NCBI RefSeq assembly: GCF_001571385.1 | Contig: NZ_BCNW01000001.1 | Coordinates: 1,178,001-1,242,000 of the forward strand | Reading direction: 5' to 3' | Length of the DNA: 64,000 nucleotides | Source: Methanofollis ethanolicus | Lineage (GTDB): Archaea > Halobacteriota > Methanomicrobia > Methanomicrobiales > Methanofollaceae | Part shown: positions 1-64,000 of the stretch, piece by piece | Position numbering within the stretch: position 1 is the stretch's first letter | How the letters are laid out: each line of letters begins with the position of its first letter | Program-made: the position numbers and the translations under genes | The notes under the pieces: generated by a model | Database searches by the model: none | What the model was told of the DNA's origin: nothing | Seen by the model: the letters and a program-made list of their open reading frames with translations, nothing else

Positions 1-801
1 TACGTCCTCGTCCCCGACCCCGGTTATCCGGTCTACAAGACCTCGACGCTCTTTGCCGAGGGGAAGACGCACCTCATGCCCCTCACCGCGGAGAATAACT
101 TCCTCCCTGTCCTCGACGACATCCCGAGGGATGTCCTGAAGAAGGCGAAACTCTTCTTCTTCAACTACCCAAACAATCCGACCGCGGCGATCGCCCCGAA
201 GGCGTTCTTCGAGGAGGTCGTGGACTTCGCCCGCGACAACGACCTCGTCGTCGTCCACGACAACGCCTACTCGGAGATCACCTTCGACGGCTACAAAGCT
301 CCCTCCTTCCTGGAAATCGACGGGGCAAAGGAAGTCGGCGTGGAGATGCACTCTCTCTCCAAGACCTACAACATGACGGGGTGGCGGATCGGCATGGCCG
401 TCGGCAACCCGGAGATCCTGGCGGGGCTCGGCCGGGTGAAGTCGAACGTGGACTCAGGCGTCTTCGACGCCGTGCAGGAAGCGGGAGTCGCCGCGCTCAC
501 CGGTTCCCAGCAGTGCGTCGCGGACGCCTGCGCCGTGTACCAGGAGCGCCGGGACGTCCTCGTAAAGGGCCTCAACGACCTCGGCTTCGACGTCCGTGCG
601 CCGAAGGCGACCTTCTATGTCTGGATGCCGGTCGAAGACTGCATGAAGACGGCGGCGCAGTTCCTCAACGAGGCCGGCATCGTCGTGACACCGGGCGTCG
701 GGTTCGGCGAGAGCGGGGACGGGTACGTGCGTTTCGCCATCACCCGTTCGGTCGAACGGATCGAGGAGGCGCTCGAACGCATCAGGAGGATTGCACCATG
801 A
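1..801 (+). CDS. dapL: LL-diaminopimelate aminotransferase-type class I/II aminotransferase (5' truncated)
   Basis: PLP-dependent fold-type I aminotransferase, probably making LL-diaminopimelate from tetrahydrodipicolinate in lysine synthesis. The frame is open from base 1, so the N-terminus lies outside the window. Seen: the FFNYPNNPT segment near the cofactor, the VHDNAYSEI stretch holding the PLP-contacting Asp and Tyr, and the Schiff-base lysine in SLSKTYNMTGWRIG. The stop TGA overlaps the next start (ATGA, 4 bp), so it is translationally coupled to lysA, which supports the lysine assignment over a generic aspartate or alanine aminotransferase. About 266 residues are visible of a family usually near 380-400. 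The exact substrate is inferred from context. Confidence 0.85.
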   Translation, partial: YVLVPDPGYPVYKTSTLFAEGKTHLMPLTAENNFLPVLDDIPRDVLKKAKLFFFNYPNNPTAAIAPKAFFEEVVDFARDNDLVVVHDNAYSEITFDGYKAPSFLEIDGAKEVGVEMHSLSKTYNMTGWRIGMAVGNPEILAGLGRVKSNVDSGVFDAVQEAGVAALTGSQQCVADACAVYQERRDVLVKGLNDLGFDVRAPKATFYVWMPVEDCMKTAAQFLNEAGIVVTPGVGFGESGDGYVRFAITRSVERIEEALERIRRIAP

Positions 802-2090
802 AACTCCCGTCACACCTGACAGTCAGGGACAGCCGCCTCCATCTCGGCGGCGTTGACTGCGTCTCCCTTGCAGAGGAATACGGCACGCCCCTGTACGTCA
901 CTGACCTCGACCGGGTCACCGGCAACTTCAGGCGTTTCCACGCGGCCCTCGCCGCCCACTACCCTGACGTGCAGGTGCTCTTCGCGGCGAAGGCGAACGG
1001 CAACCTTGCGGTGATCCGGGCCCTCGCCGCCGAAGGGGCCGGTGCAGACGTCTTTTCGCCGGGCGAACTCGAACTGGCCATTCGTGCCGGGATGAAACCC
1101 GAACGTCTTCTCTTCAACGGGAGTTCCAAGAGCCGTGCAGACCTCGCCCTCGCCGTCGAAAAAGGAGTGCGGGTCTCGGTCGACTCTCTGGACGAACTCC
1201 ACCAGCTCGACGCCGTTGCCGGGGAGGCGGGAAAGACCGCGGAGATCGCCTTCAGGGTGAACCCGGCCCTCGAAGTCCCGACCCACCCGAAGATCGCTAC
1301 CGGGCTTGCGACGAGCAAGTTCGGCATCCCGGCGCAGGAGATCATCGGCGCATACAGGGAGGCCCTGGCCTGCGAGCATATCGAACCTGTCGGTATCCAC
1401 TGCCACATCGGCTCCCAGATCCTGGAGGTCGAACCCTTCGCCCGTTCGGCCGAGGTGATGGTGCGGGTCGCGAAGGAGGTCACCGACCTCGGCGTCCACC
1501 TGGAGTTCCTCGACATCGGCGGCGGCCTCGGCATCCCGTATCACCATGACACCGACCCGGCGCCGACGCCCGCGGACTATGCGGCCGCCGTGATGCCGGT
1601 CTTCCTGAAGGGTATCAGGGAGTGCGGGATCGACCCGGCCCTCTGGGTGGAGCCCGGCCGCTGGCTCGTCGGCGACTCCTCGGTCCTCCTCACCCGCGTG
1701 AACTCGGTGAAGAAGGCCCACAAGACTTTCGTGAATGTGGACGCCGGTTTCAACCTGCTCATTCGGCCGGCGATGTACGACTCCTATCACGAGGTACTCG
1801 TCGCGGACCGCGCCGATCTCCCGGCCGACGGCACCTATACGGTGGCGGGCCCGATCTGCGAGACCGGCGACATCCTGGCCCATGACCGCGCCCTCCCGAC
1901 CCCGAAGGCCGGCGACGTTATCGCAGTCCTCGACGCGGGCGCCTACGGCTATGCGATGTCCTCGCAGTACAACAGCCGGCCGCGCTGTGCGGAGGTGGCG
2001 GTGAGCAACGGGAAGCACGCCCTGATGCGCCGCGCCGAGACCCTCGACGACGTCACCGCCGCCATGGAGACTCCGGCCTGGAAGGAGTGA
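798..2090 (+). CDS. lysA: Diaminopimelate decarboxylase
   Basis: Decarboxylates meso-diaminopimelate to L-lysine, the last step of the pathway; cytoplasmic PLP enzyme with an alanine-racemase-type barrel. The 430-residue product has the PLP lysine in LFAAKANGN (about residue 60), the HCHIGSQI segment, the phosphate-binding DIGGGLGIP stretch and the catalytic CETGD motif contributed across the dimer. Length is normal for the family. I chose the ATG at 798 because it overlaps the upstream aminotransferase stop as ATGA and gives the standard N-terminus; the frame stays open further upstream but that part is antisense-like filler inside dapL. It forms an operon with dapL. Confidence 0.95.
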   Translation: MKLPSHLTVRDSRLHLGGVDCVSLAEEYGTPLYVTDLDRVTGNFRRFHAALAAHYPDVQVLFAAKANGNLAVIRALAAEGAGADVFSPGELELAIRAGMKPERLLFNGSSKSRADLALAVEKGVRVSVDSLDELHQLDAVAGEAGKTAEIAFRVNPALEVPTHPKIATGLATSKFGIPAQEIIGAYREALACEHIEPVGIHCHIGSQILEVEPFARSAEVMVRVAKEVTDLGVHLEFLDIGGGLGIPYHHDTDPAPTPADYAAAVMPVFLKGIRECGIDPALWVEPGRWLVGDSSVLLTRVNSVKKAHKTFVNVDAGFNLLIRPAMYDSYHEVLVADRADLPADGTYTVAGPICETGDILAHDRALPTPKAGDVIAVLDAGAYGYAMSSQYNSRPRCAEVAVSNGKHALMRRAETLDDVTAAMETPAWKE

Positions 2091-2100
2091 ACGGACAACC

Positions 2101-3390
2101 GTGAACTTTCACTACGCACTCGTCGACGACCTGATCAGCCGCGAGGAATTTGAAAAGCGGGTCGGTGAACGGATGAAGGCGGCGGGCGGTCTCCTCGACG
2201 AGAACGCCGCTTCGCTCCTCGTCGTCACCGACTGCGGCCGCCACCACCAGCGGATCGCCGGCATCGCCCCCGGCCCCTCGATCGTTTCCTTCTTCGGGAA
2301 GGTGCTCTCTGCCGGCGAACCCGAGGAGTTCGCCGGGAAGGACGGGGAGACCGGAGTGCGCGCCAACCTCCTCCTCGGCGACGCGTCCGGACGGATCGAG
2401 GTGACTCTCTGGGACGAGAAAGCCGGGGCGGCCGGGGAGATCGAGCCCGGCGAGGTACTCGAGGTGATCGGGAGGCTTGCACCGCGGGGGGGGAGCGTCA
2501 CGGCCCTCGCCCTGCGGAAGTCCACGGTGCTCATCGACTGCCCGATGGAGACCGAACGTACCTGCGCTTCCCCGGTCGGCACCGGCGACCTTGTGGTACG
2601 CATCCTCGGCATCGGAGACCTGCGAGAGTTCACGCGGGGAGACGGGACAGGGGGGGCGATGGTCACGGCTGTCATCGGCGACGGAAGCGGGACGGCGCGC
2701 CTCGTCTGCTGGGATCCGGCGGTGCTCGCGGCCTCTGCGGCAGGGGACGTGGTGTGCATCAGAGGGGCGCGGGGGGCCGTGAAGGCCGGGGGGCCGGAGT
2801 TCTCCCTCGACGACCGGGGCAGCGTCACCCCCTCCCCTGAGGAGGTCGAGGTCCGGACCACCCCGGCCGCAGAGGTGAAGGCCGGGGAATGTGTCTCCCT
2901 GGAAGGGCGGGTGGCGGCGGTGCAACCGCCGCGGAGCTTCCAGACTCGCACCGGAGAGCGGTCCTATGTGCAGAATCTCGACCTCTCCGACGATTCGGGG
3001 ACGGTGCGCCTCGTCCTCTGGGGTGACCGCGCCCTCCTCGGCCTTGCGCCCGGCGACGACCTCCGTGTCTACCATGCGAGGGCGAAGGAGGGGCGAAGCG
3101 GCGGGACAGAGGTCTCTGTCGGGAGGGGGAGCATGCTCCTCGGGGCCGGTGAAGAGGACGAGGAAGAGATTGTCTTTCAGGGGACGACCGTCCCCTCGGC
3201 CCTCGGCATGACCCTCGACAACGGCACCGAGGCCTACCTCCTCCCTGGCGACATCCTCCCCGGCCAGGAAGTGACGGTGACCGGGACGCGGCGGGGGCCG
3301 CGGATCATCCCGCAGGCCGTCGAACCGGCAGAGGTAGACAGGCAGGCCCTTGAAAGGCGCCTTGCGGCACTCTTCGACGAGACATGCTGA
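2101..3390 (+). CDS. RPA-like multi-OB-fold single-strand DNA-binding protein
   Basis: Probable archaeal replication protein A family member that coats single-stranded DNA in replication and repair. The 429-residue product has an N-terminal helical segment (1-70) and at least three OB-fold repeats with recognisable cores: LLLGDASGRIEVTLWD (about 90-110), VIGDGSGTARLVCWDP (about 190-205) and DLSDDSGTVRLVLWGD (about 295-315). A fourth beta-rich region follows near 355-405. I see no zinc-finger cysteine cluster, unlike some archaeal RPAs. The start is GTG, 10 bases after lysA, with AAGGAGTGA upstream. radA follows on the same strand, which fits a recombination/repair role. Confidence 0.85.
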   Translation: MNFHYALVDDLISREEFEKRVGERMKAAGGLLDENAASLLVVTDCGRHHQRIAGIAPGPSIVSFFGKVLSAGEPEEFAGKDGETGVRANLLLGDASGRIEVTLWDEKAGAAGEIEPGEVLEVIGRLAPRGGSVTALALRKSTVLIDCPMETERTCASPVGTGDLVVRILGIGDLREFTRGDGTGGAMVTAVIGDGSGTARLVCWDPAVLAASAAGDVVCIRGARGAVKAGGPEFSLDDRGSVTPSPEEVEVRTTPAAEVKAGECVSLEGRVAAVQPPRSFQTRTGERSYVQNLDLSDDSGTVRLVLWGDRALLGLAPGDDLRVYHARAKEGRSGGTEVSVGRGSMLLGAGEEDEEEIVFQGTTVPSALGMTLDNGTEAYLLPGDILPGQEVTVTGTRRGPRIIPQAVEPAEVDRQALERRLAALFDETC

Positions 3391-3548
3391 GAACATTTCA
3401 CTTTCACCCCGCACACGGAGAGGGAAGTATATGTCAGGTGCGAAAGTGATATGTATGCCCGGAGACCACGATCAACCGGGTGTTTCCGGGCCTTCCGCAC
3501 CTTTTCTGCTGGTGTGCGGCCAAAATATCTGAAGGAGTGAGGGAAAAC

Positions 3549-4529
3549 ATGCCAAACGTATCCATGGACCTTGAAGACCTCCCCGGCGTCGGGCCGACAA
3601 CGGCGGACAAGCTTCGGGAGGCAGGCTATGCAACTGTTGAGGGCATTGCCACAGCTTCGCCGGCCGACCTCGCCGAGGCGGCAGAGATCGGAGAGTCAAG
3701 CGCAAAGAAGATTATTAAGGCAGCCCGCGAACTCGCCGATATCGGCGGGTTCAAGACCGGCGTCGCCGTCCTCGAAGACAGGAAAGAAGTGAAAAAACTT
3801 CAGACCCTTGTCCCCGAATTCGACGCCCTCCTCGACGGCGGGCTGGAGACAAAGTCCATCTCGGAATTTTACGGTGAGTTCGGGTCGGGCAAGAGTCAGA
3901 TCGCCCACCAGATGGCGGTCAACGCCCAGCTCCCCGAGGAGTTCGGCGGGCTGCACGGGTCCTGCGTCTACATCGACACCGAGAACACCTTCCGCCCCGA
4001 ACGTATCGAGCAGATGGTGGCAGGGCTCGAGATCCCGGGCTACGATACACCCCCGCTCATGGAGTTCCTGGAACGGATCCATGTTGCAAAGGGCTACACC
4101 TCCGACCACCAGATGCTCCTCGTCGACAGCGCCCGCGACCTTGCAAACGAGATGAAGGACAGTGACTATCCCGTACGGCTGATCATCATCGACTCGCTGA
4201 CCGCCCACTTCAGGGCAGAATATGCCGGCAGGGGTACCCTGTCGGTGCGGCAGCAGAAGCTGAACCGGCACATGTACGACCTTGCAAAAATCGCCGAGGA
4301 GTACAATGCCGTCGCACTCGTCACCAACCAGGTCCAGTCGAACCCCGGCGTCTTCTTCGGCGACCCCACGAAACCGATAGGCGGCAACATCGTCGGACAT
4401 GCTGCGAAGTTCAGGCTCTACCTCAGGAAGAGCAAGGGCGGCCGGCGGATCGCAAAACTCGTCGACAGCCCGAACCTGCCTGAAGGCGAGGCGGCGTTCG
4501 TCGTCGAGACGTCGGGCCTCAAGCCCTGA
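3549..4529 (+). CDS. radA: DNA repair and recombination protein RadA
   Basis: Archaeal RecA/Rad51 recombinase that forms ATP-dependent filaments on single-stranded DNA and drives strand exchange. The 326-residue product starts with a helix-hairpin-helix domain ([15 protein letters not shown], residues 5-19), then the ATPase core with Walker [10 protein letters not shown] and Walker B RLIIIDSL, and the loop segment [13 protein letters not shown] near the DNA-binding face. Length matches archaeal RadA. The frame is open 69 bases upstream, but the ATG at 3549 gives the family N-terminus and is preceded by the Shine-Dalgarno-like GGAGTGAGGG. Confidence 0.97.
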
Positions 4530-4542
4530 AGGTGGTCGGCCA

Positions 4543-5235
4543 GTGCTGAAGGCGGTCGTCACCGACCTCGACGGGACCCTGACCGATGCACGGCGGCGGA
4601 TCTCCACCGCCGCCATCGAGACAATCCGGGACCTTGTCGATACCGGCATCCCCGTGGTCATCGCAAGCGGGAATACCATCTGCTCCCTGGACATACTGTG
4701 CAAGATGATCGGGACCGACGGGACGATCATCGGCGAGAACGGCGGGGTGTACCGCCTCTGCTTCGACGGCCAGGTCCATGTGGCAGGCCGCCAGTCGGTC
4801 TGCTGGGACGCGTACCACCGGATCGAGGAACATTTTGCCGCGGAGGGACAGACTCTCACCCTGTACTCCCCTGACAACCGCTTTGCCGACATCGCATTTG
4901 CCCGGACCGTCGAACCCGCCGAGGTGGCCGGGGTGATCGCCGACATGCCGGTCAGGGCGATCGACACCGGCTTTGCCATTCACCTCCAGTACCAGGGCAT
5001 CTCGAAGGGAACGGCCCTTTCCGATCTCTCCCTCCTGATGGGCCTCTCCCCCGCCGATTTCCTTGCTATCGGTGACTCTGAGAACGATAGGGAGATGATC
5101 GGCCATGCCGGCATCGGGGCCACCGTGGACAACGCCACGCCAGGAACGAAGGCAACAGCCGATTATGTCTCTGAAAAGAGATATGGTGAGGGGTTTGTTG
5201 AAATTATCCGGAAATATCAGAAATTATTCGGGTAA
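4543..5235 (+). CDS. Phosphoglycolate phosphatase, archaeal HAD family
   Basis: HAD-superfamily phosphatase, probably hydrolysing 2-phosphoglycolate; cytoplasmic. The 230-residue product shows HAD motif I in VVTDLDGTLTDARRR, the SGNT segment of motif II, the conserved lysine in GISKGTAL and motif IV in AIGDSENDREM. The IIB-type cap insert lies between. The start is inferred as GTG 4543, which puts motif I at residues 5-12 as in archaeal relatives; the frame is open into radA but that part is out-of-frame radA sequence. The stop directly abuts the stop of the opposing PRC-barrel gene, with a T-run just past it. Sugar-phosphate phosphatase activity is the main alternative. Confidence 0.88.
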   Translation: MLKAVVTDLDGTLTDARRRISTAAIETIRDLVDTGIPVVIASGNTICSLDILCKMIGTDGTIIGENGGVYRLCFDGQVHVAGRQSVCWDAYHRIEEHFAAEGQTLTLYSPDNRFADIAFARTVEPAEVAGVIADMPVRAIDTGFAIHLQYQGISKGTALSDLSLLMGLSPADFLAIGDSENDREMIGHAGIGATVDNATPGTKATADYVSEKRYGEGFVEIIRKYQKLFG

Positions 5236-5487
5236 TTATTTTTTCGAGAGGTACCGGTCGACCACGATGTAGTCGCGTGCGTCCTTGACCGCCTCGAAGG
5301 CGATAAGCATGTGTTCGCCGTCCATCCTGTATCCTGCCGTGTCAAAGGAGGCATCAGGTTTGACGATCAGGTCGATCACCTCGCCGGTATCAAGATCGAC
5401 CATGAGGTTCTTGATCTGGCCGATGATCATTCCGTCATTGCTCATCACTTTTTTGCGTGCAAGGCCCCGTGAAAAGATCGTACTCAT
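5236..5487 (-). CDS. PRC-barrel domain protein
   Basis: An 83-residue PRC-barrel protein. The pattern VMSNDGMIIGQIKNLMVDL followed by GEVIDLIVKP is the typical beta-barrel core, also found in RimM and photosynthetic reaction-centre H subunits. Small stand-alone archaeal versions are abundant; their role (RNA-binding or cell-division-linked) is not settled and I do not assign one. A TATA box lies 24-33 bp upstream of the ATG with no Shine-Dalgarno sequence between, which suggests a leaderless mRNA. It converges on the phosphoglycolate phosphatase gene with no intergenic base. Confidence 0.85.
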   Translation of the reverse strand: MSTIFSRGLARKKVMSNDGMIIGQIKNLMVDLDTGEVIDLIVKPDASFDTAGYRMDGEHMLIAFEAVKDARDYIVVDRYLSKK

Positions 5488-5508
5488 AGTTTCTGGGTGG
5501 GTTTCGGG

Positions 5509-5520
5509 GATATATAAATT
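5509..5520 (-). promoter_or_regulatory. TATA box of the PRC-barrel gene (leaderless)
   Basis: On the minus strand the sequence reads AATTTATATATC, a good archaeal TATA box, placed 24-33 bp before the ATG at 5487. That spacing puts transcription start at or next to the start codon. The bases between contain no ribosome-binding-site match. Confidence 0.6.
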
Positions 5521-5568
5521 GTTTGAAAAGAAGGAGAATTTAGTATCCCGCCGTTTTCCGCCGGGTGT

Positions 5569-5778
5569 TCACTTGAGAATCTCGGAGGCCATCTTGATGT
5601 CCACGGACTTGACGGTCTTTCTTCCCGCATGACGGGTGAGTTTGATCGCTTCCCGCGCGAGAACCGTGCCGTAGTCTTCCATCAGAGCGGCCAGAGCCTC
5701 GCTCCCGTCGGCACTGACACGCTCAGCACCGGCATTCTTGATGATCCTTCCGACTGGTGCAATTGGCAGTTCGCTCAT
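5569..5778 (-). CDS. Archaeal histone
   Basis: A 69-residue single histone-fold protein that dimerises and wraps DNA into archaeal nucleosomes or hypernucleosomes. It shows the N-terminal LPIAPVGRIIKNAGAERVS helix-1 region, the central helix SEALAALMEDYGTVLAREA, and the C-terminal RKTVKSVDIKMASEIL, which matches the typical RKTVK..DI ending of HMf-like histones. There are no N- or C-terminal tails. Its own TATA box lies about 85 bp upstream, so the mRNA should have a leader; GAGGTGA precedes the ATG. This is the only histone gene in the window. Confidence 0.96.
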   Translation of the reverse strand: MSELPIAPVGRIIKNAGAERVSADGSEALAALMEDYGTVLAREAIKLTRHAGRKTVKSVDIKMASEILK

Positions 5779-5857
5779 CTGTTTTCACCTCGCTCCTCAA
5801 CCCCGTCCCCCAGAGGGAAGAGTGGGTTGAAATAACACACCCCTTGATGTGAATACC

Positions 5858-5869
5858 CATATTTATAGT
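5858..5869 (-). promoter_or_regulatory. TATA box of the histone gene
   Basis: Minus-strand ACTATAAATATG is a near-consensus archaeal TATA box about 80-90 bp upstream of the histone ATG. This implies a 5' leader of roughly 55-60 nt, in contrast to the apparently leaderless neighbours. The GAGGTGA just before the ATG would then act as ribosome-binding site. Confidence 0.6.
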
Positions 5870-5910
5870 TGTGGGTTGCCAGATCAGTGTACCGCCAATT
5901 ATTGCCTCCC

Positions 5911-6789
5911 TTACAGTGCGGGGAAGACACCTATGATGTCCGACTGGGTGATGATCCCGATGGGCTTTCCACCCTCTACAACAATGAGACGCCCTATTTC
6001 ACGTTCTTTAAAGCGCCGGATCACCTCGTAGAGATGGGTGTCGGCATCGGCTTCGACGACATCCGAGGTCATCACCGCGGTGACCGGTGTGGCAAGGTCA
6101 AGTCCCTGGTCCAGTCCGTCGGCAAGGTCGGTCAGGGTGACGATCCCGGCGAGCCTCTCACCGTCCATCACCGGCGCCCCATGGATGCGGTGCTGTGCAA
6201 AAAAGGACGCCGCGGATTTGAGGGTGTCGTCGGAGGAGAGGGCGAGGAGCGGGGCGCTCATATAGTGTCTGACCGATTTTTTCGGGAGGGAGATCATCTC
6301 GATGATGGAAATGAGGAGTGAACTTTTTACCTCGTCTTTTCCGAATATTTCCCCCCTAACAAGGAGTTTGTTCACCGGGGTCGGGCCGATGGTGATCTGG
6401 TCCCCGATATCGAAGACCTTCACGCTCCCGAGGATCCGGATCAGCGCGTGGCAGATGTCGGGGTGGCAGAGGGTGGTGAAGTCGATCTCCGCCACATTGG
6501 CTCCCTCGACTTCGGTGCCGTTCCTGGCGATCGGGACATGCGACTCCTGGTCATAGTTCGTGAGATTAAGTTCGCGGTAGGCCTGTACCGAGGGGTTGTA
6601 CCCTCCCTTCGGGCCGGGGACGCCGTCGACGAGGCTGAGAGCCTTGAGAGACTGCATCTGGTTCCTGACCGTCCCGGGGTTGCGCTTGAGCACGTCGGCG
6701 ATCTCCTCCCCCTTGATCGCGCGGGAATGTCGGTGGTACAGGGTGATGAGGGTGATGAGTATCTCTTTCTGTATGAGCGATAAATCCAT
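5911..6789 (-). CDS. HTH-CBS domain transcriptional regulator
   Basis: A 292-residue predicted DNA-binding regulator. Residues 1-70 form a winged helix-turn-helix (KGEEIADVLKRNPGTVRNQMQ is the likely recognition region). A middle domain (about 75-160) precedes two C-terminal CBS motifs: VRHYMSAPLLALSSDDTLK...APVMDGERLAGIVTLTDL and VTAVMTSDVVEADADT...GKPIGIITQSDIIG. Paired CBS motifs usually bind adenosyl ligands such as AMP, ATP or SAM, so DNA binding may respond to energy or methyl status; this is inference. It is transcribed divergently from the NOG1-type GTPase, with only about 50 bp between the starts. Confidence 0.85.
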   Translation of the reverse strand: MDLSLIQKEILITLITLYHRHSRAIKGEEIADVLKRNPGTVRNQMQSLKALSLVDGVPGPKGGYNPSVQAYRELNLTNYDQESHVPIARNGTEVEGANVAEIDFTTLCHPDICHALIRILGSVKVFDIGDQITIGPTPVNKLLVRGEIFGKDEVKSSLLISIIEMISLPKKSVRHYMSAPLLALSSDDTLKSAASFFAQHRIHGAPVMDGERLAGIVTLTDLADGLDQGLDLATPVTAVMTSDVVEADADTHLYEVIRRFKEREIGRLIVVEGGKPIGIITQSDIIGVFPAL

Positions 6790-6815
6790 ACACAGAGTTT
6801 GGTCTCACTGAGCAT

Positions 6816-6826
6816 CAATATTTTTG
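6816..6826 (-). promoter_or_regulatory. Putative TATA box of the HTH-CBS gene
   Basis: Minus-strand AAAAATATTG lies 27-36 bp before the ATG at 6789, the spacing expected for a leaderless archaeal transcript. It overlaps the 5' end of the divergent GTPase gene region. Confidence 0.4.
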
Positions 6827-6838
6827 GTTGTGGGTGTC

Positions 6839-7903
6839 GTGGATTTTGAGAGAATACCGACCGTACCGACGGCGGACGAAGTGCTTGACCGGAGTTTCCG
6901 GCGAGCCGCCGCAAAGATGCGGACAAAGACGAACAAAGACCGTGCGAATGAAGATTTTGTCAGGGCAGTTTCAAGCGCCGTCCATGACAAACTGGTCCAT
7001 GTCATCCAGTCGTTTCCGGTCTTCGAGGACCAGCCGCCCTTTTACCGCGATACCGTCGAGGCGCTCTTCGGTATTGAAAGGCTGAAGATGGCCCTCGGGA
7101 ATGTGGGGTGGGCAGCGATGCACACGAAGAGGATGGGCTTTGAACACGGCGGAAGGCGGATCAGGAGGGCCGAGGATACCGCAGCAGTGCGGAAGCGGGC
7201 GGTGGCGAGGATCGCCTCGATCGTCCACCAGATCAACAAAGACCTGCTCTTCCTGAATGTGGCGCGAAATGTCCTGCGCAAACTCCCTGACGTCAAGGAC
7301 AACGAGTTCACCGTGGTGATCGCGGGCTACCCGAATGTGGGCAAGTCCTCCTTTATCAGGCTGGTCTCGTCGGCCGAACCGGAGATCGCGTCGTACCCCT
7401 TCACCACGAAGGGTGTGGTACTGGGCCACCATTATGATGGGTGCCACAGGATCCAGTTCCTCGACACCCCCGGCCTTCTCAACAGGCCCGAGGAAGAGAG
7501 GAATGCCGTCGAAGAGCAGGCGATCGCCGCGATCGTGAATTCCGCACACCTGATCGTCTTCATCCTTGACCCGAGCGAGTACTGCGGCTACCCGATAGAG
7601 GATCAGAACCATCTCCTTGAGGCGATCAGGGTGATGGCCGAGGTGCCGATTCTCGTCGTCGCCAACAAGGCCGATATCCGTGCGGGAGAGGAGGGCATGC
7701 TCTCCATGTCCACCGCCACCAGAGAGGGCGTGGACACGGTGCTCGCCGAGATCCTCTCACGCTATCAGGAGCCAGCCCCAGCTCCCGCTCAGGGCGCAGC
7801 CGAGGAGGAAGCCGAGGATGGCACCGCCGTTGAGGGGCGGGAGTCCGGCCTGTGGACGGCCGGAGAGGACGAACTTGAGGAGGACGGCCATACCGACGAC
7901 TGA
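6839..7903 (+). CDS. NOG1-type GTPase (Obg-HflX superfamily) with an acidic tail
   Basis: Archaeal homologue of NOG1, a GTPase of large ribosomal subunit assembly. The N-terminal helical domain starts ERIPTVPTADEVLDRSFRRA. The G domain has G1 AGYPNVGKSS, G3 DTPGLLNRP and G4 VANKADI. The start is uncertain: GTG at 6839 gives the family-like MDFERIPTVPTADE, while GTG 6830 and TTG 6824 are in frame. The last 49 codons, rich in Ala, Pro, Glu and Asp, extend past the G domain and lie entirely antisense to the 3' end of the presenilin-like gene (7757-7903). The tail looks like read-through sequence rather than a conserved domain. Confidence 0.9.
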   Translation: MDFERIPTVPTADEVLDRSFRRAAAKMRTKTNKDRANEDFVRAVSSAVHDKLVHVIQSFPVFEDQPPFYRDTVEALFGIERLKMALGNVGWAAMHTKRMGFEHGGRRIRRAEDTAAVRKRAVARIASIVHQINKDLLFLNVARNVLRKLPDVKDNEFTVVIAGYPNVGKSSFIRLVSSAEPEIASYPFTTKGVVLGHHYDGCHRIQFLDTPGLLNRPEEERNAVEEQAIAAIVNSAHLIVFILDPSEYCGYPIEDQNHLLEAIRVMAEVPILVVANKADIRAGEEGMLSMSTATREGVDTVLAEILSRYQEPAPAPAQGAAEEEAEDGTAVEGRESGLWTAGEDELEEDGHTDD

Positions 7904-8665
7904 CCCGGCCATTGCTCCGAGCGCCGGGACCGAGATGAACCAGAGGGCCGGTGTCGGGACGAAGACCTGGGCCGAGACGACGAGGATGGACGGCATGATC
8001 AGGTCGCCCATGCCCATGATAAATGCCCCGCGTTCTTCCTTCTCCTGCTGAAGGTTCATCCCTTCTTTTCTGAATGAAAAATCCCTCTTCTTTGGTATGA
8101 CGAAGAGGATGGGCGTCTTGAGGTCGATGATACCCTCGGCAAGGGCGATCATGTGCTTTGTCCGGTACACCGAGAGGGCGTCATAGACGGCAAGGAGAGA
8201 GAGAAGGAGGACCACCGGCAGGACGGCAAGGGAGATCCCGAAGATGGAGGCGACGCCTCCGGCGATGAGGATGCCGAGGGTGTCGATGACGTACCACTCG
8301 GGGTACAGGAAGAGGACGGCCGTGGCTGCACCGGCGGCTGCGAGGGGCAGGATGAACGCGGCAGAGGAGACGCCGAGAGCGATGGCCGACAGAGTCCAGA
8401 AGATGTAGTAGAAAGTCAGGAATATGGAGAGCGCAACCAGTCCGAGGATCACTTTCTTCCCGCCGATCCTGATCAGACCGAGCATGAGGAGGGTGAAGGC
8501 CAGGAGGAGGCCGAGAAATATAAAGGGGTTTGCAACCGATGTCGGGTCTTCAAAGGCCGCAACGCCGGCCGCCTGCATCGGCAGGGCAAGGAGGATGCCG
8601 AGCACCTCGACCACGATCAGCATCACCGGCATCACCATCAGGGGCATGTTATTCCGAATATCCAT
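7757..8665 (-). CDS. Presenilin-like A22 family intramembrane aspartyl protease
   Basis: A 302-residue, nine-helix membrane protein related to presenilin and signal peptide peptidase, predicted to cut substrates within the membrane. Both catalytic aspartates are visible: Asp162 in AVYDALSVYRTKHM and Asp221 in the GxGD motif GMGDLIMP. The PAL-like motif is LPPLNGG (275-281). Hydrophobic segments run from residue 7 to 175 and 220 to 300, with a charged loop (about 190-212) between the catalytic helices. The PAL motif and last helix are encoded antisense to the acidic tail of the NOG1-type GTPase. Physiological substrates are unknown. Confidence 0.9.
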   Translation of the reverse strand: MDIRNNMPLMVMPVMLIVVEVLGILLALPMQAAGVAAFEDPTSVANPFIFLGLLLAFTLLMLGLIRIGGKKVILGLVALSIFLTFYYIFWTLSAIALGVSSAAFILPLAAAGAATAVLFLYPEWYVIDTLGILIAGGVASIFGISLAVLPVVLLLSLLAVYDALSVYRTKHMIALAEGIIDLKTPILFVIPKKRDFSFRKEGMNLQQEKEERGAFIMGMGDLIMPSILVVSAQVFVPTPALWFISVPALGAMAGSVVGMAVLLKFVLSGRPQAGLPPLNGGAILGFLLGCALSGSWGWLLIA

Positions 8666-8721
8666 TTCTGACCTCTTCTGATATCGTTAGATTAATTAAT
8701 AGTTCCTTATCATCTAAAAGC

Positions 8722-9036
8722 ATGGAGATCCGAGAAGCCCTCGTTGACATTGTCCTCACCATCGTCCTTGTCCTGTCCACCCTCACCTTAGTCTGGCGGG
8801 TCTGGCAGGACCTGACCATGGCTGTGGCGACGACTCTGATGATGCTCTCCCTTGGCGGCCTCTTTCTCTCGCTCGGGTACAAGATCCAGCAACTCGAGGC
8901 AAGCATCATTGCGCGCGAGCGGACGATGCGGGTGAACCTGGAAGAGCTCTCCACCACAATGGCACAGAAATATGACACTACCGTGAGGCACATCGACGAT
9001 ATGGTGAGTGATATCACCCGCAGGATGTACAGGTAA
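8722..9036 (+). CDS. Small membrane-anchored coiled-coil protein, unknown function
   Basis: A 104-residue protein I cannot assign to a named family. Residues 8-30 and 34-55 form two hydrophobic helices (DIVLTIVLVLSTLTLVW; TLMMLSLGGLFLSLGY), followed by an amphipathic, probably coiled-coil segment (KIQQLEASIIARERTMRVNLEEL) and a charged C-terminus. The likely topology is two membrane spans with a cytoplasmic coil. The ATG at 8722 was chosen because everything upstream in frame is antisense to the protease gene. It lies divergent to the protease and 21 bp upstream of fen on the same strand, so it may be co-transcribed with fen. Confidence 0.75.
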   Translation: MEIREALVDIVLTIVLVLSTLTLVWRVWQDLTMAVATTLMMLSLGGLFLSLGYKIQQLEASIIARERTMRVNLEELSTTMAQKYDTTVRHIDDMVSDITRRMYR

Positions 9037-9057
9037 ACCCTTTTTGCGAGATTATAC

Positions 9058-10059
9058 ATGGGCGTTGCATTACGTGATATACTTGGCGAGTTCTGTCAGG
9101 AGATGGAGCTTGACGACGTGCGGGGCGCGGTCGGCATCGATGCCTTCAATGCGCTGTACCAGTTCCTGACCATCATCAGGCAGCCTGACGGAACCCCCCT
9201 GATGGACGCGGAAGGACGGGTCACCTCCCACCTCTCGGGCCTGTTTTTCCGGAATATCAACTTCCTGGAGAAGGGGATACGCCCGGTCTATGTCTTTGAC
9301 GGCGCACCTCCCGAACTGAAGAGTACGACGGTCGAGAAGCGCCGAGAGGTGCGTGAGGCGGCAGGCGTCAGGTGGCAGGAGGCCATTGCATGCGGCGACA
9401 CCGTGGAAGCCTACAAGCAGGCGCGCGCCTCGACACGGATCGATGACGCGATGATCGCGTCCGGTCGGCGTCTCCTTGAGTTCATGGGCATCCCCTGGGT
9501 CCAGGCGCCGAGCGAGGGCGAGGCCCAGGCGGCATACATGGCGCAAAAGGGCGACGTCTCGACGGCGGCCTCGCAGGACTACGACTCGCTCCTCTTCGGG
9601 GCGCCGCGTCTCCTGCGGAACCTGACGATCTCGGGGAAGAGGAAGATGCGGGGGCGGCAGGTGACGGTGCGCCCGGAGTCGGTCTCCCTTGCGGCGGTGC
9701 TCGACGGTCTCGGCCTCACGCGCGAGGGACTGGTGGAGGTCGGGATCCTGGTGGGGACCGACTTCAACCCCGGCATCAGGGGGGTGGGGGCGAAGACGGC
9801 CCTGAAGATCGTGAAGAAGGGCGGTTTCGCGGAGACGATCCGGGAGAAGGCCCCGGACTTCGACCCCGAGCCGGTGCGCTCGTTCTTCCTCGACCCTCCC
9901 ACCACCGACGACTATCACCTCGCCTGGAAGAGTCCGGACAGGGAGGGGATCACGGCTATGCTCTGTGGCGAGTATTCCTTCTCAGAGGACCGGGTCGAGG
10001 CGGCCCTCGACCGCCTCGGGAAGACGGCGGGACAGAAGACGCTCGACGCGTGGTTCTGA
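9058..10059 (+). CDS. fen: Flap endonuclease 1
   Basis: Structure-specific nuclease that removes 5' flaps during Okazaki fragment maturation and repair. The 333-residue product begins MGVALRDIL; acidic metal-binding residues are in [32 protein letters not shown] and [11 protein letters not shown]. The helix-hairpin-helix region contains [19 protein letters not shown]. The C-terminus ends QKTLDAWF, a PIP box for the PCNA clamp. The length is normal for archaeal FEN-1. The ATG at 9058 gives the conserved N-terminus, where the initiating Met and Gly2 matter for catalysis. Confidence 0.96.
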
Positions 10060-10371
10060 AGGGGTCGGAATATTTTTATTTTGGCTCCGTAGAAACCCTC
10101 TCGGGAAAGTACTTCCTGACGTGATAGGGGAAAAATTCTGTTCAGAAGTGCCCGGTCCAGGGGGGCTGCCGCTCGAAAAACTACGTTTTTCTCGACTCCC
10201 GTCGGTCGCCCTCCCATACCCCCTGCCATTACGATAGGGGCGGGATGGCCTCCTCCTCCAGGACTCCGACCCTTTCTTCCCGGGACCAATCCTCGCGCGG
10301 GGGTCCGGGGGCAAAAGTCCCCCGGCGAACGGGAAGGCAGAGGATCAGCACGCACTATCAACCGATGGAGG

Positions 10372-10423
10372 AGGATTTCTACAAAGCCGGAAAAATGGGA
10401 TTTTTTGGCTCTGTAGAAATCCT
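10372..10423. repeat. Head-to-head palindrome at a repeat junction
   Basis: Arms 10372-10388 and 10407-10423 are inverted copies, matching at 16 of 17 positions (AGGATTTCTACAAAGCC against the complement of GGCTCTGTAGAAATCCT). The 18-base spacer is itself partly self-complementary, with an A-run facing a T-run. This is where two oppositely oriented repeat units meet. Confidence 0.8.
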
Positions 10424-10530
10424 ATTCTGGAGTGTCTCGTCCGGGGGGCTCTCACCCCCCGGTCCCCCCGCCATGAGGATAGGGGCGGATGGCAGTCTTC
10501 TTCGATATGCAGGGATTATCCTTCCCCCGT

Positions 10531-10710
10531 CCTATCCTATTTTCGGGGGTTCGGGGGCGTCAGTCCCCCGGCAGAGAGGTCGGGGAAGGCGGTGGTTTCG
10601 CACGATTCTTCAGGGAATTCAGGAAGATATCGACCCGAACATGATATTCTCTCCCGATCCCTGCATGCAGAGATGGGGGGAATGAACGAGAGTTTTGGGA
10701 TATGCTCCAT
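10531..10710. repeat. 180-bp repeat segment, inverted copy of 56359-56540
   Basis: Read on the minus strand, this segment matches 56359-56540 over its whole length with only scattered substitutions and a small indel. Long identical blocks include GAACGAGAGTTTTGGGATAT and TCTCCCGATCCCTGCATGCA. It carries the GC hairpin at 10551-10571. The copy lies about 46 kb away in the opposite orientation. Confidence 0.85.
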
Positions 10711-11125
10711 GAAAAACATTTCATGGGGTATGCTTGCGTCCCCTTCCCGGACTCCTGCGCGATTCTACAAAGCCTTTATTTTGTTGATTGCACGAAGATC
10801 CGCACGGATCCCTCTGCCTTCCCCGAACGCTCTACCGGGGGACTGCTCGAAGATTTCGTCTTCTCGTTGCCCCCGGACCCCCGATTCAGGATTGAACCGG
10901 GAAGAGAGAAAAGGAGATCAAGGAGTGGACTGCCATCCGCCCCCTATCGCAATGAGGGGGGATCGGGGGTATCTGTACACACTTCTCTCTCTATACTCTG
11001 TACGCACATAAACCTCAGAAACGCTCCCCTTCTGCGGCCGGATCATTTCCACCACCCTGGTGCAAATCAGGTGCGAAGGTGGAAGGGTCGGCCGCCGCCG
11101 ATCCTCCTCACCCCAAAAAAAAGTT

Positions 11126-11719
11126 TCAGATCCGCTTCCAGATATACGCAATCCTCTGGATAGCGGTGTAGTGGCCGAAGACCCCGAAGAAGACTAGGAG
11201 CCAGCCGAGGTACGGCAGTCCATAGACCATCGTCCCGAGGACGAGGTCGAGGACGCCGGCGATCATGAGGAGGACAAGCCTGTCGGCACGACCGAGGACA
11301 CCGCCGTAGTAGCGGCCGACACCGAGGGCCTGTGCCTGCGTGCCCATGTACGAGGACATCAGGACGCCCGTGAGGGCAAAGACCCCGATCTCCCACGAGG
11401 CCGCACCCCCGGCAAAGATGCCGGTGATGATGACGATGTCTGCGTAGCGGTCGGAGACATGGTCGATGAAGTCGCCGCGCAGACTTGCGATCTTGAGTTC
11501 CCGGGCGAGGGCACCGTCCAGCGCGTCAAAGACGGCGTTGACCGCCACGAGGACGATGGCGACGGCGAGCATCCCTTCATAGAAGGCGAGGCCGGCCGCA
11601 AAGGCGGCGAGGAGAGCGCCGACAGAGAAGAAGTTCGGCGTCAGGCGGAGGGCCCTGGCCGCGGCGACCGCCGGCGTGAGGAGGCCGGCGACATAGGGGC
11701 GGAAGCGGTCGAGGGTCAT
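11126..11719 (-). CDS. CDP-alcohol phosphatidyltransferase, probably archaetidylinositol-phosphate synthase class
   Basis: A 197-residue integral membrane enzyme of the CDP-alcohol phosphatidyltransferase family, which transfers a CDP-activated archaeal lipid to an alcohol headgroup. The metal-binding signature runs DALDGALAR...GDFIDHVSD (residues about 66-95), with both Asp pairs intact, and several hydrophobic helices follow. The headgroup cannot be read from sequence; inositol phosphate is the most common assignment for this short archaeal class. It overlaps the upstream kinase gene by 4 bp (ATGA). It shares a C-terminal AIQRIAY with the second family member at 58649-59281, which suggests that the two are paralogues. 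Confidence 0.85.
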   Translation of the reverse strand: MTLDRFRPYVAGLLTPAVAAARALRLTPNFFSVGALLAAFAAGLAFYEGMLAVAIVLVAVNAVFDALDGALARELKIASLRGDFIDHVSDRYADIVIITGIFAGGAASWEIGVFALTGVLMSSYMGTQAQALGVGRYYGGVLGRADRLVLLMIAGVLDLVLGTMVYGLPYLGWLLVFFGVFGHYTAIQRIAYIWKRI

Positions 11720-12228
11720 AGCCCCTCCAGCAGGTACGCCGACCAGTCGAACGAACCCGACGAGGGAGGCACAGTCCCGGCGGCAAAGCCCGTGATGAGA
11801 TCGGCGGCCTCGTTGGGGGGGACAGTCGTCGTGTCGATCTCAAGCACCCGGTCCCGCTCAAAGGTCTCCAGAGTCTCGACAAGGATCACGTCGAGAGCCT
11901 CGGCCTCCGCGTTCTCCCGCACCTTCGCCCCGGCATAGCCGCGGGCCACGAGGCGCGTCTCAAGAACGTCGGGCCTGCACCTGAGGACGACGACACGGTC
12001 GCAGGGGAGGAGGTGGGCGAGGTGGCCCTCGACAAAACCGTCTACCGGTGTGAACGCCGCCGCCCATGCCTCCTCGTCCACGATCTTCGTATCGCGCGCA
12101 GGGTCGTCGCCAAGGACAAACGGCCCCACCGTCTCGCCGGCGCGGACGACCATATGGCCGCGGCTCTCCAGGATCCCGGCGATGGTGCTCTTCCCCGTGC
12201 CCGGCGTACCGGTAATGCCGATCATCAT
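11716..12228 (-). CDS. AK6/Fap7-type adenylate kinase-like NTPase
   Basis: A 170-residue P-loop kinase with Walker A GITGTPGTGKST at residues 4-15, close to the N-terminus as in the AK6/Fap7 group. These proteins have adenylate kinase/ATPase activity and, in eukaryotes and archaea, a link to late small-subunit ribosome maturation. Short lid and NMP-binding segments follow (HLLPCDRVVVLRCRPDVLETRL). It lies between hisC and the phosphotransferase gene and overlaps both by 4 bp, so all three are translated as one operon. Confidence 0.85.
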   Translation of the reverse strand: MMIGITGTPGTGKSTIAGILESRGHMVVRAGETVGPFVLGDDPARDTKIVDEEAWAAAFTPVDGFVEGHLAHLLPCDRVVVLRCRPDVLETRLVARGYAGAKVRENAEAEALDVILVETLETFERDRVLEIDTTTVPPNEAADLITGFAAGTVPPSSGSFDWSAYLLEGL

Positions 12229-13283
12229 AGTCCTGCAATCCCGCGTAGAAACAGTTCGTTCTCCCAGTCAGCCCCGATGCTGACCCTGATATAGTGGTCC
12301 TCAAGGCCCGGGAAACTCCGGCACGACCGAACAATCACACCGCGGGCGGCGAGGCGCTCCATCGCCTCATCACCGGTGAGAGGTGCGACGTCGACGAGGA
12401 TAAAGTTCGCGTCCGACGGCGTCACAGGCAGGGGGATCTCGGCCATGAACCGGTCCCTCCACCCCCTGACATGCGCAACCGCCTCGCGGATGTGCGCCTG
12501 ATCGGCGAGGGCCGCACCAGCCGCCGCAAGGGCGACGGTGTTCACGGCAAAGGGCGTGGAAGCACTGTCCAGGTGGGGGAGGAGGCGGTCGGGGACAAAG
12601 GCGTACCCGAAGCGGAGACCTGCCAGGGAATAGGCCTTCGACATGGTCCGCCCCTCGATGAGATTGTCGTACTCCTTCATCAGGGGGCGGTAGTCGATAT
12701 CGGAGAACTCGATATAGGCGTTGTCCAGGAAGAGGAGGCAGTCGATGCCGTCAAGGATCTCCCGCACCGTCTCGACGGGGACGGCGTTTCCGGTCGGGTT
12801 GTTCGGCGTGCAGAGGAAGGCGAGTTTCGCGCCGCGACACGCCTCGATGAAACGTCCGGCATCGGCCGAGAAGTCAGGTTCCCGCGGGACGTTCACGACC
12901 TCCGCACCCTGCGCCGCCGCCGCAAGACCGTAGAAGGAGAAGGTCGGGGTGGAGACGACGACGCGGTCGCCGGGGTCGACCACCGTCCGCATGACAGTCT
13001 CGATCACGCCGTCCATCCCGTTGCCGATGATGAACGCATGATCCCCGTGGACCGCCTTCAGCGCCCTGAAGACGGCGTCGGGGTGGCCGGCAGGGTATCG
13101 GTTCCCCTCCTTCAGGGCGGCGAGGCCGGCGGCGACCGCCGCATCAGACGGCGGGAACGGGTTTTCGTTGCTGGCCAGGCGGGCGACGCGGTCAAGCCCG
13201 TTCTCGCGGGCGATCTCCTCCGCGCTCTTTGCGAAGACGTACCCGCCGGCCGCGGCGTACTGCCGTCTAACGAAGCGCGGCAT
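12225..13283 (-). CDS. hisC: Histidinol-phosphate aminotransferase
   Basis: PLP aminotransferase converting imidazole-acetol phosphate to histidinol phosphate. The 352-residue product shows LASNENPFPPSDAAV near the N-terminus, the TPNNPTGN segment, FLDNAYIEFSD with the PLP-contacting Asp and Tyr, and the Schiff-base lysine in TMSKAYSLAGLRFGY. It overlaps argD upstream by 17 bp and the kinase gene downstream by 4 bp. The other histidine gene in the window, hisD, is about 16 kb away, so the pathway is scattered. Action on other substrates such as tyrosine or phenylalanine cannot be excluded. Confidence 0.9.
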   Translation of the reverse strand: MPRFVRRQYAAAGGYVFAKSAEEIARENGLDRVARLASNENPFPPSDAAVAAGLAALKEGNRYPAGHPDAVFRALKAVHGDHAFIIGNGMDGVIETVMRTVVDPGDRVVVSTPTFSFYGLAAAAQGAEVVNVPREPDFSADAGRFIEACRGAKLAFLCTPNNPTGNAVPVETVREILDGIDCLLFLDNAYIEFSDIDYRPLMKEYDNLIEGRTMSKAYSLAGLRFGYAFVPDRLLPHLDSASTPFAVNTVALAAAGAALADQAHIREAVAHVRGWRDRFMAEIPLPVTPSDANFILVDVAPLTGDEAMERLAARGVIVRSCRSFPGLEDHYIRVSIGADWENELFLRGIAGL

Positions 13284-14403
13284 TGATGACCCCGACGGCC
13301 GTATCGATCTCCTCGTCCGAGATCACCAGAGGCGGGACCAGGCGGATGTTCCCGTCTGCCGCACAGTTGATCAGGACGCTGTGCTCGGCACAGTACGCCT
13401 GCACGGCAGGACAGCGCTCGCCGAGGGTGAAACCGATCATGAGGCCGTGCACCCTGGGGTTGTGGGCGGCAAGGCCGCGGGCAAAGCGGTCAGACTTCTC
13501 CGGGATCGACGGGAGAAGTCCTTCGATGACACCGATCGTCGCACGGGCCGCGGCGCAGGCGAGAGGGCCACCGGCGAAGGTGCTGCCGTGCTCGCTCTTC
13601 TTGAACTCAAGGCCCTCGCGGGCGACAAGAGCGCCCATGGGGAAACCACTCGCAATACCCTTCGCGATCGTGACGATGTCGGGCACCGCCTTCGTGTGCT
13701 GGAAGGCGAACCACTTTCCGGTCCTGCCCATTCCGGTCTGGACCTCGTCGACGATCATCAGGGCGCCCTTCCTGTCGCAGACATCCCTGATACCCTCAAG
13801 GAAACCGTCGGGTGCGGGGATGACGCCGGCCTCGCCCTGGATCGCCTCGACGATCACGCCCGCGGTGTCGGCGTCCACCGCCTTCTCCAGGGCGTCGAGA
13901 TCGCCGTACTCGACGAAGGTGCAGGCCGGTTCGAGGGGCTCGAAGGGTTCGCGGATATTCGGCTTGAAGGTGACAGCAAGCGACCCCAGCGTCCGCCCGT
14001 GGAAACTGTGGGTAAAGGAGACAAACTTCTTCCTGCCGGTTGCAAGGCGGGCGAGTTTCAGCGCACCCTCGTTTGCCTCGGCCCCCGAGTTCGAGAAGAA
14101 GGCCTTGCCGTTTTTGAAACCGGAGATCTCGACGACCTTCTCGGCGAGTTCGGCCTGGTGCGGCACATAGTAGAGGTTCGAGCAGTGGATCAGGTCCTGC
14201 GCCTGCGAACAGATCGCCTCCACCACCGCGGGGTGGCAGTGGCCAGTGCTGCAGACGGCGATCCCGGCCACGCAGTCGATATACTCCTTCCCGTCCGCAT
14301 CCCAGACATGTGCCCCCTTTCCGCGCACGATCTCGATCGCGCGCGAGAAGGCGGGCATGTAGTAGCGGGCGTCCAGTTCACGATAATTCTGTGATAACTT
14401 CAT
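13267..14403 (-). CDS. argD: Acetylornithine aminotransferase
   Basis: Class III PLP aminotransferase of arginine synthesis, interconverting N-acetylglutamate semialdehyde and N-acetylornithine. The 378-residue product has VWDADGKEYIDCVAGIAV, the SGAEANEGALKLAR cofactor segment, MIVDEVQTGMGRTGKW and the PLP lysine in IVTIAKGIASGFPMGA. Length fits ArgD. It starts at ATG 14403, 12 bp from the end of guaAB on the same strand. Related ornithine or GABA aminotransferases are less likely given the close match to the ArgD pattern. Confidence 0.9.
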   Translation of the reverse strand: MKLSQNYRELDARYYMPAFSRAIEIVRGKGAHVWDADGKEYIDCVAGIAVCSTGHCHPAVVEAICSQAQDLIHCSNLYYVPHQAELAEKVVEISGFKNGKAFFSNSGAEANEGALKLARLATGRKKFVSFTHSFHGRTLGSLAVTFKPNIREPFEPLEPACTFVEYGDLDALEKAVDADTAGVIVEAIQGEAGVIPAPDGFLEGIRDVCDRKGALMIVDEVQTGMGRTGKWFAFQHTKAVPDIVTIAKGIASGFPMGALVAREGLEFKKSEHGSTFAGGPLACAAARATIGVIEGLLPSIPEKSDRFARGLAAHNPRVHGLMIGFTLGERCPAVQAYCAEHSVLINCAADGNIRLVPPLVISDEEIDTAVGVINAALR

Positions 14404-14415
14404 GTTTCTGTCGCC

Positions 14416-15333
14416 TCACTCATATTCGATAGTCGCAGGGGGCTTGGGGGTGATGTCGTAGACGACCCTGGAGACCTCCGCGATCTCCGAGGTGATCCGG
14501 CCGGCGATCTCGGTGAGCACCCCGAACGGCACCTCCAGCGGGTCGGCGGTCATGCCGTCGCGGGAGTTCACCGCCCTGATGGCGACGACCCAGCCGAAGC
14601 ACCTTATGTCGCCCTTGACACCGGTCCCCCGGCCAAGGAGAGCGGCGAAGCACTGCCACGGCTGGTAGCGCTCCACCAGTTCCTCCTCGACGATGGCGTT
14701 CGCCTCGCGGGCGACCGCGATCTTCTCGGGCGTGACCTCGCCGAGGACGCGGACCGCAAGGCCCGGACCCGGGAAGGGCATCCTCTGCTGGATCTCGGCC
14801 GGCAGACCGACGGCCCCGGCAACCTCCCGCACCTCGTCCTTGTACAGGTCACGGAGAGGTTCGATGACCTTCTCGAAGAGCATGTCGATGGGCATGCCGC
14901 CGACATTGTGGTGGCTCTTGATCCCGCCCTCGCTCTCGATCCTGTCAGGGTAGATCGTCCCCTGGAGGAGGTACTTCGCACCCGTCGCCTTTGCCTCGCG
15001 CTCGAAGATCCGCACAAACTTCTCGCCGATGGCCTTCCTCTTCTCTTCGGGGTCGGTGATCCCCTTCAGGGCCGCGAAAAACTCGTCGGCCGCATTGACC
15101 CTCTTCAGCCCGAGGTCGCAGAAGAGTTCGCAGATCCGCTCGCTCTCGCCCTTCCTCATCAGACCGGTGTCCACATAGATGGGGATCAGGTTCTTCCCGA
15201 TCGCGCGGCTTGCAAGCACTGCGCACACCGACGAATCGACACCGCCGGAGAGGGCGACGACAACCTTCTCGTCCCCGGCCTCCCGCTTGATCTCCTCGAT
15301 CGCGGTCTCGATGAACTTCTCTACCTTCACCAT
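14416..15333 (-). CDS. guaAB: GMP synthase subunit B (ATP pyrophosphatase)
   Basis: Makes GMP from XMP, ATP and ammonia supplied by a separate glutaminase subunit, which is the archaeal split arrangement. The 305-residue product has the PP-loop [11 protein letters not shown] (residues 26-36) and the C-terminal dimerisation domain with [17 protein letters not shown], ending in KPPATIEYE, where the lysine and final Glu contact XMP. The glutaminase subunit (guaAA) is not in the window. pyrG lies 10 bp upstream on the same strand, which places two glutamine-linked nucleotide synthesis genes in one transcription unit. Confidence 0.95.
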
Positions 15334-15343
15334 TGCACTTCCT

Positions 15344-16927
15344 CTACTGTTTTATCTCTTTATTTTCCCTGCACGCGTTCACGAAGCCGAGGTACGGCGG
15401 CGACGGCCGTGTCGGTCTCGACCTGAATTCAGGATGGAACTGGGTCGCAAAGAAGAACGGGTGGCCAGGCAGTTCCAGGATCTCCATCCTGTTCCCGTTC
15501 TTCCCGGAGAAGACCAGACCCGCCGTCTTGATCTCCTCGATATACTCGGGGTTCACCTCGTACCGGTGGCGGTGGCGCTCGACGATCCCGGTCTTCCCAT
15601 AGAGGTCCCAGGCCGTCGTGCCGGTCGCCACATCGACCTGACAGTCGCCAAGACGCATCGTCCCGCCGAGGTCTTTCACCTCTTCCTGCTCGGGCAGGAT
15701 GGCGATGACCTGCGTGCCAGGCCCGAACTCCTCCGAGATGGCGTCCTTGTAGCCGAGGACGTCACGGGCGAACTCGACGACCGCCATCTGGAAACCAAGG
15801 CAGATGCCGAGGAAGGGTATCCGGTTCTCCCGTGCATACTGGATAGCGCGGATCTTGCCCGGGACGCCCCGCGAACCGAACCCGCCCGGCACAAGGATGC
15901 CGTCGAGTTCGGCAAGGTCATGGTCGTCGAAGGTCTCGGCGTCCAGCCACCGGATCCGCACCTCTGTCGAGAGGGCGCGGCCGGCATGCTTCAGCGCCTC
16001 CTTGATCGAGAGATAGACATCCTCGATCCCGTACTTGGTCACGATCCCGATCGTCGCCCTGTTCGTGTACTCGGCCGTCACCGTGTGGTACCACTCGGAG
16101 TCCACGCCGCGCTTTTCCAGGCCGAGAGTGTCGAGAATGACGTTTGCGATCCCCTCTTTTTCAAGTTCCATCGGCACCTGGTAGATGTCGGGTGCGTCGG
16201 CCGCACTGATGACCGCGCTGATCGGGACATCGCAGAAGTCGGAGATCTTCCGCCTGGAATGGCCGGGCAGGACGCGGTCGCTCCTGCAGACGATGATGTC
16301 CGGCCGCAGACCGAGTTCACGCAGCGCTTTGACCGAGTGCTGGGTCGGTTTGGTCTTGAGGTCGCCCATCGTGTCTGCCGGGACCAGGGTCACGTGGACG
16401 AGTGCGGTGTCCTGTGCCGGGAGTTCGCCGCGCATCTGCCGCACCGCTTCCAGGAACGGCATGCTCTCGATATCGCCGACTGTCCCGCCGACCTCGACGA
16501 GGCAGACCTCGGCCTTGTGACCGTGGTTCTCAAAGGCCTCGGCCGTCTTTGCGATGTGGCCCTTGATCTCGTCGGTGATGTGCGGGATGATCTGAACCGT
16601 GCTGCCGAGGAAGTCGCCGTGACGCTCTTTCTCGATAACAGTCTTGTAGATCTTTCCGGTCGTGATGTTGTGGGGCCGCGTCAGTTCGATGTCGAGAAAC
16701 CGCTCATAGTTGCCGAGGTCGAGGTCGACTTCGCCGCCGTCGCTGAGCACGAAGACCTCGCCGTGCTGGGCGGGGTTCATCGTGCCTGCATCGATGTTCA
16801 GGTAGGGATCAATCTTGATGGCCGTGACCTGGTAGCCCCGGTTCTTGAGGATCCTCCCTATCGATGCCGCAGTAATGCCTTTGCCAAGGCCGCTCATTAC
16901 GCCGCCAGTAACGAATATATACTTCAA
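15344..16927 (-). CDS. pyrG: CTP synthase
   Basis: Converts UTP to CTP with glutamine as nitrogen donor; cytoplasmic tetramer. The 527-residue product starts [18 protein letters not shown] and has the amidoligase domain (1-270) with [12 protein letters not shown] and [21 protein letters not shown]. The C-terminal class I glutamine amidotransferase carries the catalytic Cys in [12 protein letters not shown] and a His-Pro-Glu triad segment in THPEFRSR-like [11 protein letters not shown]. Length is standard. The start is certain from the conserved N-terminus. An AT-rich stretch 10-60 bp upstream (GAGATATATTTGTATA on the minus strand) is a plausible promoter. Confidence 0.97.
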
Positions 16928-17082
16928 AACAAATTCCCCGCGGATCTCGTCGTATACAAATATATCTCACCGGAGGATTATAGTTGTAGTGGAGGGGGAG
17001 AGGAGAAGCCCGGCACAGACTGAACCGCATTTCTCCAGGTATCCTCTAAAGGTAGGAGATATTCCTTTTCTGTTTGTCCTGT

Positions 17083-17496
17083 TCACGACTTCTGCCCCAT
17101 GACTGCAAAGGAGGCGGTCGTCCGCGCGAGCAGGGCGCCGTCGGCGCCGGTGAGTTCGCCCTCGGCAAAGGCGACGGCATGACCTTTTCTGACGACACGG
17201 CCCGTTGCCCTGACGGTGCCGTCCCGCACCCCCTTGAAATACTGCGTCGTCTCGGAGATCGTGGCGATGCGGCCGCCGTCGTCGAGGAGGGTGGTGAGGG
17301 CGAGGGCCATCGCCTCGTCGGAAAGGGCGGTGTAAACACCGCCCTGAAGCCAGCCCGCACCATTGAGCATGTCAGGCCGTACCTCCATAGAGAGGACGGC
17401 CTCGCCCTCGCCGAAAGATACGGCGTCGATACCCATCAGAACAAAAAACGGATTGGCCATCCGTCCTTTTGTCGTGATCTCCTGAAGATATCCCAT
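17083..17496 (-). CDS. PaaI-type hotdog-fold thioesterase
   Basis: A 137-residue single hotdog domain, likely an acyl-CoA thioesterase. The core segment NGAGWLQGGVYTALSDEAMALAL contains the helix with the conserved Gly and the catalytic-region Asp of the PaaI/YdiI-like group; ETTQYFKGVRDGTVRATGRVVRKGHAVAFAEGEL gives the long antiparallel strands. The frame is open far upstream, but ATG 17496 (MGYLQEITTKGR) is the most reasonable start; ATG 17460 (MANPFF) is an alternative. The substrate is unknown. It is divergent from the small gene at 17578, and downstream of it lies the pyrG promoter region. Confidence 0.85.
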   Translation of the reverse strand: MGYLQEITTKGRMANPFFVLMGIDAVSFGEGEAVLSMEVRPDMLNGAGWLQGGVYTALSDEAMALALTTLLDDGGRIATISETTQYFKGVRDGTVRATGRVVRKGHAVAFAEGELTGADGALLARTTASFAVMGQKS

Positions 17497-17577
17497 AGAG
17501 TATATTTTGGGCCGTCTCCGGCATAATCTTTCCCGGGTTCTGAAAGAGCCATAAAGGAGAAGGACCCATACCGATTC

Positions 17578-17805
17578 ATGGACTCGGACGAGAAAGAGAT
17601 GCTCAAAGACCTCATCTGGCTCAACGCCGTGATCGCAACCGAGTTGATCCAGATCACGGAGAACACCTCCCAGATACTCCGGAAGGAAGCGCCCCCCGCC
17701 AGTTGCCTGACCGACCACCAGGCCCTCCGCGAGACCGCCCTTGCAATGGCGGAGAAGTACAGGCCCGGCACCGCCCTCCCCGGCCACCTCCGCGGTCACC
17801 AGTGA
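17578..17805 (+). CDS. Small hypothetical protein (75 aa)
   Basis: A 75-residue acidic, mostly helical product that I do not recognise. The first 35 residues (EKEMLKDLIWLNAVIATELIQI) are amphipathic and may form a coiled coil; the rest is charged and Pro-containing. AAAGGAGAAGG lies 15-20 bases upstream of the ATG, and codon use looks like the neighbours. It is divergent from the thioesterase and 126 bp ahead of the DJ-1 gene. There is no known domain, so it could be lineage-specific. Confidence 0.5.
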   Translation: MDSDEKEMLKDLIWLNAVIATELIQITENTSQILRKEAPPASCLTDHQALRETALAMAEKYRPGTALPGHLRGHQ

Positions 17806-17931
17806 TCTCCCCTTTTTTTCCGACCGATAGATGCACCGGCGGGTACGCGCGCCCGCACCGAAGGAATGAAGGCGCGCCAACCGTCTGTCTGCATAGATAG
17901 AGTTATTGGGAAAAATCTCCCATTGAGTGGT

Positions 17932-18447
17932 ATGAAACTCATACTCGCCATTGCACCGGATAGATTCCGCGACGAAGAACTCTTCGTCCCGCAGAAGGCA
18001 TGCGCCGAGGCCGGCGTGGAGACCGTGATCGCCTCGACGAAGACCGGCACATGCGAGGGGATGCTCGGCGGTGCGGCCGAAGCGACGGTGACTTTTGCAG
18101 AGGTCGCACCTGAGACGTATGACGGGATCGTCATCGCCGGCGGCATCGGGTCTCAGGACTTTCTCTGGGGCAACAACGATCTTATCGGTCTCGTGCAGGC
18201 CTTCGCCGCCGAGGGCAAAGTCGTCGCCGCGATCTGTCTCTCCCCGGTCGTCCTCGCCCGTGCAGGCGTGCTGAAAGGCAAGAAAGCGACCGTCTTCAAC
18301 AGCCCGAGATCGGCCAGCGAGATGAAGCGGGGCGGCGCGACACTCACGGACGATGCCGTCGTCGTGGACGGGCAGGTCGTCACGGCAAACGGACCCTTTG
18401 CCTCGGAGGCCTTCGCCGCCGCGGTCCTCTCCCTCCTCTCCCCCTGA
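17932..18447 (+). CDS. DJ-1/PfpI family protein
   Basis: A 171-residue single-domain member of the DJ-1/PfpI/class I amidotransferase-like superfamily. The nucleophile-elbow cysteine is in AAICLSPVVLARAG; the usual ICHGP is changed to ICLSP, so the residue after Cys is Leu, not the His that supports peptidase-type activity. The acidic residue pairing with it is probably in the N-terminal RFRDEELFVP segment, where DJ-1 has its conserved Glu. This pattern favours a DJ-1-like redox or glyoxalase/deglycase-type role over a PfpI protease, but the function is open. The ATG at 17932 gives the normal N-terminal beta strand MKLILAIAPD. Confidence 0.85.
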   Translation: MKLILAIAPDRFRDEELFVPQKACAEAGVETVIASTKTGTCEGMLGGAAEATVTFAEVAPETYDGIVIAGGIGSQDFLWGNNDLIGLVQAFAAEGKVVAAICLSPVVLARAGVLKGKKATVFNSPRSASEMKRGGATLTDDAVVVDGQVVTANGPFASEAFAAAVLSLLSP

Positions 18448-18570
18448 AGACCTCTTTTTCCCTCCCGCACGCCGCATCCGAAAGACGAAAGCGCGTGAAA
18501 GACTGTTTCCTGCAGAGATCCCTGAAGAGAAACAGCGCAACAGAGGATACTCCCGGCAATAAAGATAGGG

Positions 18571-21500
18571 GTGGCGGCAAATGGGAAATACATAACCATT
18601 ATAAGTGCTGATGGCTACCTCGTCCATACGGGACGTGGGAGCGGATATACTGTGGAGAGTTCGAACATTGACCGTCTGGAGTCAGGTATCTCCCACCTGC
18701 TCCTGACAATGGACCGATCGGGGGACGGCATCCTCATCAGCGGTCAGGAGAGGACGATCATCTACGCCAACGAGACCTTCGGCCGTATTTTTGGGCTCTC
18801 TCCCGGCGAAATCGTCGGGAGAGACGTCATGGAGGTCATGGAATCCGAACTTTCTCCCCTTTTTGAGGAACCGGAGTCCTTCAGGGTCAGGATCGAGGCG
18901 GTTTACCGGAAGTCCCGCGAGTGCAGGGGGCCGGAGTGGCCCTTGCGCGGTGTCGGGTCACGGTGGATTACCTACTCCAGTCACGTCATCTCCGGGAACG
19001 CACTGCAGGGCTTGAGACTCGACATCTTCCGCGAGATCACCGGGATCAAACAGGCCGAGGAGACACTCCTCCGGAACGAGAAGAGGCTGAAAAACCTGAC
19101 CACAGCCTGCGGCATATGTACCTGCACAACCGGGCCAGACCTTGCGGTCGTCACGGCCGACGAGACGTTCTGTGAGATGACAGGCACCAGAAAGGAGGCT
19201 GTCCGCGGGAAGAACATACGGGAACTCCTGCCCGGCACGGCGGCATCCGAAGTGGACGCACGCCTCGGCGAACTCTCCGCGGCGCAACCGACGGCCGTGG
19301 TCCCCTCGCCGGGCGGGGCATGGAGGCTCTGCGGCACCTTCTTCCCGGACGGCTCGCTCTCAGAGGTCCAGTGGGCATGGTGCAGGGAGAGGGAGATGCC
19401 CGGCGCAGCAGACGGCGCAGGTATGGACGCGTGGCCATCCTGCCTCTCCGCCCTTGCCGCCCTCGCCGCCCTCTGTATCGACGGAACGCGGGATGCCGGA
19501 GACGTCCTTGCAGGGGCCGCGCGCCTGGTGCTGGAGGCGGCCCCCTGGTCTTCCTGGATCGGGATAGAGGCCCCGGGCATACCCCTTGCCGAGGCAGGGC
19601 GCCGAAAAAAGAAAGATATAGAGACGATCATTCCCATCCCTCCGGACAGTGCCGGGGGGAAACTCCGCATCAGGCACGCGGCAGAAGAAGAGGTGCCCTC
19701 AGGTGGGGACGCCTTCCTCCACGCCGTCAGCGGAGTGATCGGGGTGTACCTCGGGGAGCAGACGGCGCTGGAGGCGGCGCGGCGGTCGGAGGTCACCTAC
19801 CAGACACTCCTTGAGACCACCGGGACCGCTACCTTCCTTCTCGACAACGAGGGGACTATCGTCAGGATGAACGCCGAGTTCGAGCGCCTCTTCGGGTATA
19901 ATGCCAACGATCTCAGGAACGGCTTCATGTGGACCTCCTGCGTCGACGAGGAAGACCGCCAGATGGTCAGACACTTCCACGAACTCAGGCGCGCCGGGGC
20001 CGGGGACATACCGAAGTCCTATGAATGCAGGGCATATGCAAAGGACGGCACCCCGAGAGATATGATCGTCAATGTCTCCCTCATCCCGGAGACCACATAC
20101 TCCATCATCTCTCTCATCGACATCACCGAGCAGAACGAGACCGAGGTCGAACTCAGGGAGAGCGAGCACCGCTATCGGCTGATCGCCGAGAACGCTACCG
20201 ACGTCATATTCACCCTTGACCCTGACCTCAGGTTCACCTATGTGAGCCCGTCGACCGAACGTCTCCTTGGTTGGCCTGCCGCAGGGCTGGTTGACCGCCC
20301 GGTGACCGACTGCTTCGCCGCGGGCGACGGCGACGTCTTCTCCGGGGCCGCATGCGAGATCCTGACGGTCGCAGACGACGGGGAACCCCTCGCGCGCGTC
20401 ATGGAACTGGAGGCGCACCGTCCCAATGGCAGTCGGGTCTGGGTGGAAGTGCGGATCAATCCCCTGCGTGCAGGTGACGGGTCGCCTGTCGGGGTCATGG
20501 GCGTCATTCACGATATCAGTGAACGTAAACACGCCGAAGAAAGGGAGATCCAGTACGTCAGAGAACTTTCATTCCTTTCCAGTGCGGCCATGGGATTCGT
20601 CGAATTGCCGCCCGAAGAGGAGATCTACCGCTATATCGCGGACCGCCTCTGCAGTCTCCTCGAAGGGTCACTCGCCATAGTCTCCCGGTACGACGACCTG
20701 GACACGACACTCACCGTGCGAGCGGTTTCCGGTATCGACGAGGACCACTCTCCCCGCCTCTACTCCCTGGCACGCAGTTGCAGGGGCATGACCGTCTCTG
20801 TCCCGGCCGACCTCATCGAAGACCTCGGCAGGGGCGTGGTCCTGCCGCTGGAAGGAAGAGGGAAGTCCAGCCTCCTCGCCGGACCGGTCGGTACGATTGT
20901 CGATACCTTCGCAAAAGGCACCGGCAGGAAAGAATATGTCATGGGGATTGCACGGGGCGACGAACTCTTCGGTTGCGTGGTCGTCGTTCTCAGGGATGAG
21001 GTCTGCCTGGAATCGGTCTCGACGATCGAGACCTTCGCCCACCTCTCCTCGGTGGCGCTCCAGCGGCGGCGTCTCGAGGTCGAACTCGAATCGACAAAAT
21101 CGCGTCTCCAGCACATCCTCTCCTCAAGCCCGGTGGCGATCTTCTCGGCGGAACCCTCGACCACAGGACGCGGGATGGGCCCGATCACCTTTGTGACCGA
21201 GAACATCACCGGCCTCATCGGTTTCGAGCCGCAGGAGATCCTCTTCGACTCCACATTCTGGTCCACCTACATCCACCCTGCTGACCGTCCGCGCGTCCAG
21301 GGCGAGGAATATAGTGCACTCCTCGAGGAGGGCAGGCGGACCTTCGAGTACAGGATCAGGCACAAGGACGGGAAGTACCGCTGGGTCCACTCTGAAGTAC
21401 GGGTAATCCGAAACGAAGAAGGGAAGGCAGTCGAACTCATCGGGTCGGCGATCGACATATCGGAGAGGAAGAGAATCGAAGAGGCCCTCAGGGTCATGGA

Positions 21501-23853
21501 CAGCGCTGTCACCTCCTCGATCAACCCGATCATCATCACCGATCTCGAGGGCGACCTCGTCTTTGCAAATCACTCAGCCCTGAAACAATGGGGCTATGAG
21601 GATATCCAGAAAGTGGTGGGAAAGCCGCTTGACCGGTTCTGGGTGCAAAAAAAGCAGATCGCCGAGATCCTCGACCGCATCGACAGGGACGGCGGATGGA
21701 TGGGCGAACTGGTCGGGAAGAAGAAGGGAGGAAAACGCTTCCATGCCAGCGTATCGGCAAACATGGTGACAGACGAGGAGAACGAACCTCTCTGCATCAT
21801 GCTCTCCTTCGCCGACATCACCGAGCGGATCGAGATCGAGGAGGAACTTGCGAAGTACCGGACGCACCTTGAGGAACTCGTCCTCGAAAGGACCGAGAAA
21901 CTGACCCGGGCAAACGAACTCCTCGGAATGGAGATATCGGAACGCAAACGCGCGGAAGAGCATGTACGGGCGCTCAGTTCGTTCAGGGAGAGTGTCATCG
22001 AGAACGCCATGATGCTCCTCACCGTCATCGACGAGGAAGGGGACGTGAGTGTCTGGAACAAGGCGGCGACCGAGATCACAGGGTTCGACCGGGACGAGAT
22101 GGTCGGAAAGCGCATCGATAGGGTCTGGGAGACACTCATCCCGGACACCGTCTCCAGAGACACTCTCACGCACGACATCCGTGAGAGGATCGCCTCCTGT
22201 GGACGGATCGAGAACATGGAACTCCTGATCCGGGCGAAAAATGGTGAGGCGAAAGTCCTTCTCTGGAATGCCCGGCCGCTCGCGGACAGCAGGAAGAGGG
22301 GGCTTGTCGTCCTCGCCGAGGACATCACGGCGCGCAAACAGATGGAGGAGGAGATCCGGGCGAGCGAGGCGCGCTACCGCGGCGTGGTCGAGGACCAGAC
22401 CGAATGGATCTGCCGGTTCGGGTCCGACCTGCACCTCTCCTTCGTGAACGAGGCGTGCTGCCGCTCCTTCGGCCGCAGCAGGGACGAGATACTCGGGTCT
22501 TCTGTCGCCGCACTCCTCCCCGAAGGCTGCGAAGATCTCTTTACTTCCCTTGCCGGGCGTTTTGCGGGTGGCCGGCAGAGCGTTACCCTTGAAGGCGCCG
22601 CCCGGCACCCTGACGGGGATGTGCGGTGGCACCAGTGGACGCTGCGGGCCATCTTCACCCCTGACGGTGACGTCTCGGAGTATCAGGCCGTCGGCCGCGA
22701 CATCACCGAGGTGAAAAAAGCCGAGGAGGAGTTTGTCAGGACAGAGAAACTCCTCTCCCTCTCCGAACTTGCCGGCGGGATCGCGCACGACTTCAACAAT
22801 ATTCTCACCTTGATCATGGGCAATCTCAACCTCGCAAGGATGAAACTCTCACCCGACGATTTCGTCTATCACCGCCTGACCGAGGCCGAGGCGGCGACGA
22901 TGCGGGCGGGCGAGATCACGCGGCAACTCTTCAGTTTCTCCGACAGGACAGAACCCCGGAAAGACACGCTGGATGTCGCCGACATCATCCGTGAAGCGGC
23001 AAATTACGCTCTCCGCGGCTCGAAGAGCACCTGCAGGCTCGACCTCGGGCCCGGGCCGATGCCGGTGGACGCCGACCCTGCCCAGATCCTCCAGGTGATC
23101 CAGGCACTGATCATCAATGCCGACCAGGCGATGCCCGGCGGCGGTGAAGTGACTATCGGGACACAGGTCGTGGAGGTGTCCGGGAACGACCCCGTCCCTC
23201 TTCCGATAGGTTCGTACGTGCGGATCACGGTGAAAGACGAGGGCGTCGGCATCCAGAAGGAGCATCTGGGGCGGATCTTCGACCCCTATTTCACGACCAA
23301 AAAGCATGGTTCAGGCCTCGGCCTTGCGGTCGCCCTGCCCATCATCAAGAATCACGGCGGCTGGATGGACGTGGCGTCCGAAACCGGCGCCGGGACAATC
23401 TTCTCCCTTTATCTGCCATCATCTGCACATAGTGTACATGCAGAGATGAAGCCCGAAGTCATAACGTCGGGCAGGATCGGGTCGATCCTGCTGATGGACG
23501 ACGAAGCAGGTATTCTTGAAACCACCAGCGACATTCTCCGGCATCTCGGCTACACGGTGACCACGGCACAGGACGGCGAAGAAGCGGTGACGCGCTTTGA
23601 GGAGGCGCTCAGAGAGGGGAAGCCCTTCGACGGTGTCATCCTCGACCTGACCGTGCCCGGCAGGATGGGCGGTGAGGAGACCTTCACCCGCCTCCGCGAA
23701 CTCGACCCGGCGGTGAAGGTGGTGGTATCGAGCGGCTACCTGAACGACCCGGTTGTCAGGAACCCGAAGACGTTCGGGCTCTTCGGGAGTATCGGGAAGC
23801 CATATCGAATCGACGAACTCTCCCGCATGCTGCAGGAACTCCTCAACGCCTGA
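18571..23853 (+). CDS. Giant soluble multi-PAS/GAF hybrid histidine kinase with C-terminal receiver
   Basis: A 1760-residue cytoplasmic sensor kinase with no transmembrane segment. Approximate order: PAS 40-160, PAS 176-275, degenerate GAF-like 285-400, PAS 408-530, PAS 531-655, GAF 656-845, PAS 846-970, PAS 971-1090, coiled coil 1090-1135, PAS 1136-1250, PAS 1255-1385, histidine kinase 1390-1620, receiver 1640-1758. The phospho-acceptor is His1406 in AGGIAHDFNNIL; the ATPase has GSGLGLAVALPIIKNHGG. The receiver Asp is residue 1692 in VILDLTVPG. The start is a GTG preceded by a weak ribosome-binding site, so the N-terminus could be shorter. There is no DNA-binding output, so it must signal through a partner. 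The TPR gene begins 75 bp downstream. Confidence 0.92.
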   Translation: MAANGKYITIISADGYLVHTGRGSGYTVESSNIDRLESGISHLLLTMDRSGDGILISGQERTIIYANETFGRIFGLSPGEIVGRDVMEVMESELSPLFEEPESFRVRIEAVYRKSRECRGPEWPLRGVGSRWITYSSHVISGNALQGLRLDIFREITGIKQAEETLLRNEKRLKNLTTACGICTCTTGPDLAVVTADETFCEMTGTRKEAVRGKNIRELLPGTAASEVDARLGELSAAQPTAVVPSPGGAWRLCGTFFPDGSLSEVQWAWCREREMPGAADGAGMDAWPSCLSALAALAALCIDGTRDAGDVLAGAARLVLEAAPWSSWIGIEAPGIPLAEAGRRKKKDIETIIPIPPDSAGGKLRIRHAAEEEVPSGGDAFLHAVSGVIGVYLGEQTALEAARRSEVTYQTLLETTGTATFLLDNEGTIVRMNAEFERLFGYNANDLRNGFMWTSCVDEEDRQMVRHFHELRRAGAGDIPKSYECRAYAKDGTPRDMIVNVSLIPETTYSIISLIDITEQNETEVELRESEHRYRLIAENATDVIFTLDPDLRFTYVSPSTERLLGWPAAGLVDRPVTDCFAAGDGDVFSGAACEILTVADDGEPLARVMELEAHRPNGSRVWVEVRINPLRAGDGSPVGVMGVIHDISERKHAEEREIQYVRELSFLSSAAMGFVELPPEEEIYRYIADRLCSLLEGSLAIVSRYDDLDTTLTVRAVSGIDEDHSPRLYSLARSCRGMTVSVPADLIEDLGRGVVLPLEGRGKSSLLAGPVGTIVDTFAKGTGRKEYVMGIARGDELFGCVVVVLRDEVCLESVSTIETFAHLSSVALQRRRLEVELESTKSRLQHILSSSPVAIFSAEPSTTGRGMGPITFVTENITGLIGFEPQEILFDSTFWSTYIHPADRPRVQGEEYSALLEEGRRTFEYRIRHKDGKYRWVHSEVRVIRNEEGKAVELIGSAIDISERKRIEEALRVMDSAVTSSINPIIITDLEGDLVFANHSALKQWGYEDIQKVVGKPLDRFWVQKKQIAEILDRIDRDGGWMGELVGKKKGGKRFHASVSANMVTDEENEPLCIMLSFADITERIEIEEELAKYRTHLEELVLERTEKLTRANELLGMEISERKRAEEHVRALSSFRESVIENAMMLLTVIDEEGDVSVWNKAATEITGFDRDEMVGKRIDRVWETLIPDTVSRDTLTHDIRERIASCGRIENMELLIRAKNGEAKVLLWNARPLADSRKRGLVVLAEDITARKQMEEEIRASEARYRGVVEDQTEWICRFGSDLHLSFVNEACCRSFGRSRDEILGSSVAALLPEGCEDLFTSLAGRFAGGRQSVTLEGAARHPDGDVRWHQWTLRAIFTPDGDVSEYQAVGRDITEVKKAEEEFVRTEKLLSLSELAGGIAHDFNNILTLIMGNLNLARMKLSPDDFVYHRLTEAEAATMRAGEITRQLFSFSDRTEPRKDTLDVADIIREAANYALRGSKSTCRLDLGPGPMPVDADPAQILQVIQALIINADQAMPGGGEVTIGTQVVEVSGNDPVPLPIGSYVRITVKDEGVGIQKEHLGRIFDPYFTTKKHGSGLGLAVALPIIKNHGGWMDVASETGAGTIFSLYLPSSAHSVHAEMKPEVITSGRIGSILLMDDEAGILETTSDILRHLGYTVTTAQDGEEAVTRFEEALREGKPFDGVILDLTVPGRMGGEETFTRLRELDPAVKVVVSSGYLNDPVVRNPKTFGLFGSIGKPYRIDELSRMLQELLNA

Positions 23854-23928
23854 GTGCCTGACGCCGGGAGAGGTAAACTTTTTTCACTACCCTTATTGGG
23901 GCGTGCGGTGAAGTACTCGCAATCACGC

Positions 23929-25761
23929 ATGACCGATCAACCACCAACCGATGCCGGGAAGGAAGCCTTCGCCCTCTATGAGGCAGGGAAGTACAGGGAG
24001 TCGATCGACCTGTGCACGCGCCTTCTGAAAGGCTCGGACGACACCTCCCTCGCGATACTCGTCGCCACAAACCTCTTTGCCCTCGCGGAATACAACGAGG
24101 CCGAGGCACACCTCAGGGACCTCCTCAGGAAGATGCCCGAGTCCTCGTACCTTCACAGTTTTCTCGGCCGGGTGCTCTCGGCGCGGGGGGACGGGCGGGC
24201 GGTCGCCGCCTATGCCCGGGCGGTCCAACTCGACCCGGCAAATGAAGAGGCTCTCAGGGCCTACGCGGCATATTTCTCCGGGAAACGCGACCAGATGTCG
24301 GCTATTCCGATCCTCTCCGCGCTCGCACGGGTCTCGGGAAAGAAGGATGATGCCCGCTCCCTCATCCGCGCCCTCATCGAGTGCGGCAGGGGGGAGGAGG
24401 CTCTCTCAGCCTACCAGGATCTCCTCGGCGGGACCGGGGCAGATGCCGAGTATATCGACGCCCTGATGGTCGCCGGTCGTCACCGGGACGCCGCGGCGGC
24501 ATCGGTCGAGACCTTCAGGAGGACAGGAGACCCGGCGTTCCTGCGGCAGTACCTCGCCGCCCTCTCTGCCTTCGACCGGCCTCAGGCCCTGAAGATCTTT
24601 CCCCGGTACCTCGGGGACATATCCGACAACGACCTTCTCTTCGACTATGTCCTCCTCCTCACGTCGGAGGGGAGGTGCCGCGAGGCCCTGGAGGCCTGTG
24701 AACGCCTCCTCGCCCGGAGCCCTCACCCGATCCACCAGCTCGTCGCCTGCGAACTCATCGCGGCGACAGGGCAGACCGAGCTTGCGAGGGAGTGCTACGA
24801 GGCATTGATCCGGGACGGGGTCGCCGGGATGGACGATCCCGAGACCCTGGAGATGTCCGTCGCCGCCTATGAACAGTTTCTCAGGAAGGCGTATTCTCCG
24901 GAGACCGTGCCGGCGTGCTACCTGGAAACCGTCTCCCGGGACCCGAACGTCGTCAGCCTTACGAGGACGGGCCTGTTCTATGCCTCATTCGGTGACATGG
25001 ACACGGCGCGGGACTGGCTGTACCGGGCGTACAGGCTTGACTTTCTCAACGGCGGGATCGAGTATGCACGGTTTCTGGCGCGGCAGGGCGAGACACGGGA
25101 GTGCGAGAAGATCCTCATTCATATTCTCACAAACACGCAGCGGACCGCCGACCTCGTGAAGGTGGCCGAGGCCGTCATCGGCGGTGACGAAGAGAGCGGG
25201 GCGGGGAGGCGGCGGCTCCTCGACGCGCTCGTCAGGAGGTTCTCGACCGAGACCGGCCACCTCGGCCCTGAGGGGACCGAGGTCTTTGCGCGGGTCTGCC
25301 TCCGTGCGGCCGGGGTGGCGCTGGCCGGGGGCGATTATGTGCGCTGCAAGGAGTACTGCCTCCACGGGCTGGACCTCTCCCGCACCTGCACGGACGCCTT
25401 CTTCGATGTCATATGGCGGTGTAAGGAGGCGACGGTCGCCGAGCTTCCGGTCTTTCCCTTTGAAGGCAGAGGCGGTGGGGTGGCTGCAGGTGCCAGTGCC
25501 GGCACAGCAGGAACCGACCTGAGCAAAAACGATGTCGAAGAGCCCGACCTGGGTCTTGACGAACGCGAAACAGCGCTGGTCGCCTTTTTACGCCAGCACC
25601 GCGAGACCAATGAGGAAGAACTCCGCAAGGTGCTCGGCACCCGCCGGGTGAGCGGTGTGGTCAATCGCCTGATCAAAAAAGCGAACGACGCCGGCGTCCC
25701 CCTGATCGAGAAACAGGGCATGGGCGAGCACGGCGAGATATATGTCTACTGCGGGAAGTGA
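23929..25761 (+). CDS. TPR-repeat protein with C-terminal winged helix
   Basis: A 610-residue protein of helical repeats. N-terminal TPRs are clear (AFALYEAGKYRESIDLCTRL; ALAEYNEAEAHLRDLL; VAAYARAVQLDPANEEALRA), and helical pairs continue to about residue 530. A linker rich in Gly and Ala leads to a C-terminal winged-helix-like domain (about 545-610, DERETALVAFLRQHRETNEE and LGTRRVSGVVNRLIKKA). I chose ATG 23929; GTG 23908 is an alternative. The stop lies 4 bases before the start of the BrxD-like ATPase gene, so these are an operon. It is likely a scaffold or DNA-binding partner of that ATPase. No named family is recognised. Confidence 0.85.
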   Translation: MTDQPPTDAGKEAFALYEAGKYRESIDLCTRLLKGSDDTSLAILVATNLFALAEYNEAEAHLRDLLRKMPESSYLHSFLGRVLSARGDGRAVAAYARAVQLDPANEEALRAYAAYFSGKRDQMSAIPILSALARVSGKKDDARSLIRALIECGRGEEALSAYQDLLGGTGADAEYIDALMVAGRHRDAAAASVETFRRTGDPAFLRQYLAALSAFDRPQALKIFPRYLGDISDNDLLFDYVLLLTSEGRCREALEACERLLARSPHPIHQLVACELIAATGQTELARECYEALIRDGVAGMDDPETLEMSVAAYEQFLRKAYSPETVPACYLETVSRDPNVVSLTRTGLFYASFGDMDTARDWLYRAYRLDFLNGGIEYARFLARQGETRECEKILIHILTNTQRTADLVKVAEAVIGGDEESGAGRRRLLDALVRRFSTETGHLGPEGTEVFARVCLRAAGVALAGGDYVRCKEYCLHGLDLSRTCTDAFFDVIWRCKEATVAELPVFPFEGRGGGVAAGASAGTAGTDLSKNDVEEPDLGLDERETALVAFLRQHRETNEEELRKVLGTRRVSGVVNRLIKKANDAGVPLIEKQGMGEHGEIYVYCGK

Positions 25762-25765
25762 GTTG

Positions 25766-27043
25766 ATGGACGGGAGAAAGACAGAGAGTATCGGGATCAT
25801 CAATGCGCTCAGGCGCGGGACTGTGCCTGCATCGGGGCTGGAACGTCTTGCCGTCGGCCTGTCGGTGGAAGAAGAGGTGATCGGCAGACAACTCGACTTC
25901 GCCGCATCGGGAGGGGCCGACATCAAATTCGTCTGCGGGGATTACGGGAGCGGGAAAACTTTCCTGGTGGCGCGGGCACTGGAGATCGCACGGGAAAAGA
26001 GGTTTGTCACCGCGCATGTGATGATCTCGGCAGACACCCCTCTCCACAAAGAGAGCGCGCTGTACTACCGGATCCTCTCGTCTCTCAGGACTGCGGAGCA
26101 CGAGAACGCGCTCAAAGAGATCGTGGACGACTGGATCTTCGCGATCGAGGAGAGGATCATCGAGGTTGACGGGGTCTCCGAGGAGGACGAGGCCCTGAAG
26201 ACCGGGACGGTGGAGAGGATCGAGGCGGCCCTTGCCGACATCTCGGCGGTGAACCCGGCCCTTGCGGCGGCGCTCCGCGTCTACTACACGGCAAACTGTG
26301 CCGGAGACTTCCCCCTTGCGCAGGCGGCGCTCGGTTGGCTCTCGGGCGAACCCCATGTCGGGAGGAGGTTCAGGCAGGCGGCCGGCGTGAAGGGTGAGGT
26401 GGACGAGGTCTCGGCGCTCGTATTTCTGCGGGGCTTTATGCGGATCATCAGGGCGGCCGGGTATGCCGGACTTGCAGTGGCGGTGGACGAGGTCGAGACG
26501 GTGCAGGCCCTGCCCTCGAACCTCCGGGCGAAGGGCTACGGCAACCTCCGCCAGATCGTCGACGCCGTCGACCGGGGGGAGATGCCGCACTGCTACTTCC
26601 TCTTCACCGGCACGCCGGCCTTCTTCGAGGGGTCGAAGGGGATACGCTCTCTGCCGCCCCTGTACGACCGCCTGAAGATCGTGGGCGCGGACGATTATGC
26701 CAACCCCCTCCAGGCGCAGATCCGCCTCCGTCCCTTCGACCTCCAGAAGCTGGAGGAAGCGGCCCTGAAGGTTTGCGAGGTCTATGCCGACGCCGCCGCA
26801 CCGGTGGACCGGAACCGCGTCTCCCACCGCTTTATGCAGGGGATGATCGACCGTGTCACGACGGGGTTCGGCGGGAGGGTGGACGTCATCCCCCGCATCT
26901 TCCTCCGCGAGTTCGTGGATGTGCTGGACAAGTGCGGGCTGTACGCGGAGTACGACCCTGCGGCCGCCTATGCCTTCGATAAGGAGAAAGTGAAGGGTGA
27001 CCTGAAGGAGGAGGAAGAGGCGGTGCTTGAGGTGGAGTTCTAA
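25766..27043 (+). CDS. BrxD-like (DUF2791) P-loop ATPase
   Basis: A 425-residue AAA-type ATPase closely resembling BrxD, the small ATPase of type 2 BREX defence systems. Walker A is CGDYGSGKTF with Lys64; Walker B is GLAVAVDEVETV with Asp241; a sensor-like strand follows in YFLFTGTPAFFEG; a candidate arginine finger is in LPPLYDRLK. The mid-region LGWLSGEPHVGRRF matches the family pattern. The start is ATG 25766, with GGGAAGTGAG just upstream. It lies 4 bp after the TPR gene, and its stop shares one base with the next start. There is no pglZ, pglX, brxC, or helicase nearby, so this is not a standard BREX locus. Confidence 0.85.
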   Translation: MDGRKTESIGIINALRRGTVPASGLERLAVGLSVEEEVIGRQLDFAASGGADIKFVCGDYGSGKTFLVARALEIAREKRFVTAHVMISADTPLHKESALYYRILSSLRTAEHENALKEIVDDWIFAIEERIIEVDGVSEEDEALKTGTVERIEAALADISAVNPALAAALRVYYTANCAGDFPLAQAALGWLSGEPHVGRRFRQAAGVKGEVDEVSALVFLRGFMRIIRAAGYAGLAVAVDEVETVQALPSNLRAKGYGNLRQIVDAVDRGEMPHCYFLFTGTPAFFEGSKGIRSLPPLYDRLKIVGADDYANPLQAQIRLRPFDLQKLEEAALKVCEVYADAAAPVDRNRVSHRFMQGMIDRVTTGFGGRVDVIPRIFLREFVDVLDKCGLYAEYDPAAAYAFDKEKVKGDLKEEEEAVLEVEF

Positions 27044-27993
27044 TGGCCAACCGGAAGGAAACCTTTGTCGGGGATATCGCCGATGGGGAGGAGGTCGACG
27101 GGATCTTTCTCATCAGGTCTGCCGAAGTGAAGCAGAAGAGGGACGGGAGTCCCTATATCCTGGCGCAGGTCGCCGACAGGACCGGGTCTCTCGCCTGCAA
27201 CATCTGGGGCGTGCAGGGGTACGGTGAGGCCGTTTCTACGGCGGCAGAAAAACTGAAGGTCGGGGCTGTCTACCGTATCCGGGGCTTTGCAAAGGCCTAC
27301 AACGGCGCGGTGCAGGTCTCGGTGAACGAAGGGATCGCCGACCTCGCAGAGGTGCCGCCCGACGAGGTCTCTGCGGCGGACTTCGTCTGTGCGCCGGTGA
27401 ACGAGGCCGAACTGAAGGGTGGTGTGCTGGCGATGGCCGGCGATATCGCCGATGGCGCACTGCGGGACCTGGTGCTCGAAGCGATCGCCGGCGCGGACGG
27501 GTTCTTCGTGAAACCTGCCGCGAAGTCGCGGCACCACGAGTATCGCGGCGGTCTTGCCGGACACACCCTGGAGACGGCCAGGATCGCGGCGGCGTCCTGC
27601 GATGCTGCCTGCATCTCTCTGGACCGTGACCTCATCGTTGCGGGGTCGCTCCTCCACGATATCGGGAAGGCGTTCTGCTTCGACGAGGCCGGGCTTGCCT
27701 TCACAGCGAGGGCCGAGTACGACCTCGTCGGCCATGTCACCATCGGCGTCTCCTATCTTACCCGGTTCCGTGGCCGCATTCCTGAGGAGCGCTTCTCCCA
27801 CCTGCTTCATATTGTCCAGGCCCACCACGGCCCCCATGGCGAGGTGCCCTGCCACACGCCGGAGGCATGGGCCGTCCACCTGGCGGACCTTACGAGCGCC
27901 ACCCTGCTCGAGGCGGCCGACGACCAGAAGGAGGCCGAACCCGGCACCCGGAAGAACGGATGGCGGAGCGGCGGCCCGGTCTGGCGATTCTGA
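27043..27993 (+). CDS. OB-fold plus HD-domain hydrolase, YhaM-like
   Basis: A 316-residue protein with an N-terminal OB fold (about 1-110; RDGSPYILAQVADRTGSLACNIWG) and a C-terminal HD domain, the architecture of the bacterial 3'-to-5' exoribonuclease YhaM. Metal ligands are visible: the first His in GGLAGHTLETARIA, His205-Asp206 in GSLLHDIGKAF, and later His residues in VQAHHGPHG. The ATG overlaps the ATPase stop by one base (TAATG), so expression is coupled. A nuclease or phosphohydrolase role on nucleic acid is inferred; the last 25 residues (after ADDQKEAEP) look unconserved. Confidence 0.88.
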   Translation: MANRKETFVGDIADGEEVDGIFLIRSAEVKQKRDGSPYILAQVADRTGSLACNIWGVQGYGEAVSTAAEKLKVGAVYRIRGFAKAYNGAVQVSVNEGIADLAEVPPDEVSAADFVCAPVNEAELKGGVLAMAGDIADGALRDLVLEAIAGADGFFVKPAAKSRHHEYRGGLAGHTLETARIAAASCDAACISLDRDLIVAGSLLHDIGKAFCFDEAGLAFTARAEYDLVGHVTIGVSYLTRFRGRIPEERFSHLLHIVQAHHGPHGEVPCHTPEAWAVHLADLTSATLLEAADDQKEAEPGTRKNGWRSGGPVWRF

Positions 27994-28161
27994 AGGGTTT
28001 TTATCTGACCCTTCCGAACGTGAAGGGTTCGAGAGGACGACAAAAGGGAGTCGAGAAAAAGGGAAAATCAAACAGGCCGCACCTGCCGCCCGTGCTCTGG
28101 ACCGGGAGTTCTCCAGAGCCATCCCATTTTTTTCGGGCCCTGTGAAGGCCTGCCCCAGGGA

Positions 28162-28419
28162 TCACTCTGCGACCGAAGGAGGGAACACAACGCCCCGCCA
28201 GGGAAGGCGACAGATCTCCGGGTCGGCAACCCTCGTCCTTCTCCCGACGAACGCCACCCGCGACGAAGCCGGGACAGCATGGATCTCGGCCGCGTAGCCG
28301 ATCTCCTCCTGCCAGGCCTGACAGGCCTCTTCATAGGAGGGGGTGATGCAGAGGGTCTTTCGGCTTTCCCTGTCGACAACGATGTAGCGCACCGCTCCCG
28401 GTGTAGGGGGGTTGTTCAT
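28162..28419 (-). CDS. Small hypothetical protein (85 aa)
   Basis: An 85-residue product not recognised as any family. The first half (RYIVVDRESRKTLCITPSYEEACQAWQEE) has the alternation of strand and helix expected of a small alpha/beta domain. The second half is basic and less regular. Upstream on the minus strand only a weak AGGA is found before the ATG. It sits alone between the OB-HD gene and a repeat block. It could be a lineage-specific protein; a spurious frame is possible. Confidence 0.5.
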   Translation of the reverse strand: MNNPPTPGAVRYIVVDRESRKTLCITPSYEEACQAWQEEIGYAAEIHAVPASSRVAFVGRRTRVADPEICRLPWRGVVFPPSVAE

Positions 28420-28851
28420 GATTATTCCTGTACAATGCCGGGAATGTAAATGAACAGGTTAAACTAACCCGAAAAAATAAGTTCCGGAGACGCCCCCGGC
28501 CCTATCCCGGGGGTTCCCGCTTGTCAATGTCCCCACTGGAATGAACGATGAACGGCTCTTTTGAAACCCTTAATTCCTCTTCTCCTGGCCTTGAAGGTGC
28601 CGGGAACCGGGCAATTCGCCGCCCCTCGGCTATCTTCGCCGTGGGGGGGGTCCGGGGGTCTCCCCCCGGCGAGAGAGAGCAGGGTAAAGTTTCTCGTATT
28701 GCGATAGGGGCGGGAAGGCGGCCGGTGATTGTTCTGAGGGGGTTTCCGTCCTCTGCCGATCCATCCCGTCGGGGCAAGGGTGTGAGCAGCCCCTCATGTT
28801 CACTCCAGAAGAGGAATGCAACAGAGCCCGATGAACCGAAAAAAAGAGGGT
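28420..28851. repeat. Gene-free block with mosaic GC-hairpin repeat (locus 2 of 7)
   Basis: No gene is supported between the small protein and hisD. The block holds a diverged form of the repeat start (GGCTCTTTTGAAACCCT, near 28555) and a perfect GC hairpin at 28652-28669 (CCGGGGG, 4-base loop, CCCCCGG). It also has the module TTGCGATAGGGGCGGGAAGG, shared with locus 1. The order of modules matches locus 1 read on the plus strand. Confidence 0.75.
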
Positions 28852-30108
28852 TCAGGCGTCCTTCCGCCTGCGGATCCTGACAGAGTTTGCATGGGCGTGG
28901 AGGCCCTCGGCAGAGGCGAGGTTCTCCACGATACCGCCGAGCCACTCAAGACCCTCCCTGCTGATCATCTGGACGGACGAGGTCTTACAGAAGTGGTGGA
29001 TGTCGAGTCCGGAGTAGACCTTCGCATAGCCCGCAGTCGGCAGGACATGGTTGGTGCCTGAGGCGTAGTCCCCGAAGGCGACGGCGGTGTACGGCCCGAC
29101 AAAGATGGAACCCGCGTTCCGCACCAAGGTGAGGGCCGCCATGGGGTCGGCGACCTGGATGGAGAGGTGCTCGGGTGCGATGTCGTCCATAGCGGCGATC
29201 GCCTCGTCGAGGTCGCGGACGACTACATAACCCGAGTGATCGAGGGCCTTCTCGATGATGGCGCGCCTCTCTGCCGTGGCCATCTGTCTCGTGATCTCTG
29301 CACCGACCTTCGCCGGGAGGGAGGGGTCGGTGGTCACCAGGATGCACCCGGCATGGGGGTCGTGCTCGGCCTGGGCGAGGACGTCAGCCGCGACGAACGC
29401 GGGCTTTGCCGTGGCGTCGGCAAGGATACCGATCTCCGAGGGGCCGGCCGGGAAGTCGATCTCGGCCTCTTCACGCAGCATCATCTTCGCCGCCGTCACA
29501 AAGACATTCCCTGGCCCGACGATCTTCTGGACCGGGTCGATCGTCTCCGTGCCGAGAGCCATCGCCGCGATCGCCTGTGCGCCGCCGACGCGGTAACACT
29601 CGTCCACACCGGCGATATCGAGGGCCACCAGGGTGAGGGGATGGATCGGGGGCGGGGAGCAGACGCAGATCTCTGCCACACCAGCCACCTGCGCCGGAAC
29701 CGTCGTCATCAGGGCGGTCGACGGATACGCGGCCCTGCCGCCCGGCACGTAGGCGCCGATGCGGTCGAGGGGCGTCGTCTTCACCCCGAGGATCACGCCC
29801 GGTTCCACCTCGTCGAGCCAGAGTGAGTGATTGCGCTGCAGTTCGTGGAAACGCCTGATATGCGCCTCGGCCTCGGCAAGACTCTCGACCATGGCGTCGT
29901 CCACCTCCTCGTACGCGCCCTCGAACTCCTCGGGGGCGACGGCAAGGTCCTCAAGGTCGATGTGGTCGAACTTCTTCGTGAGCGCGTAGAGCGCCTCGTC
30001 ACCGTCCTTCCGCACCGCATCGACGATACCGGCGACGGCGTCCTTCGCCCCTGCAAGGTCGGACCGCCGCTGGTTCTTCCATTCCTCTATGTCCAGCGCC
30101 TTCCACAT
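28852..30108 (-). CDS. hisD: Histidinol dehydrogenase
   Basis: Zinc- and NAD-dependent enzyme for the last two oxidations of histidine synthesis (histidinol to histidine). The 418-residue product shows YVPGGRAAYPSTALMTTVPAQVAG, the KIVGPGNVFVTAAK segment, FPAGPSEIGILADATA, AQAEHDPHAGCILVT with zinc-ligand residues, and HVLPTAGYAKVYSGL near the C-terminus. Length is standard. It stands alone on the minus strand, divergent from wtpA with about 130 bp between. Confidence 0.96.
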   Translation of the reverse strand: MWKALDIEEWKNQRRSDLAGAKDAVAGIVDAVRKDGDEALYALTKKFDHIDLEDLAVAPEEFEGAYEEVDDAMVESLAEAEAHIRRFHELQRNHSLWLDEVEPGVILGVKTTPLDRIGAYVPGGRAAYPSTALMTTVPAQVAGVAEICVCSPPPIHPLTLVALDIAGVDECYRVGGAQAIAAMALGTETIDPVQKIVGPGNVFVTAAKMMLREEAEIDFPAGPSEIGILADATAKPAFVAADVLAQAEHDPHAGCILVTTDPSLPAKVGAEITRQMATAERRAIIEKALDHSGYVVVRDLDEAIAAMDDIAPEHLSIQVADPMAALTLVRNAGSIFVGPYTAVAFGDYASGTNHVLPTAGYAKVYSGLDIHHFCKTSSVQMISREGLEWLGGIVENLASAEGLHAHANSVRIRRRKDA

Positions 30109-30185
30109 AGTACGGAAATGTTCGGCGCAGGGAGGGTTAAGACTTGCCGTGACCGTACAGATGACCCGGTTAATGGCGTTTCCTT

Positions 30186-30229
30186 AACTCGACACACATA
30201 AAAAGAGTTATCAGGAATTATATCGAGTT
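30186..30229 (+). promoter_or_regulatory. wtpA promoter with flanking 7-bp inverted repeat (candidate operator)
   Basis: AACTCGA (30186-30192) and TCGAGTT (30223-30229) are perfect inverted copies flanking a TATA-like ACATAAAAAG (about 30195-30204). The second arm ends 8 bp before the wtpA ATG at 30238. The position over the TATA box and probable start site suits a repressor such as a metal-oxyanion regulator; this is inference. Confidence 0.4.
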
Positions 30230-30237
30230 TATACCTC

Positions 30238-31311
30238 ATGAATAGTAAAATTGTGACCTTTTCAACGGTATTGATCCTCTGCGCCGCCATATTCCTCTGC
30301 GGCTGCACGACCACCCCGCAGTCCGACAGTGGCAACCAGACACCTGCGGGAACCACCGCACCGGTAGAGACGACGGCCGCCGCGGCCGGTCAGATTATCA
30401 CTGTCTACCATGCAGGCAGCCTCGCCGCCCCCTTCGAAGAACTCGAAAAGCAGTATGAGACGGCGCATCCGGGCGTCGACGTCAGGCTCGTCCCCGGCGG
30501 CTCGACTAAACTCGTCAAGGACATCACCGACCTCGGCAAGAGCGCCGACGTCTTTGCATCGGCCGACTACACCCTCATCCCCACGTTGATGATGCCAACC
30601 TCTGCCGACTGGTACGTGACCTTTGCGAAGAACCAGATCGTGCTCTGCTACACCAACCAGAGCAAGTACGCCGGTGAGGTCAACGCCGACACCTGGTACA
30701 CCATCCTGGAGAAGCCCGACGTTCAGTGGGCCTGCTCCGACCCGAACCTCGACCCCTGCGGCTACCGCTCCCTGATGGCGATCCAGCTCGCGGAGCAGCA
30801 CTATGGTAACGACACCATCTTCGACAGGGTCGTCTCCGAGCACTCGAACATCACGGTGACTGAAGAGAACGGCACCTACACGCTCCTCGCCACCTCCCCC
30901 GAACCGAAGGACACCTTCCAGATCAGACCGAAGTCGGTCGAACTTGTCCAGATGCTCCAGAACGGCGGCATCGACTATGCCTGGGAGTACCGCTCGGTCG
31001 CCGAACAGAACGGCCTCAACTTCGTCGAACTCCCTGAGGCGATCGACCTCTCCTCGGTGACGTACGCCGACGACTATGCAAAGGTGACGATCGAGACTGC
31101 CGGCGGCCTCATGACCGCAAAGCCGATCGTCTACGGCGCGACCGTGCCGAAGAACGCGGAGAACCCTGAGGGCGGCATCGCATTCGTCCAGATGCTCGTC
31201 GGCAGCGAAGGGCAGGCGGTCATGAACGCGCAGGGCCAGCCCCCGATCGTCCCGGCCGGCGGTTTCGGCACTGTCCCGGCCGAACTGAAGGCCCTCACCG
31301 CTTCCCCCTGA
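30238..31311 (+). CDS. wtpA: Tungstate/molybdate ABC transporter, substrate-binding lipoprotein
   Basis: A 357-residue extracellular binding protein of the ModA/WtpA class. It has an N-terminal hydrophobic signal ending in a lipobox-like FLCGC (residues 18-22), then a Thr/Ala/Pro-rich linker (23-50) typical of membrane-tethered archaeal proteins. The binding domain contains YHAGSLAAPFEELEKQY, VPGGSTKLVKDITDLGKSADVFASAD, where oxyanion-binding Ser and Ala residues lie, and ACSDPNLDPCGYRSL. WtpA and ModA cannot be cleanly separated by eye; the PGGST segment and archaeal origin favour WtpA. First gene of wtpABC. Confidence 0.9.
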   Translation: MNSKIVTFSTVLILCAAIFLCGCTTTPQSDSGNQTPAGTTAPVETTAAAAGQIITVYHAGSLAAPFEELEKQYETAHPGVDVRLVPGGSTKLVKDITDLGKSADVFASADYTLIPTLMMPTSADWYVTFAKNQIVLCYTNQSKYAGEVNADTWYTILEKPDVQWACSDPNLDPCGYRSLMAIQLAEQHYGNDTIFDRVVSEHSNITVTEENGTYTLLATSPEPKDTFQIRPKSVELVQMLQNGGIDYAWEYRSVAEQNGLNFVELPEAIDLSSVTYADDYAKVTIETAGGLMTAKPIVYGATVPKNAENPEGGIAFVQMLVGSEGQAVMNAQGQPPIVPAGGFGTVPAELKALTASP

Positions 31312-31318
31312 ACTCTCC

Positions 31319-31326
31319 TTTTTTTT
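31319..31326 (+). terminator. T8 tract between wtpA and wtpB
   Basis: Eight consecutive T residues lie immediately after the wtpA stop and 3 bp before the wtpB ATG. Archaeal RNA polymerase terminates on U-runs of this length, so this could cut transcription after wtpA and leave more binding protein than permease. It also means that wtpB lacks a Shine-Dalgarno sequence. Confidence 0.4.
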
Positions 31327-31329
31327 ACC

Positions 31330-32128
31330 ATGGCCCAGACCTCAGTACTCCGTGACCTCTGCCTGGTCTCCTTCTCTCTCATCGGCGGCGTGATCCTTGG
31401 CCTCACCGTCCTCTCCCTCCTCTCGATGACCGTGAAGGAACTCTCCGATATCCCCCATCTCCTCAAGGTCGCCTCTGACGCGAAGGTGGTCGACTCCGTC
31501 GTCCTGACGATGGGAGCAGGGCTGAACGCCGTCCTCATCCTCCTCATCCTCGGCATCCCCCTTGCATATGTCCTCGCACGGACCGACTTCCGCGGCAAAG
31601 GGGTCGTGGAGAGCATCGTCGACATCCCCCTCATCCTCCCGCACACCGTGGCGGGCATCCTCGTCTACCTGTTGTTCATGCGCCGCGGCCTCATCGGCGC
31701 CCCATTCTATGCAGTCGGCATCTCTTTCGAGGACGCCTACCCGGGCATCGTCGTCGCCATGGTCTTCGTGGCCTCGCCGTACTTCGTCAACGCGGTGCGG
31801 GAGGGCTTTGAGAAGGTGCCTATCCACCTCGAAAACGTGGCCCGGACTCTCGGGGCCTCGCGGTTCACGGCCTTTCGCACTGTTGTCCTCCCTCTTGCAG
31901 CCCGCGACATCTTCAACGGGAGCATCCTTGCCTGGGGGAGGGCGATCGGGGAGTTCGCCGCGATCATCATGATCGCCTACTATCCGATGGTCATCTCCAC
32001 CCTCATCTACTACCGGTTCACGACGAGCGGGATCAAGGAGAGCAGCACCGTCGCTTTCGTGATGATCCTCGCCTGTTTCACCGTCTTTATCGTCCTGCGG
32101 ACAGCAAGCCGCTTTATCGGGAGGAAAT

Positions 32129-32142
<14 letters not shown>
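31330..32142 (+). CDS. wtpB: Tungstate/molybdate ABC transporter permease
   Basis: A 270-residue membrane permease with about six hydrophobic spans. The binding-protein-dependent transport signature (EAA loop) is visible in VARTLGASRFTAFRTVVLPLAARDIF. The segment VDIPLILPHTVAGILVYLLF is typical of ModB/WtpB permeases. Its end overlaps wtpC by 14 bp, so the two are translationally coupled. No ribosome-binding site precedes its ATG; a T8 tract fills that position. Confidence 0.92.
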
Positions 32143-33196
<1,054 letters not shown>

Positions 33197-33235
33197 CCGT
33201 CACCCCCATAAATCTCTTTTTCCATAGTACCTCCC

Positions 33236-33694
33236 ATGCAGGAGAGCAGGAACCCCCTTGCCGGGAGAACAGGCAGACTGCGTGTGCATGCCGTCGCACG
33301 CGGCCGGGTGCAGGGTGTCGGCTACAGGAGTTATGTCAGCGGGTGTGCGGCCAGGAGCGGCGTCGCGGGATATGTGAGAAACCTCCCCGACGGCACGGTC
33401 GAGATGGTGGCCGAGGGGGATGCCGACGACCTTGCAGCCTTTCTCGAAGAGGTCCAGGCGCGGGGCGAACCGGTGATCGCGGTCGAGGACCTGACGGTCG
33501 AAGTCTCTGACCCCACCGGGGAGTTCACCGGCTTCGAGGCACGTTTCGGGGACAGGAAGGAGGAACTCTTCAAGAGGAGCATGCTCGCCCTCGACCTGAT
33601 GAAGGCGCTCCTGAAGACAGAGCAGGAGATGCTTGCCGAGCAGAGGAGGACGAACGCACTCCTGGAAGAATGTGTCAGAGGGGGCAGGAAGTAA
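33236..33694 (+). CDS. Acylphosphatase with an added C-terminal helical extension
   Basis: Residues 14-103 form an acylphosphatase domain, with the phosphate-binding loop VARGRVQGVGYRSYV, in which the Arg is catalytic, and the catalytic Asn in VAGYVRNLPDGTVEMVAEGD. The enzyme hydrolyses acyl-phosphates. The product is 152 residues, while the family is usually about 90. A 13-residue basic N-terminal extension and a roughly 48-residue C-terminal helical, probably coiled-coil tail (KRSMLALDLMKALLKTEQEM) are extra. The tail may oligomerise the protein or bind a partner. The ATG at 33236 is taken; the domain itself would allow a start near residue 14. Confidence 0.88.
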   Translation: MQESRNPLAGRTGRLRVHAVARGRVQGVGYRSYVSGCAARSGVAGYVRNLPDGTVEMVAEGDADDLAAFLEEVQARGEPVIAVEDLTVEVSDPTGEFTGFEARFGDRKEELFKRSMLALDLMKALLKTEQEMLAEQRRTNALLEECVRGGRK

Positions 33695-33836
33695 AAAAGG
33701 TTCAGGGGATTCGCTCAGTCCATCGTGTGGAGATGCCGGTCAACCTCTCCAGAACTCTTTTGATCACCCCTGCCTTTCATAGCATCAGAGAGCATCCCGC
33801 AGATGAGACGTCGGGATCTCCCCGGATAAAAAAAAT

Positions 33837-34043
33837 CTACTCCTCAGGCCAGAACCAGAGGATATGGCCGCAGTGCTCGCATATGTAATTGACCGCGTTC
33901 CTGTTTGCCCAGTCGAGGCCAAAGAGAGTCGCCCCGGCCGTGTTCATCAGGGTTGTGCGCGTCCAGAAACGGTTCCTGCCGCAGATCGGGCAGACAAGGG
34001 GGACGCCCTTCACCTCGTATTCCTGTGACTCGTGGGTTGTCAT
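33837..34043 (-). CDS. Small zinc-ribbon protein (68 aa)
   Basis: A 68-residue protein with two Cys pairs, CPICGRNRFW (residues about 18-27) and CEHCGHILWFW (55-65), which form a classical zinc ribbon. The middle (TTLMNTAGATLFGLDWANRNAVNY) is predicted compact. Small ribbons of this type often bind nucleic acid or protein; no specific role can be read. Its 3' end faces the acylphosphatase gene across 142 bp. A SemiSWEET gene lies 52 bp upstream on the same strand. Confidence 0.85.
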   Translation of the reverse strand: MTTHESQEYEVKGVPLVCPICGRNRFWTRTTLMNTAGATLFGLDWANRNAVNYICEHCGHILWFWPEE

Positions 34044-34095
34044 ATGATACTCCGCAGGAGAAGAGATCTGAGACGCGCCAGATATACTCTGCCAC

Positions 34096-34350
34096 TCACC
34101 CCGACCGCATCTTCACCACCCCGATCACGGCGACCATGGCAGCGGTCACGCCGTTGGTGACGGCGATCGCCGCGTCGTCCCGCAGGGCACCATACACAAA
34201 CCAGAGTATGAGACCGGTGAAGAGGAGGAAGAGCATCAGGGCCGAGAAGTCGCGGGCCGAGCGCGTGCGCAGTGTCCGTGCCACCTGGGGGAAGAAGGAG
34301 ACGGCGGTACAGAGACCGGCGCAAAAGCCAATGAGCATGGTCGCGTCCAT
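34096..34350 (-). CDS. SemiSWEET-type (PQ-loop) transporter
   Basis: An 84-residue protein with three hydrophobic helices (about 3-21, 37-55, 62-79), the exact architecture of SemiSWEET half-transporters that dimerise to move small sugars. The conserved proline-glutamine motif is in AVSFFPQVARTLRTRSARDFS (FFPQ), and the following SAxDFS is typical. The functional Trp/Asn region is represented by ILWFVYGALRDDAAIAVTNGV. Its substrate in a methanogen is unknown; sugar is only the family precedent. Confidence 0.85.
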   Translation of the reverse strand: MDATMLIGFCAGLCTAVSFFPQVARTLRTRSARDFSALMLFLLFTGLILWFVYGALRDDAAIAVTNGVTAAMVAVIGVVKMRSG

Positions 34351-34453
34351 GCACCCCCCTGTCTCTCTCCCCCCTTAAACCCATGCCGTGAAGAGTATCT
34401 GACGCACACAGATCGCCGCGTTTATATTCTGCTTGACAGAGGAAGAAGATGCT

Positions 34454-34639
34454 ATGATCGTGGTTGTGCGGCTGGTCACCGGGAAGATGGAGGAACGCGA
34501 GTACCCGGACACGATGTTCTTTGCAATCGGTGACACCCTGCCCGACGGTGCCGAGGTGGTCGACCTCCCATACCCAGACGACATCGACGAGGACCTCGTC
34601 GCCACCGGGACGTATGACGAGGACGATCTCATCGACTGA
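34454..34639 (+). CDS. Small acidic hypothetical protein (61 aa)
   Basis: A 61-residue, very acidic product (MIVVVRLVTGKMEEREYPDT then a tail of DDIDEDLVATGTYDEDDLID). The N-terminal half is predicted as a beta hairpin. GGAAGAAGA lies 5-10 bases before ATG 34454, which I prefer over the in-frame TTG at 34433. I do not recognise the family. It is divergent from the SemiSWEET gene and 110 bp upstream of the flavin reductase. Confidence 0.65.
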   Translation: MIVVVRLVTGKMEEREYPDTMFFAIGDTLPDGAEVVDLPYPDDIDEDLVATGTYDEDDLID

Positions 34640-34749
34640 GCGCCTCCCTGAAGAGACAGGTGATCTCTGCGGACCCGCCGCCCCGGTGCGCCTACGCACT
34701 CATATGTTTTTCAGAAGACGTATTAACAAATCCCGATAACATGTGAAAC

Positions 34750-35334
34750 ATGGAACTGCAGCCACACAGACGGGAGGGCGTCCTCCCGCTGCCAGTCGTC
34801 CTCATCTCGACCATCTCCCCCGGGGGCGTCCTCAATGCCGCCCCCTGGGGAAACATCACCCCGATCTTGCGGCCTCTCGACGAGATCGTCCTTGCTTCCT
34901 GGGTGAAGCGGGACACCCTCGACAATATCAGGGCAACAGGGGAGTTCGTCGTCAATGTCCCGACCGCCGACATGAGCCGCGAGGTCATGGTCTGCGCCCG
35001 GAACTATCCTCCTGAGATCGACGAGTTTGCGGAAGCGGGTCTCACGCCCCACCCCTCGAAGGCCGTGCGCCCGCCCGGCATCGAGGGGTGCATCGCATGG
35101 ATGGAGTGCCGCCTCGTCGAGGAGATCTGCAGGGAAAAATATGTGCTCGTCATCGGGAAGGTCGAGCACCTCGAAGGTAACGACCGGTACTTCACCCCTG
35201 ACGGAGAGATGGACCCTGCCGCCCGGCCCCTCTGCATGATCTGCGGGAACAAGGGGATGCAGTTCGCCTATCCGGAACCGACCGGGCACGTTGCCTCCTA
35301 TGCCGAAATGTTTCTCAAAAAGGAGAGAAAATGA
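34750..35334 (+). CDS. Flavin reductase-like FMN-binding protein
   Basis: A 194-residue split-barrel flavoprotein of the flavin reductase / flavoredoxin family, common in anaerobic archaea. Seen: PLPVVLISTISPGGVLNAAPWGNI at the N-terminus, where Ser and Asn residues of this segment hold FMN phosphate, then KRDTLDNIRATGEFVVNVP. The C-terminal segment CGNKGMQFAYPEP is usual for the archaeal subgroup. It overlaps the methyltransferase start by 4 bp (ATGA). The physiological electron donor is unknown. Confidence 0.88.
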   Translation: MELQPHRREGVLPLPVVLISTISPGGVLNAAPWGNITPILRPLDEIVLASWVKRDTLDNIRATGEFVVNVPTADMSREVMVCARNYPPEIDEFAEAGLTPHPSKAVRPPGIEGCIAWMECRLVEEICREKYVLVIGKVEHLEGNDRYFTPDGEMDPAARPLCMICGNKGMQFAYPEPTGHVASYAEMFLKKERK

Positions 35335-35996
35335 AGGGCGAAGAGCACTTCCACGACCGCGCCGACGCCTACGAGGACCTGATCATTGGAATTGTCCCTG
35401 ATGCACAAAGTTTCTTTGGAGCGGTCGTCTCATCTGTTCCCGGAGAAGAGGTCTCGGTCCTCGAACTCGGGAGCGGCACCGGTTATGTGACAGAGATGGT
35501 GCTCCGCGCCAACCCGGCGGCGGCAGTCACCTGCATCGACATGGACCCGGCCATGCTCGCCGTGGCGCGGAGAAAAGAGGCCCTCGGAGCGGTCTCGTTT
35601 CTCGAAGGCGACTTCAGAGACGTCTGGCCTGAGGGGCAGTTCGATATCGTCCTCACCTCCCTCTGCCTCCACCATCTCCCTGACCGGGATCGTGCCGCCG
35701 TCGTCAGGCGCATCCGCGAGACCCTGAGGCCGGGCGGGGTCTTTGTCAACGGCGACGTCTTCCGGGGGGTGACGCCGGAAGAGGAGGATGCAGACTGCCG
35801 TCTCTGGCGGCAGGCGATGGCGGAAAACGGCCTTCCCATCGGAGAAATAGAATTGATGCTCGCAAAAAGGAAGAGGAACGCCACCTGCCTGGACACCCTC
35901 CCCGGTTACCTGCAGAAGATGAAGGACGCCGGCTTCAGGCAGATCACGCACCCCTACCGCCACAGCATCTATGCCGTCGTTGTCGGCGTCCGGTGA
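35331..35996 (+). CDS. Class I SAM-dependent methyltransferase
   Basis: A 221-residue Rossmann-fold methyltransferase. SAM-binding motif I is VLELGSGTGYVTEMVL (about residues 43-58), the acidic residue after strand 2 is in CIDMDPAM, motif III-like DFRDVWPEGQFDIVLTSLCLHHL, and LRPGGVFVNGD follows. The region after residue 140 (EEDADCRLWRQAMAENG) is of the type seen in UbiE-like and tRNA/metabolite methyltransferases. Substrate not assignable. Coupled to the flavin reductase by a 4-bp overlap. Confidence 0.88.
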   Translation: MKGEEHFHDRADAYEDLIIGIVPDAQSFFGAVVSSVPGEEVSVLELGSGTGYVTEMVLRANPAAAVTCIDMDPAMLAVARRKEALGAVSFLEGDFRDVWPEGQFDIVLTSLCLHHLPDRDRAAVVRRIRETLRPGGVFVNGDVFRGVTPEEEDADCRLWRQAMAENGLPIGEIELMLAKRKRNATCLDTLPGYLQKMKDAGFRQITHPYRHSIYAVVVGVR

Positions 35997-36400
35997 ACGG
36001 AACCGCGGATGCGGAGATCAAGGGGAGAAGAGCCAGAGCAAAATTTCAGGGCTTCGTAACGTAGAGTGATCGCTCACCGGAGAGGACACTGGAAAATTTC
36101 TGCTCTGGAGTGCCGGTGCCGGGGGATCCCCACTATCAGGATAGGGAGGGGAGGGCAGTTCTCTCTCAGCGAATCCGATTCCGTCTTCCCCGGTCCAATC
36201 CGGAGTCGGGGAACGAGATTCAGCGAGTTCGAGAAGACCATTAGGTCTTCGCGGGCCGGGAGCTGCGAACGGAGGGAGCATGAGAAGACTGTCAAGCCCG
36301 ATTTTTCCCACGGCCCTCAGGCACGATACAGTGCCCGGTCTGCCAAAAATCATGGGAAAAGAGGCTGGTGCGCCCCACAGAAAAAAAGGAAAAGAAGGAT
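35997..36400. repeat. Gene-free block with mosaic repeat, reverse orientation (locus 3 of 7)
   Basis: No gene is supported here. Read on the minus strand it has the repeat order seen elsewhere: TTCTCGAACTCGCT, then GACTCCGGATTGGACCGGGG, then CCTCCCTATCCTGATAG. A perfect 7-bp hairpin (GAAGACC, ATTA loop, GGTCTTC) lies near 36232-36250. The GC hairpin itself is degenerate in this copy. The last 30 bases form the fdhB terminator. Confidence 0.65.
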
Positions 36401-36411
36401 TTACTCCTTCT
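36381..36411 (-). terminator. fdhAB stem-loop and T-run terminator
   Basis: On the minus strand AGAAGGA, a 5-base loop and TCCTTCT form a perfect 7-bp stem (36393-36411) over the fdhB stop codon. Next comes a pyrimidine run ending in seven T residues (36381-36387). Stem plus T-run is a good end for the fdh transcript. Confidence 0.6.
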
Positions 36412-37642
36412 GGAAGATGTTGAAGATCTGGTCGCTGCCTGTACCGGTAAGGCGGGCCCGCTCTTCGTTCTCCTCGACCAGTGCAAGCACCGGGAGGGTC
36501 ATGTCGACGCCCGGCACAAAGCCAAACATCTCCTGGAGGTCGACCTGGAGGGCGTGCATGAAGAGCGCGTTCGGAATGTCCATCGCGCAGAGTTCCTGGC
36601 ACTGCCCGCAGTTGATGCAGGAGTCGGAGATGTGGGCGAACCGGATCAGGTGGAACATGAAGTTCGGCGGCACCTCGCCGGGCTTGACAAGATACGGCTT
36701 CTTGGTGGAGCACTCGACACAGTAGCAGATCGGGCAGTTCTCGATGCACTGGTAGCACTTGATGCACCGGGAGGTTTCCGTCACGATCTTCTTCAGGCGG
36801 TCGCTGCCCTCGCCGAGGCTTGCGAAGTCCTTCGCACGCCAGGAGTCGCCGAGCTTGAGCATGGCGTTCTCGACCTTGCCGCGGATCTCGATACCCTTCG
36901 GGTTCGGTGCCTCGGTGGCAAGCTTGCCTGCCTTCGTAGCAGCGTCGAGGAACTGTGCGCCCTTCTCGGAGCAAACTTCAACGAAGGTCGCCTTCCCGGC
37001 CTTGTCGCCGATGACGCCCCAGTTGCCGCAGGCAAGGTCTGCCTGGCGGGGGACCTTCATCTTGCACCGGCGGCAGTTGGCACGCCGGCCATAGCCCTCT
37101 TCCTCGAGCTCGTCCATCTTGATGCCCTTGTGGCCTTCGGCAGTCTCGATGATGAACTGGCCCTTGTCGATCTCTTCCTTGATGACGGTGTCGGGGTCGA
37201 CGCCGAACTTCTCGGCGATCATCTTCCGAGCGGCAACCGGGCTCACAGACCCGCCGCAGTTCAGACCGATCATGACGACATTGTCGAGGTTGATCTGCTG
37301 CCTCTTGGCAAGCTCGTACATGCCCATCACGTCACAACCCTTGAGGGTGACCGCGATCTTCATGTCCTTGGCGCCGTTGAGGTACTTCTTGAAGAGCTTG
37401 GAGAGGAGGAGCGTCCCGCAGTGGAGGGAGCCGGCGGTCTCTGCGATCTCTTCGGGGTTGGTGATGAGGGCCGGGACTGCATCGTAGATATCCGCACCCT
37501 TCTTCACGGCAAGGACCGCGTCGACCATCTTGCTCTCAAGAGCGAACTTGAGGAGCGAGGAGACGGCACCGCCGCACTCGCCCTTTGCAAGGAGGTCCGC
37601 ATCGGTCGACCATGCGTAATACATATCGCCTTTTGCTGACAT
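36401..37642 (-). CDS. fdhB: F420-dependent formate dehydrogenase, beta subunit
   Basis: A 413-residue FrhB/FdhB-family flavoprotein that passes formate electrons to coenzyme F420 (or to heterodisulfide reductase in complex). The N-terminal CGGAVSSLLKFALE segment and the FrhB domain (about 80-280) are clear, including CRRCKMKVPRQADLACGNWG, which carries cofactor and cluster ligands. Two ferredoxin-type 4Fe-4S motifs follow: CIKCYQCIENCPICYC and CINCGQCQELCAMDIP. It starts 2 bp after the fdhA stop, with AGGAGGCC as ribosome-binding site. No fdhC formate channel gene is found in the window. Confidence 0.95.
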   Translation of the reverse strand: MSAKGDMYYAWSTDADLLAKGECGGAVSSLLKFALESKMVDAVLAVKKGADIYDAVPALITNPEEIAETAGSLHCGTLLLSKLFKKYLNGAKDMKIAVTLKGCDVMGMYELAKRQQINLDNVVMIGLNCGGSVSPVAARKMIAEKFGVDPDTVIKEEIDKGQFIIETAEGHKGIKMDELEEEGYGRRANCRRCKMKVPRQADLACGNWGVIGDKAGKATFVEVCSEKGAQFLDAATKAGKLATEAPNPKGIEIRGKVENAMLKLGDSWRAKDFASLGEGSDRLKKIVTETSRCIKCYQCIENCPICYCVECSTKKPYLVKPGEVPPNFMFHLIRFAHISDSCINCGQCQELCAMDIPNALFMHALQVDLQEMFGFVPGVDMTLPVLALVEENEERARLTGTGSDQIFNIFQKE

Positions 37643-37644
37643 TT

Positions 37645-39714
37645 TCAGGCCTCCTGAATCTTCTCAACCTTCACAGCACATGCCTTGAACTCCGGAATCT
37701 TGGCGATCGGGTCGAGGGCATTGTTGGTGAGGACGTTTGCTGCGCACTCGGCGAAGTGGAACGGCATGAAGGTGACGCCCTTCATGATGTCCTTCGTGAC
37801 CTTCGCGGGGACATTGACGGTGCCGCGGCGCGAGGTCGCCTTGACCATCTCGCCATCGGCGATACCGAGGGCCTTGGCATCCTCGGGGTTGAGCTCGATC
37901 CAGCCGGTCGGAACCTCGGCGTCGAGGTGCGCGGAGCGGCGGGTCATGGAGCCGGTGTGCCAGTGCCAGATGCACCTGCCGGTGGTGAGGATAAGCGGGT
38001 ACTCCGCGTCCGGAACCTCTGCTGGCGGTTTCCACTCGATGGGGTGCATGACACCCATGCCATCGGGGTGGGAGCACTTGCCGATATGGAGGATCGGGGT
38101 ACCGGGGTGCGTCTCGGTGGGGCAGGGCCAGTGAAGTGCTTCGGGCCGCTCGAGCCGTGCGTAGGTCATCCCTGCATAGGACGGGGTGAGTGAGCGCATC
38201 TCGTTGAAGACATCCTCTGACGTCTTCCAGGCGAACTGCTCGGCGTAGCCCATCTTTGCAGCGACCTCGGCGAGGATCTGCCAGTCGAGCTTGGCCTGGC
38301 CGGGTGCCTCCTGGGCCTTGTGCCACATCTGGACACGGCGTTCGGTGGAGGTCTGGGTGCCGGTCTTCTCTGCATAGCAGGTGGCCGGGAGCACGACATC
38401 GGCGAGCTGGGCGGTCTCGGTCAGGAAGATATCCTGCACGACCATGAACTCCAGGCTCTTGAGGGCGTGCTCGACGTGGGTGAGATCGGGGTCGGAGAGC
38501 ATCGGGTTCTCGCCCATGATGTACATCGCCTTGAGTTCACCGGGCTTGTCTGTGAGGACGTCCATCATGACGGTGACCTCGTAGCCGTTCTTCGGCTCGC
38601 AGATGCCGTCGGGGAAGCCCCATGCGTCGGCGAACTTCTTGTGGACGGCCGGGTCGATGACCTTCTGGTAGGCGGTGAAGACGACAGGCAGCGCACCCAT
38701 GTCGCAGGCGCCCTGCACATTGTTCTGGCCACGGAGTGCGTTCACACCGCCTCCGCGCTTCCCGATGTTACCGGTGAGCATCTGGAGGTTTGCTGTGGAC
38801 TTGACGTTGTCGACACCGACCGTGTGCTGGGTGATACCCATCGAGTAGAGAAGGGCAGACGATTCGGCGGTCCCAATCCATTCTGCAGCGGTCTTGAGCT
38901 GCTCTGCCGGGATGCCGGAGATCTTCTCGACGTTCTCGGGCAGGTAGTCGTCCTTCAGAACGACTGCTTTCAGCTCTTCATAGCCCTTTGCACGGTTCTG
39001 TACCCATTCCTTGTCTTCCCAGCCATTGCGGATGATCTCACCCATGAGACAGTTCAGGATGGCGACATCCGAGCCTGACCGGAACTGCATGTACAGGTCA
39101 GCCTGCTTGCCGGTGGCGGTGAGACGCGGGTCGGCGTAGATGACCTTCGCGCCGTTCATCTTCGCCTGAACAATCTTGCGGCCGATGAGCGGGTGCTGTT
39201 CAAAGGTGTTGGACCCGATGACAAAGACGCACTTTGATTCTGCAATGTCGAGAATCGAGTTGGTCATTGCACCGGAGCCAAAGGAGGCGGCAAGCCCTGC
39301 GACGGTCGAAGCGTGGCAGAGACGGGCGCAGTGGTCGATGTGGCGGGTCTTGAGGGCGCCGCGGGCGAACTTCATCAATGCATAGTTGTCCTCGTTGGAG
39401 GTACGGGCCGATGAGAGGCAGGCAATTTCGTCGGGCTTGTAAGACTTGAGCTTCTTGGCGATGAGGTCGTAGGCCTCGTCCCAGGTCGCCTCGACGAACT
39501 TTCCGTCCTTCTTGATCAGGGGCGTGGTGAGGCGGTCCTCACGGTTCACAAACTCCCATGCATAGGTGCCCTTGGGGCAGACCTTTCCCTCGTTGACCGG
39601 GGAGCGGTGGTACGGCTGGACGCCGCAAACCTTTCCGTCCTTGACAACGAGGTTGAAGGAACACCCTGTACCGCAGTACGGGCATGTCGTACGGACATAC
39701 TTCATGTTCTCCAT
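37645..39714 (-). CDS. fdhA: Formate dehydrogenase, alpha subunit (molybdopterin/tungstopterin)
   Basis: A 689-residue catalytic subunit that oxidises formate to CO2 at a Mo- or W-bis-pterin centre. The N-terminal 4Fe-4S site is Cys11, Cys14, Cys18 and Cys46 (TTCPYCGTGC...KVCPKG). The active-site chalcogen position is Cys133 in CARLCHAS, so this is a cysteine and not a selenocysteine enzyme; the next His is the catalytic His. Molybdopterin segments include GSNTFEQHPLIGRKI, GGGVNALRGQNNVQGACDMG and the C-terminal LTTGRCIWHWHTGSMTRR. ATG 39714 is preceded by GAGGT. The TATA box and an inverted repeat lie just upstream. Confidence 0.97.
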   Translation of the reverse strand: MENMKYVRTTCPYCGTGCSFNLVVKDGKVCGVQPYHRSPVNEGKVCPKGTYAWEFVNREDRLTTPLIKKDGKFVEATWDEAYDLIAKKLKSYKPDEIACLSSARTSNEDNYALMKFARGALKTRHIDHCARLCHASTVAGLAASFGSGAMTNSILDIAESKCVFVIGSNTFEQHPLIGRKIVQAKMNGAKVIYADPRLTATGKQADLYMQFRSGSDVAILNCLMGEIIRNGWEDKEWVQNRAKGYEELKAVVLKDDYLPENVEKISGIPAEQLKTAAEWIGTAESSALLYSMGITQHTVGVDNVKSTANLQMLTGNIGKRGGGVNALRGQNNVQGACDMGALPVVFTAYQKVIDPAVHKKFADAWGFPDGICEPKNGYEVTVMMDVLTDKPGELKAMYIMGENPMLSDPDLTHVEHALKSLEFMVVQDIFLTETAQLADVVLPATCYAEKTGTQTSTERRVQMWHKAQEAPGQAKLDWQILAEVAAKMGYAEQFAWKTSEDVFNEMRSLTPSYAGMTYARLERPEALHWPCPTETHPGTPILHIGKCSHPDGMGVMHPIEWKPPAEVPDAEYPLILTTGRCIWHWHTGSMTRRSAHLDAEVPTGWIELNPEDAKALGIADGEMVKATSRRGTVNVPAKVTKDIMKGVTFMPFHFAECAANVLTNNALDPIAKIPEFKACAVKVEKIQEA

Positions 39715-39719
39715 GGAAT

Positions 39720-39760
39720 AACCTCGGATATCTACAAGGTCGAGGTTGGATTATATAAGC
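39720..39760 (-). promoter_or_regulatory. fdhA promoter: TATA box plus 7-bp inverted repeat
   Basis: On the minus strand GCTTATATAATCC (39749-39760) is a strong TATA box about 37-46 bp before the fdhA ATG. Perfect inverted copies AACCTCG and CGAGGTT (39720-39726 and 39741-39747) lie between it and the ATG, straddling the expected transcription start. The start-proximal arm contains the GAGGT ribosome-binding site. This may be an operator or a leader hairpin. Confidence 0.55.
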
Positions 39761-39912
39761 ATAGTGCCGGATCCGATAATTTTTGATGAATAGTGGTGGA
39801 AGAAGCAGTTGTAGCCCGCGGTTTGATCTTCAAAGACTGTTTAACCGACAGGAGTATTGGTTTACCGCCCCCGGCTGATACCCTCAAATAGGGAGGGCGC
39901 GCAGATCTTCCC

Positions 39913-40626
39913 ATGCAGGTGCGTGTCCCCCCGATGCTTGCCGACCTGGTCGTCGCTGCGATATCTGCCGCAGAAGGTGTCGAATTCTCGAAAAACGCCC
40001 GGTGCCATCTTTGCGGCGGCAAGGTGCGGGCCCACGACATGAAGAAACGCCTTTTCGCCAGGATACGGGGCAGGCAAGGGGAGAAAGAGGTCGTGGTCTG
40101 GGTGAAACGCTTCCACTGTACAGAGTGCGGCACCCTCTGTACCGCAGACGCACCCTTCTATCCTGACACGCGCGTGGGGTCCCCGGTCGTCGACCTCTGC
40201 CTCGTCCTCACCGAGGAACACACTGTCAACCATGCCGCCCGTCTCCTCTCTGAGATGGGGGTTGTCATGGACAGGGGATCGGTGCGGAACTATGCCGCAC
40301 GCCGGGCAGGCCCGGTGCCGTCCACCCTCCTCTACGGCCTGCGTCTGCCGAACTCACTTCTTTCACTCATCCCGGTCGCGGTCGGCAGGTACGAGGGCGG
40401 TGCCGTCCCCGGGACAGAAGTTCTCAGGGCCTGCGGTTTCCCATCCGCAGACAGGACACCTCTTCACCCGCTGCGGCGAAAGGAAGGGGACGAGCGGGAC
40501 GAAGAGGAAGAGAAAGAAAAACGGGAGACCGAGAAGGTAACAGACCGCGGTCACGAGGACCGATCCCAGGAGGACGAGGAGACTCAGGGTGAGCCGTCGC
40601 GTGACGCCACCTCCCGGACCGCATAG
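39913..40626 (+). CDS. Zinc-ribbon/HTH protein with antisense-derived tail
   Basis: A 237-codon frame. Residues 1-150 look genuine: Cys pairs in CHLCGGKV (about 32-35) and CTECGTLC (about 73-78) make a zinc ribbon, and EEHTVNHAARLLSEMGVVMDRGSVRNYA is a helix-turn-helix. This combination recalls N-terminal regions of transposase-type or regulatory DNA-binding proteins, but I cannot name the family. From about residue 150 the product turns into a very charged tail (EGDERDEEEEKEKRETEKV) that is exactly antisense to a better-supported minus-strand gene, and the frame finally overlaps mfnF by 43 bp. The natural stop was probably lost near 40360. Confidence 0.6.
   Translation: MQVRVPPMLADLVVAAISAAEGVEFSKNARCHLCGGKVRAHDMKKRLFARIRGRQGEKEVVVWVKRFHCTECGTLCTADAPFYPDTRVGSPVVDLCLVLTEEHTVNHAARLLSEMGVVMDRGSVRNYAARRAGPVPSTLLYGLRLPNSLLSLIPVAVGRYEGGAVPGTEVLRACGFPSADRTPLHPLRRKEGDERDEEEEKEKRETEKVTDRGHEDRSQEDEETQGEPSRDATSRTA
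40363..40554 (-). CDS. Small membrane protein with C-terminal zinc ribbon (nested antisense)
   Basis: A 63-residue product from GTG 40554 (start uncertain; the frame is open further upstream but has no good start codon before it reaches mfnF). It has one long hydrophobic segment (VCYLLGLPFFFLFLFVPLVPF) followed by a zinc ribbon, KRCPVCGWETAGPENFCPGDG. This TM-plus-ribbon pattern is characteristic of real small archaeal membrane proteins. It begins 29 bp after the mfnF stop on the same strand, so it may end the mfnD-mfnF transcript. It is completely antisense to the tail of the zinc-ribbon/HTH frame. Confidence 0.6.
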   Translation of the reverse strand: MTAVCYLLGLPFFFLFLFVPLVPFLSPQRVKRCPVCGWETAGPENFCPGDGTALVPADRDRDE

Positions 40627-41516
40627 GCAGGAAGGGCGTCGGCCATCCCGCCAAGTTCCCTGTTGAGGTCGGTCCCGCCAAAGATCTTCGTGAAGAGGGC
40701 CGACCCGATCCCTGCGCAGAGGACGGTGCCATTGCCCCGGGTCGCCGCACATTCGGAAACGGCCCTGAGGATCATCCCTGACTGCGCCGTCCAGAACTGC
40801 CTGGCGATGCCATATATCGCCTCGTCCCCGATCTCTCCAGGATCGGTGCAGACGACCCGCGCCAACCGTCTCATCGCGGCCTGGACTGTCACCGGCCCGC
40901 CGTCAGGCGTCGCCGAGGTGTACATCTCAGGGGAGATCTGGCCGAGGACGAGATGAGCGTCGCCGCTGCACGCGAAGTATTCTGTCGAGACAGGAGTGAA
41001 AACGCCGTTGACCTCGACGGCATGGAGGAGTGTCGCCACATTCGTCCTGAGCATCCCCGTATAGACGAGGTAGCCCTGCTGGAGGCGGAGGAGGTCGGTG
41101 AGGCCGCGGAGGTCGTCGAAACGGCCGAGGGGAATGATGTCCGCGGTGGTGCTCCCCACGTCCAGGAGGACGGCGCCCGGATACCGACCCCGCAGGTAAT
41201 CGGCAGAAGCGAGCCAGTTTGCGGCGGCAAGTTCGGGGACGGCGCCATCGTGGAACTCCCCGTCTGTCCCGTAAAAGATGGCGTCAGGGAAGGTCTCCTT
41301 CACTGCATTGACGATGAACCTGATCCCCCCGGCCTTGTCCTCGAAGCTGTCGGCAAGTTCGCCGCTCATGACGACAGCCGCGTTCTCTCCTGATGCGGCA
41401 TAGTCCCTGAGCATCTCCGCGAGGGGCGCCTCTGTCCAGAGGGGGCAGTAGTGGATATGGGCGCCGTCCCCATTGACGACCTTCAGGTTCGCGCCGCCGA
41501 CGTCGATCCCGATCAT
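40584..41516 (-). CDS. mfnF: Methanofuran biosynthesis protein MfnF (hydantoinase/sugar-kinase fold)
   Basis: Joins the furan and glutamyl-tyramine parts of methanofuran, the first C1 carrier of methanogenesis. The 310-residue product has an ASKHA/hydantoinase-type fold: phosphate-1 motif MIGIDVGGANLKVVN at the N-terminus, LLDVGSTTADIIPLGRF as the second phosphate motif, and a C-terminal GTVLCAGIGSALFTKIFGG. The start is ATG 41516, overlapping the mfnD stop by 4 bp, which supports the pathway assignment. The reaction is known from Methanocaldococcus work; the assignment here rests on family resemblance and gene pairing. Confidence 0.88.
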   Translation of the reverse strand: MIGIDVGGANLKVVNGDGAHIHYCPLWTEAPLAEMLRDYAASGENAAVVMSGELADSFEDKAGGIRFIVNAVKETFPDAIFYGTDGEFHDGAVPELAAANWLASADYLRGRYPGAVLLDVGSTTADIIPLGRFDDLRGLTDLLRLQQGYLVYTGMLRTNVATLLHAVEVNGVFTPVSTEYFACSGDAHLVLGQISPEMYTSATPDGGPVTVQAAMRRLARVVCTDPGEIGDEAIYGIARQFWTAQSGMILRAVSECAATRGNGTVLCAGIGSALFTKIFGGTDLNRELGGMADALPAYAVREVASRDGSP

Positions 41517-42397
41517 AGCCTCTCCACCCTCCCTTCGCGGTCGAAACGGACGCGGCCGTCGAGGCTGACCGTCTCCGGCGCCATGCCGCGGGAGGCGTCG
41601 ACAAGCACCTGCGCGATCTCTTCCTTCATGCAGGCGGCGATGCCGACGAGACTTGTCGTCGGCCTGGGGTTGACCTCCAGGACATAGGGCCTGTCCGCGA
41701 CGACGAGGTCGACGCCGGCATAGCCCTGGCAGCCGAGGACAGTCGCCGCCTTCACCGCTGTTTCGATAATCTCCTCCTTCATCGGGTGGTCGATGGGAGT
41801 CTCCCCGCCCAGGTAGGTAAAGACACCATCTTTCAGGGGGATATGCTGCCTGTTGAGGGAGAGGACGAGGGGTGGTCGTCCGGTATAGAAGAGGCAGGCC
41901 TCGCCGACATAGCGGTTGACGACCAGGCTGACGGAGACAGGAACACCCTCGATGTACTCCTGACCCATCTCGCCCTCGCCCGGGGCGTCCTCGGTGAGAC
42001 GGGTATTCGCGGTGTCGCAGGAGTACACCGGCTTGACCACCTTCAGGCCGTCAATCCGCTCCTCCGGGACAGGGATGCCGTGGGCGGCGAGGACCTTCAG
42101 GGAACGCTTTTTATTCGCGCACAGGGCGACGTTCAACGAGTTGCACCCGAGGTTCTCGGTGCAGTCCTCGACCCTCTTCGTGAGGGGAGCAAGGAGAGAA
42201 TCGGGGGCGATCACAAGGCCGACGTCGCAGTCAGGGGCGAGGTCCTCGATCTCGGCCATCAGGTCGCCGCCGTGAGGAGTGACCACCTCGTACCCGCACC
42301 GCGAGAAACTCCCGCTGAGCACCGCCATCATGGCCTTCCCCTCGGCCGCCAGGGCCGGGTCGTGGAAGACCGTATATTCTGCAAGAAATGCCCTCAT
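41513..42397 (-). CDS. mfnD: Tyramine-L-glutamate ligase MfnD (ATP-grasp)
   Basis: ATP-grasp ligase that couples tyramine to glutamate in methanofuran synthesis. The 294-residue product has an N-terminal preATP-grasp region (MRAFLAEYTVFHDPALAAEG), ATP-binding lysine/loop segments around CANKKRSLKVLAAHGIPVPEE and VVKPVYSCDTANTRL, and the metal-binding core GCQGYAGVDLVVADRPYVLEVNPRPTTS, where the Glu and Asn bind Mg. Coupled to mfnF by a 4-bp overlap. It is divergent from surE across 84 bp. Length and motifs agree with the family. Confidence 0.9.
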   Translation of the reverse strand: MRAFLAEYTVFHDPALAAEGKAMMAVLSGSFSRCGYEVVTPHGGDLMAEIEDLAPDCDVGLVIAPDSLLAPLTKRVEDCTENLGCNSLNVALCANKKRSLKVLAAHGIPVPEERIDGLKVVKPVYSCDTANTRLTEDAPGEGEMGQEYIEGVPVSVSLVVNRYVGEACLFYTGRPPLVLSLNRQHIPLKDGVFTYLGGETPIDHPMKEEIIETAVKAATVLGCQGYAGVDLVVADRPYVLEVNPRPTTSLVGIAACMKEEIAQVLVDASRGMAPETVSLDGRVRFDREGRVERL

Positions 42398-42481
42398 TCC
42401 CTAGAGGATTGTCGCCGGCCGGTTTTGTAGATATTGATCGCAAACGACTATCTGCCAGGCGGCCCTATCCCTTCAACAACG

Positions 42482-43261
42482 ATGCGACCGAAAATCCTCC
42501 TCACCAATGATGACGGCGTCTACTCCAACGGCATATGGGCGGCATACAGGGCGCTCGCCCCGATCGCCGATGTGACGGTCGTCGCCCCGGCAACCCAGCA
42601 GAGCGCGGTCGGACGTTCCATCTCGATCTTCGAGCCGATCCGGGCGACAGAGATCACGGTGGACGGCGTCCGCGCCTATGCGGTCGGCGGCAAACCGACT
42701 GACGCCGTGATCATCGGTCTCTTTGCCCTGAAACTCCAGCCTGATCTCGTGGTCAGCGGTATCAATATCGGGGAGAACCTCTCGTACGAGTCAATCATGA
42801 CCTCGGGAACAGTGGGGGCGGCGATGGAAGCGTCGAACCAGGGTGTACCCTCGATTGCCTTCTCTCTCCAGGTCTGGGACCAGGGGGACAAGTTCGACGA
42901 CCCCCGCCATGTCGGGAACAGTTTCGACGACTCTGAAAAGGTTGTCAGGGACGTCTGTGAGAAGATCCTTACCCGCGGTTTCCCTGAGGGGACAGACGTC
43001 GTCAACGTGAACATTCCTTCCAGCGTCAGGGGGGGGTATGAGGTGACGCACCTTGCGCGCAAACTCTTCCACACCGGAGTGGAACGGCGCCTTGACCCGA
43101 GGGGCAGGCCGTACTTCTGGATCAACGGGCCCCTTGTGGAGGACGCGGAGGAAGGGACAGACGTCCACGCGATCAGGAAGGGAAATGTTTCCATCACGCC
43201 GATCACCCTTGACTGCACGGCGGCAGAGGGCGAAGACAGCGTCCGCGATCTCTTTGGATAG
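42482..43261 (+). CDS. surE: 5'-nucleotidase SurE
   Basis: Metal-dependent 5'-(3')-nucleotidase releasing phosphate from nucleoside monophosphates. The 259-residue product has the metal-binding KILLTNDDGVYSNGI at the N-terminus, the VVAPATQQSAVGRSI loop, DLVVSGINIGENLSYESIMTSGTVGAAMEA with further metal and substrate ligands, and VVNVNIPS near the C-terminal domain. ATG 42482 puts the DD motif at residues 9-10, as is normal. It is a single-gene unit, followed by repeat locus 4. Confidence 0.94.
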   Translation: MRPKILLTNDDGVYSNGIWAAYRALAPIADVTVVAPATQQSAVGRSISIFEPIRATEITVDGVRAYAVGGKPTDAVIIGLFALKLQPDLVVSGINIGENLSYESIMTSGTVGAAMEASNQGVPSIAFSLQVWDQGDKFDDPRHVGNSFDDSEKVVRDVCEKILTRGFPEGTDVVNVNIPSSVRGGYEVTHLARKLFHTGVERRLDPRGRPYFWINGPLVEDAEEGTDVHAIRKGNVSITPITLDCTAAEGEDSVRDLFG

Positions 43262-43677
43262 AGGGCATCCTGAATTCTCGGCTTTGCAGAAACCCTCATA
43301 CTCAAGTAGATGTCTCCTCTTTGATCTCAGTGAGGAATGTGCGGATCCACCGCCTTCCTCACACTCTCGGCCGGGGGACTACGCCGAAAATCAAGATTCA
43401 CGGAAGATCGAAGGTCTTCCTTCACCGGGAATCTTCAATTCCCTGTGTTCTCGAACTCGCTATCGCTCGTTCAGCGAAGGTCTTCGACATTCTCGACTCC
43501 CTCCGGTCGTTCCCCCGGACCCCTGATTTAGGATAGGATCGGGGAAGTGAGACGAGGATATCCCGAGGGGGAGATGTCATCCACCCCCTATCCTAATGAA
43601 GGGGGGACCGGGGGGCTTTGCCCCCCGGAGAAGGGCGGCGGCACACCTTATCATCCCGCCGTACCCATACTTTTCTG
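43262..43677. repeat. Gene-free block with mosaic GC-hairpin repeat (locus 4 of 7)
   Basis: Between surE and rpiA I see no gene. The block starts with GGCTTTGCAGAAACCCT (about 43272), the repeat-start module. It then has a CCGGGGGACTACG half-hairpin, CTCGACTCCCTCCGGTCGTT (43491-43510) shared with locus 5, GACCCCTGATTTAGGATAGG, CACCCCCTATCCTAATGAAG and a perfect 8-bp GC hairpin at 43608-43628. All modules are in plus orientation. Confidence 0.8.
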
Positions 43678-44376
43678 ATGACAAAACAGGACAACCTTGA
43701 AGTGAAACGGTTCGCCGGCGTCGCCGCGGCCGGGCGAGTCGAGGACGGCATGGTGGTCGGCCTCGGCACCGGGTCGACGGCAAACTATGCGATCCAGAGG
43801 ATAGGAGAACGGATCAGGGACGAAGGGATCTCCGTCGTCGGCGTGCCGACCTCGTATCAGTCGGCGTTCAGGGCACGGGCCGCCGGCATCAGGGTGGCAG
43901 ACCTCACCGACTGCCCCGAGATCGACCTCACCATCGACGGTGCCGACCAGGTGGACGCCGCCTTCAACCTGATCAAGGGTGGCGGCGCAGCGCACACACG
44001 GGAGAAGTGCGTCGCCGACGCCTCTAAGCGTATTCTTATCGTCGTCGACGGGTCAAAACTCGCAGAAAACCTCTCCGTGCCGGTGCCGGTGGAGGTCGTT
44101 CCGTACGCGTCGGCCCTTGTCGCGCAGCATGTCAGGGCCCTGGGCGGCGTCCCTGTCCTGAGGGAGGGAGTGAAAAAAGACGGCCCGGTCATCACGGACA
44201 ACGGAAACTTTGTCATCGACTGTGCATTTGGAATAATCGGGGATCCGGCAGGGCTTGGTACCCGCCTGAACACGGTCCCCGGCGTCCTGACCTGCGGGTT
44301 GTTCACCGAATACCAGGAAAAGATATCGGTCCTGATCGGTGAAGCAGGGGGATGCAGGATCCTTACGAGGAGATAA
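43678..44376 (+). CDS. rpiA: Ribose-5-phosphate isomerase A
   Basis: Interconverts ribose 5-phosphate and ribulose 5-phosphate, supplying pentoses for nucleotides. The 232-residue product has the phosphate loop GLGTGSTANYAI (about residues 28-39), DLTIDGADQVD with catalytic Asp, KGGGAAHTREKCVADAS with the conserved Glu, and ITDNGNFVIDCAFG. Length is typical. The stop overlaps the opposing regulator gene by 14 bp. The ATG at 43678 is the natural family start. Confidence 0.95.
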   Translation: MTKQDNLEVKRFAGVAAAGRVEDGMVVGLGTGSTANYAIQRIGERIRDEGISVVGVPTSYQSAFRARAAGIRVADLTDCPEIDLTIDGADQVDAAFNLIKGGGAAHTREKCVADASKRILIVVDGSKLAENLSVPVPVEVVPYASALVAQHVRALGGVPVLREGVKKDGPVITDNGNFVIDCAFGIIGDPAGLGTRLNTVPGVLTCGLFTEYQEKISVLIGEAGGCRILTRR

Positions 44377-44740
44377 GCCCTCTTGCCTTTTCGATTAAGG
44401 CAAGCTGGGTATCAACTTCTTTTTTCTTGGTCTTCTCGATGACGTCGATGATCTCGTTGATAGGCTTTGCAAGAGTGTAGATCTTGACAGGCCGCCCTTT
44501 GCTCTCCGCCTTGCTTTCGCGGGAGTTGATCCACTTCTTCTCCTTGAGATAGCGCATGGCGATGCTGACCTCGGGTTGGCGGAGGTCGGTGCCGCGCTCG
44601 ATCTCACGGGACGTGGCCTCATCGGTGTTGGCGAGGTACACCAGAACCTTGGAGACATTGCGCTTGATCCCGATATCGATGAGGAGGGTGGCGAACTCTT
44701 CTTCTCTCTGCGTAAAGTACAGGACTTCTTCTGCTCTCAT
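44363..44740 (-). CDS. Winged-HTH transcriptional regulator
   Basis: A 125-residue protein with a winged helix-turn-helix (about 25-95): SKVLVYLANTDEATSREIER, then the recognition helix in QPEVSIAMRYLKEKKWINSRE, and a basic wing GRPVKIYTLAKP. A C-terminal helix (EIIDVIEKTKKKEVDTQLALIEKA) is likely the dimerisation coil. It resembles small ArsR/TrmB-type archaeal regulators. ATG 44740 has GGGTGA 6 bases upstream; an in-frame GTG nine bases further up is possible. Target unknown; the adjacent TBP gene is on the same strand. Confidence 0.85.
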   Translation of the reverse strand: MRAEEVLYFTQREEEFATLLIDIGIKRNVSKVLVYLANTDEATSREIERGTDLRQPEVSIAMRYLKEKKWINSRESKAESKGRPVKIYTLAKPINEIIDVIEKTKKKEVDTQLALIEKARGLISS

Positions 44741-44905
44741 TGTGTTCACCCAATTGCCTATATTATGTTATTATTTGTAATATATGAATATTAGCCATAG
44801 ATATAATTTTTATTTCATGACGTGACACCGAAAAACAATCCCTGAACCACTCGGGGTGCTGGTCATGAAGAAAGAGTCGGAAGACCGCGCCAGACAGGGG
44901 AAGCA

Positions 44906-44948
44906 CCTGCCCTATTATATTGGGCAGGTAATTAAAAAAGGTTATAGT
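44906..44948 (-). terminator. Putative TBP-gene terminator: T-run and 8-bp hairpin
   Basis: Just after the TBP stop the minus strand has CCTTTTTTAAT (T6, about 44934-44939), followed by a perfect hairpin ACCTGCCC / GGGCAGGT (44905-44929) with a 9-base loop. The T-run precedes the hairpin, so the U-tract is the likelier termination signal. Confidence 0.45.
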
Positions 44949-45509
44949 TTAGAGGAGACCGAGGTTCGAGAGATCGGCGATAATTTTCTGCACCGCGAGC
45001 CGTGCATCCTCTGGCTGCTTGCCACCGGTAATGATCAGTTTACCGGATCCGAAGAGGAGAACGACAACCTTTGGATCTTCCAGACGGTAGACAAGGCCGG
45101 GAAACTGCTCGGGCTCGTATTCGATGCGGTCGAGGTTGAAGCCGATAGCGATCTTGTTCAGGTTGATGGGCTTTCCAAGGTCGGCAGAGGTGACGATGTT
45201 CTGGATGGTGTAGGTGAGGTGCTCGTCGATCGCAATCCCGAGGTCACGGAGTTTGCCGCCGAGGATCTCAAGGCCCCGGGTGAGGCTGTCCACGCTCTTT
45301 GCACCGGTCAGGACAACCTTGCCGGATCCAAAGACCAGAGCCGCGATCTTCGGGTCCTGCATCCTGATGACCACACCAGGGAAACGTTTCTTGTTGTAGT
45401 CTGCCCCCGGTATCCGGGATGAAATGACAGGGAGGTCAAGGGAATCGGTTACTTTGGCAGAGGCAACGATATTTTCTATTTTCAGGGATTCCTCTGGGGT
45501 ACCGTGCAT
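44949..45509 (-). CDS. tbp: TATA-box-binding protein
   Basis: General transcription factor that binds TATA boxes and recruits TFB and RNA polymerase. The 186-residue saddle contains two direct repeats: SLKIENIVASAKVTDSLDLP...FPGVVIRMQDPKIAALVFGSGKVVLTGAKS and LTYTIQNIVTSADLGKPINL...FPGLVYRLEDPKVVVLLFGSGKLIITGGKQ. The intercalating Phe residues of each repeat are in place. There is no acidic tail. A TATA box 22-32 bp upstream suggests that its own mRNA is leaderless, which would allow autoregulation. Confidence 0.97.
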   Translation of the reverse strand: MHGTPEESLKIENIVASAKVTDSLDLPVISSRIPGADYNKKRFPGVVIRMQDPKIAALVFGSGKVVLTGAKSVDSLTRGLEILGGKLRDLGIAIDEHLTYTIQNIVTSADLGKPINLNKIAIGFNLDRIEYEPEQFPGLVYRLEDPKVVVLLFGSGKLIITGGKQPEDARLAVQKIIADLSNLGLL

Positions 45510-45529
45510 GTTATAAATGACGTAAAAAA

Positions 45530-45541
45530 GCTATATAAAGA
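45530..45541 (-). promoter_or_regulatory. TATA box of the TBP gene (leaderless)
   Basis: Minus-strand CTTTATATAGC lies 22-32 bp before the TBP ATG, so transcription should start at or very near the start codon. No Shine-Dalgarno sequence is present between. Confidence 0.6.
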
Positions 45542-45550
45542 GTTGGGTAC

Positions 45551-47446
45551 TCAGTCCTCCAGAGTCGAGACATCTCCGAGGTCCATACCAAGTTCCTTTG
45601 CCCTGAGTACCCGCCGCATGATCTTGCCGCTCCGCGTCTTCGGGAGGGAGTCGACGAACTCGATCTCAGAGGGCATCGCGATCGGGCCGACGGTCATCCG
45701 CACATGGTAGCGGAGGTCGGCCTTGAGGCGGTCGCTGCCGGCATGTCCCTCTATGAGAATGACGAAGGCCTTGATCTGGTTGCCTTTCACCGGGTCGGGG
45801 ATGCCGATCACCGCCGCCTCGGCGACCGCGTCGTGGGAGACGAGGGCTGACTCCACCTCGGCGGTGCCGATGTTGTGCCCGGCGACGATGATCAGGTCGT
45901 CGGCACGGCCGATGACCATGATGTTGCCGTCGTGTCCCTTCACCGCAAGGTCGGTGGCCGTATACACCCGGTTGATGGTCGTCCAGTACTTCCGGTACCG
46001 CTCGTCATTTTTGTAGACTGTCCTGAGCATTGCGGGCCAGGGCTCCAGGAGGACGAGGTAGCCGCCGTTGCCGGGTTCGACCGGGTTACCGTCGCGGTCC
46101 ACGACATCGACGACGACACCCGGGATCGGCCGCCCGGCAAAACCCGGTCGCATCGGTTCGCCGACCATCGTCGTGATCATGTGCATTCCTGTCTCCGTCT
46201 GCCACCAGGTGTCCACGATCGGGCAGCGGTCCTTCCCGATGTGGCGGTAGAACCACTCGAAGGCCTCAGGGTTCAGGGGTTCGCCGACCGAGGCGAGGAT
46301 ACGGAGGGAACTGAGGTCGTACCTGTCGGACCACTGTTCGCCGACCCGCATGAACATCCTGATCGCGGTCGGTGCCGTATAAAAGACTGTGATGCCGTAG
46401 TTCTGGATGATCTTCCACCAGATGCCGGGGTCAGGATAGTCGGGCGTCGTCTCGGTGACAAAGACCGTGGACCCGTTCAGGAGGGGGCCGTAGACGACGT
46501 AACTGTGGCCGGTGATCCAGCCGGGATCGGCGGTGCACCAGTAGACGTCGTCCTCTTTGAGGTCGAGGACGTACTTCGTCGTGTACTGGGTGCCGACCGC
46601 GTAGCCGCCGCAGGTATGGATGATCCCCTTCGGGGTGCCTGTCGTCCCGCTCGTGTACAGGAGGAAGAGTGGGTCTTCGGCGTCCATCACTTCGGGCTCG
46701 CAGACTGCAGGTTCGTTCTCCATCAGTTCGTCGAAGTCGAGTTCCATCTCTGAGTGGAGTTCGACCTTCGGGCGGTCGCGCCGCAGCACGACGACGGCCT
46801 CGACGCTCGGGGCATTGACGACGGCCTCCTCGACGATGGACTTGAGCTGGATCGCCTTGCCCCGTCGCATGGAGACGTCGGCCGTGACCACGACCTTCGA
46901 GCCCGAGTCGCGGATCCGCTGGTTGAGGGCGCCGACGCCAAAGCCCCCGAAGACAACAGAGTGGACGGCCCCTATCCGTGCACAGGCGAGCATGGCGACG
47001 ATCTGTTCAGGGACGACGGGCATGTAGATGCAGACCCGGTCCCCTTTCCTGACGCCGATCTTTTTTAAAGCGTTTGCAAAGCGGCAGACCGCCCGGAGGA
47101 GCTGGCTGTAGGTGTACACCTTCTCCTCACCCTCTTCTCCTCTCCAGAAGACGGCGACCTTGTTGGCCCGTCCGTCCCGCACATGGCGGTCGAGGCAGTT
47201 GTGGGTTATGTTAAGCTTCCCGCTCAGGAACCACTTCGCATAGGGGAAGTCCCAGTCCATGATGCGGTCGAACGGCTCGAACCATTCGATCTCTGCTGCG
47301 CGAGTCCTCCAGAACTCCCCGGGGTCCTCAAGATACTTCTGGTACGCCGCCCGGTAATCTCCGATCCATGATCTCTCCCTGTACGAGGGGTCAGGTTCAT
47401 AATATCGCGGCGCCTCCAGGGGCACAGCAAAATCCTGTTCTGTCAT
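45551..47446 (-). CDS. acsA: AMP-forming acetyl-CoA synthetase
   Basis: Activates acetate to acetyl-CoA at the cost of ATP to AMP plus PPi. The 631-residue product has the ATP motif LLYTSGTTGTPKGI, the adenylate-forming motif WWQTETGMHM, and the C-terminal domain with the acetylatable catalytic lysine in LPKTRSGKIMRRVLR. Length is standard for Acs. ATG 47446 (MTEQDFAVP) is preceded by GGAGGTGA; the frame runs on upstream for 94 codons but without family sequence. Divergent from the ADP-forming enzyme; in a hydrogenotrophic methanogen it probably serves acetate assimilation. Confidence 0.95.
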   Translation of the reverse strand: MTEQDFAVPLEAPRYYEPDPSYRERSWIGDYRAAYQKYLEDPGEFWRTRAAEIEWFEPFDRIMDWDFPYAKWFLSGKLNITHNCLDRHVRDGRANKVAVFWRGEEGEEKVYTYSQLLRAVCRFANALKKIGVRKGDRVCIYMPVVPEQIVAMLACARIGAVHSVVFGGFGVGALNQRIRDSGSKVVVTADVSMRRGKAIQLKSIVEEAVVNAPSVEAVVVLRRDRPKVELHSEMELDFDELMENEPAVCEPEVMDAEDPLFLLYTSGTTGTPKGIIHTCGGYAVGTQYTTKYVLDLKEDDVYWCTADPGWITGHSYVVYGPLLNGSTVFVTETTPDYPDPGIWWKIIQNYGITVFYTAPTAIRMFMRVGEQWSDRYDLSSLRILASVGEPLNPEAFEWFYRHIGKDRCPIVDTWWQTETGMHMITTMVGEPMRPGFAGRPIPGVVVDVVDRDGNPVEPGNGGYLVLLEPWPAMLRTVYKNDERYRKYWTTINRVYTATDLAVKGHDGNIMVIGRADDLIIVAGHNIGTAEVESALVSHDAVAEAAVIGIPDPVKGNQIKAFVILIEGHAGSDRLKADLRYHVRMTVGPIAMPSEIEFVDSLPKTRSGKIMRRVLRAKELGMDLGDVSTLED

Positions 47447-47933
47447 GCTCACCTCCGATTTTACATGATCGAATGTGATGGTTTTATTAAATATTTTGTG
47501 GTTCAAAGAATTTTTCAGTTTTTCAAGAAACGGAGTTAGATACATGGAATTGGAGCGCGCCGGGGAAACTACATGATCATCAGTGATGGATCGCGCATCG
47601 CCCCTATAAGACACGGTTTTTAAAAAAATTCCCGGAATTGCACGAAATCTCCCCTGCATGCACCACGAACCCCTGCTCAGGCATGCCAAATCATCGACGA
47701 TCGCCGACACGCGCTTCCACAAATTCAAAAAGGTCTTAAAGGGGAGACTCCGACACTATGGTATCAACCCAATACATATTTCACACCTGCGCATGAACGG
47801 AATATGAACGAGTTCAGAACCGCTAATCCCCCATCTGGAACAGTATATGCATTATCAGGATCATGGAGGAGCGTGCGGTTCGGACACAATTCCCGCTGTC
47901 AGGAACAATTCCCACCCAGGAGAGAGGAAGTTT
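47447..47933. promoter_or_regulatory. 487-bp divergent intergenic region between acsA and acd
   Basis: No gene is supported. The acsA side holds an AT-rich stretch (TTAATAAAAC on the minus strand, 47481-47490) 35-49 bp before the ATG, a probable TATA box. The acd side has weaker AT-rich candidates (AATACATATTTC near 47770) and AGGAGAGAGGAAG just before the acd ATG. The region lacks the GC hairpins of the repeat family. Either gene may have a long leader. Confidence 0.45.
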
Positions 47934-49997
47934 ATGGCAAAAAGAATGCTCAGCGAGGCAGAGGGGTACGAACTCCTCCAGAAGTATGGCGTTCCGACCC
48001 CCCGCTTCAAGATTGTAACCAGTCCTGAAGAGGCCTCAAAAGCGGCGTCGGCCTGTGGATATCCGGTCGTCATGAAGATCATCTCCCCCCAGATCGTGCA
48101 CAAGAGCGATGCGGGCGGCGTGGTTGTGGGGATCTCGTGTGCAGACGAAGCAAAGAAGGCCTTTACGAAGATCGTCGAGTCAGCGAAAGAATATAACCCT
48201 GACGCCGATATCAAGGGTGTCATCGTCGAAGAGATGGCAAAGCCTGGCCTCGAACTGATCCTCGGCGGCAAGACCGACCCGGCCTTCGGCAAGGTGATCA
48301 CCTTCGGCATGGGCGGGACTCTCGTCGAACTCATGAAGGACGTCACCCTCCGCATCATCCCTGTTCAGGAGTGTGAGATCAGGTCGATGGTCCATGAGAT
48401 CAAGGCCTATCCTCTCATCAGCGGGTACCGCGGCATGAAACCGAAGGACGAGGAGACCCTGGTGACGATCATCAGCGGCGTCGCACGGTTCTTCGAGGAG
48501 AACCCGCAGGTAGTGGAGTTCGACATCAACCCCCTGAGACTCTACGAGTCAGGCGCCTGCGCCGTGGACGCCAGGGTCATCATCGATGACGAGTACCGCC
48601 CGCCGGTGAGGAAGGAACGCACGCACGTCCCGCCCGAATACTTCACCCCCCGCTCGGTTGCGGTCATCGGCGCCTCCTCTGACCCGACGAAGATGGGCTT
48701 TGCCGTCCTCCACAATCTCCTCCACTTCCCCGGCCAGATCTACCCGGTGAACAACAAGCGCACCGACGTGCAGGGACTCAAGGCCTACCCGACAGTGACG
48801 TCGATCCCGAACCCGGTCGACCTTGCCGTGATCACCGTCCCTGCCGTCCAGGTGCCGAAGGTGATGCAGGAGTGCGGCGAGAAGGGTATCCCCCTTGTCG
48901 TGGTCATCACCGCCGGTTTCAAAGAGACCGGGGCCGAGGGCAAGGTGCTCGAAGACCGGATGCTCGAGATCGCACGCTCGTACAATATCAGGATCATCGG
49001 CCCGAACTGCCTTGGCATGATCATCCCGCCGCGGGGCCTGGACACCACCTATGTGCACGAGTCGCCGAACCCCGGTTCGGTCGCTTTCATCTCGCAGTCC
49101 GGAGCCATCATCAACACCGTCGTGGACTGGAGCCTCAAGCAGGACATCGGTTTCTCGGCGGTCTTCTCGGTGGGCAACCAGGCCGACCTCGACTTCCTCG
49201 ACTACCTGACCTTTGTGGGGCAGGACAAGAGCACACGGTCGATCATCCTCTACATCGAGCAACTCCCTGACGGACGGGAGTTCATGGAGATCGTGCGCGA
49301 GGTGGCGAAGAAGAAGCCGGTCGTTGCGATCAAGTCAGGCTCCTCGCAGAAGGGACAGAAGGCGGCATCCTCCCACACGGGTTCGCTCTCGGGCTCGTAT
49401 GAAGTGTACATGGAGGCCTTCAGGGAGGCGGGCGTGATCCCGGTCAGAGCACTGCGGGGCGCCTTCGAGGTTGCCGAACTCTGCTCCTCTCCAAACGGCT
49501 ATCCCAGGGGACGGCGGGCGATCGTCATCACCAATGCCGGTGGTTTTGCCGTCCTCTCCTCGGACTATGCCGAGATGTACGGTGTCGACCTGATCGAACT
49601 CCCGCCCGCGATCCTAGAAGAACTCAACCAGATCCTCCCGGACTACTGGAGCCACGCGAACCCCCTCGACCTCCTCGGCGACGCCTCGGAGAAGCGTTTC
49701 GAGCAGGTCTTCGACATCCTTGCGCGGCACTCCGACCTCTGGGACATCGCCTTCGTCGTCGGTTTCCCAAACCTTGTCCTGGACTCGGCCGACTTTGCGA
49801 AGCAGATCATCTCCTTCACCGAAAAGACAAACAACCTCGTCGTCGGCACCCTCCTTGGCGGCGAGTGCATGGACGCGGGCCAGAAGATCCTGAAGGAGCA
49901 CAACATCCCGAACTTCGACGAACTTGAGCAGACCTTCAAGGTTGTCGGCCGCGTTGTCTGGCAGCGCTGCCGGGCACGGTCGATCGGTCTGCCATAA
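47934..49997 (+). CDS. acd: ADP-forming acetyl-CoA synthetase, fused beta-alpha
   Basis: Interconverts acyl-CoA plus ADP and phosphate with free acid plus ATP by substrate-level phosphorylation. The 687-residue fusion has an ATP-grasp (beta) domain first (about 1-225; SEAEGYELLQKYGVPTP, VMKIISPQIVHKSDAGGV). A CoA-binding Rossmann domain follows (about 235-330; YFTPRSVAVIGASSDPTK), then the ligase-CoA domains (FISQSGAIINTVVDWS and GSSQKGQKAASSHTGSLSG, whose His is the likely phospho-acceptor). The order is beta-alpha. ATG 47934 has GGAGAGAGGAAG upstream. Paired with acsA, it offers the reverse, energy-yielding direction. Confidence 0.92.
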   Translation: MAKRMLSEAEGYELLQKYGVPTPRFKIVTSPEEASKAASACGYPVVMKIISPQIVHKSDAGGVVVGISCADEAKKAFTKIVESAKEYNPDADIKGVIVEEMAKPGLELILGGKTDPAFGKVITFGMGGTLVELMKDVTLRIIPVQECEIRSMVHEIKAYPLISGYRGMKPKDEETLVTIISGVARFFEENPQVVEFDINPLRLYESGACAVDARVIIDDEYRPPVRKERTHVPPEYFTPRSVAVIGASSDPTKMGFAVLHNLLHFPGQIYPVNNKRTDVQGLKAYPTVTSIPNPVDLAVITVPAVQVPKVMQECGEKGIPLVVVITAGFKETGAEGKVLEDRMLEIARSYNIRIIGPNCLGMIIPPRGLDTTYVHESPNPGSVAFISQSGAIINTVVDWSLKQDIGFSAVFSVGNQADLDFLDYLTFVGQDKSTRSIILYIEQLPDGREFMEIVREVAKKKPVVAIKSGSSQKGQKAASSHTGSLSGSYEVYMEAFREAGVIPVRALRGAFEVAELCSSPNGYPRGRRAIVITNAGGFAVLSSDYAEMYGVDLIELPPAILEELNQILPDYWSHANPLDLLGDASEKRFEQVFDILARHSDLWDIAFVVGFPNLVLDSADFAKQIISFTEKTNNLVVGTLLGGECMDAGQKILKEHNIPNFDELEQTFKVVGRVVWQRCRARSIGLP

Positions 49998-50544
49998 TAT
50001 TTTCTTTTTTCTGGAGTGGCAGGACGGGGGGCGCTGTCCCCCTCTTGAAACCCTTCAGTCTGTGGCACATCATAGACTTTCTCGACTCCCTCCGGTCGTT
50101 CCATTGGACCCCGGGATTGAACGGGGAAGCGCGAAGAGAACCATGCTAAGGGGGAGCATTGCCGTCCACCCTATGTTCTAATCGAGGAGGGAACGACGCT
50201 ATAATCTACCCCTCCAGATCTCCGCTCTGTCTTCCCCGGGGTCAATCGCAGGTGGGGGTCCGGGGGCCAAAGCCCCCGGTCTGTGCTTAGGGGGAAGGCG
50301 GTTGATCGACGCTCCCCTCCGCAGCCTCAAAAATCGAAGACTCAATGATGGGAAAGACAGCAGGTCCACGCATCACCCCGCACGGTACAGAGTATCCATC
50401 GACCGAAGTGCGAGAGTCTCTCCCGCCCATCCTCACCCCTTTTTTCCGCGACCTCTCGCCCGGGTACCGTTCAGAAGATGACCATCCCGGCAAGGGAGCA
50501 CATACTATTATCACCGCGAAGGATCATGTAGCGGCGGGATAGAA
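49998..50544. repeat. Gene-free block with mosaic GC-hairpin repeat (locus 5 of 7)
   Basis: No gene is supported between acd and the RRM gene. The block has CTCTTGAAACCCTTCAG (start module variant, about 50043), CTCGACTCCCTCCGGTCGTT (50081-50100), GACCCCGGGATTGAACGGGG and CCACCCTATGTTCTAATCGA. It also has a perfect 8-bp GC hairpin with a 4-base loop at 50260-50279, preceded by CTTCCCCGGGGTCAATCG. The order and strand are the same as in locus 4. The last 60 bases contain the RRM promoter region. Confidence 0.75.
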
Positions 50545-50805
50545 ATGGAAAGCAGCAGGTTGTATGTCGGAAACCTGACATATTCGGTAACCGAAGAAGA
50601 TTTGAAAGACCTCTTCTCCAGCTACGGAGATGTAAAAAGCGTTAAAATTATTGGGGACAAGGGGTTCGGGTTCGTCGAGATGAGCACAAAGGAGGAGGCC
50701 GAGAAGGCAAGAGACGCCACGAATGGAACCGAATTCGTCGGACGCACCTTGCGGGTGGAAGAAGCACAACCGCCACGCCCCAGAAGGGAATACCCGAGAT
50801 ACTAG
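50545..50805 (+). CDS. RRM-domain RNA-binding protein
   Basis: An 86-residue protein consisting of one RNA recognition motif. RNP2 is LYVGNL (residues 6-11) and RNP1 is KGFGFVEM (about 39-46), with aromatic RNA-stacking Tyr and Phe residues in place; the middle is EEDLKDLFSSYGDVKSVKII. A short Pro/Arg-rich tail (PPRPRREYPRY) follows. RRMs are common in eukaryotes and some bacteria but infrequent in archaea. The ATG follows a GCGGGAT stretch. Cold-shock or RNA-chaperone roles are known for bacterial single-RRM proteins; none is shown here. Confidence 0.93.
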   Translation: MESSRLYVGNLTYSVTEEDLKDLFSSYGDVKSVKIIGDKGFGFVEMSTKEEAEKARDATNGTEFVGRTLRVEEAQPPRPRREYPRY

Positions 50806-50843
50806 GGTTTTTCCCTCAGACCCCTTTTGAACGGGAAGACTAT

Positions 50844-51470
50844 TCAGGCATTTTTACGAAAAATACCGGAGGTGTTTTTCATGGCGACCTCTCCTTCTCC
50901 GAGGTCCCGGGCAAGGAGAGTATCGAGATCAGCCCCGGCCTCCGTCCTGATCAGGACAAACCTTTTGCTCACCGATGCAGTTGCCGCCGCCGCCGTCTTC
51001 ATCACGAGGATGATCACCCTGACCGCGTCCTCCGTACCGCCGTCCTTCCACCCCTCCCTGATGGAGGCGAGGGCAATAGCCTGTGCGGCCCTGTTCCCGA
51101 GGACGACGAAGGTGCTGCCCGTACCTTTCCCGGTCAGTCTGCCGCACGATCCTTCGAACTCGGCGATGGCGTACCGCCCTGCCGTGGCATAGAGCCTCCG
51201 TGCCCTGACGGTCCCGCCCACCGTCTCTCTCACCTCACCGACAAGGACGCCGTCCTGTTCTCTCACTTTCTCCCGGCCGTCCCTGACGACGACGCCCACC
51301 CCGAGAGCCTCGGCCCGCCTGTACAGGTCGTTGTCGGCTACGAGGCCGCCTCCATACAGTTCTTTTTCCAGGGCCTGGACGGCGGTCTCGTCGCCCCAGA
51401 AAAAGATCTCCCGCATGTCGCCTGCCATCACGGCGCTTTTCGACCCGACAAAAGCGATCACAAGACTCAT
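50844..51470 (-). CDS. DUF2121-type methanogen-conserved protein
   Basis: A 208-residue protein resembling DUF2121, an uncharacterised family restricted mainly to methanogens. Pattern elements: MSLVIAFVGSKSAVMAGDMREI at the N-terminus, LEKELYGGGLVADNDLYRRAEALGV, GVLVGEVRE, ARRLYATAGRYAIAEF, STFVVLGNRAAQAIA and a C-terminal ASVSKRFVLI. The N-terminal strand and GDMREI loop recall proteasome-like Ntn folds, but this is a guess. ATG 51470 was chosen; the frame continues upstream with low-complexity sequence. It is divergent from the large kinase gene. Confidence 0.75.
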   Translation of the reverse strand: MSLVIAFVGSKSAVMAGDMREIFFWGDETAVQALEKELYGGGLVADNDLYRRAEALGVGVVVRDGREKVREQDGVLVGEVRETVGGTVRARRLYATAGRYAIAEFEGSCGRLTGKGTGSTFVVLGNRAAQAIALASIREGWKDGGTEDAVRVIILVMKTAAAATASVSKRFVLIRTEAGADLDTLLARDLGEGEVAMKNTSGIFRKNA

Positions 51471-51623
51471 CCCGCCAACCCCGCCGACAGGTGCTGATCC
51501 TTCAGGCATCATGAATCTATCCCGGACAGAGACCAGAACAGAGTCCGCAGAGGCGGGCGCCGTCATCGGCAGACTGATATAGGGGACTGGAGATAGTGAC
51601 CGCCGGACACAAACCAGGCACAC

Positions 51624-54600
51624 ATGTATTCTGTTCTCTACGTTGACGACGAGCCGGCGCTCCTTGAGATCGGTAGGCTCTTCCTTGAGCAGTCGGGACA
51701 TCTCTCTGTCGACACCACACTCTCAGCGGCGGAGGCGATCGCCATGATGCAGGCCGGGAAATATGACGGCGTCATTTCTGACTACCAGATGCCGGGAATG
51801 GACGGCATTGAACTCCTCAAACATATACGCGCACATTTCGGCGAACTCCCTTTCATCCTCTTCACCGGCAGGGGCAGGGAAGAGATGGTGATCGAGGCCC
51901 TGAACAGCGGGGCCGATTTTTATCTCCAGAAAGGGGGGGATCCGGTCTCCCAGTTCGCCGAATTGGAGCACAAGATCAAACTGGCCATCGAGCGGAAACA
52001 GACGCGGGACGAACTCGCCGAGTCCAGACGGCGGATGGCCGACGTGATCAATTTCCTCCCGGATGCCACCTTCGCCATCGACCTCGAAGGGACGGTGATC
52101 GCCTGGAACAGGGCGATGGAGGAGATGACCGGCGTACGGAGTGAAGAGATCCTTGGGAAGGGAGACTTCGAGTACGGCATCCCCTTTTACGGGGAGAGAC
52201 GGCCCATCCTGATCGACCTTGTCCTGAAGGAAGACGAGGAGATCGAGAAGAAATATCCCCATGTCGTACAGAGCGGCACCAGACTTGTCTCTGAATTTTT
52301 CATCCCCCATCTCTATGACGGGAGGGGGGCCTATCTCTGGTTCATTGCGTCCCCGCTGTGCGATACAAAGGGGAACGTCATAGGTGCGATTGAATCTATC
52401 AGGGATGTCACCGAGCGGAAAAAAGCGGAGGAGGAAACAGAGGCGGCACACCAGAAACTCTTCGATATCATCGATTTTCTTCCCGACGCCACTTTCGTCA
52501 TCGACCGCGGCGGCAGGGTCATCGCATGGAACCGCGCCATTGAAGAGATGACCGGGACGCGGAAGGAGGAGATGCTCGGGAAAGGGGACCACGCATATGC
52601 CGTCCCCTTCTACGGGAAACCGATGCCAGTCCTGATCGACCTGGTCATGACACCGGACGCCGAACCTGAGGCGGAGTACGAGATGTTCAGGCGCGAAGGT
52701 GACACAGTTGTTGCCGAGATGTCCATCCCATCTCTCAACACGGGACGCGGGGCATCTCTGTGGGGGAAGGCCTCCCCCCTCTATGACAGTCGGGGAGATA
52801 TCATCGGGGGGATCGAGTCACTCAGGGACATTACCGGATACAGACAGGCAGAGTCTGCCCGCCTGCATGCGATCGCACGAGGGTCTCCGATCCCCCAGTT
52901 CGCGATCGACAGAAACCATCGCGTCGTGTACTGGAACGGGGCGCTGGAAGCGTACAGCGGCATCAAGACCGGAGATATTGTCGGCACGAACGAGCACTGG
53001 AGGGCATTTTACCCGGACGAAAGACCGTGTCTTGCAGACCTGCTCATCGACGGCGAAGGCGAGGAGAGCATGATCGCTCGCTGGTATAAGGGGAAGTACG
53101 CACTGTCGGGCCTGGTCGGGGGCGCCTACGAGGCGACCGACTTCTTTCCCACCCTGGGCGAAGAGGGAACATGGCTGTACTTCACCGCCGCCCTGATCCG
53201 GGACGAAGAGGGGGAGATAATCGGCGCCGTGGAGACTCTCGAAGACATCACCGATCGGAAACAGGCAGAAGAACAGATCCGGATATTTCAGCGTTTTGCC
53301 GAAACGTCAGGGCAGGGCTTCGGTATGGCGACGCGGGAAGGCACCATCACCTATGTCAACCCCACAACCTGCCGGATGCTCGGAAAGGCGAAACCGGAGG
53401 AGATCCAGGGCACGTCGGTCTTCAGGTATTATCCCCCGGAGATCTCGGAGAGGCTGGAAAAAGAGATCATCCCCGCCGTTCTCGAAGAGGGGCAGTGGGT
53501 GGGCGAGCTGACTCTCGTCAACGCGCAGGGAGACCATATCCCGATCATTGAAAACTTCTTTGTGATACCCGATGATTTCGGAAGGCCTCTCTATCTTGCC
53601 AACGTCATCACAGACATCTCCAGACTCAAACAGGCAGAGGAGGCACTGAAGGCGTCGGAGGAGAGGTACAGGACACTCTTCGAGAACAGTGGGAGCCCCC
53701 TGATCATCGTCGAGGAGGATACCACGATCTCCCTCGTCAACAGGGAGTTCGAGAAGATCAGCGGCTGTACGAAGGAAGACGTGGAAAGCAGGATGAGCTG
53801 GACGGATTTTATCGCGGACCCGGCAGAGTTGGAGTGGATGATGGAGTATCACCGCCTGCGCTGGACTGCGTCTGAGTCCACTCCCCGGGTCTTCGAGTGT
53901 CATTTCAGGGACAGGCATGGGAATGTCAGGAACGTCCTCGTCACCACTACGATGATGTCGGGGGCACGCCAGATCATTGTGGCTATCGTGGATATCACCG
54001 AGCGGAAAAAGGCCGAGGAGGCACTTCATCTTGCCGACCTGATCCATTCCATGCCGGATGCGATCTTCGCCGTCGACCGTGAAGGGAAGGTGATCGCCTG
54101 GAACAGGGCGATCGAGGAGATGACCGGCGTCCCGGCGGCCGAGATCATCGGGGAGGGTGAGCATGCGTATGCCGTCCCGTTCTACGGAGACAGGAGGCCC
54201 TTCCTTCTCGACCTCGTCTCCGCTTCCCCGGAGGAGATGGAGAGGCGGGGGTATAGGCGGGTCAAATGGCGCGGCGGTTTCCTCATTGCAGAGAGCGCCG
54301 ACGCACGGCCGCGGGGGAGGGAGGTGATCCTTCAGGCATTTGCAGCCCCCCTGTACGACGAATCGGGGGAAAACGTCGGCGCAATCGAGGGTATCCACGA
54401 CATCACCGACCTCAGGCATGCTGAACGGGCACTGCAGGAGAGCGAGGTCAAGTACAGGTCGCTCTTTGAATATGCCTATGACGCGATCTTTCTCATGCAT
54501 GACGGCATGATCACCGACTGCAATCCCCGGGCCCTGGAAATGTTCGGGTGCACGCGGGACGAGTTTGTCGGCAGCCCGCTCTCCATTTTTGCACCGCCTC

Positions 54601-56252
54601 TCCAGCCAGACGGCTCTGACTCGGGGGCGAAGGTCGCCGGGAAGATCAGGGGGGCGCTTTCCGGGGAGGCGCAATTCTTTGAGTGCAGTTGTCGCACCCA
54701 CGACAGGCGACCTTTTTACGCGGAGGTGAGCCTGAACCGGATCCAGCTGGGAGAGGATATATTCGTGCAGGCGATCGTCCGCGACATCACCGCACGCAGG
54801 GACGCCGAAGAGGCGCTGAAGAAAAAGACGTACGACCTGAACGAACGGGTCAAAGAACTGAAATGCCTGTACACGATCTCAAAGATCCTGGGCAGACCCG
54901 AAACAGGGTTCGATGCACAGATGCAGAAGGTCGTGGACATCATACCCGACGCATGGCAATATCCGGGAGTGACGGCCGCCCGGATCACCCTGGACGGGAG
55001 GGTGTACCAGACTGCCAGATTCAGAAAAACAGGGTGGATGCAGTGCCAGAAAGTTCTTGTCAACAGCAGAGAGGCGGGGACAATAGAGGTCGGGTACCTG
55101 GAAGAACGGCCTGAGCGTGACGAGGGGCCGTTTTTAAAAGAAGAGCGGAGCCTTATCACCAGTATCGCCCAGCGGATAGGGGGGTACATCGAGCGCAAGC
55201 AGGCTGAGGAGGCGCTCAGCGCTTCGGAAACTGAGTTAAGAGCGGTGTTGTCGGGCATGACCGACATCGTCATCGTCCTCGATGCGGAGGGGCGCTGTCT
55301 GAAGGTCGCACCGACGAACCCGCCCCCTTTCCTCAGGCCGGCCGGCGAGTTGTGCGGAAAGACGCTTGACCAGGTGTTCCCATCCATGCAGGCAGAAGCG
55401 GTCCCCGGCGCTATCCTGCAGGCGCTGGAGACAGGGGAGCCGGTTGCGATCGAGTATGGTATGCGGGTCAGGAACCGGGAGGTCTGGTTTGCCGCCGTCA
55501 TCTCCCCAATGACGGAAGATTCGGTGGTCCTCGTGGCGCGGGACATCACAGAGCGCAAGCAGGCGGAGACGGCGGTCCAGACGGCGAACAAAAAGCTCAA
55601 CCTCCTCTCCAGCATCACGCGGCATGACATCCTCAACCAGATCACGGTGCTGCGGGGGTACATCGAACTCGCCAGGATGGAGACGACAGACCCGACGCTG
55701 CTCAACTATATTGCCCGGGAGGAGACGGCCACCTGGGCGATACAGCGCCAGATCGAGTTCACCCGCGATTACCAGAATATCGGCGTCACCTCGCCGCAGT
55801 GGCAGGACGTGCACCGGGTCATCGCCCGCGCCGTCCGCGGCCTTGACCTCGGCAGGGTCGAACTCTCAATCGAGTTCGACGAGGTCGAGGTCTATGCCGA
55901 TCCCCTTCTCGAAAAGGTCTTTTTCAACCTGGTGGACAACGCCCTCAGGTACGGCGAAAAACTCACAAAGATCCGGTTCTCCGGTCGAGAAGGGGAGGAG
56001 GGGCTCACCATCGTCTGCGAGGACGACGGCGTCGGCATCCCCGCAAAGGTGAAGGAGGCGATCTTCCGGCGGGAGTATTACAAGAACACCGGGCTTGGCC
56101 TCTACCTCTCCCGGGAGATCCTGGCCATCACCGGCCTCACGATCACGGAGACCGGCGAGCACGGGAGGGGAGCACGCTTCGAGGTCTTCGCGCCGCGCGG
56201 GGTGTACCGTTCGGTCAAAAAGAGGAAGAGGATGACGACGCCGGCGGGGTGA
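51624..56252 (+). CDS. Receiver-multi-PAS-GAF histidine kinase
   Basis: A 1542-residue soluble kinase with an N-terminal receiver (1-120; acceptor Asp53 in VISDYQMPG). Eight PAS domains follow: about 140-265, 275-405, 410-550, 555-675, 680-800, 800-930, 940-1060 and 1205-1320, with a GAF-like domain around 1075-1195. The kinase core has His1334 in SSITRHDILNQI and an ATPase with NLVDNALRYG, CEDDGVGIP and NTGLGLYLSREI. The RHDILNQ H-box is the form usual in methanogens. Three of the PAS domains are near-copies of one another. The receiver leads the kinase, the reverse of the order in the kinase at 18571. No DNA-binding output is present. Confidence 0.93.
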   Translation: MYSVLYVDDEPALLEIGRLFLEQSGHLSVDTTLSAAEAIAMMQAGKYDGVISDYQMPGMDGIELLKHIRAHFGELPFILFTGRGREEMVIEALNSGADFYLQKGGDPVSQFAELEHKIKLAIERKQTRDELAESRRRMADVINFLPDATFAIDLEGTVIAWNRAMEEMTGVRSEEILGKGDFEYGIPFYGERRPILIDLVLKEDEEIEKKYPHVVQSGTRLVSEFFIPHLYDGRGAYLWFIASPLCDTKGNVIGAIESIRDVTERKKAEEETEAAHQKLFDIIDFLPDATFVIDRGGRVIAWNRAIEEMTGTRKEEMLGKGDHAYAVPFYGKPMPVLIDLVMTPDAEPEAEYEMFRREGDTVVAEMSIPSLNTGRGASLWGKASPLYDSRGDIIGGIESLRDITGYRQAESARLHAIARGSPIPQFAIDRNHRVVYWNGALEAYSGIKTGDIVGTNEHWRAFYPDERPCLADLLIDGEGEESMIARWYKGKYALSGLVGGAYEATDFFPTLGEEGTWLYFTAALIRDEEGEIIGAVETLEDITDRKQAEEQIRIFQRFAETSGQGFGMATREGTITYVNPTTCRMLGKAKPEEIQGTSVFRYYPPEISERLEKEIIPAVLEEGQWVGELTLVNAQGDHIPIIENFFVIPDDFGRPLYLANVITDISRLKQAEEALKASEERYRTLFENSGSPLIIVEEDTTISLVNREFEKISGCTKEDVESRMSWTDFIADPAELEWMMEYHRLRWTASESTPRVFECHFRDRHGNVRNVLVTTTMMSGARQIIVAIVDITERKKAEEALHLADLIHSMPDAIFAVDREGKVIAWNRAIEEMTGVPAAEIIGEGEHAYAVPFYGDRRPFLLDLVSASPEEMERRGYRRVKWRGGFLIAESADARPRGREVILQAFAAPLYDESGENVGAIEGIHDITDLRHAERALQESEVKYRSLFEYAYDAIFLMHDGMITDCNPRALEMFGCTRDEFVGSPLSIFAPPLQPDGSDSGAKVAGKIRGALSGEAQFFECSCRTHDRRPFYAEVSLNRIQLGEDIFVQAIVRDITARRDAEEALKKKTYDLNERVKELKCLYTISKILGRPETGFDAQMQKVVDIIPDAWQYPGVTAARITLDGRVYQTARFRKTGWMQCQKVLVNSREAGTIEVGYLEERPERDEGPFLKEERSLITSIAQRIGGYIERKQAEEALSASETELRAVLSGMTDIVIVLDAEGRCLKVAPTNPPPFLRPAGELCGKTLDQVFPSMQAEAVPGAILQALETGEPVAIEYGMRVRNREVWFAAVISPMTEDSVVLVARDITERKQAETAVQTANKKLNLLSSITRHDILNQITVLRGYIELARMETTDPTLLNYIAREETATWAIQRQIEFTRDYQNIGVTSPQWQDVHRVIARAVRGLDLGRVELSIEFDEVEVYADPLLEKVFFNLVDNALRYGEKLTKIRFSGREGEEGLTIVCEDDGVGIPAKVKEAIFRREYYKNTGLGLYLSREILAITGLTITETGEHGRGARFEVFAPRGVYRSVKKRKRMTTPAG

Positions 56253-57244
56253 GAGGTTTCGTCCCGACCAGACTGCCGAGAGCCATTGTGATAGGGCAGG
56301 GATACGCACTCCTCTCAGGGATAAGGTGGATCTATCGACATGAGCATGAAGGTTTACCATGAGCATATCCCAAAACTCTCGTTCATTCCCTCCCACCTCT
56401 GCATGCAGGGATCGGGAGAAAAGATCATGATCGGGTCGATGTCTTCTCGAATTCCATGACGACGAATCGTGCGAAACCACTGCCTTCCCCCACCTCTCCG
56501 CCGGGGGACTGACGCCCCCGGACCCCCGAAACAGGATAGGGTCGGGGAAGAGAGATCCTGATGAAGGAGATTGCCCTCCGCCCCCTATCGCAATGATGGG
56601 GGTCGGGGGGAAGGAGCGATAGCGACCGTGAGAAAATCTCTGATTTTCGAGTGAAACCCCCCGGACAAGACGCCAGAACAGGATTTTTCAGAACCGGATG
56701 TGAGTCCTTTCATCGGCGTGCATGAAGGTTCGGATCAGTTCTGGGATGACCTCCATGAATGCCGCCTGAAACTCCGTTTCGTACCCGATTCTACAAAGTC
56801 TGGCCCGGGAGACGTCCCGCAGATCCTATCCTGTGGTGCCCTCATGTTAGAACATAAGGATGTGGTCCCGTGGGACATGGCCCGGGTCAAATACGCCAGG
56901 ATCTGCCTCCGATCAGGGGATCCCACATCCCATTCGGGGCCATATCGGGGAGATCCTGCGATCCTGGCATACCGGGGGCCATGGGCAGAACAAGACGAAA
57001 TCCGGCAGGACTCAACGCCCTCAGGCCCTGGGTATGATTGTGGGTAATGTTTCCCTCTCCCGGCCTCCCCTGGTGCCGGGGAGGAGGAGGGAGCGGGGCT
57101 GGAAATTGCCCCGATCCGGGCTCTGGGGATACCCTTGGGATGAGGATTTCTACAAACACTCAAAACCAGAACAATTTCTCCAGAAGAGCAGAATGATGCT
57201 CTAAAACGACATTCGTAAGAGGATCAGAAATGTATCAGAAGTAA
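56253..57244. repeat. Gene-free 1-kb block of mosaic GC-hairpin repeats (locus 6 of 7)
   Basis: No gene is supported between the kinase and tRNA-Leu. It holds the 182-bp segment 56359-56540 (inverted copy at 10531-10710), a perfect hairpin at 56501-56521, CCGCCCCCTATCGCAATGAT (shared with locus 1) and a long nested hairpin 56603-56664 whose inner stem is GAAAATC/GATTTTC. Inverted start modules (GATTCTACAAAGTC near 56788, GGATTTCTACAAA near 57139) mark units on the other strand, as in locus 1. Short frames inside encode no recognisable protein. Confidence 0.8.
56359..56540. repeat. 182-bp repeat segment, inverted copy of 10531-10710
   Basis: The reverse complement matches 10531-10710 nearly throughout. 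Shared blocks include GCATATCCCAAAACTCTCGT, CTCTGCATGCAGGGATCGGG and the hairpin CCGGGGGACTGACGCCCCCG. Differences are single substitutions and one small indel cluster near the middle. Confidence 0.85.
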
Positions 57245-57329
57245 TGCGAGGGAAGGGATTCGAACCCTCGAACACCTACGTGACAAGGCCCTCAACCTTG
57301 CGCCTTTGACCTGGCTTGGCAACCCTCGC
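57245..57329 (-). tRNA. tRNA-Leu (GAG anticodon)
   Basis: An 85-nt type II tRNA on the minus strand. The acceptor stem is GCGAGGG/CCCTCGC with discriminator A and no encoded CCA. The D arm has GCC/GGC. The anticodon stem CAAGG/CCTTG encloses loop TTGAGGG, giving anticodon GAG (reads CUC and CUU). A variable arm with CAC/GTG pairing marks it as leucine or serine class, and the T arm has GAGGGTTCGAATCCCTT. A TATA-like ATCTATAGAAA lies about 40-50 bp upstream. No intron is seen. Confidence 0.95.
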
Positions 57330-57392
57330 CCGAAAATGAGGGACAGGAACCTGTGTGTTCCCGCTGTTTCTATAGATTGGTATTCCTAGGAT

Positions 57393-57707
57393 TTAATCGT
57401 ATTCACGCCAGGTGTGCCCGCACTCGGTGCAACGGAAGAAACGCACCTCGCTCTCATCGGCAGAGCGGAGCTGGCGCAGCCACCAGAAGGCGAGGTTGTT
57501 CTCGCACTTCGGGCACCTGACCTGGATCGTCGGGAGGGTCTTTACCTTCTCCTCTTCGTCCACGATCGTGATCTCTTTCTCCACGCGGGTGGTCGTGATC
57601 TTCATCCCGGCCTCACTCTCAATGGCCTGGATATAGCCGCACCTGCGGCACTTCATCTGCCCCCCGGACGAGATCATCATGGTGTTGCACTTTGGACAGA
57701 ATATCAT
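57393..57707 (-). CDS. tfs: Transcription factor S (TFIIS/RPB9-like)
   Basis: A 104-residue RNA polymerase cleavage factor that rescues backtracked complexes. The N-terminal zinc ribbon is FCPKCNTMM...CRRCGY (residues 3-24). The C-terminal TFIIS-type ribbon is RCPKCENNLAFWWLRQLRSADESEVRFFRCTECGHTWREYD-like, with the catalytic acidic pair in RSADESEVRFF. The length is that of archaeal TFS. It is on the minus strand just upstream of tRNA-Leu and divergent from the archaeosortase gene. Confidence 0.96.
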   Translation of the reverse strand: MIFCPKCNTMMISSGGQMKCRRCGYIQAIESEAGMKITTTRVEKEITIVDEEEKVKTLPTIQVRCPKCENNLAFWWLRQLRSADESEVRFFRCTECGHTWREYD

Positions 57708-57848
57708 TCAGATATTATTGGGAGGCATGCCTGATTAAGACTTGGTTGGCGGATCATGCACGGTATAGAAGGGTTCTGCCGCAGATTGAAGGGCGAGATC
57801 GGCCGCCTTAAGAACTCTTAATTAGGTGAGTGGGACAAATAGTGGGTG

Positions 57849-58673
57849 ATGGACGAATACCTTCTCTTTGCAGCGTTCGCCTTATTTGTTCTCTTCCTCA
57901 TACCCGGACGCCACCGGCCGTATGCAGGCATCGGCGGCTGGCTCTCAATGTCCCTCTACCTCTTTGCAGAGGTTCCCTATTTCCTCTCCATCAACAACTT
58001 TCTCTACCCGACACTCGCCCTCCTCTCCATCCCCTTCCTGTACGTGACAGCGAAAAGACTGCTCGCCGGGGACGACCATATCACCCACCTCACCCGCGCC
58101 GCTGCCGTCGCCGTTCTCCTGTACCTCCCCTTCGCCTACACGCCCCTCGGTCCCTGGTTGATCCAGATCGTCATCGACCAGATCGGCTGGTGCCTCTCTG
58201 CTCTTGGTATCGCCTATACCATGCCTGAATGGGACATGTTTGCCAGGAACGGCCTGAAGGTCCAGATCATCCTCGGGTGCACCGGCATCCAGAGCATCGC
58301 TATCATGCTCGGCGTCGCCGCCGCCGTCCCGACCGACCTGCGGCAGAAAGCCATCGCCGCCCTTCTCATCGTCCCGACGATCTATCTCCTCAACATCGGG
58401 AGAAACATCTTCGTGATCCTCGCGTATACAGGACAGTGGTTCCCGTACCTCCCCGAGATCGCAAGCAACGGAGAATACGGCTACGAGAGTTTTTTCTGGG
58501 CCCACAACGTCCTCTGCGAACTCGGGGCGCTGGTGGCCCTGATCGTCATCGCGTACGCCCTCTTTATCATCATGCCCGGCCTTGCGGCGATGGCAGACGG
58601 CCTGTATCAGGCCTTCCGCGACGACCTCACCGGCGCGATCTCCCGGCCTCAGGGGAGCGACCTTGAGAGGTAG
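57849..58673 (+). CDS. artA: Archaeosortase A-type transpeptidase
   Basis: A 274-residue membrane protein of the exosortase/archaeosortase family, which processes a C-terminal sorting tail on surface proteins and links them to a membrane lipid. The catalytic triad is present: Cys144 in ILGCTGIQS, Arg185 in NIGRNIFV and His219 in FFWAHN. About eight hydrophobic segments surround them. ATG 57849 was preferred over GTG 57846. The 3' end overlaps by 25 bp the opposing CDP-alcohol phosphotransferase gene, whose product could supply the lipid anchor. Target proteins with the sorting signal are not in the window. Confidence 0.9.
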   Translation: MDEYLLFAAFALFVLFLIPGRHRPYAGIGGWLSMSLYLFAEVPYFLSINNFLYPTLALLSIPFLYVTAKRLLAGDDHITHLTRAAAVAVLLYLPFAYTPLGPWLIQIVIDQIGWCLSALGIAYTMPEWDMFARNGLKVQIILGCTGIQSIAIMLGVAAAVPTDLRQKAIAALLIVPTIYLLNIGRNIFVILAYTGQWFPYLPEIASNGEYGYESFFWAHNVLCELGALVALIVIAYALFIIMPGLAAMADGLYQAFRDDLTGAISRPQGSDLER

Positions 58674-59281
58674 GCGATCCTCTGGATCGCCGAGATGTTC
58701 GTGCAGACCGCAATGAGGATCACTGCAAGCCCGGGGAAACCCGCAACAGCGCCGACGATAAGAGCGATCAGGGTCTCGGGACGGCCGAAGAAACCGACGC
58801 CCTCAAGGGGGTCGTGGATCTTCCCGTCCACCCTCTCCGTAAACCCGACCTCGGCATAGACCACCGGTTTGATGAAGGTGTTCATCATCGAACCGAAGAT
58901 GGCGACGGCGACGACGGCGAAGTCCGCGGCAGGCGGAAGAGGGAAGTACCCGGAGACGACCGCCACACCGGAAAGCCCGATGCCGAGGAGAGCAAGGGCG
59001 TCGACATATTTGTCAAAGACCCAGTCGATGACCGCCCCGAACTTCGTCTGGCAGTGCTTCTTCCGCGCCACGGTGCCGTCCACCAGGTCAAGGATGGCCG
59101 AGACAAGGAGGAGGAGGGCGCCTGGAAGAAACAGGCGCTCGGCAAAGGCGACCGCACAGCAGATCCCGGCAAGAAGAGAGAGATACGAGATCTGATTGGG
59201 ACTGATGCCGGCCCTGACAAAAAAATCAGCGATCGGCTCGAGTTTTGATATGAGACGCGGCCTCAGCGCCGTTATATTCAT
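58649..59281 (-). CDS. CDP-alcohol phosphatidyltransferase (second copy)
   Basis: A 210-residue membrane enzyme of the CDP-alcohol phosphatidyltransferase family. The signature LDLVDGTVARKKHCQTKFGAVIDWVFDKYVD contains all four metal-binding Asp positions (D-x2-D-G-x2-A-R ... G-x3-D-x3-D). Hydrophobic helices flank it. It is likely an archaeal headgroup transferase for inositol phosphate, glycerol phosphate or serine; which one cannot be decided. It is convergent with archaeosortase, overlapping it by 25 bp. The C-terminal AIQRIAY is shared with the family member at 11126-11719. Confidence 0.85.
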   Translation of the reverse strand: MNITALRPRLISKLEPIADFFVRAGISPNQISYLSLLAGICCAVAFAERLFLPGALLLLVSAILDLVDGTVARKKHCQTKFGAVIDWVFDKYVDALALLGIGLSGVAVVSGYFPLPPAADFAVVAVAIFGSMMNTFIKPVVYAEVGFTERVDGKIHDPLEGVGFFGRPETLIALIVGAVAGFPGLAVILIAVCTNISAIQRIAYLSRSLP

Positions 59282-59378
59282 GACAGGATAGTGGAACTGC
59301 CATGAGGATAAGCATTGCTTCGCCGGGATACCTGACCATACCCTCTTTTAAACCCCGGGGTGATATTAAACTGAGATT

Positions 59379-60062
59379 ATGTCTGCTCCATCACTACGGC
59401 CCCACGTGCTGATGATGTCGGAGATCACGGTCGACGGGAAGCTGACGCTCAAAAGAGGCGCTTCCAGCAAGATTCTCATGAAACACATGGCCCATGAGAC
59501 TGAGATCCTCCTCCACAAGACCCGCGCAGAGTGTGATGCCATCATGGTCGGGTCGCACACCATCGCCATCGACAACTCCTTCCTGACCGTCAGACTGGCG
59601 CCGGGAAAGAGCCCGATCCGGGTCATCCCATCGAGCATGGCCGACATCCCCCTCACCGCCAACGTGCTCAACCGCGACGCCCGGACGGTGATCGCCGTCT
59701 CCGAACAGGCCCCCACTGAGAAGGTCGCCGCCCTCCGGGAGAAGGGTGTCGACGTCGTCGTCTGCGGGAAGACACACATCGACCTCCCTGAACTGATGGC
59801 AGTCCTCAGGAGAGACTACGGCGTCAAAAAGATGATGATCGAGGGCGGGCCGACCCTCAACTGGCACATGCTCAGGCATGGTCTGGTCGATGAGATCCGG
59901 CTCATCCACCTCCCCTTCATCGTGGGCGGCGAGGACACTCCCTCCCTTGTCGGCGGGATGCACATCGAGTCGGAGGACGAGATGATCCGGCTCAGACTCC
60001 TGCGCCATTACCTCTGCGGGAGTAATCTGGTGACCGAATACGCCGTCAATTACGGGGACTGA
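59379..60062 (+). CDS. arfC: 2,5-diamino-6-ribosylamino-pyrimidinone 5'-phosphate reductase
   Basis: RibD C-terminal-type reductase that reduces the ribosyl side chain in archaeal riboflavin/F420 precursor synthesis. The 227-residue product starts with SLRPHVLMMSEITVDGKL. It has the CDAIMVGSHTIAIDNSFLTVR loop, where DAIMVGxxT is diagnostic, and KKMMIEGGPTLNWHMLRHGLVDEIRL. Length is that of the archaeal stand-alone enzyme, with no deaminase domain. It is followed by sppA, whose possible GTG starts directly abut its stop. Confidence 0.93.
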   Translation: MSAPSLRPHVLMMSEITVDGKLTLKRGASSKILMKHMAHETEILLHKTRAECDAIMVGSHTIAIDNSFLTVRLAPGKSPIRVIPSSMADIPLTANVLNRDARTVIAVSEQAPTEKVAALREKGVDVVVCGKTHIDLPELMAVLRRDYGVKKMMIEGGPTLNWHMLRHGLVDEIRLIHLPFIVGGEDTPSLVGGMHIESEDEMIRLRLLRHYLCGSNLVTEYAVNYGD

Positions 60063-60068
60063 GTGGTG

Positions 60069-60881
60069 ATGAACAGCCTCCTTGCCGATATCGAACGCGC
60101 ACAGAGGCGCCGGAGGCTGAAAAAGAATCTCGGCATTCTTGCCGTCGCCGTCCTCGTCGCTGCGGCCGTCGCTGTCGCCGTACTGTTCATGTCGCCGATC
60201 GGTGAGGGCGACGTCGCCGTCATCCGCGTCGAGGGGACGATCCTTGCTGGCGACTTTTCGGGTGGCGGGTATGCAGGGAGCGAGTATGTCGGGCGCGAAG
60301 TCCGCGCCGCGGCCGACGACCCCTTTGTCAGCGCGATCGTATTGCGCGTCAACAGCCCGGGCGGCAGTCCGGCGGCGGCGCAGGAGATCGTGCGCGACCT
60401 GGAGTATGCACGGGCGAAAAAACCGGTCGTGACCTCGATGGGAGATGTCGCCGCTTCGGCTGCCTATATGATCTCGGCGCACACCGACAGGATCTACCTT
60501 TCGCCGGATACGATGACCGGGAGCATCGGGGTGATCTGGCTCTTCCCCGACGAGAGCGAGTGGATGGAAACAGAAGGGAGGAAGGTCGAGGTGGTGAAGT
60601 CGGGAGAGCAGAAGGACATGACCTCTCCGTACCGCCCCCTGACCGCAGAAGAGCAGTCCTATGCGAGACAACTCGTGAACGAGAGCGCCGACGACTTCAT
60701 CGCCGACGTGACGGCGCAGCGGCCGGTGAAGCGCTCGGAGATCGAATCCGCCCGCCTGATACGGGGCGAGGAGGCGATCGGCATCGGCCTTGCCGACGAG
60801 GTGGGCAACCTCTATGACGCTATCGAGGGGGCCCGCACCCTCGCCGCCGTCAGATCATCGCCAGGGGATCTGCCTTCATAA
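60069..60881 (+). CDS. sppA: Signal peptide peptidase SppA-type serine protease
   Basis: A 270-residue membrane-anchored Ser-Lys protease, short SppA form. One N-terminal transmembrane helix (about 20-42) is followed by an S49 domain: VLRVNSPGGSPAAAQEI (substrate/oxyanion region) and VTSMGDVAASAAYMISAHTD with the nucleophilic Ser; the general-base Lys is expected further on, in VEVVKSGEQKDMTSPYR. The start is ATG 60069; two GTG codons directly upstream are possible. The 3' end overlaps truD by 32 bp. It is likely to digest leftover signal peptides. Confidence 0.92.
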   Translation: MNSLLADIERAQRRRRLKKNLGILAVAVLVAAAVAVAVLFMSPIGEGDVAVIRVEGTILAGDFSGGGYAGSEYVGREVRAAADDPFVSAIVLRVNSPGGSPAAAQEIVRDLEYARAKKPVVTSMGDVAASAAYMISAHTDRIYLSPDTMTGSIGVIWLFPDESEWMETEGRKVEVVKSGEQKDMTSPYRPLTAEEQSYARQLVNESADDFIADVTAQRPVKRSEIESARLIRGEEAIGIGLADEVGNLYDAIEGARTLAAVRSSPGDLPS

Positions 60882-62121
60882 ACTCCCGGCAGATCGTCGT
60901 CGCATAGTGGCCGGGCGGGAGGGTGAAGGCAAGGGCGACGTCCTGCCCCGTCACCTCGGTCGCAATCTCTGTTTTCACGTTGATGGGCCGGAGGGTTCCG
61001 GCATAGTGGAGGTGCACGAACGCACCGGCACGCTCGAAATGGTCCGCGGTGATCCCGTCCTCGGCAAGGAGCGCCGCCATCCTCTTGTCGTTCCTTCCCT
61101 CGGTGCGGAACGACCCGGCACCGGGGAGGAAGAGGGCCACGGCGCACCTGCCGCGGCCGATATGGACGGAGACAATCCGGCGGTTCGCTTCGGTCACGAT
61201 GTCCTCCCTGCCGTTTGTGAAGACAAGACGCTCGCCGGGCAGGGGTTCGTCGAGTCCGGTGCCGTCGGCGCAGCGGAGGGAGAGGACGCGGTTGAAGAGC
61301 CAGGACTGGTAGGCCGAGACGAACATGGAGAGGAGTTTTGGCGGGAGGTTCTGGAGAGCCCCACCCGAGTCGCCGGGGTGGGTGGCCAGGTACGAGAGTA
61401 CCGAACGCTCAAAGCCGAGGTGGGCGGGGAAGGCGGCGATCGCCGCCTTCGCGTCGCGGGTCTCGATATAGGCCCGCCGCGTCTCCTGCACCTCGGGCGT
61501 CTCGTCAGGGCAGGCGAGGCCGACATAGGTGTCGACCGCGGCATCGTAGTCACCCCGCAGGATCTCCCGGCCGACAAGGTGGGTGACAGGCCGCACGACA
61601 CCGAAACGCTGGAGGCCGAAGTAGTTTGGAAAACCTGCCGCCGCCGCAGAGACACAGGACGCAACCGTGCCGGCAAGGTCAGGGGCGGTGCAGTCCCGGA
61701 TCGTGATCGCAAACCTGTTCCCCCCGAGGGCGCCGAGGGAGAGGGCGTGCTGGGTCATGCCGAGGGGCTCGATCTCCATGTCCTTGATATGGAGTTCCTT
61801 CACGGCCTCCGCCTCGCCGCCATAAATGGTGATGTACTGGGTGGTGAGGGCGTTCTTGTCCTTCGTGCCGGCCCAGGAGATCCGCCTGTGCGAGATGCCG
61901 AGGGCCGCCGCAATGGACTTCATGGCGTGCTGGTGCTCCCAGTTCCGCTTCGTGAGTTTGCAGAGGAGGTACGGCCCCTCGCCTGACGGCCCGCCGAGGG
62001 GCATCTCCTCGACTCTAAAGTCCTCGGGTTCCTTCCGCAGGACGCCGCCGATCCCGGGCGTTTCCGTGGCGTACCATGATATCCCGAGGGTGTCCTCCAC
62101 GGGATAGGGCGTGTGCATCAT
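60850..62121 (-). CDS. truD: tRNA pseudouridine synthase TruD
   Basis: Pseudouridylates tRNA position 13. The 423-residue product has the N-terminal FRVEEMPLGGPSGEGPYLLCKLTKRNWEH, the catalytic Asp in ISWAGTKDKNALTTQYITI, FPNYFGLQRFGVVRPVTHLVGREIL and a large TRUD insertion domain. Length fits archaeal TruD. It starts at ATG 62121, which overlaps the pth2 stop as ATGA; ATG 62118 is equally possible. It converges on sppA with a 32-bp overlap. Confidence 0.95.
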   Translation of the reverse strand: MMHTPYPVEDTLGISWYATETPGIGGVLRKEPEDFRVEEMPLGGPSGEGPYLLCKLTKRNWEHQHAMKSIAAALGISHRRISWAGTKDKNALTTQYITIYGGEAEAVKELHIKDMEIEPLGMTQHALSLGALGGNRFAITIRDCTAPDLAGTVASCVSAAAAGFPNYFGLQRFGVVRPVTHLVGREILRGDYDAAVDTYVGLACPDETPEVQETRRAYIETRDAKAAIAAFPAHLGFERSVLSYLATHPGDSGGALQNLPPKLLSMFVSAYQSWLFNRVLSLRCADGTGLDEPLPGERLVFTNGREDIVTEANRRIVSVHIGRGRCAVALFLPGAGSFRTEGRNDKRMAALLAEDGITADHFERAGAFVHLHYAGTLRPINVKTEIATEVTGQDVALAFTLPPGHYATTICREFMKADPLAMI

Positions 62122-62480
62122 AGGAGTTGCAGCCCGCCGGTGATGCGGTCGAGGTCCTCGCTCTTCGCCGGGCCGAGGCCGAGGGCGGTGACGGTGCCGG
62201 GCGGTATCTCGGTGAGCCCCGCGTCCTGTATGAGGGAACAGGGGATGCCGGCGGCTTCGGCCGCCATCTTCAGGGTGTGCAGGTCGCGCTCGCCCGGGAC
62301 CTTCAGCGCCACCTTCTTCTGCCCCTCTGAGTACCACGCCTTCTTCGCCTCTTTTCCCGCGTGCTCGTAGGCGCCGATGGCGGCATGGGCCATCTGCACG
62401 CACTTCTTGCCGCAACTCATCTTGACATCGGCCCTGATGACCAGGCACTGCTTCCACTTGAATACGGGCACTTCAGACAT
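62118..62480 (-). CDS. pth: Peptidyl-tRNA hydrolase, archaeal type (Pth2)
   Basis: Releases tRNA from prematurely dropped peptidyl-tRNA. The 120-residue product has the family pattern KQCLVIRADVKMSCGKKCVQMAHAA (catalytic Lys and Asp region), KVALKVPGERDLHTLKMAAEAAGIPCSLIQDAGLTEIPPGTVTALGLGP, which is diagnostic for Pth2. ATG 62480 (MSEVPVFKWKQC) fits; the frame is open further upstream into repeat sequence. It forms an operon with truD. Confidence 0.96.
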   Translation of the reverse strand: MSEVPVFKWKQCLVIRADVKMSCGKKCVQMAHAAIGAYEHAGKEAKKAWYSEGQKKVALKVPGERDLHTLKMAAEAAGIPCSLIQDAGLTEIPPGTVTALGLGPAKSEDLDRITGGLQLL

Positions 62481-63029
62481 CCTGATCTTGTTGGCGCGGC
62501 GGAGCAATAAGCCATGACCATATCCCCAGACCTCTGGTGATTTTTGGGAAGAGGTGCCGATGGATCTGTCTGCCCCAACTCCGGAGAGAACTTCCACGAC
62601 TGGACCGATGCCGGGGGGTTCACTCAAAAACCTACGTTTCGTGGCACATCGAAGATGTGCCAGAACCGGAAAATGCTCTGCATTTTCCGCTTTCTCAAGC
62701 TCGCTCCGCTCGTATCTCCCTGGACCCCTACTCTGGATTGATCCAAAGAAAACAGAACAGAGATTCTGGAGAGGGGATTGCAGACCCCTGCCTATCCTAA
62801 CACGGGGGACCGGGGGGCAACAACCCCCCGGAGGAATGCACTGATCCACTGCCTTCTCCATACAGGTCACCGGGGACTACGCCCCCGGTCCCCCACTCAA
62901 GATTGGCTCCGGGAAGGCAAGCAGGAGAATGGAATGAAGAGGTCGATTGTCATCCTTCTCTCCATCCTTAGGGACGAATCCCATGTTTATAGTGACGTTC
63001 AAGTAGGGAGGGGGGCAGAGTAATTCTGC
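62481..63029. repeat. Gene-free block with mosaic GC-hairpin repeats (locus 7 of 7)
   Basis: No gene is supported between pth2 and the reductase. It has CTCAAGCTCGCTCCGCTCGT (about 62693), GACCCCTACTCTGGATTGAT, CCTATCCTAACACG, a perfect 8-bp GC hairpin at 62810-62831, CACTGCCTTCTCCATACAGG and a second hairpin at 62870-62888 followed by TCCCCCACTCAAGATTGG. The second half repeats the module order of locus 6 (56480-56545). All are in plus orientation. Confidence 0.75.
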
Positions 63030-64000
63030 ATGTACGACGTTGCGGTGGTCGGGGCCGGGCCGACAGGGAGTGCGGCGGCGCGCGCCTGTGCGGAGGCGGG
63101 TCTCTCTGTCCTCTGCATCGAGGAACACGCATCACCAGGTTTTCCGGTCCAGTGCGCCGGTCTCCTCTCGGTCGAGGCCCTTGAAGAGTGCCGGGTTTCT
63201 GAGCGTCCGATCCTGAACAAGGTCAGCGGGGCAAGGATCGTCTCCAGCACCGGGACTGAACTCAGGTTCGACGCCGGAGTAACAAAGGCTCTGGTCGTCG
63301 ACCGCGCATGCCTCGACGCCGAGATGGCGGCGGCCGCAGCAGACGCCGGGGCCGAGTTCTGGCCGAAGACCGCCGTTGTCGGGAGAGAAGAAGGACGTCT
63401 TATGACCCGCGGGGCTTTCGGGAGAAGGGACGTCGAAGCGCGGCTGTATATCGCTGCAGACGGGCCGCGGGGCGGGATGGCGCGCATGCTCGGCATGGCG
63501 CGGTCGCCGGTCTATCTATCCGGCATCCAGGCCGACGTCCCCCTCGACATGGATGCCCGCTTCGTGGAAGTCCACCCCGCCGCCGCCCCGCAGTTCTTCG
63601 GCTGGGTGATCCCGACGGGCGAGGGCCGGGCACGGGTCGGCCTCTGCGGCATGCGCAACGTGAAGGAGGACTTTCAGAAGTTCGCCGGGCCGTACATGAC
63701 GAGTTGCACCCACCTTGTCACCGGCACAATCCCCCTCGGCCCGATGCCGCGGACGTACGGCCACCGGACTCTCTTTGTCGGCGACGCCGCGGGGCTTGCA
63801 AAGCCGACCTCGGGCGGCGGCGTCTATACGGGTGTGCGCTCGGCGCGGCACGCGGCCAGCGTCGCCCTCTCCTGCTGCGAGAGAGACGACTTTTCCGATG
63901 CCGCCCTCGCCGGGTACGAGCAGAAGTGGCAGGCCGACGTCGGCCGCGAACTCGCCCTCGGCATGCGTCTTTCCCGGCTGAGGCAGGAACTCTCCGCGGC
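63030..64000 (+). CDS. Geranylgeranyl reductase family FAD protein (3' truncated)
   Basis: The frame runs off the window; 323 codons are visible. FAD-dependent reductase, probably saturating the geranylgeranyl chains of archaeal lipids (digeranylgeranylglycerophospholipid reductase). Seen: FAD dinucleotide motif VAVVGAGPTGSAAARACAEAG at the N-terminus, the family signature FPVQCAGLLS (residues about 48-57), YIAADGPRGGMARML and the second FAD motif TLFVGDAAGLAKPTSGGGVYTG. ATG 63030 is the natural start. Bacteriochlorophyll and menaquinone reductases are relatives; in a methanogen the lipid role is more likely. Confidence 0.88.
   Translation, partial: MYDVAVVGAGPTGSAAARACAEAGLSVLCIEEHASPGFPVQCAGLLSVEALEECRVSERPILNKVSGARIVSSTGTELRFDAGVTKALVVDRACLDAEMAAAAADAGAEFWPKTAVVGREEGRLMTRGAFGRRDVEARLYIAADGPRGGMARMLGMARSPVYLSGIQADVPLDMDARFVEVHPAAAPQFFGWVIPTGEGRARVGLCGMRNVKEDFQKFAGPYMTSCTHLVTGTIPLGPMPRTYGHRTLFVGDAAGLAKPTSGGGVYTGVRSARHAASVALSCCERDDFSDAALAGYEQKWQADVGRELALGMRLSRLRQELSA

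Follow-up and report, generated by a model that had tools for sequence, protein, structure and literature searches.

The TPR–winged-helix protein and the BrxD-family ATPase encoded next to each other in the window (the whole 64,000-nucleotide stretch of DNA that was analyzed) appear to belong to a unit whose third member is an unlinked BrxHI-type helicase, and not the OB–HD protein encoded by the next gene. We consider it about evenly balanced that the three proteins are a scaffolded, domesticated helicase-loading machine that works without PglZ.

The gene row and its BrxD-family ATPase

Three genes lie in a row at 23929-27993 of the window, in a 2.7-Mb host genome (G000) with relatives that are named Methanofollis. 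They encode, in order, a TPR–winged-helix scaffold protein of 610 amino acids (23929..25761, + strand), recognized by its TPR Pfam matches; a BrxD-family AAA+ ATPase of 425 or 433 amino acids (25742..27043, + strand); and a YhaM-like OB–HD protein of 316 amino acids (27043..27993, + strand). The TPR gene begins at ATG 23929 and its stop is at 25761; a GTG at 23854 is a possible upstream start, but homologues begin at the position of the ATG. The ATPase gene could start at ATG 25742, overlapping the TPR gene by 20 bp, or at ATG 25766, leaving a gap of 4 bp, and the latter is better supported, with most homologues beginning there. The ATG of the HD gene overlaps the ATPase stop codon by 1 bp (TAATG). 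With the start at 25766, the packing is the one described in the sequence-only reading of this DNA, a 4-bp gap followed by a 1-bp overlap.

The gene row is far beyond chance because the three genes are under purifying selection (dN/dS of 0.03-0.26) and the TPR gene is directly 5' of the ATPase gene in 30/30 of the loci first fetched. The order of genes at the locus is ArgD-GuaA-PyrG-PaaI-DJ1-GT2-[TPR-BrxD]-HD-hisD, and hisD (28852..30108, – strand; 538 bits to PF00815) is the downstream syntenic anchor in the window. In Methanofollis, the position 5' of the TPR gene that a GT2 glycosyltransferase takes in other families is occupied by a multi-PAS histidine kinase/response regulator of approximately 1,760 amino acids (window 18571-23853). 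An ORF of 85 amino acids with no Pfam match (window 28162-28419, – strand) is conserved in the two closest relatives (87-89% identity), with no counterpart found in the other relatives examined.

The TPR protein was modeled with AlphaFold2 (mean pLDDT of 87.6) as a TPR superhelix of approximately 29 helices (residues 6-501; 23944..25431, + strand), a disordered linker (approximately residues 508-540), and a canonical C-terminal winged helix (residues 545-607; 25561..25749, + strand), the last also indicated by profile comparison. The direct partner of the ATPase is, as had been proposed, a repeat scaffold with a winged helix. The superhelix gave generic TPR fold matches (including NatA Naa15, OGT, Ctr9, and Ski3). 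The match to Ski3 brings to mind Ski2–Ski3, an SF2 helicase with a TPR scaffold, but this is an analogy only, in that specific homology is not shown and TM-scores to the TPR query were approximately 0.2-0.39.

Profile scores place the ATPase firmly in the BrxD family (BrxD/DUF2791), as the sequence-only reading had it. It scored 425 bits against PF10923 (BrxC_BrxD), 414.8 bits against the NCBIfam BrxD model NF033438 (above the curated cut-off of 350), and 418 bits against the PADLOC model for BrxD compared to 152 for SngB. The Walker A motif GDYGSGKT (25937..25960, + strand) and the motif DEVET are each present in 18/18 aligned orthologues, and D249, E250, and E252 of the Walker B region AVDEVE (26480..26497, + strand) are invariant in these. 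The structure model was less confident than that of the TPR protein (mean pLDDT of 75.7) and gave weak Foldseek matches, the best of them to ORC/Cdc6 chains with BrxC (9zdx and 9zll) lower, all at approximately 10% identity and E-values of approximately 3e-3 and above. These weak matches agree with the assignment of BrxD to ORC-Cdc6 in PMC12839542. Unlike BrxC, the ATPase is without BrxC-type extra domains. A sequence search of the PDB with the ATPase found no match, and its profile had a single match in its own genome.

The OB–HD gene as a neighbor

The HD gene dissociates from the TPR-ATPase pair in both directions. We used a class sample of 149 genomes (11 from f1, 20 from f2, 4 from f3, 28 from f4, 64 from f5, and 22 from f6) and called ATPase orthologues at >580 bits. 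Both the ATPase and the HD gene were present in 32 of these genomes, the ATPase alone in 62 (61 of them f5), and the HD gene alone in 41 (f2 and f4). The HD gene was found in f1, f2, f4, and f6 and was absent from every f5 and f3 genome. In f5, the order is GT2-TPR-BrxD-hisD and the HD gene is missing, and several genes intervene between BrxD and HD in some f6 genomes. The order in f2 is GT2-HD-hisD, with the TPR-BrxD pair absent between GT2 and HD, indicating that the adjacency of the HD gene and the ATPase gene is ancestral gene order.

It had been proposed that the TPR–winged-helix protein, the ATPase, and the OB–HD protein are one nucleic-acid surveillance system, previously unrecognized as a unit. 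The tight packing in the window and the same gene order throughout f1 and in g16 of f6 fit such a system, but the two-way dissociation and the ancestral adjacency count against it, and we regard it as very improbable. Of the claim to novelty, what stands is that the BREX survey PMC12839542 does not describe this arrangement as a unit; the three-gene unit itself does not hold, and the HD protein is rejected as a component. The HD protein has OB (PF01336) and HD (PF01966) domains, the architecture of the YhaM 3'-5' exoribonuclease, and matches the YhaM structures 9h3f and 9o7t, although its 92.9 bits against the YhaM equivalog are below the cut-off of 460 and make it YhaM-like only.

An unlinked BrxHI-type helicase with the same distribution

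Bacterial homologues of the ATPase, at approximately 40% identity, are in BREX-like loci and nearly always have BrxHI directly downstream. The closest such locus (L139, from an Anaerolineales MAG) encodes a BrxD sharing 47% identity with the archaeal core ATPase; its genes are a PglZ with a winged helix, BrxD, and BrxHI, then an OLD-family (ATPase-TOPRIM) gene and a UvrD-like gene. Using the BrxHI of this locus as the query, we found a BrxHI-type helicase in the host genome at G000:C1:45969-48080, approximately 1.16 Mb from the ATPase. Its match to the PADLOC model for BrxHI is full-length (528.9 bits), and its helicase motifs are conserved. No helicase adjoins the ATPase at the core loci, where BrxHI is encoded in trans. 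The statement that no BREX gene or helicase accompanies the ATPase is correct for the locus and, for PglZ, for the whole genome (no PF08665 match anywhere), but not for the helicase. A genome search at the DNA level added nothing. In most of the f5 and f6 loci fetched around the unlinked helicase, and in some from f1, a thioredoxin gene lies beside or close to that helicase (L231:7032-7457, L232:7327-7752, L236:7537-7956, and others); the N-terminus of this thioredoxin is unusual and charged (MDDEL...).

The helicase, the ATPase, and the TPR protein are present in exactly the same genomes. The ATPase orthologue was found in 94/149 genomes, comprising 11/11 of f1 (Methanofollis), 22/22 of f6, and 61/64 of f5, with none in f2, f3, or f4, and the TPR profile recovered the identical 94. 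In a set comparison, all three genes were present in 94 genomes and none of the three in 55, with zero mismatches (the contig of G118 ends within its helicase copy). The ATPase had been called an orphan but only looks like one, because a BrxHI-type helicase gene lies elsewhere in the genome throughout this identical set. The helicases found in f2-f4 were an Lhr of approximately 900 amino acids or, rarely, a Shango helicase only. In the phylum sample of 295 genomes, every core helicase (>860 bits) came from a genome with the core ATPase. The next helicase scores (540 bits) were in three f12 genomes that also hold the next-best ATPases, and there the two genes are adjacent. In these genomes (G179, G188, and G195; L182-L184), the linked BrxD–BrxHI pair is preceded by a gene for a 258-amino-acid protein with no Pfam match; this pair may be the closest linked relative of the split dyad, one with a different partner upstream.

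The three genes have also been lost together. The complete f5 genome G097 is without all three, whereas its sister G144 has all three (support of 100/99 in the PyrG tree). Compared to G144, this genome has neither TPR-BrxD at the GT2–hisD junction nor the helicase at the spot flanked by its two conserved neighbors, and the other genes of both regions have counterparts, save a few short ORFs at the margins. A tblastn search of G097 for remnants of TPR, BrxD, and the helicase found none. The draft genomes G135 and G136 are also without all three genes.

Evolutionary distances of the three proteins were correlated beyond those of the species marker PyrG. The partial r was 0.80 for BrxD–BrxHI and 0.83 for TPR–BrxHI, compared to 0.14-0.31 for control pairs. 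Without the two longest branches (eight genomes), the value for BrxD–BrxHI was 0.76 and some control pairs reached 0.63-0.64. We take this as supporting evidence only because 11-13 genomes were used and because of those reduced-set controls.

These observations bear on whether the TPR-BrxD pair acts alone, for example as a regulator of transcription or signaling, with the co-distribution of the helicase being coincidental. A winged helix and an ATPase could regulate transcription, the TPR-BrxD and helicase loci are unlinked, and the co-distribution is mostly shaped by clade, such that independent events are few (at least two changes on the PyrG tree, in which 29 genomes were sampled, plus the drafts G135 and G136). 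However, BrxD homologues at other loci nearly always come with BrxHI or SngC, G097 lost both loci while keeping the other genes there with a clear sister counterpart, and the BrxD–BrxHI distance correlation exceeds the species marker. We consider action of the pair alone to be distinctly unlikely. TPR, BrxD, and BrxHI together appear to be a clade-core, vertically inherited set.

Relation to BREX and Shango and possible function

The winged helix of the TPR protein resembles C-terminal domains of proteins encoded upstream of BrxD in BREX loci. We made a profile from the last 95 residues of the TPR protein and searched 1,352 neighboring ORFs. Apart from TPR homologues there were three matches only, all encoded directly upstream of a BrxD-family gene: the PglZ of L139 (E=1e-11), and SngA of L191 and the BrxB of L179 (each E=0.011). 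With hhalign, the winged helix matched the C-terminus of the L139 PglZ with 97.6% probability and E=3e-12 (ELKKVLGTRRVSG vs ELRKVLGTRRVSG) and that of the L179 BrxB with E=5.6e-5, and L139, L179, and L141 outscored all 250 control C-termini. The likeness is strong to one PglZ and moderate to one BrxB and one further PglZ; for most type-2 PglZ C-termini it is weak or undetectable (aligned profile score of 21.1, near the control maximum of 22.2). Based on these profile comparisons, the winged helix of the TPR protein is homologous to the C-terminal domain of the L139 PglZ and, more weakly, to that of the L179 BrxB. The C-terminal domain of type-2 BREX PglZ is a wHTH (PMC12839542). Homology to the TerB-C region of SngA was unsupported (hhalign score of 9.6, within controls) despite a tempting resemblance by eye and the one hmmsearch match to SngA. 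The BrxB with the similar C-terminal winged helix (L179:5042-5983, in a Fusobacteriaceae MAG) is directly upstream of BrxD-BrxHI, and suggests that this domain moves between partners. The winged helix is shared by the TPR protein, a PglZ, and a BrxB, whose genes all lie immediately 5' of BrxD, and it is predicted to be a docking element for BrxD.

The module shares parts with type-2 BREX (Pgl) and does not belong to it. As in the BrxD–BrxHI dyad of type-2 BREX, the ATPase is above the BrxD equivalog cut-off, the helicase is a full-length BrxHI type, and the gene preceding BrxD encodes a protein with a winged helix at its C-terminus, here the TPR protein and there PglZ. Unlike type-2 BREX, there is no PglZ in the genome, there are no BREX neighbors, the dyad is split across the chromosome, and inheritance is vertical and core. 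The absence of PglZ from the genome rules out BREX membership. No archaeal lineages were reported for type-2 BREX in PMC12839542.

Shango has three matching roles, a multidomain partner (SngA, TerB), a BrxD-like ATPase (SngB), and a BrxHI-like helicase (SngC), but membership in Shango is likewise ruled out. The TPR protein has no TerB match, the ATPase scores far favor BrxD over SngB, and the ATPase and the helicase each form a single clade, apart from both BREX and Shango, in the respective trees. Patchy Shango-type loci with SngA-like, SngB, and SngC genes (L052-L055, L191, L192, and L197; TerB domains confirmed in L191) occur in the same methanogen clade, apart from the core pair. Another architecture of the ATPase family, two BrxD-like ORFs with a short SngC-like helicase, is found in G375 and G287 (L195 and L196).

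We propose that the module corresponds to the BrxD–BrxHI dyad of type-2 BREX, retained without PglZ, and that a PglZ-type winged helix persists on a TPR superhelix, which stands where PglZ has its catalytic domain. BrxD and BrxHI are a tight dyad in which BrxD may load or activate BrxHI (PMC12839542). In the three-protein machine that we envisage, the TPR scaffold would pick the client or site, the C-terminal winged helix would dock or position BrxD (an ORC/Cdc6-type AAA+ protein), either on DNA or on the ATPase itself, and BrxD would spend ATP to load or activate the BrxHI-type SF2 helicase, which would then remodel DNA or nucleoprotein. Because PglZ is absent, the outcome would probably be remodeling (repair, or clearance of replication forks or RNPs) rather than restriction. 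Beyond the gene composition, exact co-distribution, co-loss, synteny, intact catalytic motifs, purifying selection, and winged-helix homology, which the data show, the physical complex, the loading step, the substrate, and a maintenance rather than an immune role are what we infer.

A minimal active immune system is a different reading of the same genes, in which the TPR–wHTH protein would sense foreign nucleic acid and BrxD and the unlinked BrxHI would remove or unwind it, perhaps together with a nuclease encoded elsewhere. The close homologues of the module are all anti-phage parts, and a phylogenetic study grouped the SngC, BrxHI, DruE, and DpdJ helicases in one clade defined by antiphage function (PMC12278908). 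Additionally, the TPR gene and the helicase diverge fairly fast (dN/dS of 0.15-0.30) and the module has been lost in whole families with no obvious replacement. However, TPR-BrxD is in single copy at one fixed syntenic locus (ArgD-GuaA-PyrG...hisD) in 94/97 genomes of three families and has no defense neighbors, whereas a defense island is patchy and mobile and has them, and the real Shango-type loci of the same clade are patchy and located elsewhere. A scan of viral contigs found four distant relatives (25-26% identity) and no close ones. Based on this strictly vertical, fixed-locus, single-copy inheritance, unlike that of a defense island, a defense role is less likely, and we regard an active immune system as possible but doubtful.

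We tentatively favor, with somewhat less than even confidence, the view that an anti-phage BrxD–BrxHI loading module of type-2 BREX was domesticated in Methanomicrobiales. The PglZ effector would have been replaced by a TPR scaffold that keeps a PglZ-type winged helix, the genes would have been split to two loci, and the module would now serve the clade as a core machine that maintains the genome or RNPs, with a winged helix and BrxHI as the constant partners of BrxD. Domestication is favored because inheritance is vertical and single-copy at a fixed metabolic locus and because true Shango-type loci are separate and patchy.

As a natural, stripped-down form, a module of TPR–wHTH, BrxD, and BrxHI that has no PglZ sets the ATPase–helicase step apart, so that the proposed role of BrxD as a loader can be tested directly. 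If the module serves in maintenance, it would clearly exemplify an immune helicase system that has become part of the core cellular machinery, and annotation of BREX or Shango by single-gene matches would be misleading in these methanogens.
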